Notes under the pieces: model-generated
Database searches by the model: none
What the model was told of the DNA's origin: nothing
The model's input: only the letters and a program-made list of their open reading frames with translations
In this document: positions 1 to 35,724 of the stretch, piece after piece
How positions within the stretch are numbered: the stretch's first letter is position 1
Layout: every line of letters starts with the position of its first letter
Position numbers and translations under genes: made by a program
Source of the DNA: a virus
Virus record (IMG/VR): IMGVR_UViG_3300023284_001128
Span: 1-35,724 of that record
Strand: one strand, 5' to 3'
Length of the DNA stretch: 35,724 bases

Positions 1-99
1 GGTAACAGCTGGCCTCAAACGCGAGGACATCTGTTGGAATCCTACGGTAATATTATCCGCATACTCCTGAACTAAATGGGTGTCAATTTGATTGGACAT
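1..99 (-). CDS. Major capsid protein, N-terminal fragment cut by window edge
   Basis: An ATG at 99 opens a minus-strand frame that stays open to base 1. It encodes 33 residues beginning MSNQIDTHLVQEYADN and ending in an SSRLRPAV segment. This matches my memory of the start of the podovirus major capsid family (Phage_capsid_2 type), whose N-termini read roughly 'QI-x-FV-x-QYSDN...QQ-GSRLR-AV'. A purine-rich AAAGAG lies about 9 bases upstream of the ATG. Its place downstream of portal and scaffold in the same transcription direction is the expected capsid position. The rest of the protein is outside the window. Recognition is from sequence pattern only and the fragment is short. Confidence 0.72.
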   Translation of the reverse strand, partial: MSNQIDTHLVQEYADNITVGFQQMSSRLRPAVT

Positions 100-320
100 G
101 AGACAACTCTTTCGTTGGTCATTGCGATTGAATACGAGCCCGAAGGCTCCCTCTCGCAGAGTTGTCCCAAATTGCGGCCGTTCGGTGCGGTTGTTAGGGA
201 TTCCGCATACAGTCTTTCCTGCAGTCACCTGGATCCGGTGGTATCCGGGTTCCCCAGGGTGTCGGCGGGTTATTGGTTCGGATTACGCGAACGGTTCCGC
301 TCCATTATCCCCGCCGACTA
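100..320 (-). promoter_or_regulatory. Structured leader upstream of the capsid gene
   Basis: This gene-free stretch lies between the DUF6378 gene and the capsid start and has short stops in the minus frames. It contains clear inverted repeats. A 9-bp perfect stem pairs 261-269 with 310-318 and encloses a 5-bp stem (76-80 of the 200s, i.e. 276-280, with 288-292). A nested repeat has outer arms 228-232/254-258 and inner arms 235-238/245-248. A 5-bp stem at 136-149 reads, on the minus strand, as a C(UUCG)G tetraloop hairpin. No T-run follows the last hairpin, so it is not an obvious terminator. It could be an mRNA-stabilising or processing leader for the abundant capsid message. Confidence 0.5.
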
Positions 321-358
321 GAGAATCATGCACTTTCTGATGAATCTGTCAAATCTTT

Positions 359-721
359 TTATTCAGCCGCTGCCTCTGCCTTGGGACTGCAGATAGCAGA
401 CTGGAGTTCATCGAGCTGAGCATCAACAGAAGCAGTCTCTTCGGCTTGGAGTTGTTTGAGGAGGAGGCCGGATTGGAGGGTGGCATAGCCGGCAATGTCA
501 AGCCAATGGTCTTCGTGGTCGGGGTTGCCGTTGGCGATTCTGGCCATCTTGTGTGTGATCATCATAATGGAGCTGTATTGAGCGTCCGACCACGATCCGC
601 CACTGGGCGCCCTCATCATTGTCCGCATTAAGGCCCTCCAGATCTCTGAAAAACCCCCATAATCCCCGTGTGTCTTCTGCCTCTCAGCCAGAACCTCTCT
701 TGTGTCTCTTGTTATTTGCAT
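359..721 (-). CDS. DUF6378-like phage protein
   Basis: 120 residues. The pattern LAERQKTHGDYGGF near residues 11-24, HKMARI-x-NGNPDHEDHWLDIAGYATL near residues 57-81 and an alanine-rich tail are what I know as the DUF6378 phage family. That family often looks like a small helical domain with conserved H, D and W residues and has no established biochemical function. The ATG at 721 overlaps or closely abuts the stop of the upstream gene at 724, so it is translated in the same late unit. It is the last gene before the structured capsid leader. Function is unknown; family assignment is fairly firm from the motif. Confidence 0.72.
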   Translation of the reverse strand: MQITRDTREVLAERQKTHGDYGGFSEIWRALMRTMMRAPSGGSWSDAQYSSIMMITHKMARIANGNPDHEDHWLDIAGYATLQSGLLLKQLQAEETASVDAQLDELQSAICSPKAEAAAE

Positions 722-723
722 AT

Positions 724-1038
724 CTATGATTTACGTTGTTTTTCGTTGTAATTTTGAGACTGATGATATCGGGTGATTTTCTCCAGAAATCCAGGTTTGA
801 CTTTGTAATAAAGCATTCGGCCCCTCCCTTGCATATAAACCCTGTCAATAGCACCGATGTCCGCCAACCCTTTCAACACGTAAGCCGCGGCCTCCTTCTT
901 AACTTTTGTGCCTTTGATGATTTCAGGGACCGTGTGAAAACCCGGAGGGACTGCGCGGCCCTGGGCTAAATCCAACGCATCCTTGAGCTGTTTTAAACTA
1001 TTGGAAGTTTCCACCCGGCGTGTTCGTGTCGTCGACAT
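724..1038 (-). CDS. Small basic protein, possible winged-helix fold
   Basis: 104 residues, rich in Lys/Arg. The middle (about residues 33-85: TVPEIIKGTKVKKEAAAYVLKG, split by helix-like spacing, then ADIGAIDRVYMQGRGRMLYY) has the helix-turn-helix then beta-hairpin order of winged-helix DNA-binding domains: a promoter-recognition-like helix, a 'new residue leads to loss of identity' helix and a wing with basic residues. I recognise no specific family. It overlaps the phosphoesterase end by 46 bases, a common phage arrangement. A regulatory role is an inference from predicted fold only. Confidence 0.6.
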   Translation of the reverse strand: MSTTRTRRVETSNSLKQLKDALDLAQGRAVPPGFHTVPEIIKGTKVKKEAAAYVLKGLADIGAIDRVYMQGRGRMLYYKVKPGFLEKITRYHQSQNYNEKQRKS

Positions 1039-1715
1039 AAATTAGCGATTGTGTATTTGTCATTGTATTCCCCCCAGAGGAAGCCGTTTTGCCAACGCGA
1101 TCGTGTAGGCCACGTCTGAGCATATTCAAGAAGCTCGGAGTTTGCGAGCATACCCACGACAAAGCCTCGACGGCCACCAAGTCCCTCGAATTGGCGGTCT
1201 TCGCATGTATGGATGTGCCCCATCGCCACATCTCCACCCACATGATGAGCATGCCATTCAAGCGCATTTTTACCACATTTGAATCCGTGGCAGATGTGCA
1301 AATCTCCAATTCGATGCCACCCTTTCTTGATATCATAGGGGTAGAACTTGGCTTTGTGTCGCTTGACGGCTTTCTCGAGTTGCTCGCAAGCATCGTGAGC
1401 ATGCTTTGAAACAATGGCGGAAGCGGCTTGCTGGAGACGATAGATTCTAAATTCATGATTCCCGCACAAAAACGCGTCTATTTCCAATTGTTCAAACAGC
1501 TGCACCCCAGCCGACCAATCAGCGTCAATATTAGCATATTCATCTTTGTGACCCGCTGCGTTAGTGCGATACGCGGTCATGTCAAACGCATCCCCCATGT
1601 GCACCACATGGTGGGGTTTAAAAGCAGCCTTGAACTTCAGAACGGCCTCCACAGATTCCTTGTCGACGGCCCATCCATGGCTGCAACAGACCGACATGAA
1701 ACGCTTCCAACGCAT
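993..1715 (-). CDS. Calcineurin-like metallophosphoesterase
   Basis: 240 residues. The dimetal phosphoesterase motifs appear in order: CCSHG at 10-14, GDAFD at 41-45, GNHE at 85-88, CHG at 142-144 and GHIH at 166-169. The first block usually reads D-x-H; here the Asp position holds Cys (C-S-H), so one metal ligand is missing or supplied differently. Similar proteins occur in phage structural blocks, but their substrates are not settled. The gene lies between scaffold and the small basic gene, with starts only a few bases from the scaffold stop. The ATG at 1715 follows a GGGGCTTGAG purine stretch; an internal ATG at 1697 is an alternative. Confidence 0.85.
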   Translation of the reverse strand: MRWKRFMSVCCSHGWAVDKESVEAVLKFKAAFKPHHVVHMGDAFDMTAYRTNAAGHKDEYANIDADWSAGVQLFEQLEIDAFLCGNHEFRIYRLQQAASAIVSKHAHDACEQLEKAVKRHKAKFYPYDIKKGWHRIGDLHICHGFKCGKNALEWHAHHVGGDVAMGHIHTCEDRQFEGLGGRRGFVVGMLANSELLEYAQTWPTRSRWQNGFLWGEYNDKYTIANLCRRHEHAGWKLPIV

Positions 1716-1719
1716 AATC

Positions 1720-2622
1720 TCAAGCCCCTTTACCAGATCGCTGAAAGAGCTGCCTGCGGCGAGCTATGGCAGCTGTCTTGGCAGCATCGCCATTCTTACC
1801 CCAAAGATCATCCTGATGCCTCTTGTCCCCCTTCAGGGCCTCCAGTTCAGCTCCTGCAGCCGCGGCGCCCCTGAAGCCGTGAGACGTCTGCCCCATACCG
1901 TCGGCAATTTGCTTCGCGAAGATCTGAGTGGCGTAGGTGTGCATGAACTTAATGAATGTCGGGTCATCCATGAGCCCAGATTTCATCAACTTCGAATGAG
2001 TGGCCTCGTCACTACCAAAGACAGCGCTCACGCCTTCATTAGCCAACTGGATATTCTGATCGAGCGATACACCCCAATCACCGCGGAGGGTGTCCATAAT
2101 AGCGACCCTGTCCACTGCAACTTGATCATCATGACCCTTCCGAGCCTCTGACAACATATTAACCGCCAGCTTAAGCACACCGCTCCCTACCTCCTCGCGG
2201 GCGCCCAAAGCAAAAATCCCGTCACGAAGCTTGGTGTAAACTTCATCAGACATCACATCCTGCCTAACGCCGACCTGATCTGGATGAATAGTGTATCCCG
2301 AGGCGTCGTCCGGTCGTCCTATCGCTTTAAGATAAGCATTTTTCTCCTCGTCGGTAGCCTCAGCCCCGGGAACCTTAAGGCCGTCTTTTTGCTGGCCCAC
2401 CATTTTCTGAGCAGCCACAAATCCCTTGTGAAGATTCCCATAGTATTCCTTCTGGTCTTTGGCGGCTTTGAGGTTTTGTAGGGAGGGTTCGGCGCGGAGA
2501 TCCTCGGGGATCAGATTGTTTACGTCAAATGCTGGCTGGCCATCCAGGATGGATCCGCTTCCATCTCCACCGCCATCACCGGTTCCGGTTCCTGCGTCCG
2601 GGTCTCGTAAAATGTCACTCAT
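1720..2622 (-). CDS. Capsid assembly scaffold-like protein
   Basis: 300 residues, acidic and strongly helical by eye. A Gly/Asp-rich low-complexity N-terminus (residues 8-25) is followed by charged helices, and it ends in a basic KTAAIARRRQLFQRSGKG tail. Scaffolds of podoviruses have this size, an acidic extended body and a basic C-terminus that binds coat protein. Its position between the portal-side genes and the capsid gene is the canonical scaffold slot. A segment around residues 75-118 (EATDEEKNAYLKAIGRPDD...GYTI) is common in phage scaffold-like proteins. It is named from context plus composition. Confidence 0.68.
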   Translation of the reverse strand: MSDILRDPDAGTGTGDGGGDGSGSILDGQPAFDVNNLIPEDLRAEPSLQNLKAAKDQKEYYGNLHKGFVAAQKMVGQQKDGLKVPGAEATDEEKNAYLKAIGRPDDASGYTIHPDQVGVRQDVMSDEVYTKLRDGIFALGAREEVGSGVLKLAVNMLSEARKGHDDQVAVDRVAIMDTLRGDWGVSLDQNIQLANEGVSAVFGSDEATHSKLMKSGLMDDPTFIKFMHTYATQIFAKQIADGMGQTSHGFRGAAAAGAELEALKGDKRHQDDLWGKNGDAAKTAAIARRRQLFQRSGKGA

Positions 2623-2900
2623 AATTTGCGATTCAATTGCTCTTGAAGTTTCTGTAGTTGATGTTCTCGGTCAGTGCAAATCAGGCTCAAAATCGAACGG
2701 CCGATCCTTCTCTCGCCTTTTCTTATAAGATTGGAATTGGGGTCGGCACTATCGTCTTCAAACAAGATTCCGCTTTTTGTCATGATGTCAGATAGAACGC
2801 GCTTCCCAGCGGCGCTCCCAAACACCTGTTTGTAATCCCTTTGATTCTGCCGGAGTCCCTTGATCGACTCGGCTCGTTGTTCTTTTTCTGCGTTTGTCAT
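2619..2900 (-). CDS. Bbp19-like small phage protein
   Basis: 93 residues from the ATG at 2900. The pattern DYKQVFGSAAGKRVLSDIM, followed by an acidic stretch and then a GERRIGRSIL block, matches the Bbp19-like phage domain (tyrosine-x-x-V-F...G-x-x-V-L-x-D-L...G-R-R). It is usually found between the portal and the scaffold, as here. A GTG at 2927 in the same frame overlaps the portal stop and could be the true start, adding nine residues. The gene overlaps the scaffold start by the ATGA-type junction at 2619-2622, implying translational coupling. The role is unknown, possibly in head assembly. Confidence 0.7.
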   Translation of the reverse strand: MTNAEKEQRAESIKGLRQNQRDYKQVFGSAAGKRVLSDIMTKSGILFEDDSADPNSNLIRKGERRIGRSILSLICTDREHQLQKLQEQLNRKL

Positions 2901-2926
2901 TAAAGTCTCTGAACCCTCCGGGGTCA

Positions 2927-4555
2927 CTAGAGCCTCTGAGCTTCGGCTACATTCTTTGCGGCCTGGCTCAAGGATTCTGCATTCTGCTGGAGCTGCTGCC
3001 GCTGCTGAGCCTCAGCTCGGCTAGCACGCAACTTATCAACCTCGTCCTGAGATAAGAGTATGGCTTGAGGCATACTTCGCGCCTCCGCCAGAGTGTCGAC
3101 GGCTGCGTCAATGTCGATCTTATCCATGACCTCAGGTCGAACATTAGCAACTGGAGCCAGTTCTTGAAAGAATAAAGAGATAGCATCCGCCAGCAAAGAC
3201 TTCTGTGCACGGTGAGCAGCCGAAGTATAATCCACAACAACATCAATACCTTCCAAGATCGCCGGCCTTTCGGGAAATCTGTCAGTCTTGGCCGCAAGAA
3301 TTTCAAAAGTTCTTGTAATAGCGCGGCCGAGGAATTCGGCTTGGAGGCGCGCGAGGATCGGTGCAATAAGACGCAAGGATTCATTACGTAATTCCTGGAA
3401 CTCTAAAGCTGTTTGGCGCTCCTTCTTAAGTTGCGTGCGGAACAAATCAACAAACAGGCAACGCCTGATACTGTCCCGCTTTTGTTCAAATTTCTCAAAT
3501 GCGACCTCAATCCTTTTATTGGGATTCTGAAGCCATTTAATTTCATCAGACCCGGGCTCAACCAAAGTTACACCGCTTGGGTCTAAATGCAAGGGGAGAA
3601 CATACCCATCAGTCGGAAGAAGCATTGGCGGATCAACTTCTTTCTCCATGGACCGGAGACCCACACGCTCCATGCGCTGCAACATCCGAATGTCGGGGAG
3701 GCAGGTGTCTACCGGACCACGGCCGTAAACTTCACCAGTCAAAACCGTCCATCTGGCGACATGATAGGGAAACGTGTCGCTGCCGGACTCGCCCAGTTTG
3801 GTAAAGGATTCCTTAAGATACCAAACCTCGGCCCAGTCTTTGTTCATGAGAAATCTCAAAGTCGAGGGAATCCTTTTGATCATCAAGGGAATATCGTCCC
3901 GGGGGAATACGGCGTGCACCACCTCAAACTTGTCGTCTGGCTGCTTGGCATTGTCAGAACCATCTAGCACAACATCAGGCCATGTCTGCATGACCTGGCG
4001 CTTCGTGAGTGGGAAAACACGAAATAGAGCGTCAATCTCACCATCGGCATTTTCTTCGAAGAAACACGTAGCCAACGGGTAAGCTCGGAAACGAACACGT
4101 TTTTTACGGGGATTCCACCGACTCTCCATGACGGCATTGCCGAAAGCCATGGTATCCGGGTAAACCTCAGAAAGCATATTCGACCAGCCGGACTTCTTGG
4201 AGGCGAATTCATCGTAAAGTTCCAACTCCACCGTCTCGATCCACTCCTTGACAGCGTTGTTCTGCTTGATGGTCTTGTCCCGGGTCTGAACCTCAAGCTT
4301 GAACCACTTTTCTGCGGGGTTGGTGAGAAACGAATGCATTCCGCCAGCGGAATCGAACAGTGCCTCACGCGCAGTGCTGTCGTAAATGTCCAGCGTTCGC
4401 TCCTCACCAGGACTCCTCGTGGTCTGGAAGTCAGTCGTCATCGGCCGGACCAGATCCACAATATCTTGCCACTGTGCATCGAAATTCCCGCGTGCGTGCC
4501 TCAAAGCCTCCACCCGGGTGTCGATCTTCTTAATGAAAGGGTCTCTGATAGCCAT
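2927..4555 (-). CDS. Portal (head-to-tail connecting) protein
   Basis: 542 residues, the usual length of the podovirus head-tail connector family. It forms the dodecameric ring at one capsid vertex, through which TerL pumps DNA and to which the tail attaches. Recognisable pieces are the N-terminal helix with WQDIVDLVRP (about residues 29-38), DIYDSTAREALFDSAGGMHSFLTNP (split over residues 55-81) and FRTQLKKERQTALEFQELRNE late in the protein. The C-terminus is Gln/Ala-rich. It starts 1 base inside the small upstream gene's stop and is followed by the Bbp19-like gene. No disruption is seen. Confidence 0.93.
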   Translation of the reverse strand: MAIRDPFIKKIDTRVEALRHARGNFDAQWQDIVDLVRPMTTDFQTTRSPGEERTLDIYDSTAREALFDSAGGMHSFLTNPAEKWFKLEVQTRDKTIKQNNAVKEWIETVELELYDEFASKKSGWSNMLSEVYPDTMAFGNAVMESRWNPRKKRVRFRAYPLATCFFEENADGEIDALFRVFPLTKRQVMQTWPDVVLDGSDNAKQPDDKFEVVHAVFPRDDIPLMIKRIPSTLRFLMNKDWAEVWYLKESFTKLGESGSDTFPYHVARWTVLTGEVYGRGPVDTCLPDIRMLQRMERVGLRSMEKEVDPPMLLPTDGYVLPLHLDPSGVTLVEPGSDEIKWLQNPNKRIEVAFEKFEQKRDSIRRCLFVDLFRTQLKKERQTALEFQELRNESLRLIAPILARLQAEFLGRAITRTFEILAAKTDRFPERPAILEGIDVVVDYTSAAHRAQKSLLADAISLFFQELAPVANVRPEVMDKIDIDAAVDTLAEARSMPQAILLSQDEVDKLRASRAEAQQRQQLQQNAESLSQAAKNVAEAQRL

Positions 4556-4788
4556 TATTCACCTGATAGGATTGAATTAGTGCCCAAGGAGCCCTCTTCC
4601 TGATCGATCCCAAGGATCGTGGCGCGCCTTCCCTTCTTCTTGCGCTCGGCTTGGAGGCGTTGTAAGGCCTCGGCGTCGGCGAGTCGGTCCTCGTCTTGTG
4701 GCGCGAGCGGCTTGACGGCTTTAGGTTTCGGTGGGGATTTCGACCCCCCTTGCTGCTTCCGTCGACTGAGATCTCCTATTAGATTCAT
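4555..4788 (-). CDS. Conserved small protein upstream of portal
   Basis: 77 residues from the ATG at 4788. A Lys/Pro-rich middle (SKSPPKPKAVKPLAP) is followed by a charged helix and the segment KKKGRRATILG near residues 54-64. Many podoviruses carry a short protein with a 'GR-A-TIL' box just before the portal, and I place this gene with them; the role is not known. The stop codon overlaps the first base of the portal ATG, and the 5' end overlaps the preceding gene by 68 bases in another frame. Confidence 0.6.
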   Translation of the reverse strand: MNLIGDLSRRKQQGGSKSPPKPKAVKPLAPQDEDRLADAEALQRLQAERKKKGRRATILGIDQEEGSLGTNSILSGE

Positions 4789-5149
4789 GAAGAGCACATC
4801 TTCTCAGTAACGCAACCATTCTGTCAAACTTATATACCCTCGGTGGGCGCCCCTTGTAGCGCCACGCGATCCAGGGGAGTGGGTATGGGAAGAGCTTGAG
4901 CGCTTCCTTCAAGTCCCCACAGGCGAAGTAGATAAACCAAGTGTCCCGCTCCTTGGGATCCTTCAGGGTGAACTGTGGACCCTGTTCTGTGATCGCTAGC
5001 AGGCTTGCGGCAGTGGGATATGCAAAAATCACGTATTCCGGGGAGATATGGACATACCCGTAGAACATGTGCATATCAACCACGTCTTGCCACACTTCAG
5101 CGCCATCAGCGCCATCAAAATAACTCAATGCTTTTAAATAGGGACTCAT
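4721..5149 (-). CDS. Hypothetical protein between TerL and portal
   Basis: 142 residues from the ATG at 5149, which shares ATGA with the TerL stop, so translation is probably coupled. The sequence is rich in aromatics: MHMFYGYVHISPEYVIFAYP near residues 27-46 and DTWFIYFACGDLKEAL near residues 68-83. It then turns into a basic tail. A mixed alpha/beta domain of acetyltransferase size is possible, but I see no acetyl-CoA motif and do not assign it. Position suggests a structural or morphogenesis role. Confidence 0.62.
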   Translation of the reverse strand: MSPYLKALSYFDGADGAEVWQDVVDMHMFYGYVHISPEYVIFAYPTAASLLAITEQGPQFTLKDPKERDTWFIYFACGDLKEALKLFPYPLPWIAWRYKGRPPRVYKFDRMVALLRRCALHESNRRSQSTEAARGVEIPTET

Positions 5150-6480
5150 CGCCAAGTGCTCTTGATCAGGGGCGCCCCCGTTTTGTAATAATCGGTCATT
5201 GCGGTGTTGATCCCCCGCTTGCCAGCCATTGCGAAGTTCCCAAAGGCGTCGGCGCCATGCGAGGCCCAGTCATGAACGGGCTCCTTCTGCCAGTCCCCGG
5301 TCTTCTTGTTCTTCTCCTTGTGGTAAGCCCGCATGCAATCAATCCCCAACTTGCACTTGAGCTCGTCAAAGATCGTGACAGGGAGGACACTTCGGACATT
5401 CTCAATCCTGTCCTCCAAGGTATGCCTCTTGACCAGTCGGAAGTTAATACCCGACTGCCGAGCGAGGTCCTGGCGGGTCTTGTTCTTCTGCATCCACTCC
5501 TTGACGGCCAAATCCCAGGGACCGAAATGCTTCCCGTAACGATACCCCTTACTCTCGAGGACACCCTTGTAATGTGGGAACCCCTCTCCTGAATTGGAAT
5601 AATAGTCAACCATCCGATGCTCCCGCTCAGTTGTTTGGAAAAACCATATAGCTGTCGTATCCCGGCCAATATCCCAAGAGGTATGGACGGGGAGAATCTG
5701 GTCGATTGGGATCCGGGTAATGCGCCCTTCATCCCGGGCCTTGCGCATCTCATGTTTGTAAAACGCTCCTTCGCCTGAAGCGTCCGGATCATTATAAAAC
5801 TCCTGGTCGGCCCGCTCCGGCGACATACCGTCCCTGATAGCCTCCTCGATATCCGCGGTAGACATGACTGGCGTCCCGTCATCATGCTTGGTGCCATGGT
5901 CTCCAGCGACAAGAATCTCGCCATACCAGTTGTCAGCCGAGATGGAGGTATTCAAAAGGGTCCAGGCGTGATTACGGCTCCGAACGGTGTAAAGAAACAT
6001 GGCCCACCCCCTGTTATTCAAGAGCATCGGCGTCAGATAATCCCACACAGTCTTGTAACTAGCGTGCACAGAATACTCGGACATGATAATCCCAACAGGG
6101 TTTGGGCCCACCAAGCGATCGATATCATCCGCGCCCATAAGCCGATAGATCGACCCATTAACGAATTCAATCTTCATTTCCGTATTGTGCACCTTACGAA
6201 TCATCTGGGGATCGAAGTGATCCGTAAACTTGCGGCCGTCGTCAGTCAGTCCGTCCCAGACAATCTCGCGTGCCTGTTTAAAGTAGGGGAGCATGTGCCA
6301 ATATGTCCCAACCCTGTGCATCGCCTTTACGGCTGCAATGTTGATGGCGGTAATGTCCTTGCCAGCCCGGCGATGCCACGCTACGGCCGCTCGAAGCTTC
6401 TCCTTTTCCTGGAGCATGTAACGCCACAGTGGAATTTGATATTGCCTCGGCTTCCACTGGTAAGGTAGATTGATCGTCAT
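5146..6480 (-). CDS. terL: Terminase large subunit (TerL)
   Basis: 444 residues from the ATG at 6480. The packaging motor's ATPase has a Walker A variant HRRAGKD at 36-42 and a hydrophobic Walker B strand IIMSEYS at 131-137. The RNase H-like nuclease shows SWDIGRD with D270, and a C-terminal DWASHGADA with D404 and D411. These are the standard terminase signatures. A GTG at 6564 would add 28 residues, but those overlap the divergent glycosyltransferase gene and look non-native. No strong ribosome site precedes 6480. It is followed directly by small head genes and the portal. Confidence 0.95.
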   Translation of the reverse strand: MTINLPYQWKPRQYQIPLWRYMLQEKEKLRAAVAWHRRAGKDITAINIAAVKAMHRVGTYWHMLPYFKQAREIVWDGLTDDGRKFTDHFDPQMIRKVHNTEMKIEFVNGSIYRLMGADDIDRLVGPNPVGIIMSEYSVHASYKTVWDYLTPMLLNNRGWAMFLYTVRSRNHAWTLLNTSISADNWYGEILVAGDHGTKHDDGTPVMSTADIEEAIRDGMSPERADQEFYNDPDASGEGAFYKHEMRKARDEGRITRIPIDQILPVHTSWDIGRDTTAIWFFQTTEREHRMVDYYSNSGEGFPHYKGVLESKGYRYGKHFGPWDLAVKEWMQKNKTRQDLARQSGINFRLVKRHTLEDRIENVRSVLPVTIFDELKCKLGIDCMRAYHKEKNKKTGDWQKEPVHDWASHGADAFGNFAMAGKRGINTAMTDYYKTGAPLIKSTWR

Positions 6481-7359
6481 ATGGAAGACATTAAACCAAA
6501 GACCCCACCATCGGTCGAGGCTAAAAGCCACAAAAGAGTGGCCATCTGCGTCTACAAAGACCACATCGAACCTGAAACTGAATTCCTGCTGGACCGCCTA
6601 GTGCAGAAGAAATGGACCGTCCTCAGGCGAGAAGGATCAGCCAACATCGACACCTCGAGAAGCATGTTCGCTGGAGAGGCCTTATCTCTTGGAGCAGAAT
6701 GGATCCTCTGGATTGATTCCGACATGGTGATTTTGCCGGAACAGGTTGAGGAGCTCGAGCGAATTGCGTATGGGTCGGGAGGAAAGGTGACTGTCTTGTC
6801 GGCGTTGGCGAGTCGGAGGGGAGGCGACACTCCCGCAAATTCTATCTTCGATCCTTCACCCAGGTATGTCGGAGACGTGGTCAACGTCACCACGGGGTGC
6901 GGCGCTGCCTGTCTACTCACTCACCGATCGGTCTACGATGATCTGATTGCCGCGTTCCGAATGCATGAGGTGCTAAGCATGAACCACGTCTTCTATCCCT
7001 GGTTCGAAAAGATCAAGTTCTGGTTTCACGCGGGAGAGTATATTTGCCTGGAGGAGGAAATCGATGGGCCCGAGCGGCCGCCACATGCCAAACTCTTCTG
7101 GGCCTCGGAGGATCAGAGCTTCGCGATCCGAGCCAAGCTCTGCGGACATCCAGTATGGGTTCATACGGGTGTCCAGATTGGCCACAAGGTGAAGGAAGTT
7201 CAGTGGCCGGATTGGCGGAAAGCTGATCTGAAATATAACCCGCGCAAGGGTGAATTGCTGAAGATCCCCTACGGGCCTAAACCGTCACCTCCGAAGCCAC
7301 CGGCAGAAGTCGTCCCACCAACACGCAAGCAGAACCACAAGAAAGCAAAAAAGAAGTAG
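6481..7359 (+). CDS. GT-A family glycosyltransferase
   Basis: 292 residues. The N-terminal Rossmann-like part runs to ILWIDSDM, where D79-S-D81 is the metal-binding DxD of GT-A enzymes. TGCGAACLLTHRSVYDDL follows near 138-155, then a second acidic site SED at 209-211 and histidines H228 and H235. These fit an inverting or retaining sugar transferase that uses a nucleotide sugar. The C-terminus is a Pro/Lys-rich tail. AAGGTAG about 9 bases before the ATG is a ribosome site lying inside the terL start region. It is the only plus-strand gene in the left block. It may modify host surface glycans or virion protein; the acceptor is unknown. Confidence 0.85.
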   Translation: MEDIKPKTPPSVEAKSHKRVAICVYKDHIEPETEFLLDRLVQKKWTVLRREGSANIDTSRSMFAGEALSLGAEWILWIDSDMVILPEQVEELERIAYGSGGKVTVLSALASRRGGDTPANSIFDPSPRYVGDVVNVTTGCGAACLLTHRSVYDDLIAAFRMHEVLSMNHVFYPWFEKIKFWFHAGEYICLEEEIDGPERPPHAKLFWASEDQSFAIRAKLCGHPVWVHTGVQIGHKVKEVQWPDWRKADLKYNPRKGELLKIPYGPKPSPPKPPAEVVPPTRKQNHKKAKKK

Positions 7360-7364
7360 TATTA

Positions 7365-7544
7365 TCACTTTTCCTTGCTGGGTTCAATTCCGTGGAGTCT
7401 AGCCAAGAAATCTAAATACTGACTCAGCACATTAAACGTAGTCGCGGCAGTAAGATGTCCTCGCGCTGTCAATACGTCATCGGTCAAATCTTTTAACCGC
7501 TGATATTCTTCGCGGATCTCATCGTCTGATAGTCGAATGTTCAT
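7365..7544 (-). CDS. Small acidic helical protein, 59 residues
   Basis: The ATG at 7544 opens 59 codons, MNIRLSDDEIREEYQRL onward, ending at the TGA at 7365-7367. It is a charged amphipathic helix pair with no recognised family. AAGGA lies almost against the ATG, which is closer than usual. It is just downstream of the rho-independent terminator at 7562-7588, so it needs readthrough or its own promoter. Its stop faces the glycosyltransferase stop with five bases between them. Codon pattern and the charge pattern of the product support it being real. Confidence 0.6.
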   Translation of the reverse strand: MNIRLSDDEIREEYQRLKDLTDDVLTARGHLTAATTFNVLSQYLDFLARLHGIEPSKEK

Positions 7545-7561
7545 TCCTTGTTACCATGATT

Positions 7562-7588
7562 AAAAACGGGGGTGTCCAATCACCCCCG
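7562..7588 (-). terminator. Rho-independent terminator
   Basis: On the minus strand a perfect 8-bp stem, CGGGGGTG (7567-7574 as plus) with CACCCCCG (7581-7588), has a 6-base loop and is followed by five Ts (plus-strand As 7562-7566). It lies after the 7625 gene and before the 59-residue gene, so it separates the tRNA-containing unit from the TerL unit. Confidence 0.85.
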
Positions 7589-7624
7589 CAATTTCGTATT
7601 GTCGTTCTCGTAGCACCAGGTTTC

Positions 7625-8266
7625 TTAAGAGGCCCCGCCGCACCCTGAATCATCAGAGGTGCCATTTTGGCAGTCCCCATCTCCACCTGGAGAAGAGAGT
7701 ATTTGAGGTTTTGCGCTAATGCTGTGATCTTCCATCTCCCGTCGGAGCTCCTGGGACACCCCGTCAATCTTCGTCCGATTCCCGAAATACAACTCCGATT
7801 TGCTGTCATCCGGACAAAGATGTGGTGGGGTGAGATCCGCAGTAGTCTCCAATATCATCTCATCAGTCTTCAGCGACTTCGCTGGGACGAGCCTAGAGTT
7901 CGGTTGCTCCAGATTGGTAATTCCCAGCCTCTTGTTGCGATCAGTGATTGACTCACTTGATGTCTTTGAGGGGTCCGATGGCGACAACTCCCCCGTCTGC
8001 GCCAGGGACAGTGCATTGACTGTCTGATTTAGGACCTTTACCTGATACTCCAGTCCGCTTAGCTCGCACTGCAGCGCGTGCATCCTCTTGTTTGCGATTT
8101 CGCTTTGTTCTGGCGTCACCAGACTTAGACCGACGCGCAGGTCGCTTCTTTCCGCGTTTACTAGTAAATGGTTTATCGCCAGCTCCAGACTCTCCGTCTT
8201 GTTGTCCGGCAGGTTGATCGACATCCCCGCTTGATACTTCGTGTTTTGGATCTGAATTTTTAGCAT
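7625..8266 (-). CDS. Coiled-coil hypothetical protein overlapping the 7953-8507 gene
   Basis: 213 residues from the ATG at 8266; a GAGG lies about 9 bases upstream. After a short beta-like start it has a leucine-spaced segment (about residues 20-100, e.g. MHALQCELSGLEYQVKVLNQ) that looks like a coiled coil. It ends in a Gly/Ser/Asp-rich tail with Cys. No family is recognised. The first 314 bases overlap the 184-residue gene in the +1 frame. The downstream part, past 7953, is not shared and supports that this frame is translated. A TTG at 8281 is a weaker start. Confidence 0.6.
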   Translation of the reverse strand: MLKIQIQNTKYQAGMSINLPDNKTESLELAINHLLVNAERSDLRVGLSLVTPEQSEIANKRMHALQCELSGLEYQVKVLNQTVNALSLAQTGELSPSDPSKTSSESITDRNKRLGITNLEQPNSRLVPAKSLKTDEMILETTADLTPPHLCPDDSKSELYFGNRTKIDGVSQELRREMEDHSISAKPQILSSPGGDGDCQNGTSDDSGCGGAS

Positions 8267-8507
8267 AGAGTTCGGCCTCAAGCACGAGGTCCTTTGTCTT
8301 CCGTTCTTCGTAGGTTAGTTGATATGGGTAAAGGAACCGAGTCCAGTCACAGCAGGTGGCTTCAAACTGAGGGAGGATCCCCTCCGCGTTCTCATACATC
8401 TGATGCTCCTTTGTCGACTCTTCCCACAGTAGGTGATTCCTGCACTTCATACACTGACCCGCATCAGCATTTGCAGCCAATATGTTTTCTCCGTTAATGA
8501 ATCTCAT
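7953..8507 (-). CDS. Hypothetical protein starting just after tRNA-Met
   Basis: 184 residues. The N-terminal half has a CMKC pair at 19-22 and CC at 51-52, suggesting metal or disulphide use, and aromatic residues (WTRFLYPYQLTYEERK). The C-terminal half is strongly basic (TSKRGKKRPARRSKSG and following), as in nucleic-acid-binding tails, and is encoded over the overlapping coiled-coil gene. The ATG lies seven bases after the encoded CCA of the tRNA and has no room for a ribosome site, so the message would be nearly leaderless if the tRNA is cut out. An internal ATG at residue 20 is an alternative. No family is recognised. Confidence 0.6.
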   Translation of the reverse strand: MRFINGENILAANADAGQCMKCRNHLLWEESTKEHQMYENAEGILPQFEATCCDWTRFLYPYQLTYEERKTKDLVLEAELYAKNSDPKHEVSSGDVDQPAGQQDGESGAGDKPFTSKRGKKRPARRSKSGDARTKRNRKQEDARAAVRAKRTGVSGKGPKSDSQCTVPGADGGVVAIGPLKDIK

Positions 8508-8514
8508 GTTAAAG

Positions 8515-8590
8515 TGGTAACGGGGGTGGGACTCGAACCCACGACCTTCAGCTCATGAAGCTGCTTAGCTACCAACTGCTACACCCCGTA
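8515..8590 (-). tRNA. tRNA-Met (anticodon CAT)
   Basis: A cloverleaf can be drawn by hand on the minus strand. The acceptor is 8584-8590 with 8519-8525 (positions 2-7 paired; position 1-72 is a T-T mismatch). The D-arm is TAGC/GCTA with a GG loop. The anticodon loop is TTCATGA, the T-arm is GTGGG-TTCGAGT-CCCAC, the discriminator is A, and CCA is encoded at 8515-8517. U8 is present. The anticodon stem top pair (27-43) is G-A. The three consecutive G-C pairs of initiator tRNA are absent, so it is best read as elongator Met; an Ile2 (lysidine) role cannot be excluded. It is embedded between two same-strand genes. Confidence 0.93.
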
Positions 8591-8600
8591 ATTAATCCTA

Positions 8601-8822
8601 TCATAAATTTCCAAATTTAGTTGATGAGTTGGGGAACAGTGAAGGCGCGAGGCTTTCTTCGTCTCTGAATAACCCCGCCTGCGCCTCGGCGTTGCAACAT
8701 TTTTCTGAGACTCGAACGCACTCCATGTTTATAAGCTCGAGCTGCCGCTTGGAGAAATCCCGTTCGGCGGAGGGCGCGGGTGGAGACGGTTGGTTCTGTG
8801 ACCCCGGCTTGATTTGTGACAT
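8601..8822 (-). CDS. Small hypothetical protein, 73 residues
   Basis: From the ATG at 8822: a Pro/Ser/Gln-rich start (MSQIKPGSQNQPSPPAPS), then a helix with KRQLELINMECVRVSEKCC and an extended C-terminus. Another frame on the same strand (8617-8865) is also open but reads as an Arg-rich, less natural sequence. It ends 10 bases before the tRNA and follows the membrane protein gene at 8852. No family is recognised. GAAAG upstream is only a weak ribosome site. Confidence 0.5.
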   Translation of the reverse strand: MSQIKPGSQNQPSPPAPSAERDFSKRQLELINMECVRVSEKCCNAEAQAGLFRDEESLAPSLFPNSSTKFGNL

Positions 8823-8851
8823 ATACTTTCGGGTGTTTTGGTTCACCGGGT

Positions 8852-9121
8852 TTAGTTCTTTTCATAATCTCGCATGGCCGTTAATAACGTATCACCTTCC
8901 CCTGTTTGGTCAAGGTCCCAATTCCCAACCAGCCACTTCTGCGTAGTGGGATCATACCGAATGACCTTGCTAGCCTCGACAGTCTCACCGCTGAAGAACT
9001 CGTTTAGTTGCCGCTGTTCCCGTGTCATGGGAAGAGGTTGCACTATCGCAAACACAATGAGAAGCACAATCATCACGCTAAGAGCAATGCTGAGTGCGGG
9101 ATGAACAATCGGATCACGCAC
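8852..9121 (-). CDS. Small single-span membrane protein
   Basis: 89 residues from a GTG at 9121 preceded by GGAGG with 9-base spacing, a strong ribosome site; the GTG overlaps the stop of the 66-residue gene. One hydrophobic span (ALSIALSVMIVLLIVFAIV, about residues 9-27) is followed by a soluble domain with TREQRQLNEFFSGE and a YDPTTQKWLVGNWDLDQ block. N-in anchoring with a periplasmic or cytoplasmic domain is likely. A longer ATG start at 9205 lies inside the previous gene and has a weaker ribosome site. It could be an envelope-directed virion or lysis accessory protein; no family is recognised. Confidence 0.62.
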   Translation of the reverse strand: MRDPIVHPALSIALSVMIVLLIVFAIVQPLPMTREQRQLNEFFSGETVEASKVIRYDPTTQKWLVGNWDLDQTGEGDTLLTAMRDYEKN

Positions 9122-9314
9122 TTTGCCATGCCTCCGGTGGAGTTGGGGGTTTGGGACAGATCGTCCTCTGGATGCGAAACTGAGACGAGTTAAGAATTGC
9201 TGCATCAATCTCAACCTGTTTCCTGGCAGAAAGAATTGGGAACCACTGAAGAATGTTGGACTCATTGGGTTCCGCTTCCTTCTGCCAGACAATCAAATAA
9301 TATTCTTCAACCAT
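9114..9314 (-). CDS. Small hypothetical protein, 66 residues
   Basis: It begins MVEEYYLIVWQKEAEPNE and contains ILQWFPILSARKQVEIDAAI, with a Pro-rich end. Mixed aromatic and charged residues look like a compact small fold. It shares eight bases with the start of the membrane protein gene and lies four bases after the 9318 gene, consistent with one operon. No family is recognised. Confidence 0.6.
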   Translation of the reverse strand: MVEEYYLIVWQKEAEPNESNILQWFPILSARKQVEIDAAILNSSQFRIQRTICPKPPTPPEAWQSA

Positions 9315-9317
9315 TGA

Positions 9318-9557
9318 TCAAAGTTTGATTTTATTGACGGTGGATTGGTAAGAAGATTCATCGATCACTTCGGACTCAATCGATTCAATAGCCGCAGGGG
9401 GAACCCCAGTCAAATTACCCGCGCCTTTATAAATGAACCCATGACGAATATACTCCTCCAAATAATTCTTCACAGGCCCCTGTTTATTCTCAAACTTCAA
9501 ACCCAACTCCAAAGCAACACCGCCAGCCATCTCTGTGGTAATTTTGAAAAATTTCAT
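9318..9557 (-). CDS. Small hypothetical protein, 79 residues
   Basis: It starts MKFFKITTEMAGGVALELGL and includes NYLEEYIRHGFIYKGAGNL, then an acidic end. The ATG is inside the ATGA overlap with the preceding gene at 9554-9557, so translation is coupled. It looks like a compact alpha/beta protein of unknown family, in the late minus-strand operon. Confidence 0.62.
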   Translation of the reverse strand: MKFFKITTEMAGGVALELGLKFENKQGPVKNYLEEYIRHGFIYKGAGNLTGVPPAAIESIESEVIDESSYQSTVNKIKL

Positions 9558-9751
9558 GTGCCAGTCACTACATTCTCCTTCGTCGTGAAGCCGATAGCAT
9601 GACCCCCAGATGGACAGGAAATTGTTAAAACAGTCACCGCATTCTCGACAGCAATCATCGTAATCTCCCCCTTTGCTCCAGTAGACAACGCCACAGAATC
9701 CGCCTGAACAACAAAATCTCGAAGTGGTAAATGAACAACAAACTCAGCCAT
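9554..9751 (-). CDS. Small beta-rich protein, 65 residues
   Basis: The sequence MAEFVVHLPLRDFVVQADSV, followed by alternating hydrophobic strands and a GGHAIGF turn, reads as a small beta barrel or sandwich. It lies 25 bases after the 280-residue structural gene and is coupled by ATGA to the next gene. It is likely a virion-associated or accessory protein; no family is recognised. Confidence 0.6.
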   Translation of the reverse strand: MAEFVVHLPLRDFVVQADSVALSTGAKGEITMIAVENAVTVLTISCPSGGHAIGFTTKENVVTGT

Positions 9752-9775
9752 GCGCGGAACTTATACCCCATTAGA

Positions 9776-10618
9776 TTACGAATCAACTAAAAACAGCTCT
9801 ATCCCCATGGACACCACAGAAGAAACCGCACTGGATATTGCAGAAAACCAAAGATCCGTAGGGCCAACGATCGGGCCGGCCGCACTGCGAATCGTAACAT
9901 CAACCACCCCCGACCCACCCTCGAAGAAAAAGAGCTCCTGCTTAGCCGTAAAAGGAGCCGCAGTATCGTCAGCATCCGGCTTGACCCACAGAATAGCTTC
10001 TACAGTTTTACTGGTTTCCACTTCAATGGTCGCATCAACAAGGAAAGCAGTCTTACCAACAGGAACCGTGTAGTGCCCTTGGCGTTGCCTACCAATCCCG
10101 GTCAATCCCGTAATGATTTGGATATTGGAATGAATGGCCCCCGGCCCCGGGACACGCAACGTAATGGTGCCCGTATTGGCCCCTGTCGCCAAAGCGTGAA
10201 CCGTCCCAGCAGTCTTCACAAATAGATTATTGACCCGTGTGTGCGTCCCCGTAAGCGCTACGGGAGTCACCCCATTCATAATCACATCTTGCGATTGTTC
10301 GGCGAAATTCGCATCCAGAGATTCCACAGTCACAGTCCGAGCCCCGGCGAGACCGATTCCATCAGCTGCAAGGCTGGACAACGCTTCAAGGGAGACGGCT
10401 GAAGTGGGCCAGGGGTTGGTTACGGCCCATGGATTCAAATCGGCCCAAGAGGTCCCTAAAGTTCCGTGAAATCCGGAAATGAAAACACTCTCATAATCAG
10501 AACTTCCAAGACCTCGAGCCGTCTCAATGTCATTAGATCTGCTCCATGGAGCTCGCTGATTCCGAAGACGCTTCAACTCTAAAGCGACATTTCGGAGAGA
10601 TTTTTCAATTGCTGTCAT
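9776..10618 (-). CDS. Putative virion structural protein, beta-rich
   Basis: 280 residues. A helical N-terminus (MTAIEKSLRNVALELKRLRN) is followed by a long beta-rich region with GARTVTVESLDANFAEQSQDV near residues 90-110 and TVALTGTHTRVNN-like turns. The 'ARTVTVEGLD...V-NG-T-V' pattern is common in structural proteins of environmental podo- and siphoviruses, where it forms a beta-sandwich. A charged helix at the start could mediate multimerisation. No enzyme motif is visible. The ribosome site is weak. I infer a capsid-decoration or tail-associated role. Confidence 0.6.
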   Translation of the reverse strand: MTAIEKSLRNVALELKRLRNQRAPWSRSNDIETARGLGSSDYESVFISGFHGTLGTSWADLNPWAVTNPWPTSAVSLEALSSLAADGIGLAGARTVTVESLDANFAEQSQDVIMNGVTPVALTGTHTRVNNLFVKTAGTVHALATGANTGTITLRVPGPGAIHSNIQIITGLTGIGRQRQGHYTVPVGKTAFLVDATIEVETSKTVEAILWVKPDADDTAAPFTAKQELFFFEGGSGVVDVTIRSAAGPIVGPTDLWFSAISSAVSSVVSMGIELFLVDS

Positions 10619-10628
10619 GATTCAAAGG

Positions 10629-10776
10629 CTATGGAGTTTCGCCGGAATGGTCAAGGAAGGGGTTGGGAAAATTCCTGGCCCCGACTGCAGTTCGGGTCTC
10701 TGAGGCATCCAGGAAGGCCTCGGCAGCGAGGTGACTGAAAATGGCCTTCTCCAGCTCCGAGACTACCTGCTGCCAT
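10629..10776 (-). other. Possible small gene with a frame break
   Basis: Between the zincin and the structural gene, a minus-strand frame ending at 10629 reads naturally (VVSELEKAIFSHLAAEAFL and following) but has no start codon: a stop lies directly before its first Trp codon. A neighbouring frame has an ATG at 10776 that gives an unconvincing Gly/Cys-rich product. A one-base shift near 10765-10776 would join the ATG to the natural frame and give about 49 residues. This could be a sequencing error, a decayed gene or a real frameshift. Confidence 0.3.
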
Positions 10777-10801
10777 CACAATAGCACCGATACGGAAACA
10801 G

Positions 10802-11104
10802 TCAAACAGAACCAAGAAAGGCTTGCGGCATGGTCGGGTTGGCGCGGAGAAATTGGACGAGTGCGTGGGAGAGTTGGCGGCAGACCCGCTCCTCACTCGC
10901 TTGCTTCTTCCACTCGTAGGCCCAATAGAAGGCGTGAATCAGTTCATGCCAGAAGATTGACTCCTGCATCTCGCGGGACATGTCCGGGTTGATCATCAGC
11001 TGCTGGTTCTCGCTCACGAAGAAGCCGTTCGCATCCCCTCCGTCAGTCTCCCTCGGATCCATCCACAGGACTGAGACTTGATAAATGTGCACCTGGATAG
11101 TCAT
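10802..11104 (-). CDS. HExxH zincin-like putative metalloprotease
   Basis: 100 residues from the ATG at 11104. ESIFWHELIHAFYWAYEW contains the zinc-binding and catalytic H53-E54-x-x-H57. The upstream QQLMINPDMSREMQ and the downstream conserved helix (ERVCRQLSHALVQFLRANP) resemble the compact phage members of the ImmA/SprT-like zincins. A third ligand is not obvious; the Glu at about residue 71 is a candidate. It starts inside the Tat-signal gene (62-base overlap). It could be a protease acting on virion or host proteins; the target is unknown. Confidence 0.75.
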   Translation of the reverse strand: MTIQVHIYQVSVLWMDPRETDGGDANGFFVSENQQLMINPDMSREMQESIFWHELIHAFYWAYEWKKQASEERVCRQLSHALVQFLRANPTMPQAFLGSV

Positions 11105-11447
11105 CGGCCACAGCATACAGTGTGTTGTCCTCGTCGGTAAAGAAGGTTACGACCTTTTTCTCTCCCCACAGATACAAGTCACCGCAGCAACAGTTGGGTT
11201 TTTTCTCGAAGGACGTCATCCAGCATTCCCCCTCCTCAGTCCGGGGATACATAACAGCCATGCGATCATCACTCTCCCACAGAATCTCAACCCATGGCGG
11301 ATACGGATCCCCAGTCGCCTCCAGTAGGGCCTTGGCGCGCCGGAGCTTGTCAACCGTCAATCCCGTCGTGGGTCCTGGAATAATCGTGGACGTGACAACT
11401 GCGGCCGCGCCGAGAGCTGCTTTCTGGATAAATTCTCGTCTCTTCAT
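11043..11447 (-). CDS. Tat-signal-peptide protein of unknown function
   Basis: 134 residues from the ATG at 11447. The N-terminus MKRREFIQKAALGAAAVV has the twin-arginine pattern (R3-R4-E-F-I) and a moderately hydrophobic Ala-rich core to about residue 28, then a Thr/Pro cleavage-like region. The mature part has PPWVEILWESDDRMAVMYP and a GECWMTS...CCCGDLYLWG region with five cysteines, suggestive of a metal or redox centre. The ATG lies in an ATGA overlap with the previous gene. Export by the Tat route would be unusual for a phage protein. Family unknown. Confidence 0.68.
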   Translation of the reverse strand: MKRREFIQKAALGAAAVVTSTIIPGPTTGLTVDKLRRAKALLEATGDPYPPWVEILWESDDRMAVMYPRTEEGECWMTSFEKKPNCCCGDLYLWGEKKVVTFFTDEDNTLYAVADDYPGAHLSSLSPVDGSEGD

Positions 11448-11632
11448 ACGTCTGCCATGTAGGTCGCAGGAGGGCTCGCCGTCAACTGCAAAAGTTTCAC
11501 GCTCCACAGCGGCCCATGCCACGCTCGGGTGGTATGATGGAGGAGGTATCCATGAGCTCGGGGGATCCACCACATCCAGACCTGATACTCGGTCCAGTTC
11601 CCGGGGAAATAGATCTCCACGTCGACAATCAT
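11444..11632 (-). CDS. Small Trp-rich protein, 62 residues
   Basis: The ATG at 11632 lies in ATGA with the upstream stop. The product is rich in Trp, Tyr and His (VWMWWIPRAHGYLLHH, then WHGPLWSVKLLQL). It is coupled on both sides, to the 96-residue gene and to the Tat protein. The aromatic clusters could pack against membrane or glycan, but no family is recognised. A TTG six codons upstream is possible. Confidence 0.52.
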   Translation of the reverse strand: MIVDVEIYFPGNWTEYQVWMWWIPRAHGYLLHHTTRAWHGPLWSVKLLQLTASPPATYMADV

Positions 11633-11919
11633 AATGGGTTCCCGAGCCAATCGCCAACAGTGCCCCCAGTCCCCGGCTTGTCAGGCTGATCAGGCGAAGA
11701 CGGTTTGTCCAGTAATTCATCAGAGGCCTTGATGGTCTGAACAATCAGATCCGTAAAAACTAACCCGGCATCGGTGCCCAGCGCCGCGGTGATGTTTTCG
11801 AAGGCCACTAACGCTGCATCAACTTCGGCGCGCTTGAGCGGTGGCAGCTCTCGATAGGCACCCCAGGTCTCTGCCGGAATCTTTTGAGCAAGCTCCTTCA
11901 TGATCTCGGAGGGGGTCAT
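11629..11919 (-). CDS. Helical hypothetical protein, 96 residues
   Basis: It starts MTPSEIMKELAQKIPAETW and has a helical body with VDAALVAFENITAALG and LVFTDLIVQTIKASDELL. The end is Pro/Asp/Gly-rich. It is a four-helix-like small protein without a known motif. It is ATGA-coupled to the 99-residue gene before it and to the Trp-rich gene after it. Confidence 0.6.
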   Translation of the reverse strand: MTPSEIMKELAQKIPAETWGAYRELPPLKRAEVDAALVAFENITAALGTDAGLVFTDLIVQTIKASDELLDKPSSPDQPDKPGTGGTVGDWLGNPL

Positions 11920-12215
11920 ACTGACACCCTCATCGCCTGAATGTAAGAAACGGGTGTGTCCGGGTCAGTTCTAATCTCATCCAGCCGTTCCATAGCGAGA
12001 CCGGCGTTAGTCCAAACTGAATCAGCCAGCCATCGAGTGCCGGTGTATAAATGGATGATGTAGACCATGAGTTGTGAGGTTGGGAGATCGGGGTTAGACG
12101 CTATCCCGCTGTCAGGCCCCTCTAGAATCAGATCCTCCATTTCCTGGCACTTCTTCGCCGTCCGCTCGATGGTGTCATCGATGTGCTTCTGCGTTACTGG
12201 GTCTATCTGGTTCAT
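11916..12215 (-). CDS. Helical hypothetical protein, 99 residues
   Basis: It begins MNQIDPVTQKHIDDTIERTA, with several helices (QLMVYIIHLYTGTRWLADSV) and acidic loops. It is the first protein gene downstream of the 482-base structured non-coding region, and its ATG is preceded by an AT-rich patch rather than a clear ribosome site. No family is recognised. It may be a late accessory protein. Confidence 0.6.
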   Translation of the reverse strand: MNQIDPVTQKHIDDTIERTAKKCQEMEDLILEGPDSGIASNPDLPTSQLMVYIIHLYTGTRWLADSVWTNAGLAMERLDEIRTDPDTPVSYIQAMRVSV

Positions 12216-12697
12216 TATGTCATATTAAATCGGCACGGGGGATGGCCCGGGGAGTCTGACCCCAGCTTCAAGGTTTTCGGCTTTACGCTCCGATACCCGC
12301 CACTCCCCGCGGTAAAGTGTGCCCGGACAATGCTCCGCCTCTATCGGGTGCGGAGTCGCGAGATGCTCCCAAGACTCCCGGGACTTTGCTGTGCGAGCTC
12401 AGGTGCTCCCTTTCAGGGCCCGTCCCCACTTTAGCAGGACACACACAAAATTTCGGGAAGGGAGGTTCGCACTCCCACGGATGTCATTTCACCCTGCCGC
12501 CAAAGCGCTTGAGCTTCCGGCGGACGGCTCTCATGCCGCTGCTCCCACTGCGGGACGTCATAATTGACTTTCAGGCGGGCCTATTCCGGACCCGTCACCC
12601 CGTCTCCGGTTCCCCTCTGCAGAGGGGTATCGCCATCCGGATGGCGTGCCGTTTCCATCGCACCCGGTCGGGTGCCGCACTGGATACCGGCAAATTG
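12216..12697 (-). ncRNA. Candidate large structured non-coding RNA
   Basis: No convincing protein gene covers these 482 bases on the late strand, and local composition is clearly more GC-rich than the flanks. Inverted repeats are dense. Perfect palindromes lie at 12631-12646 and 12612-12627. Other hairpins are at 12660-12675, 12497-12523, 12460-12476, 12333-12355, 12281-12317 and 12249-12263. The arms 12352-12357 and 12373-12378 give an alternative pairing to 12333-12355. A 7-bp long-range helix (12231-12237 with 12645-12651) would close nearly the whole domain. Phages carry large ornate RNAs of this size (ROOL, GOLLD and others), but I cannot match this one to a class. Orientation with the operon is inferred. 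Confidence 0.5.
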
Positions 12698-12949
12698 TTA
12701 CTCCGGCGCTGCAGTCCCTTCAAGCTTGAATAACCGGGTTTCCAAATTATTCACATGTGCCACCAGAGTTGCATTCTCCTGGGTGAGGGAGCGGTTGGTC
12801 TCCTCAATAACATCCAACTCGTTCTGCAACCCGCGGATCGTGCCCGACTGGCGATCATTCCATTTTTTCAGGTCTCGGCCCTGGTTTATCAATGTGAGTT
12901 GGAGGTTGGTGTGTGCCTCCATGCATTTCATCAGATTCTTGACATTCAT
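12698..12949 (-). CDS. Coiled-coil hypothetical protein, 83 residues
   Basis: It starts MNVKNLMKCMEAHTNLQLTL. The rest is a near-continuous amphipathic helix with heptad spacing (LQNELDVIEETNRSLTQENA and VAHVNNLETRLFKLEG), so it is probably an elongated oligomer. The ATG overlaps the preceding stop by ATGA. It is immediately upstream of the structured non-coding region. No specific family is recognised. Confidence 0.65.
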   Translation of the reverse strand: MNVKNLMKCMEAHTNLQLTLINQGRDLKKWNDRQSGTIRGLQNELDVIEETNRSLTQENATLVAHVNNLETRLFKLEGTAAPE

Positions 12950-13209
12950 GATTTTGGTGAATCCGCAAAAGGAACGAAGGCCAAAGCCTCAGCAACAGCA
13001 TAAGACCCGTCCAAGTTGCGCTGTTGGGTTGTCACTAGAAAAAGCTGGCCTCCAGGCACCCTCATGAATTTCGTGCTCTTCATCCACCCCTGTGATTTCG
13101 ATGAAGCCTTGCAAGCTAAAACCCAAACCCCGGGATCCCCCACAACCTCGATATCCGAAACCTTGGATCGAGCGTCCGACATATTTTTAACATTCAATGT
13201 TTTATCCAT
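12946..13209 (-). CDS. Conserved phage protein, 87 residues, unknown role
   Basis: From the ATG at 13209: MDKTLNVKNMSDARSKVSD, then VWVLACKASSKSQGWMKSTK and GGQLFLVTTQQRNLDGSYAV with AEALAFVP. I recognise the 'C-KASS...GWMKSTKAM...VTTQQ...AEALTFVP' pattern as a common uncharacterised small protein of environmental phages. It looks like a beta-sheet domain. It overlaps its neighbours at both ends. The longer start at 13269 is inside the previous gene and less natural. Confidence 0.62.
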   Translation of the reverse strand: MDKTLNVKNMSDARSKVSDIEVVGDPGVWVLACKASSKSQGWMKSTKFMRVPGGQLFLVTTQQRNLDGSYAVAEALAFVPFADSPKS

Positions 13210-13484
13210 ATCGCCGTAGACGCCGCAGGGCCGGAGAAGGTTACAAAAGAGTTGGGACGACATCGACAAAGGGGTCTGTTGGTGTCGTTGACAAGAAAAC
13301 TGGACAAACCCACTCCGAGAGTGTCTCCTGCAGAAACGTCCAGTGAGTCACAAGAGACTCTTGGGGTTGGGAGGGGATGCATGGGGGTCCCAATCCCCTG
13401 GACCACCTCTGTGAAGAGCTGGGCGCTCACACGGGGGATCCTGGGGCCAATGTGGGGATTTGGTGGGAGAGCTCTCTCATTCAT
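13194..13484 (-). CDS. Hypothetical protein, 96 residues
   Basis: It starts MNERALPPNPHIGPRIPRVS and then has QLFTEVVQGIGTPMHP and a Ser/Thr-rich extended region. Pro-rich and low in helix, it could be partly disordered. The ATG shares ATGA with the zinc-ribbon gene before it, and the end overlaps the next gene start by 16 bases. No family is recognised; operon placement supports it. Confidence 0.5.
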   Translation of the reverse strand: MNERALPPNPHIGPRIPRVSAQLFTEVVQGIGTPMHPLPTPRVSCDSLDVSAGDTLGVGLSSFLVNDTNRPLCRCRPNSFVTFSGPAASTAIWIKH

Positions 13485-13675
13485 GATACCCTATAGCCTT
13501 TGAACCCGCAGTTACGACAAATAACATTCCTTTGGGGTGGATCGCTGAGTAAAACCGAATCATCAGCATCTTCTAATTCGTGCCCACACTCGGAACAAAG
13601 AATTCCATTGCGTGACTCTCGTTTTTTGGAGCGAAACTTCCGTTTTTCTCTATTGTATTCTGTTAATGTCCTCAT
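13481..13675 (-). CDS. Zinc-ribbon protein, first gene of the minus-strand operon
   Basis: 64 residues. A basic N-terminus (RTLTEYNREKRKFRSKKRE) is followed by CSEC at 27-30 and CRNC at 53-56, forming a four-Cys zinc ribbon. Such small ribbons bind nucleic acid or RNA polymerase subunits. A promoter-like pair lies directly upstream, with a leader of only a few bases and no clear ribosome site. Its position as the first gene suggests an early transcription-related role; this is inference. Confidence 0.65.
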   Translation of the reverse strand: MRTLTEYNREKRKFRSKKRESRNGILCSECGHELEDADDSVLLSDPPQRNVICRNCGFKGYRVS

Positions 13676-14088
13676 TCCGGGGTAATATAGCAGCCAGTTC
13701 AGCTAAATCAACCAGGGATTGCTGGGTAAAGGGGGTAGTGGTTGTGGGGAAAAATTTTCATAAATCCCTGATATATCGGAGTTTAGCGAACTTCGGTTTA
13801 GTTCCCTCATGGCCCTCCTAAAGCCACTCTGCATGGGTGGGGGGTTAATCACTGGGGGTTTGTCTTGGTCATGCAACCATTACAGGTCATCACGCCACTC
13901 TCACACCCTGATAGTGCAACACTGATCACTCCAATTGCATGAGTCGAGTGGTCACTCTTGATTGACAAGACATACAGGCTCGTAGACTCGCATCTCCACC
14001 CCTCTCAAGAGCCGACCGATGGCCTACACTCTGATAGCCGACCCACACCACAATTGACAACACAAACAACCCATGGTTGAATAAAGAC
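13676..14088. other. Divergent non-coding control region
   Basis: 413 bases separate the minus-strand operon from the plus-strand genes, with no convincing gene. It holds the promoter at 13684-13711, an AT-containing stretch at 13749-13780, a G-rich run near 13830-13860 and several CACTC motifs. Two TTGACA boxes lie at 13972-13977 and 14054-14059. The second is 17 bases before a TTGAAT that could serve as a weak -10, but this would start transcription inside or at the following start codon. Confidence 0.5.
13684..13711 (-). promoter_or_regulatory. Sigma70-like promoter for the minus-strand unit
   Basis: On the minus strand TTGATT (13706-13711) and TATATT (13684-13689) are separated by 16 bases. 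The -10 matches TATAAT at five of six positions. Transcription would begin about base 13677, only a few bases before the ATG at 13675, giving an almost leaderless message. Confidence 0.5.
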
Positions 14089-14289
14089 ATGTCATTAGAT
14101 GATTTTCAGGATGCCGTGGCAATCCTACAAAGAACAAACGTGCCTTTTATAATAGCCATCAAGCGCTTTGAAGACCCGAAGATCGAAGGAGCCATTTGGA
14201 GAATAGAAGGCGAAGTTGATAATCCTGAAGAATGGCTACAAGCACAAGCAGCAATCCAAGGCTACATAGAAGATCATCTAGCCGACTAG
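14089..14289 (+). CDS. Small acidic protein, 66 residues
   Basis: From the ATG at 14089: MSLDDFQDAVAILQRTNVPF, then IIAIKRFEDPK and an acidic helix ending EEWLQAQAAIQGYIEDHLAD. A small alpha/beta fold is likely. An in-frame TTG at 14077 is an alternative start. The ribosome site is weak (AAAG). Its stop lies within a 7-bp inverted repeat (14287-14303). It stands alone between two gene-poor stretches. No family is recognised. Confidence 0.6.
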   Translation: MSLDDFQDAVAILQRTNVPFIIAIKRFEDPKIEGAIWRIEGEVDNPEEWLQAQAAIQGYIEDHLAD

Positions 14290-14303
14290 GCAATATTTGC
14301 CTA
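14287..14303 (+). terminator. Hairpin over the stop codon
   Basis: TAGGCAA (14287-14293) and TTGCCTA (14297-14303) form a perfect 7-bp stem with a 3-base loop that includes the stop codon of the 66-residue gene. There is no T-run, so termination would be weak or factor-dependent. Confidence 0.35.
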
Positions 14304-14512
14304 CTCACACTCAGTCACACAACCCCCACTCAGAGCACCCTTCACAATCAGGATCACACCCACCACACTCGCATATCTCTTCTTTGGATGAGTCTATTGT
14401 CTCTCTCTCTGGATTGGGTATTGAGAGCGGCGCCGGGAAGGATTGTGGGACATTTTGTCTCATATGGGTGCTGATGGTCAATTAGTTAGTGTCGGGGTGT
14501 GCGTTGGAGTGC

Positions 14513-14725
14513 TCACCCCTCCACAATCGTTAACGCACTCTCTCCCTCATCAACACATATCATGCCACCCGACTTGAAGGCTTCTCGCATAACATTGCGA
14601 ATGCCATCATCGGCTTCAGGCATGAATTCTTCAATCCACGCTTCGAAATACCCGTCTGGTGTCATGTCGCTCATATTCTCCGCCTCGCGCGCTTCCGCGC
14701 TATATCTCCTTAAGCCGAAACTCAT
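14513..14725 (-). CDS. Small acidic hypothetical protein, 70 residues
   Basis: From the ATG at 14725: MSFGLRRYSAEAREAENMSD, then GYFEAWIEEFMPEADDGIRN and a SGGMICVDEGE end. AGAGG directly abuts the ATG, so an internal ATG (MSDMTPDG, about 17 residues later) may be used instead. It is a lone minus-strand gene within the control region. No family is recognised. Confidence 0.45.
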   Translation of the reverse strand: MSFGLRRYSAEAREAENMSDMTPDGYFEAWIEEFMPEADDGIRNVMREAFKSGGMICVDEGESALTIVEG

Positions 14726-14978
14726 CCTCTCACACTCAGACCCCCACTTCAACTCTTCAAAGCCGTAATTCTCTCCATCTCAAGAGGAAGGTTTTGGCTG
14801 GTCACAGCATTGGAATGCTTTAGACACTTATACATGACACCGGCTAGAGCAAAAAGGTTTCATTTATTTTCATTTATTAATTTAAAAGTGTGTATTCATT
14901 GGTGTTTTTGCATAAAAATACTTTGCGCCAAGCGTAACCGATTTCTTGCTATCAGTGAAAAATGTGCGATATTGCTGC
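14726..14978. other. AT-rich non-coding stretch with tandem repeat
   Basis: 253 bases without a convincing gene. A perfect tandem copy of the decamer TTTCATTTAT lies at 14858-14867 and 14868-14877, followed by TAATTTAAAAG. A second AT-rich patch lies at 14905-14925. This is the most AT-rich part of the region and could be a promoter for the plus-strand block or a DNA-unwinding element next to the CACTC cluster. Confidence 0.4.
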
Positions 14979-15167
14979 ATGTCAGAAGTGATGAATCACC
15001 AGAATCGGATCGAACAAATCGCCAGGGATCATTCAATTTTAACGTGCTGGGATGAAGGAGAACTGATGGTTCTCGATGTCAGCACTGCCAGCGGGGAAGT
15101 CTTTAGCGAGTGGATATTTGCTGGGGATTGGTCAATTAGACACCTCATGACTTGGCTTGGCTATTAG
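14979..15167 (+). CDS. Small hypothetical protein, 62 residues
   Basis: From the ATG at 14979: MSEVMNHQNRIEQIARDHSI, then LTCWDEGELMVLDVSTASGE and a FAGDWSIRHLMTWLGY end. It looks like a small alpha/beta domain. It is the first gene of the plus-strand block. Its last 23 bases overlap the end of the convergent small-terminase gene. A start 11 codons earlier is possible but reads less naturally. No family is recognised. Confidence 0.55.
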   Translation: MSEVMNHQNRIEQIARDHSILTCWDEGELMVLDVSTASGEVFSEWIFAGDWSIRHLMTWLGY

Positions 15168-15555
15168 CCAAAGTGGCATTCTCTTCGCGCCTCTCGCTTG
15201 CCGCATCTTCGGCTGACATGTCAAACTTGTCTATTTTGACGTCAATAACCTCGCCGCTTTCCGTCAGCTGCTTCTCATTCTTGGGTTCCACCAACTGAAA
15301 GTTTTGCACTCTGATTGTGAGGTCTGGCCGCACGTTACCCACCACTTCAACCGCCTTCTGTTGGGGCACGATCATCCCAGCGAGTTGCACAGCTGCCTTG
15401 ATTCGATCCTGGACCTTTGCATCCTCTTTGCTGTCTCCGGAGCCTACAAGGCCTAATTTGGCGATGTCGATGAGGAAGTCCACGGGATCGAACCCACGCT
15501 TTCGGCATCTCTTCACCACATCTTCCCGACTGATCACAATTCTTTTTGGCGTCAT
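15145..15555 (-). CDS. Probable terminase small subunit (TerS)
   Basis: 136 residues from the ATG at 15555. RCRKRGFDPVDFLIDIAKLG, then a spacer and DRIKAAVQLAGMIVPQQKAV with EVVGN follow the common phage TerS pattern: a D-P-x-x-F-L motif, then R-x-K-A-A-x-x-L-A and a P-K-K-x-x-V-E turn. The C-terminus is acidic. TerS recognises the packaging site and delivers DNA to TerL. It is oddly placed: a lone minus-strand gene within the plus-strand block, about 9 kb from terL. Confidence is moderate because the N-terminal DNA-binding helices are only inferred. Confidence 0.58.
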   Translation of the reverse strand: MTPKRIVISREDVVKRCRKRGFDPVDFLIDIAKLGLVGSGDSKEDAKVQDRIKAAVQLAGMIVPQQKAVEVVGNVRPDLTIRVQNFQLVEPKNEKQLTESGEVIDVKIDKFDMSAEDAASERREENATLANSQAKS

Positions 15556-15614
15556 CGAAGAAAAGGTAACAAAGTCGGTTGCACGATGCAAGGTGTGTGA
15601 TATGTTGGTGGGTT

Positions 15615-15818
15615 ATGAAAAACGGAATCTATAAAGACGAAATACGGGTGATTACAAAAAGCGTGTTTGGCAGTGGAACAAGAACAGAAAGCTGGGATAC
15701 TATTGCCGGCGATTGTCCAATAATCAACGGATTTTTAGCTGATAATGACACTCAAGAAATGACATTGGTATCAGCCAACATGGGAATAATCTCAACGTAT
15801 CAGAAGGCCTACAGATGA
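15615..15818 (+). CDS. Small hypothetical protein, 67 residues
   Basis: From the ATG at 15615, with GGTGGG just upstream: MKNGIYKDEIRVITKSVFGS, then a beta-rich middle and TLVSANMGIISTYQKAYR. It is ATGA-coupled to the next gene and heads a chain of five tiny genes. No family is recognised. Confidence 0.6.
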   Translation: MKNGIYKDEIRVITKSVFGSGTRTESWDTIAGDCPIINGFLADNDTQEMTLVSANMGIISTYQKAYR

Positions 15819-16003
15819 AAATCTCAGAAGGAAAACGATGGACCACAGTCCGATGCCAGTGCAGCTGGTGCAAGGGAGAATCAACCCCCAAAGTCATGGA
15901 AGTCAGTTTCGAATTCAATGACCCAATCACCCACGGTATTTGCAAAAAATGTAAAGCCGACTTACTCAATGAAGGACTTACGGTCGCTTCTAAACCCATA
16001 TAA
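15815..16003 (+). CDS. Four-Cys small protein, 62 residues
   Basis: It starts MKISEGKRWTTVRCQCSWCK, with CQCSWC at 14-19 and CKKC later (about 43-46), which looks like a zinc ribbon. The middle is beta-strand-like (VMEVSFEFNDP). The ATG shares ATGA with the upstream stop. It could be a nucleic-acid- or host-protein-binding early protein. Confidence 0.62.
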   Translation: MKISEGKRWTTVRCQCSWCKGESTPKVMEVSFEFNDPITHGICKKCKADLLNEGLTVASKPI

Positions 16004-16005
16004 TT

Positions 16006-16089
16006 ATGAGCACTGCAATATTCACCATATTAATGATCGCCATTTTCACCGTAATCCTATTCACCGCACCATCTCACAAATCATTATGA
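16006..16089 (+). CDS. 27-residue single-span membrane peptide
   Basis: The ATG at 16006 opens 27 codons: MSTAIFTILMIAIFTVILFT and then APSHKSL. Nearly all is one hydrophobic span with a short polar tail. The ATG lies two bases after the previous stop, and its stop overlaps the next start as ATGA, so it fits the coupled chain. It may be a small envelope or regulatory peptide. The coupling is the main support for such a short gene. Confidence 0.5.
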   Translation: MSTAIFTILMIAIFTVILFTAPSHKSL

Positions 16090-16136
16090 GCAGAAAACAC
16101 TTCATCACTCTGTCTGAAATGATCGGGGAGCTATGA
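16086..16136 (+). CDS. 16-residue micro-gene
   Basis: MSRKHFITLSEMIGEL, ended by a TGA that shares ATGA with the next start at 16133. It begins within the stop of the membrane peptide gene. It could be a functional peptide or only a translational relay that carries ribosomes to the next gene. Support is positional only. Confidence 0.35.
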   Translation: MSRKHFITLSEMIGEL

Positions 16137-16315
16137 GCTATTTCTACGAGTCGGCACAACGAAAAGGTGTGTTTCGTGTCATTGGAACTGACGACTACAT
16201 CGGAAATACACCGGGAGACGAAAGCTACGAAGACCGGGTTCTGAAGGCCCGCAAGAAGCGTAAAAAACGATTCCACACAGTCCATCATTGCGGAAGAAGA
16301 ACGAGCCGCACCTAA
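16133..16315 (+). CDS. Small basic protein, 60 residues
   Basis: It begins MSYFYESAQRKGVFRVIGTD and ends in a Lys/Arg run (LKARKKRKKRFHTVHHCGRR). The basic tail suggests nucleic acid or ribosome binding. The ribosome site is the GGGGAG that lies in the preceding micro-gene. It is the last gene before the terminator at 16334-16362. Confidence 0.58.
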   Translation: MSYFYESAQRKGVFRVIGTDDYIGNTPGDESYEDRVLKARKKRKKRFHTVHHCGRRTSRT

Positions 16316-16333
16316 AACCCTCCCAAACCCACC

Positions 16334-16362
16334 GCCGCCTTGGTAACCCCTTGGCGGCTTTT
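16334..16362 (+). terminator. Rho-independent terminator
   Basis: GCCGCC (16334-16339) pairs with GGCGGC (16353-16358), with a 13-base loop, and is followed by TTTT. It closes the micro-gene chain. Confidence 0.7.
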
Positions 16363-16374
16363 CTCATTCATGGC

Positions 16375-16446
16375 GGTAACTTGACTTGACAGCTTTGCTG
16401 GTAACTCAGTTCTGCGAGTTGACTTAGCAATCCGGTGCTTTAGCTT
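16375..16446 (+). promoter_or_regulatory. Possible promoter/operator with direct repeat
   Basis: GGTAACT followed by a TTGACT/TTGACA box occurs twice (from 16375 and from 16400), giving TTGACA at 16386-16391 and TTGACT at 16419-16424. The second is 16 bases before TAGCTT, a poor -10. The repeat right after a terminator and before a new gene suggests a controlled promoter. Confidence 0.3.
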
Positions 16447-16499
16447 AAGTCGAACACAAAAGGGTTTCACCCATCGGTGAACACGGCTTTTTAACTGAA

Positions 16500-16703
16500 A
16501 TGGAAAAATACATCCTCAAAATCCAAAGCGGAAAGTGGATTAACATCCACAGAGTTGAATCGATCGAGTGCGTGCAAGGTGACTATTTCGTCATGGTCGG
16601 TGGTCACACTTTTCGGGTTTCGCCGAATTACCTACCTTGTTTTCGCGCAGCACTAGAATTTCGAGAGCTTGAATTCACCACTCAAATGGGAGAAGCGCTC
16701 TAG
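16500..16703 (+). CDS. Small hypothetical protein, 67 residues
   Basis: MEKYILKIQSGKWINIHRVE, then SIECVQGDYFVMVGGHTFRV and a helical end. The strand-turn-strand pattern suggests a small beta-rich fold. It starts after a separate promoter-like region, so it may be independently expressed. No family is recognised. The ribosome site is unclear. Confidence 0.58.
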   Translation: MEKYILKIQSGKWINIHRVESIECVQGDYFVMVGGHTFRVSPNYLPCFRAALEFRELEFTTQMGEAL

Positions 16704-16706
16704 GAT

Positions 16707-16736
16707 TCGATCTGAGCCCTCTGGGGTCGATCTGAG
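16707..16736. repeat. Direct repeat TCGATCTGAG with hairpin
   Basis: The decamer TCGATCTGAG occurs at 16707-16716 and 16727-16736, 20 bases apart (two helical turns). The spacing and the flanking CCCTC/GAGGG inverted arms could make a regulator site or a small hairpin just after a gene. Confidence 0.4.
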
Positions 16737-16751
16737 AGGGAGTGCAGCCAA

Positions 16752-16817
16752 ATGGCACTTAGAACCGACCGACCGATTTTTTGTAACCTCATCGGAGACG
16801 TAATCGTCTACGACTGA
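16752..16817 (+). CDS. Possible 21-residue micro-gene
   Basis: The ATG at 16752 with GGGAG nine bases upstream opens MALRTDRPIFCNLIGDVIVY and D before TGA. It fills the gap between two genes. Apart from the ribosome site there is no independent support. Confidence 0.3.
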   Translation: MALRTDRPIFCNLIGDVIVYD

Positions 16818-16845
16818 GTGGGGTAGGCCTTATTAAATTAAACGC

Positions 16846-17079
16846 ATGAGCGACATACAGCATAAGCCTAAGTTTAAAGCGTCACCAGCTGGTCGGGCCA
16901 TTCAAGCAGGGGCTCCCGCTAATTACACAGATATGGATCAGGCAGCCAATGTAGAGCGCGCTCCTTTTGCTAATTCCACTGAGAGAGAGGCTGCTATGGC
17001 TAGGACAGTTAAATTGAGAGAGCGTGAAAAGCAACGTCGCAAAACCCGCTTGGGTAAATATTGCAGTTGGGATATCTAA
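16846..17079 (+). CDS. Small basic, Ala-rich protein, 77 residues
   Basis: It starts MSDIQHKPKFKASPAGRAIQ and ends with a charged helix REREKQRRKTRLGKYCSWDI. Low-complexity charged composition suggests an extended or nucleic-acid-binding protein. An AT-rich AATTAAACGC precedes the ATG, without a strong ribosome site. It is separated by 98 bases from the OB-fold gene. No family is recognised. Confidence 0.55.
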   Translation: MSDIQHKPKFKASPAGRAIQAGAPANYTDMDQAANVERAPFANSTEREAAMARTVKLREREKQRRKTRLGKYCSWDI

Positions 17080-17177
17080 TGTTTGGAATTGAAGATGAAG
17101 CTTAGCCTGAAGCTCATTTTACAAATACAACGAAAAATCTACATTGACACAACATCAACCAACATCAAGACACCAAA

Positions 17178-17987
17178 ATGATTGAAAAAATACTCAAACT
17201 CGACGACGGCACGAAGATCAAATCCGTCACCGGGACCATCACTGATGTATACGAACCTCGCTCCGGGGTTGGGAAGGCATCTGGCAAAGAATACAAAGCA
17301 CAAGATATTAGCATCAAAGATAGTTCTGGTTTCCTGAAATGCACCATTTGGGGCCTCAACGCCGACACCCTGGACCTGGATGATTGCGGTAAGGCCATTT
17401 TTTGTGAGGGGGATGATGACGGGAACTTTTGTCCTACCGTCAAGGTCGACAAACGCACCAAAAAGAAAGCCGTCTCGATTATGGGAATGTGGCGATCCAA
17501 CTGTATCACCGGTGAAACCGATGAGGCCCTTAAGGCGGAAGCGCAGAAGCGTCAAGCAGAGCGTCAAGTAAAGCGGGCACAAGCTGCTGGTGGTGGGGGA
17601 CTGGTCCAGTTCCCTATCGCTGTGACGGGCCCTCACATGCAGGCGTGTTTTAACAATGCAAAGAAAATCATGGGGACTACCGTCGATCAGGCGTGTAATG
17701 CAATCGCAACTATTGCTGTGGCTCTATTCACTGGGACTACGCCGTCATCGCTGGGAAGTGTTGGAGGGACAGGCGGTGCGGCAAAGAAAGCGGACGGGCC
17801 TGTGGATGTGTCCGGCGGCGAGGAGCTCAAGAAAGACAGACCAGTGGACGTTGCTGGCGATCGTCCAGCAGCCGCCTTCTCACACGTCGATCAGCGGCCA
17901 ACATCTGTGGTTGATGCCAATGCCGAGGAGCCTGTGGTGGTCACATCTGACGTAACGGCGTCAGAAGAAGGAGGCGGCTGGTCGTGA
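17178..17987 (+). CDS. OB-fold ssDNA-binding-like protein
   Basis: 269 residues. The N-terminal 110 residues have the strand order of an OB fold: SVTGTITDVYEPR, then KEYKAQDISIKDSSGFLKCT with IWG, as in RPA-type ssDNA-binding domains. A Lys-rich linker follows. The C-terminal part is Gly/Ala-rich, then acidic (residues 185-269), ending EEGGGWS; an acidic flexible tail is typical of SSB proteins that recruit partners. The gene heads the replication cluster. It probably coats ssDNA during replication or recombination. Confidence 0.65.
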   Translation: MIEKILKLDDGTKIKSVTGTITDVYEPRSGVGKASGKEYKAQDISIKDSSGFLKCTIWGLNADTLDLDDCGKAIFCEGDDDGNFCPTVKVDKRTKKKAVSIMGMWRSNCITGETDEALKAEAQKRQAERQVKRAQAAGGGGLVQFPIAVTGPHMQACFNNAKKIMGTTVDQACNAIATIAVALFTGTTPSSLGSVGGTGGAAKKADGPVDVSGGEELKKDRPVDVAGDRPAAAFSHVDQRPTSVVDANAEEPVVVTSDVTASEEGGGWS

Positions 17988-18226
17988 ATCTCGGGGAGTT
18001 GCCAATTTTCGCACCTGTCTACCAGGAAATCTGCGACCGGCTTAGGGAGGCCGGCGCAGCTCCCTTGTGTTCCCGGGACCATGTGACTCTATCGCTCGGC
18101 ATTGCATACGGCGCGATTGACGAAAAAGGGGTCCGGAGTGAAGTCAACCAATTCCGCTTGGTGAATGCGTTCGCCACCTTGCTGAAACAATTCAATGATG
18201 ATGCAATGAAGACACTCAATAACTGA
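17984..18226 (+). CDS. Helical hypothetical protein, 80 residues
   Basis: It begins with GTG at 17984, overlapping the previous stop as GTGA. The sequence has several helices (PIFAPVYQEICDRLREAG, then NQFRLVNAFATLLKQFND). Its position right after the OB protein and before the exonuclease suggests a replication-linked role. No family is recognised. Confidence 0.6.
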   Translation: MNLGELPIFAPVYQEICDRLREAGAAPLCSRDHVTLSLGIAYGAIDEKGVRSEVNQFRLVNAFATLLKQFNDDAMKTLNN

Positions 18227-18390
18227 TGACAAAGGATCAGATCATTAAAGCACTTGAAATAATGCCTTCCGATACCACCGAGGTAGTGGTCGAACACGGC
18301 CGCGGCTCAACTATCACTCCTATTGGGGAAATCAAGTTCACCATCATTCCCGGGGTTAAACCTCAGATTCGTCTCGTAATTGCAGAATGA
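18226..18390 (+). CDS. Small hypothetical protein, 54 residues
   Basis: The ATG at 18226 shares a base with the stop before it (TGATG), and its TGA overlaps the exonuclease start (ATGA). It reads MTKDQIIKALEIMPSDTTEV, then GSTITPIGEIKFTIIPG and a beta-like end. This is a small alpha/beta protein; double coupling supports reality. No family is recognised. Confidence 0.65.
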   Translation: MTKDQIIKALEIMPSDTTEVVVEHGRGSTITPIGEIKFTIIPGVKPQIRLVIAE

Positions 18391-19082
18391 AAGCACTCTA
18401 TTTTGACATTGAAACAGCACCGCTCCCAGACGAACTCATCACCTGGCCCAAGTTCTACCCAGCCAAGCACCTCGTTGACGCCGAAAAGAAGAAGGAATCA
18501 GTCGAGCAGAAACGCCGAGCCTTCATCGACGGCGCGTGCCTTCTCCCCCAAGCTTCTTATGTCTGTGCGGTCGGCGCCAAATACGACGACTCTCCACAGG
18601 TTCATATCAGGCACCAGAGTGACTGGCGCAATGAGAAAATTCTTATTGAGTGGATCCTTGGTATCATCGAGACCGCGTGTCACATGGGACGAGCGATAGT
18701 CGGGTTCAACATCGTTGGGTTCGATCTGAAATACCTCTACCAAAAGGCGCTCAAACACAACGTGCAGAAGCCTGCCATCATGATGATGCAGGGGAAATAT
18801 GGCATGAGTGACAAGCGGATCGTTGATCTTCGGGATATTTTGTCTTGCGGTGAAGGAAAATATGCTAAAGGTAAACTCGAGGAATATTGCGAATACTTCG
18901 GGTTCCCTGTGAAGACGTTCTCTGGGAAATATTTCCATGAAGTCCTGGTCGAAGATCACATCAAAGCGATGGACTATCTTAAATGGGATGTGGCCACACT
19001 TCAAATGATCTGGAACCGGCACGACACCTGGTTGACGCCACCCACCAAGGGTTCACCCGCACCATTCCTCTTGAAAGTATGA
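18387..19082 (+). CDS. DnaQ/PolB-like 3'-5' exonuclease
   Basis: 231 residues. The three exonuclease motifs are present: ExoI FDIET (D7, E9), ExoII GFNIVGFD (N108, D113) and ExoIII YLKWD (Y197, D201). This is the 'predicted PolB-related exonuclease' type, a stand-alone nuclease rather than a polymerase domain. It would remove 3' ends during replication or recombination using two metal ions. It lies after the 54-residue gene and before a zinc-finger gene. No polymerase gene accompanies it in the window. Confidence 0.9.
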   Translation: MKALYFDIETAPLPDELITWPKFYPAKHLVDAEKKKESVEQKRRAFIDGACLLPQASYVCAVGAKYDDSPQVHIRHQSDWRNEKILIEWILGIIETACHMGRAIVGFNIVGFDLKYLYQKALKHNVQKPAIMMMQGKYGMSDKRIVDLRDILSCGEGKYAKGKLEEYCEYFGFPVKTFSGKYFHEVLVEDHIKAMDYLKWDVATLQMIWNRHDTWLTPPTKGSPAPFLLKV

Positions 19083-19261
19083 TAAAGACAACTATATTTT
19101 GCGATGCGTGTAATGAGTTAATGCCTAAAGCATTCCTGATTGCAGGACGCTATAAAATGAAAAAATGTGAATTCACGGTTCTGACTCCAGACAAGAAGGA
19201 TATATGTTTTGATTGTTTTTCAAGGGCCTGGGAATCTGAAAGTGGGTGTCCTGAAACATGA
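19079..19261 (+). CDS. Small zinc-finger protein, 60 residues
   Basis: From the ATG at 19079: MIKTTIFCDACNELMPKAFL, then KKCEFTVLTPDKKDICFDCF. CDAC at 8-11 and CFDC later make a four-Cys zinc finger. It overlaps the exonuclease stop by four bases and the helicase-loader-like start by four bases. It probably binds nucleic acid or a partner; no family is recognised. Confidence 0.62.
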   Translation: MIKTTIFCDACNELMPKAFLIAGRYKMKKCEFTVLTPDKKDICFDCFSRAWESESGCPET

Positions 19262-19911
19262 TCATCCTAGAATGCACCCATTGCCGGCGCAACGTTGAGT
19301 TCAAGGAACTTGACGACGCGCACGGCGAGGTGATCACTCAGATTGCCAAAAACATCATCTGCACCAAGTGTGGCGACTTACTGCCGCATGCAGATAACCT
19401 TGACCGGCTATTTAAGACCGAGCCGATTCACCCTGAATGGACTCACTACGAAAATGAACTGGTCGCACAATCAATCGAAAACGAATCCCTTTGCGTTCTC
19501 TTCTATTCCGACGATCCCAAGGATCATGTTGAAGCTTGCCGCTATATCGTGGCGTCTTACGAAGGGCCTGGTAACGTCATTCTCGGCTCTCATGCTGATA
19601 TTAGCGATCGCCTCAACATACTCGCGTCTCATGAGGAGGACCTTATGGGATTTCGCAAAAAGCTTCTTGAGGCTGCGGTTTTGTGCATTACTGGCTTTGG
19701 GGAGGGACGCATGGGTGAGAGCGGAGATCCTCCATCCACGAAACACTTTGCTGATCTCCTCGAATGCCGCCTGGCAACAGCTGATACAACGGACGCAGTT
19801 TACACCGCCATCGGAACCTCGCACTCTTTCCCGGGGCTGCAGACAAGGTGTAACGAATTCGGAACTAAGACCCTCGGCCTTATCAAAAATCACTACACGC
19901 TAATCAAATGA
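19258..19911 (+). CDS. DnaC-like helicase loader with degenerate ATPase
   Basis: 217 residues. An N-terminal zinc ribbon has CTHC at 6-9 and CTKC at 35-38. The rest lines up in order with DnaC-type AAA+ loaders: NVILGSHADISDRLN resembles DnaC's SVLIITVADIMSAM region, LLEAAVLCITGFGEG fits the Walker B strand, and FADLLECRLATADTTDAVYT the helix before sensor 1. The Walker A place (82-90, FYSDDPKDH) has no GxxxxGK[ST], and Walker B lacks the DD/DE pair. It may bind the host helicase without ATP hydrolysis. No helicase gene is seen nearby. The fold assignment is by eye. Confidence 0.5.
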   Translation: MIILECTHCRRNVEFKELDDAHGEVITQIAKNIICTKCGDLLPHADNLDRLFKTEPIHPEWTHYENELVAQSIENESLCVLFYSDDPKDHVEACRYIVASYEGPGNVILGSHADISDRLNILASHEEDLMGFRKKLLEAAVLCITGFGEGRMGESGDPPSTKHFADLLECRLATADTTDAVYTAIGTSHSFPGLQTRCNEFGTKTLGLIKNHYTLIK

Positions 19912-19914
19912 ACC

Positions 19915-20118
19915 ATGAAAATGAAAACACAAGTGAAGTTTGTCCGGTCATCGGATCCAGCGAATTTAGCGTTTGACCTGGAGAAAATCCTGAATGAAGA
20001 CCAACGAGAATACACCGACTTCCACCCCCTGGGTTCAGGATCAGGTCTTCTTGTGTTTCGGTGCCCAGATTCTGTGGCTAGAAGCACTGCGGTTCAGGAT
20101 CTGTCTAAGGGGGAGTGA
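19915..20118 (+). CDS. Small protein, 67 residues, upstream of the SWIM ORF
   Basis: MKMKTQVKFVRSSDPANLAF, then a compact alpha/beta pattern ending VQDLSKGE. It ends in a five-G run directly before TGA. Either it is a stand-alone protein or a +1 slip at GGG-GGA would join it in frame to the SWIM zinc-finger region that follows, giving a product of about 122 residues. No family is recognised for this part. Confidence 0.55.
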   Translation: MKMKTQVKFVRSSDPANLAFDLEKILNEDQREYTDFHPLGSGSGLLVFRCPDSVARSTAVQDLSKGE

Positions 20119-20281
20119 TGAATGGTATTTTTGTGATCTTGAAGAGGGGAAGGAGGGCACTTGTGATTGTGCCGCGTTCAGGTTCACTCCCAAGAATAGC
20201 CGGGGGGTTAAAGAAGGCTGTAAACATCTGAGATTCATAGTGCGGCGAGTGTTAGAGAAACAAATGGATGACAAAAGATGA
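19994..20281 (+). CDS. SWIM zinc-finger protein
   Basis: 95 residues if it starts at the ATG at 19994 (GGAG ten bases upstream). The C-terminal part WYFCDLEEGKEGTCDCAAF and GCKHLRFI gives the SWIM pattern C-x-C-x(n)-C-x-H at C57, C59, C76 and H78, a zinc domain found in DNA-associated proteins and transposases. The N-terminal 40 residues overlap the previous gene in the +1 frame and read less naturally, so the true N-terminus may come from a frameshift at the G-run near 20108-20113. It overlaps the HNH gene by 14 bases. Confidence 0.6.
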   Translation: MKTNENTPTSTPWVQDQVFLCFGAQILWLEALRFRICLRGSDEWYFCDLEEGKEGTCDCAAFRFTPKNSRGVKEGCKHLRFIVRRVLEKQMDDKR

Positions 20282-20618
20282 GCTGGATGAAATCTACAGA
20301 AAAGTCTCAAGGCATTTTAAGAAGAACCATAAACGGTGTGCCTATCCGGATTGCCATAGGGAAAAACTCGATATCCATCACTCGAGAGGACGGCAAGGAC
20401 TCTTATTGGTGTGCCAACAATTCTTCATTCCGCTCTGCAGGAGGCACCATGAATGGGCTCACAATAACCCCTCGCGGGCCAGACAGCTGTCATGGCGATG
20501 TGTCCCCTTTATGTGTGACGGAGGATGGAACTCCTTCCCCCTCGGCCACTACCTGTTCCGAACCCGTTGCCAAGACCTCACCAAAGAAGAAGGGGAAAGG
20601 CTTTCCAGATTTTGCTGA
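20268..20618 (+). CDS. HNH-type nuclease-like protein
   Basis: 116 residues. The order CAYPDC (C24, C29), LDIHHSRGRQG (H37, H38) and LCRRHHEWAH (C57, H60) is that of zinc-bound HNH nucleases, with the His pair before the second metal strand. HNH proteins cut or nick DNA; a homing or packaging-associated role are both possible. The downstream gene starts within this one in another frame. Confidence 0.8.
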   Translation: MTKDELDEIYRKVSRHFKKNHKRCAYPDCHREKLDIHHSRGRQGLLLVCQQFFIPLCRRHHEWAHNNPSRARQLSWRCVPFMCDGGWNSFPLGHYLFRTRCQDLTKEEGERLSRFC

Positions 20619-20865
20619 GTATGCAATCGACCAGGCAATCTATGATACTTACAAGTATGCTCGAACGCATGAGGAGGAGCTTGCGGAGACGGTCAGTAAA
20701 ACGTTTGACTATTCAAAAACCCTAACTCCATTTGCCTCTTGTTCCATGTGTGGTGATGAGGCCATTTATGAGCTTAGACTTTCCAAGAGGGTGGTTTGCC
20801 ATAATTGCTACAAGTCATGGCCTGACAATGCATGGGAAGCATTCGACTACTCAAACCGCAAATGA
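20449..20865 (+). CDS. Hypothetical protein with zinc ribbon, overlapping HNH gene
   Basis: 138 residues from the ATG at 20449, which follows AGGAGG with 4-base spacing; this ribosome site is part of the HNH motif codons. The N-terminal 56 residues are Ser/Thr/Pro-rich and overlap the HNH frame. The rest (FPDFAEYAIDQAIYDTYKYA and CSMCGDEAIYE, then CHNC) is a helical segment plus a zinc ribbon and is clearly protein-like. The overlap frame may be overprinted or the start may lie elsewhere. Family unknown. Confidence 0.58.
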   Translation: MNGLTITPRGPDSCHGDVSPLCVTEDGTPSPSATTCSEPVAKTSPKKKGKGFPDFAEYAIDQAIYDTYKYARTHEEELAETVSKTFDYSKTLTPFASCSMCGDEAIYELRLSKRVVCHNCYKSWPDNAWEAFDYSNRK

Positions 20866-21380
20866 AAACGATACAACTCACACTCGAAGAGGCCCAGCAT
20901 TTTTATGCAGCTGGGAGGGAGCGCGATCGCAGGGCCGTCGAGCAGGGGTGCAACGAGCCAGATGGGACCGTCGAGAACTCCCCGCAAAACCACGGCATGG
21001 CCGTTGTCGCTGAAGCCACGGTCGCCAAGACCCTCGGCACACTCGGCGAATTCATAGCCGTTCGTGAATATTCATCTGCTTACTACAGCGATGGGGATAT
21101 CCCTGGCGGGTATCAGGTCCGGTGGACTAGGCATTGGGGTGGAAGATTACGATTTAACCCCCGGGATAAGATCGGCGAATGTTTCATCGGTGTATTCGGT
21201 GAATTTGACTTAACCCGCGGAACTGTCAACTTAATGGTGGGAGGTTGGATCTATGCATGGGAGGCATGTAGAGTCGGTTTCTGGCAGGTCCTAAAACAGA
21301 ATAAAAAGGGTGACCGGAAGTCGTTGCTTTGGGTTGATCAGGATTATATTCACTCGATGAATACACTACCTAAATTATGA
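20862..21380 (+). CDS. Possible PD-(D/E)xK-like nuclease
   Basis: 172 residues from the ATG at 20862, ATGA-coupled to the gene before. TLGEFIAVREYSSAYYSDGD, then YQVRWTRHWGGRLRFNPRD and FIGVFGEFDLTRGTVNLMVG with GWIYA resemble a phage family in which a G-E-F helix and a V-R-T-R-H strand precede a beta-hairpin. I recall these as PD-(D/E)xK-type, but no clean catalytic set is visible. It lies just before the RuvC-like gene. A DNA-metabolism role is an inference. Confidence 0.5.
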   Translation: MKTIQLTLEEAQHFYAAGRERDRRAVEQGCNEPDGTVENSPQNHGMAVVAEATVAKTLGTLGEFIAVREYSSAYYSDGDIPGGYQVRWTRHWGGRLRFNPRDKIGECFIGVFGEFDLTRGTVNLMVGGWIYAWEACRVGFWQVLKQNKKGDRKSLLWVDQDYIHSMNTLPKL

Positions 21381-21994
21381 GTATTAATCACTACATAGGA
21401 ATCGACCCGGGAGTCTCCGGGTTCGCATCAATACTTACCTACAATGAAAACGGATCCCGTGTCGGGTTTGCGCAGTTCAAACTGCATAGTAACTCTCGTC
21501 ATGAGTTCTTTAAGTGGCTCCGGGATCAGAAGACCGGTGAGAATATGTGGTGGAAGAAGCCATGCTCCAAACTGGTCATCCTCCACGAGGAAACTGAGAA
21601 GTTTGTCGGCAATTACAACATGAAGAGCTCGGCTGGGGTGGTTTATGGCGAAAGTTGTGGATTCATGAAAGGTGCGCTATCCGAAATCCTTTTGGATGCT
21701 CCGCGGTATTGGGCAATCATTCGACCGAAGGATTGGATGGCGGAGTTCGATATGAAGCGGGACCGAGGAGAGTTTCACTATGAAAACGTGCCCGGCGAGC
21801 GGAAGCTCAACTCTTTATCGACACCAGTCAGACAACGAGTGGTTACACGCAAGGCTGAGTCGACAGGAGAATGGAAGAAGAGACTCCGGGATAAGGCATT
21901 CGAGATTATCGGCGAAGTTTCCTGCTCAATCCCGGCCGCGGATTCCCTCCTGTTGGCCATTCTTGCGCGTAGAAGGGATCCGGAGTTATGCTAA
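21377..21994 (+). CDS. RuvC-like Holliday junction resolvase
   Basis: 205 residues. An RNase H-fold nuclease: YIGIDPGVSGF gives the first Asp (D10), VILHEETE the Glu (E71 or E72) and IPAADSLLLAI the C-terminal Asp (D189). It would resolve branched DNA before packaging or during recombination. The ATG is ATGA-coupled. A basic middle segment (EWKKRLRDKAF) may contact DNA. Confidence 0.87.
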   Translation: MSINHYIGIDPGVSGFASILTYNENGSRVGFAQFKLHSNSRHEFFKWLRDQKTGENMWWKKPCSKLVILHEETEKFVGNYNMKSSAGVVYGESCGFMKGALSEILLDAPRYWAIIRPKDWMAEFDMKRDRGEFHYENVPGERKLNSLSTPVRQRVVTRKAESTGEWKKRLRDKAFEIIGEVSCSIPAADSLLLAILARRRDPELC

Positions 21995-22155
21995 AGAAGC
22001 TAGGCCCATGGCACTGGAGTGGCAGGAAGTTTCACTTTGGCCGGTTCCATCTAGGAACACGGCAGGCGTTCCCTCCAAGATTTTACATTGCGAAATTTTA
22101 CACATGCACTTACTACGGCTTTGGCCGGTGGTTTGTGTCAATCGATAAGAAATGA
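21988..22155 (+). CDS. Small aromatic basic protein, 55 residues
   Basis: It starts within the resolvase end at 21988 and ends at 22155, directly before the primase ATG. MLKKLGPWHWSGRKFHFGRF and then YIAKFYTCTYYGFGRWFVSI is rich in aromatics and Arg/Lys, suggesting a nucleic-acid or membrane-surface binder. No family is recognised. Open length and operon fit support it. Confidence 0.6.
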   Translation: MLKKLGPWHWSGRKFHFGRFHLGTRQAFPPRFYIAKFYTCTYYGFGRWFVSIDKK

Positions 22156-23139
22156 ATGAGCAAAATAGCGAAATGCAAGGAAGCGCTCCCCCTGCCTGCG
22201 TTGATGCAGCTAGTTGGGGACGGAACCAGATGCAAGACCCAGGCGAAGTGCCCTTTCCACGAGGACAGCTCACCGTCTTTCTCCTGCTGGCGATCGCAAG
22301 GGAAGTGGCGATGGAAGTGTCACTCGGGTTGCGGCACGGGGGACGAATTAGACTACGTGAAATTGAAGTTTGGCTTGAACACGCGCCAAGCGGTTGCCGC
22401 TTACTCGGAGATGGCGGAGAGCGGAAATGTCGCAGGGACCTCAGTAAAGCCGATCCAACTCGAACCATCTACCCCAACACCTTACACCAGGCCCTCTTGC
22501 GTGTCCGCCTCTGACCCCCTCTTAAACACTCTCAGCCGTAATCGACCGTATGGCTTGGAAGGTTTGAAGTGGGCGCGAGACGAGGGTGTGCTGCATTTTG
22601 TAAGCTGGCACCGAACTCTCTGCTACGGAATCAGTGATTCGATGGATTTCGGCATGGAGCTCAGAAAACTGGACGGCACACCATTTGATGCTTTGATGCA
22701 ACCGGACGGTAGCCAGCATCTTGCGGCACGGAAATCCCACACCATCAAGGGATCCGTGAAGAACTGGCCCGTGGGCCTCCCCAATGCCTGCAATGTGAAT
22801 ACGATTGTGATTTGTGAAGGTATCCCAGACTTTCTGGAGTGTTATGATCGCATCATTCAGGAGGGGAAGTTGCAGGATTTGCAAATGATGCCTGATATGT
22901 TGCCGGTTTGTATGCTAGGGGCCTCCCTGAAGATCCACTGGGATGCTCTGGCATGGTTCTATGAGAAGCGGGTTAGAATTATGGCGCACAGTGACAAGGT
23001 AGGGGTAGCGGCTGCTATAAGGTGGTGGCATCAATTGTCGAAGATCGCGAGTAAGGTGGATATTTTTTCTTTCTATGGTCTCCCCTTCCACGACCTCTAC
23101 GACGCTCGAAACCACAAAGAACGAATACTGCCATGGTAA
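22156..23139 (+). CDS. DNA primase (CHC2 zinc finger and TOPRIM)
   Basis: 327 residues. The N-terminus has the primase zinc finger: CPFHEDSSPSF (C32, H35) and WKCHSGCGTGD (C55, C59). The TOPRIM domain shows VICEGIPD with E221. Its second motif reads MAHSDKVGVAAA, where the canonical D-x-D has His at the first Asp (H278, D280). It makes RNA primers on the lagging strand. No helicase domain follows, unlike T7 gp4. It follows the 55-residue gene directly. Confidence 0.87.
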   Translation: MSKIAKCKEALPLPALMQLVGDGTRCKTQAKCPFHEDSSPSFSCWRSQGKWRWKCHSGCGTGDELDYVKLKFGLNTRQAVAAYSEMAESGNVAGTSVKPIQLEPSTPTPYTRPSCVSASDPLLNTLSRNRPYGLEGLKWARDEGVLHFVSWHRTLCYGISDSMDFGMELRKLDGTPFDALMQPDGSQHLAARKSHTIKGSVKNWPVGLPNACNVNTIVICEGIPDFLECYDRIIQEGKLQDLQMMPDMLPVCMLGASLKIHWDALAWFYEKRVRIMAHSDKVGVAAAIRWWHQLSKIASKVDIFSFYGLPFHDLYDARNHKERILPW

Positions 23140-23417
23140 TAATTGAAGATGATGGGCACTTTGCGATCATTCGTGACGGTAACGGCTTCCGTGTTGTTAC
23201 TGCTATTCTACACCATCGCCTTGGGACTCGTCTTATTAGGGGCCCAAATCGTGGCACACCTCCTGATCTGGATGGATACCGCGCCACTCGCGAGGAAGCT
23301 GTCAAACTTATGGAAGCGTGGACCCATTACCTCACTAAGAAGGTGGTCTCGAGCCGTCTGTCAAAGAGACTTGAGCACATCACAGAAGAATACGAACAAA
23401 TGATGGAGAATAAATGA
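23133..23417 (+). CDS. Hypothetical protein, 94 residues
   Basis: It starts MVIIEDDGHFAIIRDGNGFR, then a basic turn (HHRLGTRLIRGPNRG) and a long helix EEAVKLMEAWTHYLTKK. A beta-hairpin followed by a helix is typical of small phage early proteins. It overlaps the primase end by seven bases. No family is recognised. Confidence 0.6.
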   Translation: MVIIEDDGHFAIIRDGNGFRVVTAILHHRLGTRLIRGPNRGTPPDLDGYRATREEAVKLMEAWTHYLTKKVVSSRLSKRLEHITEEYEQMMENK

Positions 23418-23596
23418 AAAGAAACGATAGAGTTATCAATGGTAATCGGACGAGCCCGAAGGCCCAATCACCATTCGTCTGGAACCACGAAGAGCGGAAG
23501 CGGAAGATCGATGCGAACTTCTGCGCGGTGCCCAGCACATCACAGCAATCTAAGGCATGGAAAATTATTGCGAGAGGAGGGAAACGTGCAGTATGA
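23414..23596 (+). CDS. Small basic protein, 60 residues
   Basis: MKRNDRVINGNRTSPKAQSP, then FVWNHEERKRKIDANFCAVP and a basic end. It is ATGA-coupled to the 94-residue gene; the end carries the strong ribosome site for the next gene. Likely an extended basic protein. No family is recognised. Confidence 0.55.
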   Translation: MKRNDRVINGNRTSPKAQSPFVWNHEERKRKIDANFCAVPSTSQQSKAWKIIARGGKRAV

Positions 23597-23939
23597 ATTT
23601 AGATGTTCTCGTTGCCAAGATGCTTTGGAAGTTAATTCCTTCTCGCCACCATCACCGGATCAGACGGTCTATCTCGATCCATGTTCAAGGTGTCACACGG
23701 CAGACGTGGAGAACGCGGAACTCCGGTTGGAAGCCGAAGGATTTGCTGCTGGGTATCATAGCGCGATGGAATTGGTTTCGAAGGCTATACGTGAGTTCGA
23801 CTTGTCAAATTATCGCAACGGTCATTCGGGTATCTTGGAAGGAATCAAGAAACTGGAAGGTGAGGCTCGTAACGATGCTTTGTCACAAGGTGTTGAAAAG
23901 ACACGGGGAGGACAATGCGGATTTGATCCGCCAGCGTGA
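23586..23939 (+). CDS. Zinc-ribbon plus helical protein, 117 residues
   Basis: The start is GTG at 23586 after AGGAGGG, a strong ribosome site. CSRC (7-10) and CSRC (35-38) form a zinc ribbon, then a helical segment AELRLEAEGFAAGYHSAMEL and LEGIKKLEGEARNDALS. Two identical CSRC knuckles are unusual but fit a four-Cys site. The downstream gene starts inside its last 65 bases. No family is recognised. Confidence 0.62.
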   Translation: MQYEFRCSRCQDALEVNSFSPPSPDQTVYLDPCSRCHTADVENAELRLEAEGFAAGYHSAMELVSKAIREFDLSNYRNGHSGILEGIKKLEGEARNDALSQGVEKTRGGQCGFDPPA

Positions 23940-24354
23940 CTTCTTTGAAAAGCGATCATGGGAGAATGAAGCATGTCTGAGGGTTTTGGAAGACACGGTG
24001 GGAATCAAGATGAGGATTGGCGAATCGAACTTGCCAGAATTGCATTTAGGATCCGAGAGAACACTCAAGGATTTTGGGTCATCTGGAAAGTCTGCATTCA
24101 CACCGAAGAGTGTGTCAGATCTGAAGTCGTCCCTTGCCACCCCGACAGTAAAAAAGACAAGCACGCCAGAGACACCAACCCCACCGCCAGTATTAGGGCC
24201 CAACTCCTTTCCCACGGAAACCCTGGATACGCTTTTGAGATCCGATACGCTCAGGGGGGAGGAAGGCACACGACCCTCCAATACACCTGGTGCTACATCG
24301 ATGGGTTGCAACGATGCGTCCTCGCCGGCAAAACCAAGCAAAGAAACTACTTAG
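23875..24354 (+). CDS. Hypothetical protein, 159 residues, overlapping next gene
   Basis: From the ATG at 23875 with GGTGAGG about ten bases upstream. The first 50 residues look natural and helical (DNADLIRQRDFFEKRSWENE). The rest is Ser/Thr/Pro-rich and likely disordered. 382 bases are shared in another frame with the 166-residue gene. Either both are translated or the low-complexity tail is a by-product of the other gene's codons. No family is recognised. Confidence 0.42.
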   Translation: MLCHKVLKRHGEDNADLIRQRDFFEKRSWENEACLRVLEDTVGIKMRIGESNLPELHLGSERTLKDFGSSGKSAFTPKSVSDLKSSLATPTVKKTSTPETPTPPPVLGPNSFPTETLDTLLRSDTLRGEEGTRPSNTPGATSMGCNDASSPAKPSKETT

Positions 24355-24473
24355 AAATGATAAAACGGAATGAACTCGACAAACAGTATATTAGGGACCC
24401 CTACGATGACGGAGGACACTTGCTTGAAGGTGAGTATGGATTTGATCGCAGGAAAACAGTGGACAATGAGTGA
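23973..24473 (+). CDS. Hypothetical protein, 166 residues
   Basis: It starts MSEGFGRHGGNQDEDWRIEL, then IAFRIRENTQGFWVIWKVCI and later FEIRYAQGGGRHTTLQYTWC and YIDGLQRCVLAGKTKQ. Balanced composition with beta strands favours this frame as a folded protein. Its last third is outside the overlap. The downstream winged-helix gene starts within its end. No family is recognised. Confidence 0.58.
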   Translation: MSEGFGRHGGNQDEDWRIELARIAFRIRENTQGFWVIWKVCIHTEECVRSEVVPCHPDSKKDKHARDTNPTASIRAQLLSHGNPGYAFEIRYAQGGGRHTTLQYTWCYIDGLQRCVLAGKTKQRNYLEMIKRNELDKQYIRDPYDDGGHLLEGEYGFDRRKTVDNE

Positions 24474-24972
24474 ATGCATTGTCTTGGCAGCAATCAACCA
24501 GTGGCCTGGTATTAAGTCTCAGACTGACTTGGCTGAGAAGATTGGTGTGAGTAGGGCCATCGTGAGTAAGACGTATGTGAGAGCGGTTGAGCTTGGCATG
24601 AAGTTGGAGCGCTCTTTTACTAGAGGCGGCTGGTCTCAGGAAGGGTTAGAGCGTCAACGCTTGGGAAAAACACGTGCCCAAACGCCGAAGCACTGGAAAG
24701 GCAAGAAGCTTTCCGAACTCCTCAAGTCCCTTGGGATCAACAAGGAGAATTGCAATCTGTTGAACTTTGGTCGCACAGGCAGGGTTAGTAAGGGTAACTT
24801 TTGGGAGGATTATAAAGGCCGGCATGTGTGGATACTCAAAGATATCAGAGCGCATTTTGGAAAAGAGGTGGCAATTCATCGATACAATCATGACAGGTGT
24901 CGCGAGGAGAGAACAGTCCAACTATGGGCCGAAATCAGAGATCGATTCAAATCGAAAGGAATAACACTATGA
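24433..24972 (+). CDS. Winged-helix (MarR-like) putative regulator
   Basis: 179 residues from the ATG at 24433 (GAAGGTGAG just upstream; earlier starts at 24370 and 24406 are possible). CIVLAAINQWPGIKSQTDLA, then EKIGVSRAIVSKTYVRAVEL is a winged-helix pattern with a recognition helix, as in MarR-type or replication-initiator domains. The remainder is basic and probably DNA-contacting. A phage regulator or initiator are both possible. It ends in a TGAAAG overlap with the membrane gene. Confidence 0.63.
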   Translation, partial: SMDLIAGKQWTMSECIVLAAINQWPGIKSQTDLAEKIGVSRAIVSKTYVRAVELGMKLERSFTRGGWSQEGLERQRLGKTRAQTPKHWKGKKLSELLKSLGINKENCNLLNFGRTGRVSKGNFWEDYKGRHVWILKDIRAHFGKEVAIHRYNHDRCREERTVQLWAEIRDRFKSKGITL

Positions 24973-25427
24973 AAGGAAAAGACAAAACGAAATGGAGAAT
25001 AATAAATCTGACATTGGCGACGCTCTTAGGGACGCTTATATGGATCGGTGGGAACGTGATGCAGGCAGCTTCGCCGCCGATACCGGCAAGCAGCACATCG
25101 ACACGCCTCCTTACAATGCATATGGATTTCACATCCAAACTACCACTGATCTCGGTCCAGCTGCAGGCAGAGTTAAAGGAGATCAGCGACTCCCATCTCT
25201 CCAAAATTATCTCGAATCTGCAACACCTTCGGAACTCTGGAGACGAAGACTTCACGCCAAAAAGAATCGACGCGGCCTTCTCGCCGTTCTCAAAAAAGGT
25301 ATTGCGAAGGTCTTTGGGCCTCTATACCGAGTTGTGGTGGGGCCTTGACCAGCACCAGTCATCCAAGTTTCTTTGGCGGGAGTTGTTCAAGGAGATTACA
25401 TTTAACAAGGCGTATCCGAATTACTAA
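24969..25427 (+). CDS. Membrane-anchored protein, 152 residues
   Basis: From the ATG at 24969 (ATGA overlap): a basic start MKGKDKTKWR, then one hydrophobic span IINLTLATLLGTLIWIGG (about residues 11-28) and an extracytoplasmic-like soluble domain with helices (ISVQLQAELKEISDSHLSKI). The topology resembles inner-membrane spanins, but the gene is at the end of the early block and no spanin signature is certain. A second frame is open inside it. Confidence 0.58.
   Translation: MKGKDKTKWRIINLTLATLLGTLIWIGGNVMQAASPPIPASSTSTRLLTMHMDFTSKLPLISVQLQAELKEISDSHLSKIISNLQHLRNSGDEDFTPKRIDAAFSPFSKKVLRRSLGLYTELWWGLDQHQSSKFLWRELFKEITFNKAYPNY
24992..25348 (+). CDS. Overlapping hypothetical frame, 118 residues
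   Basis: Contained within the membrane gene in another frame: MENNKSDIGDALRDAYMDRW, then YNAYGFHIQTTTDLG and a basic amphipathic end (GLLAVLKKGIAKVFGPLY). The sequence is surprisingly protein-like. There is no Cys lipobox, so it is not an Rz1-type outer spanin. It may be overprinted, or by chance open. Confidence 0.35.
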   Translation: MENNKSDIGDALRDAYMDRWERDAGSFAADTGKQHIDTPPYNAYGFHIQTTTDLGPAAGRVKGDQRLPSLQNYLESATPSELWRRRLHAKKNRRGLLAVLKKGIAKVFGPLYRVVVGP

Positions 25428-25432
25428 TATGA

Positions 25433-25466
25433 CCCCAGGGAGATGGAATCTATTAACTCCCTGGGG
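25433..25466. terminator. Bidirectional terminator-like hairpin
   Basis: CCCCAGGGAG (25433-25442) and CTCCCTGGGG (25457-25466) form a perfect 10-bp stem with a 14-base loop. It stands exactly between the last plus-strand stop (25427) and the converging minus-strand genes. There is no T-run, so the stem would have to act with other factors or by processing. Confidence 0.6.
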
Positions 25467-25489
25467 CCTCGCGGGGCGCAACCATTAAA

Positions 25490-25591
25490 TTATTTCCTGC
25501 GCGGGCCCTTGGTGCTCTTGGTGCCCTTACCGGCTGGCTTCTTGGGCGCCGGCCTGGATTTCAGTGTTCCTTTGTGTTGATGTAGTGCCAT
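25490..25591 (-). CDS. 33-residue Lys-rich protein
   Basis: From the ATG at 25591: MALHQHKGTLKSRPAPKKPA, then GKGTKSTKGPRRK. AGGAGGTGG lies nine bases upstream inside the end of the lipoprotein gene, a strong ribosome site. Very basic short proteins occur at late operon ends; the role is unknown. Confidence 0.55.
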   Translation of the reverse strand: MALHQHKGTLKSRPAPKKPAGKGTKSTKGPRRK

Positions 25592-25593
25592 GG

Positions 25594-26016
25594 CTATCCA
25601 CCTCCTTTCTTCACGCGAGCGTGCAGTTCAGAGGTAACGCCGCGGGCCTGGGCCGACTTCGAGATAACCTTTTTGACTTCCTTGGCCGCTTCCCCCGCCA
25701 GCTCCACTCCCCCAATTACCGCCTCCAACACTTGCTCCTGGCTGGATAATTGTGCTCGAGCTTTTCTGTTCCTGATCTGTGCGTATAGTCCAAGTCCCCC
25801 GGCCAGGATCGTAGACACTAGACCGGCGAATGGAAAAGGTGCTAGACTCACTAACGCCGTAGCTGCTTGGATTGAGGGGTTGGCCACTATGTTCGTTGCC
25901 ACCAACCCCGTTGTGGGGTTTACACCCACCTTTTGAGTTGTCAGGAGATTGTCAGCAGTGTCGCATCCGGTGCAAAGGAATGCCAGGACCATAGTCAGGG
26001 ATAAGAAATATTTCAT
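25594..26016 (-). CDS. Putative lipoprotein with second hydrophobic span
   Basis: 140 residues. The signal MKYFLSLTMVLAFLCTGC has C18 as a lipid-acceptor candidate, although the -3 residue is Cys rather than Leu. A second hydrophobic, Gly/Ala-rich span lies near residues 55-80 (PFPFAGLVSTILAGGLGLYA), then a basic helix EVKKVISKSAQARG. Together with the holin-like gene upstream it suggests a lysis group. No endolysin is visible in the window. Confidence 0.62.
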   Translation of the reverse strand: MKYFLSLTMVLAFLCTGCDTADNLLTTQKVGVNPTTGLVATNIVANPSIQAATALVSLAPFPFAGLVSTILAGGLGLYAQIRNRKARAQLSSQEQVLEAVIGGVELAGEAAKEVKKVISKSAQARGVTSELHARVKKGGG

Positions 26017-26032
26017 GGGATCGAGTGTCTTC

Positions 26033-26248
26033 TTATGGGGTTATCTTTGCAAGAATGAATTTGGCTATGAATGGAACAAGGGCACCGGTTGTGGCTGAGA
26101 CTGCGGTGCACCAGGCGATGAGTCTGATGCGGAAGGTGGAATTCTTCTCCACTAAGATCTCGATTTTTTCCAAGCGCTTATTGGCGACCTTCTGGCGTTC
26201 GTCAATCCGTGCGACTATCACCCTGATGCTTTCCTGTTCATTGTTCAT
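26033..26248 (-). CDS. Holin-like coiled-coil membrane protein
   Basis: 71 residues. A helical N-terminus ESIRVIVARIDERQKVANKR, then LEKIEILVEKN, leads into a single span LIAWCTAVSATTGALVPFIA near the C-terminus. The layout (N-terminal coiled coil, C-terminal span) is that of XhlA-type and similar phage holins. It would control the timing of lysis by making membrane holes. It is followed by the lipoprotein gene and coupled to the 26245 gene by ATGA. Confidence 0.6.
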   Translation of the reverse strand: MNNEQESIRVIVARIDERQKVANKRLEKIEILVEKNSTFRIRLIAWCTAVSATTGALVPFIAKFILAKITP

Positions 26249-27120
26249 GTTAGTCCGTTTTCGAGTCTAACGTAATCATAGAGATCTACAGCCTGAGCAT
26301 TGGTCAAAGCTGTGTTTGAAAGTCCCGCATTATCCCAGATCATTTTGTGGCGGCAATACCATTGAGCCCCAGCTCTAACGGTATTATCTCTAGTTCTTCC
26401 AAGGCGAGAAAAATCCCCAACAAACTGAAAAGTTCCCTGATTATTGTCAATCTGAACACCGTTAACCCATGTATCCCAAAAGGTATTATCCCGCTGACTA
26501 AGTAGTATGACAAGATCAACCCCTGATCCTTTTAGCAAAACAGACGTATTAGCTTTTACTGTGTTAGCAGAATTCTGTTCAATACGCATCTGACCGGCTG
26601 TTGTAGGCCCGTCGAGTTCCCAACTGATGTTAGCAATAAGATTAGCGCCTGTATCATTATCACCAATCAAAGACCCATAATCAACAAAGTGGCCGGTAAA
26701 CATAATGGCCCACCGATGGTTGGCACCCGGGAGAACCATGTCACCACCTGCTGTAGGAGGCCCTGCTCCCGAATCAGTGAGTAAGAAGGATGGATCCCCG
26801 GCCCCGCCTCCGTCAAAGAAAACTACCGGGTTCAGGCCGCTTCCAAAACTAGCAAAAGCGTGATGAAGAATGGGCTCGAATGCAACACCTGCAGTTTGAA
26901 TGGCTGTCCAATTTTGCTCCTTGTCATCCCACACTGTGTCCGGAGTATTGGAGTTACCAATGTTATCAAGATTACCGATACCGTCATCCACCAGATCTTG
27001 AGCATCAAACCACCACGTAGGCCGTGGGGTAGATGTGGGGAATACCGCCGCTTCGGCATCAGCGCCAAAGATCCCACTTCGACCTTGTAACATCTTTCCA
27101 GTTGAAATTGAATGTCCCAT
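26245..27120 (-). CDS. Lectin-like (LamG/ConA-type) tail protein
   Basis: 291 residues from the ATG at 27120. A beta-rich domain with WWFDAQDLVDDGIGNLDNIG, GANHRWAIMFTGHFVDYGSL and DNTFWDTWVNGVQIDNNQGT, ending in a helical DLYDYVRLENG, follows the jelly-roll pattern of ConA/LamG carbohydrate-binding domains often found in tail fibres and spikes. It would bind host surface sugars. It follows the beta-rich 350-residue gene in transcription. Confidence 0.6.
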   Translation of the reverse strand: MGHSISTGKMLQGRSGIFGADAEAAVFPTSTPRPTWWFDAQDLVDDGIGNLDNIGNSNTPDTVWDDKEQNWTAIQTAGVAFEPILHHAFASFGSGLNPVVFFDGGGAGDPSFLLTDSGAGPPTAGGDMVLPGANHRWAIMFTGHFVDYGSLIGDNDTGANLIANISWELDGPTTAGQMRIEQNSANTVKANTSVLLKGSGVDLVILLSQRDNTFWDTWVNGVQIDNNQGTFQFVGDFSRLGRTRDNTVRAGAQWYCRHKMIWDNAGLSNTALTNAQAVDLYDYVRLENGLT

Positions 27121-27148
27121 GATAATTACCAACTCTTGAAGGGTGGTC

Positions 27149-28201
27149 TCACCACCCCAACGCTGTTCCATACGTGTCAATGATTGTGTCCAGTGCAGCG
27201 ACCTGAGCAGCGGTCAGCCGGTCTCCCGCGTGAGCAAACTGCAATGTCCCGCTATCTACCACTGCCAATACTGACCCCACATTCAGTCCCATGAGGAACA
27301 GAGTAAGGGGGGAGCCCGTCGAGACCGTGACGGTAGCAGCAGCAACTGTAGCGCCATCCCTGAAGATCTCGTTGTTCGATGCGTTGCCGCTATCTGAGAG
27401 GCCGAGCAAGTGCCCCTCGTCGGTAGCCGACTGCACTGTAGTGTCGCCTGAGTGATTGATGTATTCAATGGTGGTCCCCGAACCTCCCGACTGCAATCGA
27501 AGGCCGTCCACCGATCCTGCCGTGTCTGCCGAGCCGAAAAATACCTGGCCGTCGGCCGTGTCGTTGGTGACGTGATGGATCCCGATGTGGCACAGGGCCA
27601 GGCTGGTGATATCGTCCTGGGTGAAATTGGTGTCGAGGTAACTCGAATTATCACCGGTTATCCCACTCGCCTGCGCGTAATCGCCATCCACAAACCCATT
27701 GTTCACCATCTTCAGGGCCCTTCCGGGAAAGTTGCGAAGTGCAACTGATGCAGCTGCAATCCCATTCCCCACGACAGGTGCTATGAATTGTATGTAGCCG
27801 TTCAGGTCGGCTTCGAGGATGGCGTTGTGGAGATTGGTGACCGCGGTGAGTTGCGTGGCGCTTAGCGATCCTCCAGCGTCCGCAATGGCAGTCAGGTATA
27901 GTGTTAGTTCGCCTGTTAGGTCCTCGTTGGTGTAGACTCCAGATATCCTTAGGTCGCAATCCTCTCCAGCTGCAGCTATGGCGTGAATACCGCTTATCTC
28001 GATTTTCTTCTTCCAGACATTATCCATGAAGAAATTTTGTCCGGATGGGACCACCAAGCCAATGCCTGCAGTAACGGTGGTGGTGTCTCCATCGAATGCG
28101 AGGCGGACATCCCCGGCGCCCACGTTGTGGATGTGCAGGAACGACCGGTTGCCAGGAGGAACAATCCTCAAGGCGGTGGGGCCTACATTGATGCGTCTCA
28201 T
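27149..28201 (-). CDS. Tail/fibre-like protein with duplicated beta domain
   Basis: 350 residues. The N-terminal 90 residues (MRRINVGPTALRIVPPGNRS, then FLHIHNVGAGDVRLAFDGD) share the pattern of the two small proteins upstream. A ConA/LamG-like region follows: DDITSLALCHIGIHHVTND, then SVDGLRLQSGGSGTTIEYIN. The C-terminus contains a LTAAQVAALDTIIDTYG helix. It is probably a surface-exposed adhesin or fibre. It overlaps the 95-residue gene by one base. Confidence 0.6.
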   Translation of the reverse strand: MRRINVGPTALRIVPPGNRSFLHIHNVGAGDVRLAFDGDTTTVTAGIGLVVPSGQNFFMDNVWKKKIEISGIHAIAAAGEDCDLRISGVYTNEDLTGELTLYLTAIADAGGSLSATQLTAVTNLHNAILEADLNGYIQFIAPVVGNGIAAASVALRNFPGRALKMVNNGFVDGDYAQASGITGDNSSYLDTNFTQDDITSLALCHIGIHHVTNDTADGQVFFGSADTAGSVDGLRLQSGGSGTTIEYINHSGDTTVQSATDEGHLLGLSDSGNASNNEIFRDGATVAAATVTVSTGSPLTLFLMGLNVGSVLAVVDSGTLQFAHAGDRLTAAQVAALDTIIDTYGTALGW

Positions 28202-28488
28202 TATTGACTCTCGTCGTCGGTTTGCACAGCAAGTTCAGCAGTCTGAGCGGTGTCGCAAATGGCCCGGATGTCATAAATAAAGGGATTCTTGATTCCGTCG
28301 TTGTTTAAGAACAACCCAGTATTGATTACAACAGGGAATCCAATCGAGGATGTGACTTCTGTCCCATCATCGCCATCATAGCGCAGATAGACTGTGTTAG
28401 GGCCCTTGTTCCAAACATGAACGAACCCTCTCCCCGGGCCTTTACCAACCACCTCACCGGCAGTTGCGGTTGCAGATACGTTTTTCAT
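28201..28488 (-). CDS. Small beta-rich structural protein, paralogue of the 28509 gene
   Basis: 95 residues. It starts MKNVSATATAGEVVGKGPGR and contains FVHVWNKGPNTVYLRYDGDD and IGFPVVINTGLFLNNDGIKN. It aligns over its full length with the next gene upstream: WNKGPNT-x-Y-x-R-x-DGD, IGFPV, NNDG-x-x-NPFI, RAIC, QTAEL/ETAEL. A beta-sandwich decoration or tail protein is likely. The tandem copy implies gene duplication. Confidence 0.62.
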   Translation of the reverse strand: MKNVSATATAGEVVGKGPGRGFVHVWNKGPNTVYLRYDGDDGTEVTSSIGFPVVINTGLFLNNDGIKNPFIYDIRAICDTAQTAELAVQTDDESQ

Positions 28489-28508
28489 GATCGTGTTGAG
28501 TCGTTAGG

Positions 28509-28793
28509 CTAGGATTGGTCTGCACCATCTGTTTGAATTGCCAGCTCTGCCGTTTCCGCGGAAATGCAAATTGCTCTGAAATCAAATATGAATGGGTTTC
28601 GCGTCCCGTCATTATTGCAGAATAACCCCGCACCCGAAGCCACCGGGAATCCAATTGCTGTGGTGACTTCAGCAGTGTCTCCATCAAATCTGAAGTAAGC
28701 CGTGTTGGGTCCCTTGTTCCATATGAATACAAAAGACCGCTGGCCGGCTGCGAGAATTTCAGATGCTGTGTCTGTGACACTTTTATTTTTCAT
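28509..28793 (-). CDS. Small beta-rich structural protein, tandem paralogue
   Basis: 94 residues: MKNKSVTDTASEILAAGQRS, then FVFIWNKGPNTAYFRFDGDT and IGFPVASGAGLFCNNDGTRN with NPFIFDFRAICISAETAEL. It is the closest relative of the 28201 product. It is followed by that gene with a 20-base gap and preceded by the Lys-rich coiled-coil gene. Role as for the paralogue. Confidence 0.62.
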   Translation of the reverse strand: MKNKSVTDTASEILAAGQRSFVFIWNKGPNTAYFRFDGDTAEVTTAIGFPVASGAGLFCNNDGTRNPFIFDFRAICISAETAELAIQTDGADQS

Positions 28794-28811
28794 GGTCGTT
28801 AGTTCGGTTGA

Positions 28812-29024
28812 TTAGACTTTGGGTTTGGCTTTAGGTTTCGGTTTTGGTTTCGCTTTGAGTTTTTCGTTTGTTTCCGTCAACCTGTTGTTTGCTTCCGTCA
28901 ACTGGTTATTCTGTTCCAATAATATGTTGGCGGCATCGGCAAGAACTCGCCCATTGATTTCTGCCTGGGATACCATCGCGTTTGCGAGGTGCATAAGATT
29001 TTGGTATGATTCAGTTGGTGTCAT
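28812..29024 (-). CDS. Coiled-coil protein with KP-repeat tail
   Basis: 70 residues. A helical body NQLTEANNRLTETNEKLK contains a near-perfect LTEANN/LTETNE repeat, then a KPKPKPKAKPK tail. It is probably an extended trimeric or dimeric coil, such as a fibre connector. No family is recognised. Confidence 0.6.
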   Translation of the reverse strand: MTPTESYQNLMHLANAMVSQAEINGRVLADAANILLEQNNQLTEANNRLTETNEKLKAKPKPKPKAKPKV

Positions 29025-29030
29025 AGATAA

Positions 29031-29357
29031 TTACGCTTGTAGTTTTGCTATTACTTCTGTTGCTGTTAATCCCTGGCTGGAAATTTCTTCCTTGATAGAA
29101 GCAATATCAGCCGGGGTGAATTTTTTGAAGTTCCGTTCAGGTGCTTGGCCCATCTCGCCGATCCAGAAAGTTTCAATTCTTTCATCAAAGATAGCCTCCA
29201 GGCTGGCCTTAACTTCCGCCTGAGTAGAAAAGGGGAGATCCCCCGGCGGCGGGACGCGCCGTGTCCTGTGATCGTTTTCTTCGATGATGGCAATCCTTGC
29301 CGCGCGTGCTTCCCCCTTGTCGGGGATGCCTGTGATTGTGGTGTTGATCTTTATCAT
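29031..29357 (-). CDS. Hypothetical protein, 108 residues
   Basis: MIKINTTITGIPDKGEARAA, then an Arg/Pro-rich turn (RTRRVPPPGDLPF) and a helical end ADIASIKEEISSQGLTATEV. The centre (FSTQAEVKASLEAIFDERIE) is helical. It lies between the fibre-like gene and the coiled coil; possibly fibre chaperone or connector. No family is recognised. Confidence 0.58.
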   Translation of the reverse strand: MIKINTTITGIPDKGEARAARIAIIEENDHRTRRVPPPGDLPFSTQAEVKASLEAIFDERIETFWIGEMGQAPERNFKKFTPADIASIKEEISSQGLTATEVIAKLQA

Positions 29358-29361
29358 GATA

Positions 29362-30384
29362 TTATGCGGCCATTAGACCGAATTGCTTAAGCGCCTTGAT
29401 CGTATCGTTTAGATTGTAGGCTGTTGAACCTACGTTGCCGGTAAATGTCGAATCATCTAGGACCGCTGTGCCCGCGCCTGCGACGAACCCAACGGTTTCC
29501 CCGGTGCCAGCCGGTTGAATCACAGGCGTTACGCCATAGACACCGAGTTTCTGGGATGCTGCTGTTGCTATTTGTGTTCCGGTTGTTGCGTTGACAATGA
29601 TGTTTTTGGCATCGGCAAAAACCAAATTGCCTGAAGAGTTAATTGATAATGCAGTGGCAAATGCAGCAGTCACGAATCGAATTTCAGCTCCGGCTAAATT
29701 TGTCCCAATGGTCATACGCGTTGCCGTATCTTCCCACCTGATAATTGCGCCATTGTTTTTCCCGGGTCCTCCAAAATAAAAATTCGCACTGCTCGCATCC
29801 GGGGTAAATATTGAGATGCCACCCGCTCCTGAACTTTCAACTATGAGATTGTCTGCATTGACATCTGCTGAGACAACTCCAGCTGATCCATCAAAGATAT
29901 GGAGTAAACCATCTGGAGCCGTGATGGCGCCAATACCTAATCTGCCGTTTGCATGAAGGCGCATACCCTCAACAAATGCTCCAGCCATAAATCCGACCAC
30001 ACCGCTCGCTAGATTTGTCCCTATCTCGAGTTTAGCAGTGCTTTGTTTGTATTGTAGTAATCCTCCATTCGCAACGGCAGGACTTCCAAAAGTCATCGAG
30101 GCGAACTTATCATTAGGAACAAGGACCGAGAATCCACCATCAGTGCTGCTCTCAACTACTAGGTCATTAGAAGCGGGGCCCGCTGTAACTGATCCTGCCG
30201 ATCCTGTATGGACATGAAATGTTCCATCTGGAGAAACTTGGTTGACGCCTATCTTACCGGTTAACTCCGTTATGATGGAGTCACCCAATACCCCGGCAGC
30301 AGTGAACTTGGCTATTTTACCTGCAGTCCCTGAACCGGTTAGGTTGTTAGTAATCGATTGAAATGGAAATACATATCCTGGCAT
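29362..30384 (-). CDS. Tail fibre-like protein with internal repeat
   Basis: 340 residues from the ATG at 30384. Two copies of a unit of about 85 residues are visible: GTFHVHTGSAGSVTAGPASN...LEIGTNLA and GLLHIFDGSAGVVSADVNAD...MTIGTNLA. Such units build beta-prism or triple-helix shafts of tail fibres. An N-terminal helical region and a C-terminal NLNDTIKALKQFGLMAA helix cap the shaft. No S74 chaperone domain is seen. It overlaps no neighbour and precedes the 888-residue internal protein's end. Confidence 0.72.
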   Translation of the reverse strand: MPGYVFPFQSITNNLTGSGTAGKIAKFTAAGVLGDSIITELTGKIGVNQVSPDGTFHVHTGSAGSVTAGPASNDLVVESSTDGGFSVLVPNDKFASMTFGSPAVANGGLLQYKQSTAKLEIGTNLASGVVGFMAGAFVEGMRLHANGRLGIGAITAPDGLLHIFDGSAGVVSADVNADNLIVESSGAGGISIFTPDASSANFYFGGPGKNNGAIIRWEDTATRMTIGTNLAGAEIRFVTAAFATALSINSSGNLVFADAKNIIVNATTGTQIATAASQKLGVYGVTPVIQPAGTGETVGFVAGAGTAVLDDSTFTGNVGSTAYNLNDTIKALKQFGLMAA

Positions 30385-30421
30385 TGGTCGTTCTTTCTCA
30401 TCGTTGTTAGGTTTTTCCCTA

Positions 30422-33088
30422 TTACCTGGCTCCCGGCCCAAACAGGGCACCGGTGGTCTTGAGCCTCAATCGTTTGATCCGTCTTTCGCGCTCTCTGACT
30501 GATCCGGGGAAAATCATATCTTGCAAGGCGTCGAGGATCAAGTAGTTTACAAGGTCCCCCGCAATGGGCACATTGGCACCTGGATAGTTCTTTCTTGCCG
30601 TCCTGAAGATCTGACCCCCCGCTTTCGCTGGGTTACCGTCTACCATGTGACTCATGGATGTAAAAGCTCCATTGATCAAATCCCCCGCAGGACCCCCTAG
30701 AAGCCTCGTAGCGGCCGCATTGAAGCTTTGGTCGTATTCATCAAAGATTATGTCCCCAACGATGCCTACGATGCCACTCATGAGCAATACGCGCCTGAAT
30801 AGCTTCATCTGTTTCTCTGGGTCCTCTTGGTTAATGTCTATGAGCCCTTGGCCCCTGACAAGACTCTTGAGTTGCATGACAGTGAATGATCCTATTATCA
30901 AAGAAGCAACAGTTCCGATAGTCCACAAAGGACTGTCTGTCATTATCCCGCTTTTGAGAGCCTGGAACCTCTGCATACCCTTGTTTGCTGAGGCCGGAGC
31001 GTGGTGAAGGGCACGGTTGGCGAAGCGGTTCATGTAGGCAATCGGGAATGATCGGAATTGAGTGAGGATTTTGAGTGCCACATTGGGGTAAGTCCCCTCC
31101 TGTGTCCCCTTTGTTCCGCCTATTCCACCGGACATTTGCCGTTGGGTGGTCAAATCCGGGGTAACAACGATCGAATCAGTTCTGTCTGTGAGATAAATTC
31201 CGTAGGAATCGGTCAGGTCAGTCCGCGCCTTGCGGATATTCCTGGCATTAACCGGTTTGCCTTGGGATCGCAGGACAGAGTGGAATGCGTCATCTCCTAA
31301 TGCCTGAACTTCAGATGGGAAGAGATGTTCTTCCCCGTTCTTACCCTTGATTATTTTGGCACGGCGAACCACATCCCACTCTGCGGCTTCAATGCCTGCC
31401 TGCTTCAAATCTTTTTGCAACGGCTCAGGTAATTTGTCGAGATTGTTCTTTGTATTTCGGCCCACCAGGAAAGCAAGGTGGGATGTGATATTCGCTTTAT
31501 TATCATCATTCACCGCGCTCATCCCGATCCACTTAAAAAACTTATTGGTCCAACGCCGAGTTCGAGCGTCCAATGCACCGGGCTCAAACCGGTCAACAGT
31601 GCGGTCTGTAAACCCCTCCAAGGCATACAATTGATCCCGCATCATTTCCTTATTCCCTTCTGAGGCCCTGAGCACAGACCCTGTAAAGGATTCCATGGAC
31701 CTCATCCCTGAAGCAACTAACCCCCTGAACCCTGTCATGCGGTCCATGACAAACGAAGTGATGGCCACACCCCCGAGCTTAGAAGAACGAAGGACAAATG
31801 TGCCGAATGCCAACACGGCCTTGGTGCGTTCGAGGCCGTGAGCAGCGCCAAAGCCGGTAACTTTCAGCCAGGAATCCTGCCAAGCAGCATCCGATTGTTT
31901 AGGGTCAAGACTCTTTATGTGATCCGCTGAATCATCCAAGTCTTTTACGAATTGCCGCGCATCATTCAAGAGCCCGCGCATAGTTAATTCTGGATTGGGG
32001 CCAAACTTCTTCATAACACCAATTTTCTTTGCACGACCGATCACCTCTTGTTTGATTGCATTTGAAAACGTCTTTGAAGATCCGAATTCCTTGTGATAGG
32101 CCCACCAGTTTTCCGTGTCCTTAAATATGAGGTGACGCTGTTCGGAGACTTGCTTGGCCAAAGAGCTGGTTACCGGACGGACATCGACATCGGCAAAGGC
32201 GCCATCATCTGTCAATCCATCCTCTGCAGTCTTTCCATCATAACGATTCATCATGTCACGATGAATTCCTTCCAGCGTCACATCAATCCGCTCATCAGAC
32301 ATCCCCCTGAACATAGCTTCATGATCCAGGCGATTGTAAATCGCGTTTTTCCACACGCCATAAGATTTCTTCCTGCTAGACCTGGAACCAGGTCGTGCTC
32401 CAGGTTCGAGTCCGGCATTCCTAATGCGCGTCCAGTCATGCTCTTGAGTCGCAACGTAGTTTTTCTTCAGCTGAATAAGCGCCCCTTGATCATTCAACGC
32501 AAGAACCTGTTGCGTTCTATTTTCAATGATGATATCTGCGATGGCGCGTGCTCTGGGGTTGTTAGTAGGACGGCTGTCAAGCTCTGACCTGATGTCCTTA
32601 GAATGAGTATCCTTATCGAAATCCTTCCAAAGCGAACCGTCGGGGTAATCGGGATGCGCTCGCATCTTTTGGACTACGCCACCGAAATCCTTCCTCGTCT
32701 GTTCGAGGACCATATTCCCTACAGAATGAATTGCACTCCTGACATCACGTCGGAATACCTCCACAATAGCCTTAAGTCCATCCCCAGCCAACCCGCCTGC
32801 TTTTACGAAATTCTTAATCGTTCCCAGCAATTCAGAGCGCTTCTCTATTGTGAGCAATGCTTGGTGCTCTGTTTTTGCTTTCAGAATCTGCTGATCTACC
32901 TCCATCTCCTTGGCAGCTTGTCGGAGTGCGGATGTCTTGGAAACATTCTTTCCGAGTCGCATGAGCTGTTCTGCGCGGACTTTAACACCGTCAATAATCT
33001 CGATGATGTCTTTGTCATCTAGCCGCAATTCTTCCAGGGATGCCTTGAAGGCGTCCAGACATTCTACTGATGTTTTGAATGTGGCCAT
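30422..33088 (-). CDS. Internal virion (DNA ejection) protein, large
   Basis: 888 residues. It is mostly charged helices. Near the C-terminus two hydrophobic stretches (TIGTVASLIIGSFTVMQL near residue 720 and VLLMSGIVGIVGDIIF near residue 765) could insert into membrane. This resembles the large internal proteins of T7-type phages (gp15/gp16), which form the ejection conduit. No lysozyme or transglycosylase motif was seen here. It is followed by the tail fibre gene and preceded by another internal protein. Confidence 0.7.
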   Translation of the reverse strand: MATFKTSVECLDAFKASLEELRLDDKDIIEIIDGVKVRAEQLMRLGKNVSKTSALRQAAKEMEVDQQILKAKTEHQALLTIEKRSELLGTIKNFVKAGGLAGDGLKAIVEVFRRDVRSAIHSVGNMVLEQTRKDFGGVVQKMRAHPDYPDGSLWKDFDKDTHSKDIRSELDSRPTNNPRARAIADIIIENRTQQVLALNDQGALIQLKKNYVATQEHDWTRIRNAGLEPGARPGSRSSRKKSYGVWKNAIYNRLDHEAMFRGMSDERIDVTLEGIHRDMMNRYDGKTAEDGLTDDGAFADVDVRPVTSSLAKQVSEQRHLIFKDTENWWAYHKEFGSSKTFSNAIKQEVIGRAKKIGVMKKFGPNPELTMRGLLNDARQFVKDLDDSADHIKSLDPKQSDAAWQDSWLKVTGFGAAHGLERTKAVLAFGTFVLRSSKLGGVAITSFVMDRMTGFRGLVASGMRSMESFTGSVLRASEGNKEMMRDQLYALEGFTDRTVDRFEPGALDARTRRWTNKFFKWIGMSAVNDDNKANITSHLAFLVGRNTKNNLDKLPEPLQKDLKQAGIEAAEWDVVRRAKIIKGKNGEEHLFPSEVQALGDDAFHSVLRSQGKPVNARNIRKARTDLTDSYGIYLTDRTDSIVVTPDLTTQRQMSGGIGGTKGTQEGTYPNVALKILTQFRSFPIAYMNRFANRALHHAPASANKGMQRFQALKSGIMTDSPLWTIGTVASLIIGSFTVMQLKSLVRGQGLIDINQEDPEKQMKLFRRVLLMSGIVGIVGDIIFDEYDQSFNAAATRLLGGPAGDLINGAFTSMSHMVDGNPAKAGGQIFRTARKNYPGANVPIAGDLVNYLILDALQDMIFPGSVRERERRIKRLRLKTTGALFGPGAR

Positions 33089-33094
33089 AATTTC

Positions 33095-34867
33095 CTAGAT
33101 TGCTAAACACTGCGTGGCCTCAAGGATTTTCATTTCAAGCACTTGTTTATCCACCGCCTCTTTTACCGCCTTCACTTTAACAGGATCCAATCCTTCAGCA
33201 ATTTGTGCACTCTCTTCCTTAATAGTCTTCAAAACTCTGGATTGATTCGGAAGATTGGAAATGTCGGGGTCTTTCTGAGTAACCTGCGCATCATCAAAGC
33301 CTTTTGAGTTTTCAATGTCCTCATGCATCTCCTTCTTCTCATCAGGCGTTCTTCCATGAATATCCTCTCCGTTCTCTCGGATATCCTCGGCAGCTTTCTT
33401 GAGTTGATCGCTCTCATTTGAAGCACGACGTTTTGCTGCCTCTTCCTGGTATGGCCGGAGTGATTTGTGAGGGTCGAATGCGGATTCGATGTCTGAGATG
33501 GGTCGGAAGTTTTCGTCGAGAACGCGGGTGACTTGGTCTAGCTTGACCTTCTTACCCGTGTCTTTATTGACAACGCTTCCTCTCTTGATCTTGATTGGCA
33601 CCGACGTCCCATCCCTCAACTCAACCCTAGCAGCGTCACTGTTCCTAAACACCACCCCCTTAACATTCTGGGCCCTTGCCTTCTTCTCGGTAGAATCCAT
33701 AACCCTGCGTGCTACAGGAAACTGGGTGGCTGATTCGGTGTAAGTGACTGAGTTTTTTTGGGCCAGCTCCAACAAAAGCTTGTTCTTTTTCACGGGATCA
33801 AATGTCCGCATAATTACGCCGACATCGGTTGCAATCTCCGTAGCTACATCCCCGCCGATCCGTGCAGCATTGTGTGCGGCTACAGCAGTCAACATGTCCT
33901 CATTCAATCCTCCGTTGAACCGAACCATCTTGTTGGGGCTCAGCTCAGCAGCATCAACTAAGAGGTTCATGCGGTGATAGGATTCCTCCCACTCAGCAAC
34001 CCTGTCAAGCTCGCGATTGGACAAGTGCAAATGAGGTTCAGCATTGAATACCCGACCCTTCATCTTGGCATCTAACATCCCCATCCACATGGCCTCCCGC
34101 TCCTGCGGGTTCATCTCCATGATGCGAGCAGAGGATTCGTCAATCACCTGGCCCATAGATCGCTTGTAGCCGCGGACACCCAGAGAGACGCCCATTCCAA
34201 GAAGCCCACCAAAGCCAAGATTCATAATGACATCGCTTTGTGTGTAGCCGGTTTGGAGGTGCTTCTGCTCTATGAAATTCGGGATTTCGAAGGCGGCATT
34301 GCCAACGGCTCCTTGCCAGACGGCATCAAGGCGGTCCGTAATGGGTTGCTGCCTGAAGGTGGCTGACATGGCCTTACCCATCCTGCCAGCTCTTAAGAGT
34401 CGAGCACCTTGTCCAATTCCTTTAAGGGAAGGAAAGTAGACGGTGGCGGCAAGGTCAACTGGATTTGCGATAGATCCCAAGATCCTAGCTCCAAACCCCG
34501 CCACCGTACCGGGTAGGCCACCAACATATGAGGCGATGCGTTGCTGTCGGTTATTAAAACTCCTTCGAGCTTCAGCCCTTTGCTTTGCAAAGCCGTCTCG
34601 AGTTGGTTCGTCAAACTTGATTCCGGAGTCTCCATAACGAATATTAAGAACTTCAGGTGGCACCATAGGGCCAAATCGTTTCTCCTCTTCTTCATCGGAA
34701 AGCATGGATTGATTAGCAAATCGTTGCATCCATTTAGAGCCGATCGAAAGCAATGTCTCATTGTTACCTTCACCAAATTGTGCGCCGATCAGATCACCGA
34801 TAGGAACATGAAGTTCATCAGTATCACCAAACATTCTCTTCGTTGAGCTTGCAAAATTAAAAGCCAT
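33095..34867 (-). CDS. Internal virion-like protein, 590 residues
   Basis: It begins MAFNFASSTKRMFGDTDELH. The body has helices with RIASYVGGLPGTVAGFGARI and LGFGGLLGMGVSLGVRGYKR, a Gly-rich hydrophobic part that may contact membrane. The C-terminal third is charged and coiled. It probably resides in the virion core with the 888-residue protein. Gap between the two genes is six bases. No catalytic motif is recognised. Confidence 0.65.
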   Translation of the reverse strand: MAFNFASSTKRMFGDTDELHVPIGDLIGAQFGEGNNETLLSIGSKWMQRFANQSMLSDEEEEKRFGPMVPPEVLNIRYGDSGIKFDEPTRDGFAKQRAEARRSFNNRQQRIASYVGGLPGTVAGFGARILGSIANPVDLAATVYFPSLKGIGQGARLLRAGRMGKAMSATFRQQPITDRLDAVWQGAVGNAAFEIPNFIEQKHLQTGYTQSDVIMNLGFGGLLGMGVSLGVRGYKRSMGQVIDESSARIMEMNPQEREAMWMGMLDAKMKGRVFNAEPHLHLSNRELDRVAEWEESYHRMNLLVDAAELSPNKMVRFNGGLNEDMLTAVAAHNAARIGGDVATEIATDVGVIMRTFDPVKKNKLLLELAQKNSVTYTESATQFPVARRVMDSTEKKARAQNVKGVVFRNSDAARVELRDGTSVPIKIKRGSVVNKDTGKKVKLDQVTRVLDENFRPISDIESAFDPHKSLRPYQEEAAKRRASNESDQLKKAAEDIRENGEDIHGRTPDEKKEMHEDIENSKGFDDAQVTQKDPDISNLPNQSRVLKTIKEESAQIAEGLDPVKVKAVKEAVDKQVLEMKILEATQCLAI

Positions 34868-35724
34868 TAGCGCCGACCTCCTCCCCGACGAGTTTGCAGG
34901 AACTCAATCGAGCTTTGAGAAGTGGATTGGAATAAAAAGCTCCAATCAACTTCATCTTGAGCGCCAGGACTGTTTGTCTTGCTGTCATTGGTTTTCCTGA
35001 TATTGAACTCCCCCTCGAGCGGAGTAAATTCTTTTTCACCAAGCGCCTGGCCGACAATACCAGGACTGGGTGGCAAGGCTAACGTCTCAAGGGTCACTAC
35101 GATTTCTTGTGGATTGCCGTCTTCATCCAATCTCATCAGCGGAATAGCTTGGCCCCTGTTATCAAGGATGTTCAAACGCACACCGCGCCCATCATTTGTA
35201 GGATCCCAGACACCTCTCCGCTGAATGGCTTTCTCCAACTCTGATTGCGCAAAAGCCCGGTTTACTTCCGAAGTTCCAGCTCTCTGTTTTAAAATATCCA
35301 ATGCGGCATGATTCACCAACTCCAAATCCTCAAACTTCACCTTGTCGGCTAACCGAGGTATAAATGAATTTGCATTAGATCGTATGTTGGCCATCTGACT
35401 CGCGGAAAACTGAACATCAGTTGGAGGTTCACCAGCAGAACCCCGGACACGACGCGAAGAAGAAACAAGGATATCTCCGTGAGTGAGTTGCAGTAAGCCG
35501 AATGGCTTCAACATATCTTCTATCCCTATGGTCACAGGATCTTCATTAGCTTTGTTGCGGGACAGCGCGACAACATAACTCCAGATAGAATCCCTCATCC
35601 CAGCTGCGCTAGTAATATCTTCACCGAAATCCCCTTCAAAAGTCGACATGAATGCAATGATCTCGGGATGATTTTCAAACTCAGCCAAAAGGGTCTCTTT
35701 CTTATCTCCAGCCAAATTCTCATT
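34867..35724 (-). CDS. Structural protein C-terminus, cut by window edge
   Basis: The frame is open to the last base, so the 282 residues from a TTG at 35715 are probably only the end of a larger gene. The sequence contains FMSTFEGDFGEDITSAAG, GIEDMLKPFGLLQLTHGD and a Gly/Arg-rich end (FLQTRRGGGRR). Its position before the two internal proteins suggests an internal or tail-associated virion protein. Start codon lies outside. Confidence 0.65.
   Translation of the reverse strand, partial: NENLAGDKKETLLAEFENHPEIIAFMSTFEGDFGEDITSAAGMRDSIWSYVVALSRNKANEDPVTIGIEDMLKPFGLLQLTHGDILVSSSRRVRGSAGEPPTDVQFSASQMANIRSNANSFIPRLADKVKFEDLELVNHAALDILKQRAGTSEVNRAFAQSELEKAIQRRGVWDPTNDGRGVRLNILDNRGQAIPLMRLDEDGNPQEIVVTLETLALPPSPGIVGQALGEKEFTPLEGEFNIRKTNDSKTNSPGAQDEVDWSFLFQSTSQSSIEFLQTRRGGGRR

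Follow-up and report, generated by a model that had tools for sequence, protein, structure and literature searches.

A candidate large structured RNA on the late strand of an orphan podovirus-like phage

Large structured RNAs encoded by phages are, to our knowledge, only a handful, and we know of none with an established function. ROOL, GOLLD and OLE form RNA-only complexes, and the phi29-type pRNA is a phage-encoded structured RNA that self-associates. ROOL (rumen-originating, ornate, large) has been described as an RNA gene of phages and prophages whose protein partner is not known and which often lies near tRNA genes (PMC12286853). The GOLLD representative studied by cryo-EM is placed downstream of a Met-tRNA, and many GOLLDs are longer than 800 nt (PMC12286853). 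Moreover, OLE and GOLLD both present symmetric kissing loops whose cores are palindromic, and dimerization of OLE relies on a loop that has a palindromic tetranucleotide (PMC12286853). Here, a gene-free segment of a viral genome record is described whose predicted fold on the late strand suggests a further RNA of this kind.

On its minus strand, the window analyzed, that is, the whole viral record of 35,724 bases, encodes a terminase large subunit at 5146-6564, a portal protein at 2927-4555 and an internal virion protein at 30422-33088; the phage was therefore considered podovirus-like and tailed. The late genes lie on the minus strand, running leftward from about 13.6 kb and also from 35.7 to 25.6 kb, and the plus-strand genes, DNA-metabolism genes among them, occupy about 14-25 kb. 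At 4-99, on the minus strand, the record matched the MW202510 major capsid protein at its N-terminus. It thus appears to be cut within the capsid gene, which would be expected if the genome is circularly permuted. The closest terminase relatives, found in IMG/VR, were about 51% identical and the closest portal relatives 37-39%, and the ORFs tested at 6.6-26 kb had no relative among the viral loci fetched via the searches. Consequently, this phage is an orphan at about genus level or above, a status that limits all inference on the element at 12216-12697.

Other features of the genome were recorded in passing. The codon score was positive for an ORF of 273 aa (6538-7359, plus strand) that lies inside the leftward late cluster and is probably a gene running against the direction of its neighbors. 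A single tRNA-Met gene lies on the late strand (Table 1), and ARAGORN revealed none in the ten sequences of related phages analyzed. On the plus strand, two 160-nt windows, 14481-14640 and 19281-19440, presented folding z scores of -5.7 and -7.0, respectively, relative to 25 shuffles; the second is within the ORF 19258-19911, which encodes zinc-finger-like CxxC pairs. The sigma-70-like matches in the region around the one listed in Table 1 were at chance level in number.

The segment of interest, of 482 nt, exactly fills the space between two ORFs of the minus strand, 12698-12949 and 11916-12215. The frames of the gap, its internal ORFs and the flanking ORFs were scored with a codon model for which the long genes of the phage served as the training set. 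Both flanking ORFs were positive (0.20 and 0.18 bits per codon), and negative values were obtained for all six frames of the gap and for every internal ORF except one of 25 codons. The ORFs inside the gap had neither a PHROG nor a tblastn relative, and their sole Pfam match was weak, below the cutoff and supported by residues placed outside the gap. The GC content of 0.614 was the highest among the 73 non-overlapping windows of 482 nt into which the record was divided. Similarly, in a crude gene call of the terminase-side late cluster on the minus strand, this gap had the highest GC and was the longest bar a stretch of 592 bp (13497-14088) corresponding to the site where the two transcription directions diverge. 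The gap noted in the preliminary description is therefore real, gene-free and GC-rich. Within it, no site resembling a terminator was found and, since T-runs are absent after the palindromes, the interpretation of the latter as a terminator cluster was rejected. In fact, neither a promoter nor a terminator of its own was detected for the element. The features of the locus and of the predicted fold are compiled in Table 1.

Table 1. Coordinates of the candidate RNA element, its predicted substructures and neighboring features in the window
Feature	Positions	Strand	Description	Basis
tRNA-Met (CAT)	8515-8590	late strand	sole tRNA gene	
Downstream gene	11916-12215	minus	99 aa, orphan	
GC-rich structured gene-free segment, candidate non-coding RNA	12216-12697	minus		codon score, GC, MFE, z, confident pairs
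A/T-rich linker	12216-12234	minus	last helix to downstream start codon	sequence
3' three-way junction	12235-12310	minus	stem 12310-12299/12246-12235	predicted fold, domain z
Central multi-branched domain	12311-12599	minus	closed by 12599-12573/12340-12311	pair probabilities 0.95-0.99
Long rod	12348-12478	minus	12478-12441 with 12394-12348, about 34 pairs, small interruptions	pair probabilities 0.80-1.00, isolated fold
Hairpin P3	12612-12627	minus	16-bp perfect palindrome CCCCTCTGCAGAGGGG, RNA loop UGCA	palindrome and fold
Hairpin P2	12631-12646	minus	16-bp perfect palindrome CGCCATCCGGATGGCG, RNA loop CCGG	palindrome and fold
5' hairpin P1	12647-12692	minus	nested stems 12684-12681/12657-12654 and 12675-12670/12665-12660	pair probabilities 0.90-0.99, isolated fold
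Upstream gene	12698-12949	minus	83 aa, coiled-coil-like, orphan	
Sigma-70-like promoter match, weak	13684-13711	minus	upstream of leftward gene cluster	

The stability and the definition of the fold were evaluated on both strands. On the minus strand, the minimum free energy (MFE) of the gap was -212.9 kcal/mol, the lowest of the 73 windows of 482 nt (the next one reached -175.4), and only 2 of 200 shuffles with controlled composition were as low. The corresponding z scores ranged from -2.7 to -3.7 across the shuffle sets, the value of -3.7 being also the lowest of the 73. Even more marked was the definition of the structure, with 116 base pairs predicted at a probability above 0.9, against 45±24 in the shuffles, none of which (0/200) reached that number, and an ensemble diversity of 42.9, against 117±31, with a single shuffle in 200 as low. 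For both measures, the gap ranked first among the 73 minus-strand windows. In contrast, the plus strand of the same segment presented 46 such pairs and a diversity of 124, which made it indistinguishable from shuffled sequences.

Taken separately, each domain was more stable than shuffles on the minus strand, and the central and 3' domains were clearly weaker on the plus strand, with z scores of -3.7 (minus) and -2.7 (plus) for the 5' part, -2.8 and -1.4 for the central domain, and -2.15 and -0.65 for the 3' domain, in addition to -2.5 for the rod; these values are mildly favored, because the domain limits were taken from the fold itself, a bias of which the test on the whole gap is free. Several sub-windows cut arbitrarily, such as 12216-12480, gave z scores near 0. 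Well-defined folds are also found in coding DNA, as in the plus-strand window at 25712, with 111 confident pairs. A 683-nt gap of the related phage MW202879 gave 144 confident pairs, yet it holds un-annotated ORFs and was rejected as a comparable element. Two further signals were discarded. When the segment was folded with 300-nt flanks, 23 pairs crossed the borders of the gap, only the fourth lowest number of 72 windows, so that an exceptional coincidence of the fold borders with the gap could not be claimed; likewise, the raw MFE difference between the strands (-16.6 kcal/mol) was not exceptional among the windows.

Taken together, the strand-specific stability and definition indicate the late-strand RNA as the selected object, for which the evidence is moderate to good, and what is best supported is the presence, in the late-strand transcript, of a large, defined, non-coding RNA fold. 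A long non-coding segment with a well-defined and strand-specific fold is what was found here, as would be expected of a large ornate phage RNA. The proposal of a large structured late-strand RNA made in the preliminary description was thereby supported by the fold, by the lack of coding signal and by the lack of an Rfam match, but not by two of the arguments originally offered for it, the number of hairpins and a helix closing the domain, which proved to be mostly at chance level. Regarding the first, three hairpins with stems of at least 6 bp were observed against 1.07 expected, and 95 of 1000 shuffles had as many, so that ordinary inverted repeats do not exceed chance in number. Similarly, distant exact complementary 7-mers amounted to 12, against 9.7 in the shuffles, 313 of which (in 1000) had as many. 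The 7-bp helix proposed to close the domain (12231-12237 with 12645-12651) does exist as a pairing, but belongs to this chance-level class and is outcompeted by local hairpins in the ensemble. On the other hand, the claim of two 16-base palindromes was exact: both are perfect and adjacent, the 35.7 kb of the record hold only one other palindrome of at least 14 bp, and among 1000 dinucleotide-shuffled versions of the segment none carried two such palindromes. An apparent internal duplication of a sub-domain (12399-12427 versus 12571-12599) was rejected, since 351 of 2000 shuffles aligned equally well.

Three domains make up the predicted fold, namely hairpins on the 5' side, a multi-branched core that includes a long rod, and a three-way junction on the 3' side. 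As P2 and P3 are palindromic, their RNA loops are both self-complementary. The closing stem of the core comprises 18 pairs in three runs, and its interior holds, besides the rod, five short hairpins (12568-12557, 12555-12543, 12539-12524, 12523-12497 and 12494-12479), whereas the 3' junction carries the hairpins 12298-12271 and 12265-12247. The stop codon of the upstream gene lies a few bases ahead of the first helix, and 19 nt separate the end of the last helix from the downstream start codon, which means that the structured part fills the gap. In addition, a hairpin loop of the 3' part, GUAAAG (12286-12281), is complementary to CUUUAC (12316-12311) in the core closing stem, a complementarity that might correspond to a pseudoknot or a conformational switch.

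The search for relatives covered known families as well as large sequence collections. The scan of the whole record with Rfam models (cmscan) at the gathering threshold returned no match for the element, and that of 12150-12760, for which the filters were permissive and E values up to 10 were accepted, returned chance hits only, none of them credible. This agrees with the preliminary description, in which no class could be assigned, and lends no covariance-model support to membership in ROOL, GOLLD or the packaging RNAs that had been mentioned there as examples. No group I or group II intron model matched at E<=10, and the segment sits between two complete ORFs, so that an intron was rejected. 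No relative of the element was found among 50,697 phage and 72,556 plasmid records searched at the nucleotide level, and the flanking and neighboring proteins, used as queries, retrieved no IMG/VR contig. Contigs fetched by means of the portal and terminase, as well as about 20 complete or near-complete genomes of portal or terminase relatives, had no match to the element by nucleotide comparison or by single-sequence covariance models built for its three sub-domains. When IMG/VR and 84,980 prokaryote genomes (GTDB) were scanned with DNA patterns, only chance matches or none were obtained. In MW202510, the nearest annotated phage, the gap 39125-39644 was considered as a counterpart and rejected, as it had no significant nucleotide match and no sign of a similar element; only 20 bases of the segment were matched, elsewhere in that genome. 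Having no homologue in these collections, the element cannot be called a family or a conserved RNA.

During this survey, long ORF-free stretches were observed close to the terminase gene of two relatives. In IMGVR_UViG_3300046642_000365, the stretch 4564-5314 (751 nt, A/T-rich, GC 0.33) is placed about 850 bp upstream of that gene and holds two pairs of direct repeats (61-68 nt), arranged so as to face each other as inverted repeats of 58-72 nt, with a folding z of -13. In IMGVR_UViG_3300006919_000010, the stretch 1836-2585 (750 nt) lies about 640 bp upstream and presents, besides a tandem repeat of 14 nt, a hairpin-like unit of 38 nt that occurs twice, with a fold z of -6.6 and no Rfam match.

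The explanation favored here, to which a probability of about one half is given on the strength of single-sequence statistics, is that of an orphan large structured phage RNA that would be co-transcribed late, released and active in trans. According to this explanation, the minus strand of 12216-12697 would encode a non-coding, structured RNA about 465 nt long, transcribed within the leftward late transcript and, as it has no detected promoter or terminator of its own, made together with the late mRNA. Once folded into its three predicted domains, the RNA would most likely be released, or protected, through cleavage of its short unstructured flanking linkers by host RNases, and might then act in trans late in infection as a stable scaffold or decoy. 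Release and action in trans are preferred on account of the size of the element and its organization in several domains. More speculatively, the palindromic hairpins could pair copies of the RNA much as symmetric kissing loops do in OLE, ROOL and GOLLD, though tetraloops such as CCGG and UGCA are short for self-pairing of this type. The stronger version, in which the element would define a previously undescribed class of large phage RNAs, with no relationship to ROOL or GOLLD, and self-assemble via its tandem palindromic 5' hairpins, is regarded as tentative and rather unlikely.

The same structure could be real and nevertheless act in cis, as an element of the late mRNA involved in RNase III-type processing, stabilization, antitermination or translation control. 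The segment is placed near the start of the leftward cluster, between co-directional genes and with no terminator or promoter of its own, and its rod of about 34 bp is a typical RNase III substrate. However, none of the Rfam cis-regulatory families matches the segment, and the phage cis elements known to us are far smaller than nearly 470 nt in three domains; a role in cis is held to be unlikely, though it is one of the main rivals, along with a DNA-level signal and a GC-rich remnant.

A signal at the level of DNA, namely a replication origin, a packaging site or an operator with protein-binding palindromes, would account for the two adjacent perfect palindromes and for the 5' part folding nearly equally on both strands (z of -3.7 and -2.7), and would be in line with the stretches rich in repeats and free of ORFs that lie a short way upstream of the terminase gene in two distant relatives. 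Those stretches, however, are built of repeats and unrelated in sequence to the segment, which has neither iterons nor long direct repeats and is GC-rich instead of A/T-rich. Moreover, the two palindromes differ in sequence, so that one protein would probably not bind both, and structure in the central and 3' domains is found chiefly on the minus strand, which leaves a DNA signal as a quite unlikely explanation.

It is also conceivable that the segment has no RNA function and is a GC-rich decayed or foreign remnant, whose fold would be driven by composition and whose palindromes were kept or arose otherwise. The failure to find a homologue in the collections searched and the shuffle-level counts of hairpins and long-range pairings are in line with such an origin. 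Nonetheless, the shuffles in which composition was controlled were still exceeded, both in MFE (2/200) and in confident pairs (0/200), and small phage genomes rarely keep long idle sequence, making a remnant very doubtful. Finally, an unrecognized protein-coding gene, for which the plus-strand ORF 12317-12733 (138 aa) spans much of the segment, is highly improbable given its negative codon score, its lack of Pfam, PHROG or tblastn relatives and its antisense orientation to the neighboring genes.

If the favored explanation of a large phage RNA holds, the occurrence of an independent large RNA in a short podovirus-like genome of 36 kb would suggest that phages have invented such molecules repeatedly, and that these RNAs escape homology-based searches because each of them is an orphan. 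It would also provide a small and tractable genome in which the function of large phage RNAs could be tested. The element would be striking if confirmed, the present basis being the folding statistics of one sequence.

Compared with the systems described to date, the candidate can be placed beside ROOL, with which it would share the condition of a large structured RNA gene carried by phages or prophages and devoid of a known protein partner; it belongs to a viral record encoding terminase, portal and internal virion proteins, and ROOL is of the same order of size. The candidate differs in that it belongs to no known sequence family and matches none of the Rfam models for RNAs of this type, ROOL included, up to E 10 under permissive filters. 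Its genome carries one tRNA gene, a tRNA-Met at a distance of 3.6 kb. GOLLD is likewise a large phage or prophage RNA, and the GOLLD studied by cryo-EM has a Met-tRNA upstream, while the present phage carries a tRNA-Met, but here the tRNA lies downstream of the RNA at that distance, there is no Rfam match, and the gap between the coding ORFs, of 482 nt, is below the length of many GOLLDs. OLE, another large ornate RNA, offers a loose analogy between its palindromic dimer loop and the palindromic loops of the candidate, but it occurs mainly in extremophilic bacteria, not in phages, and its Rfam model does not match. The phi29-type pRNA is much shorter than the candidate, which gave no match to the corresponding covariance model. 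By the covariance models, the element is a member of neither ROOL nor GOLLD; it resembles both in kind, as a candidate large RNA gene of a tailed phage that also carries a tRNA gene.
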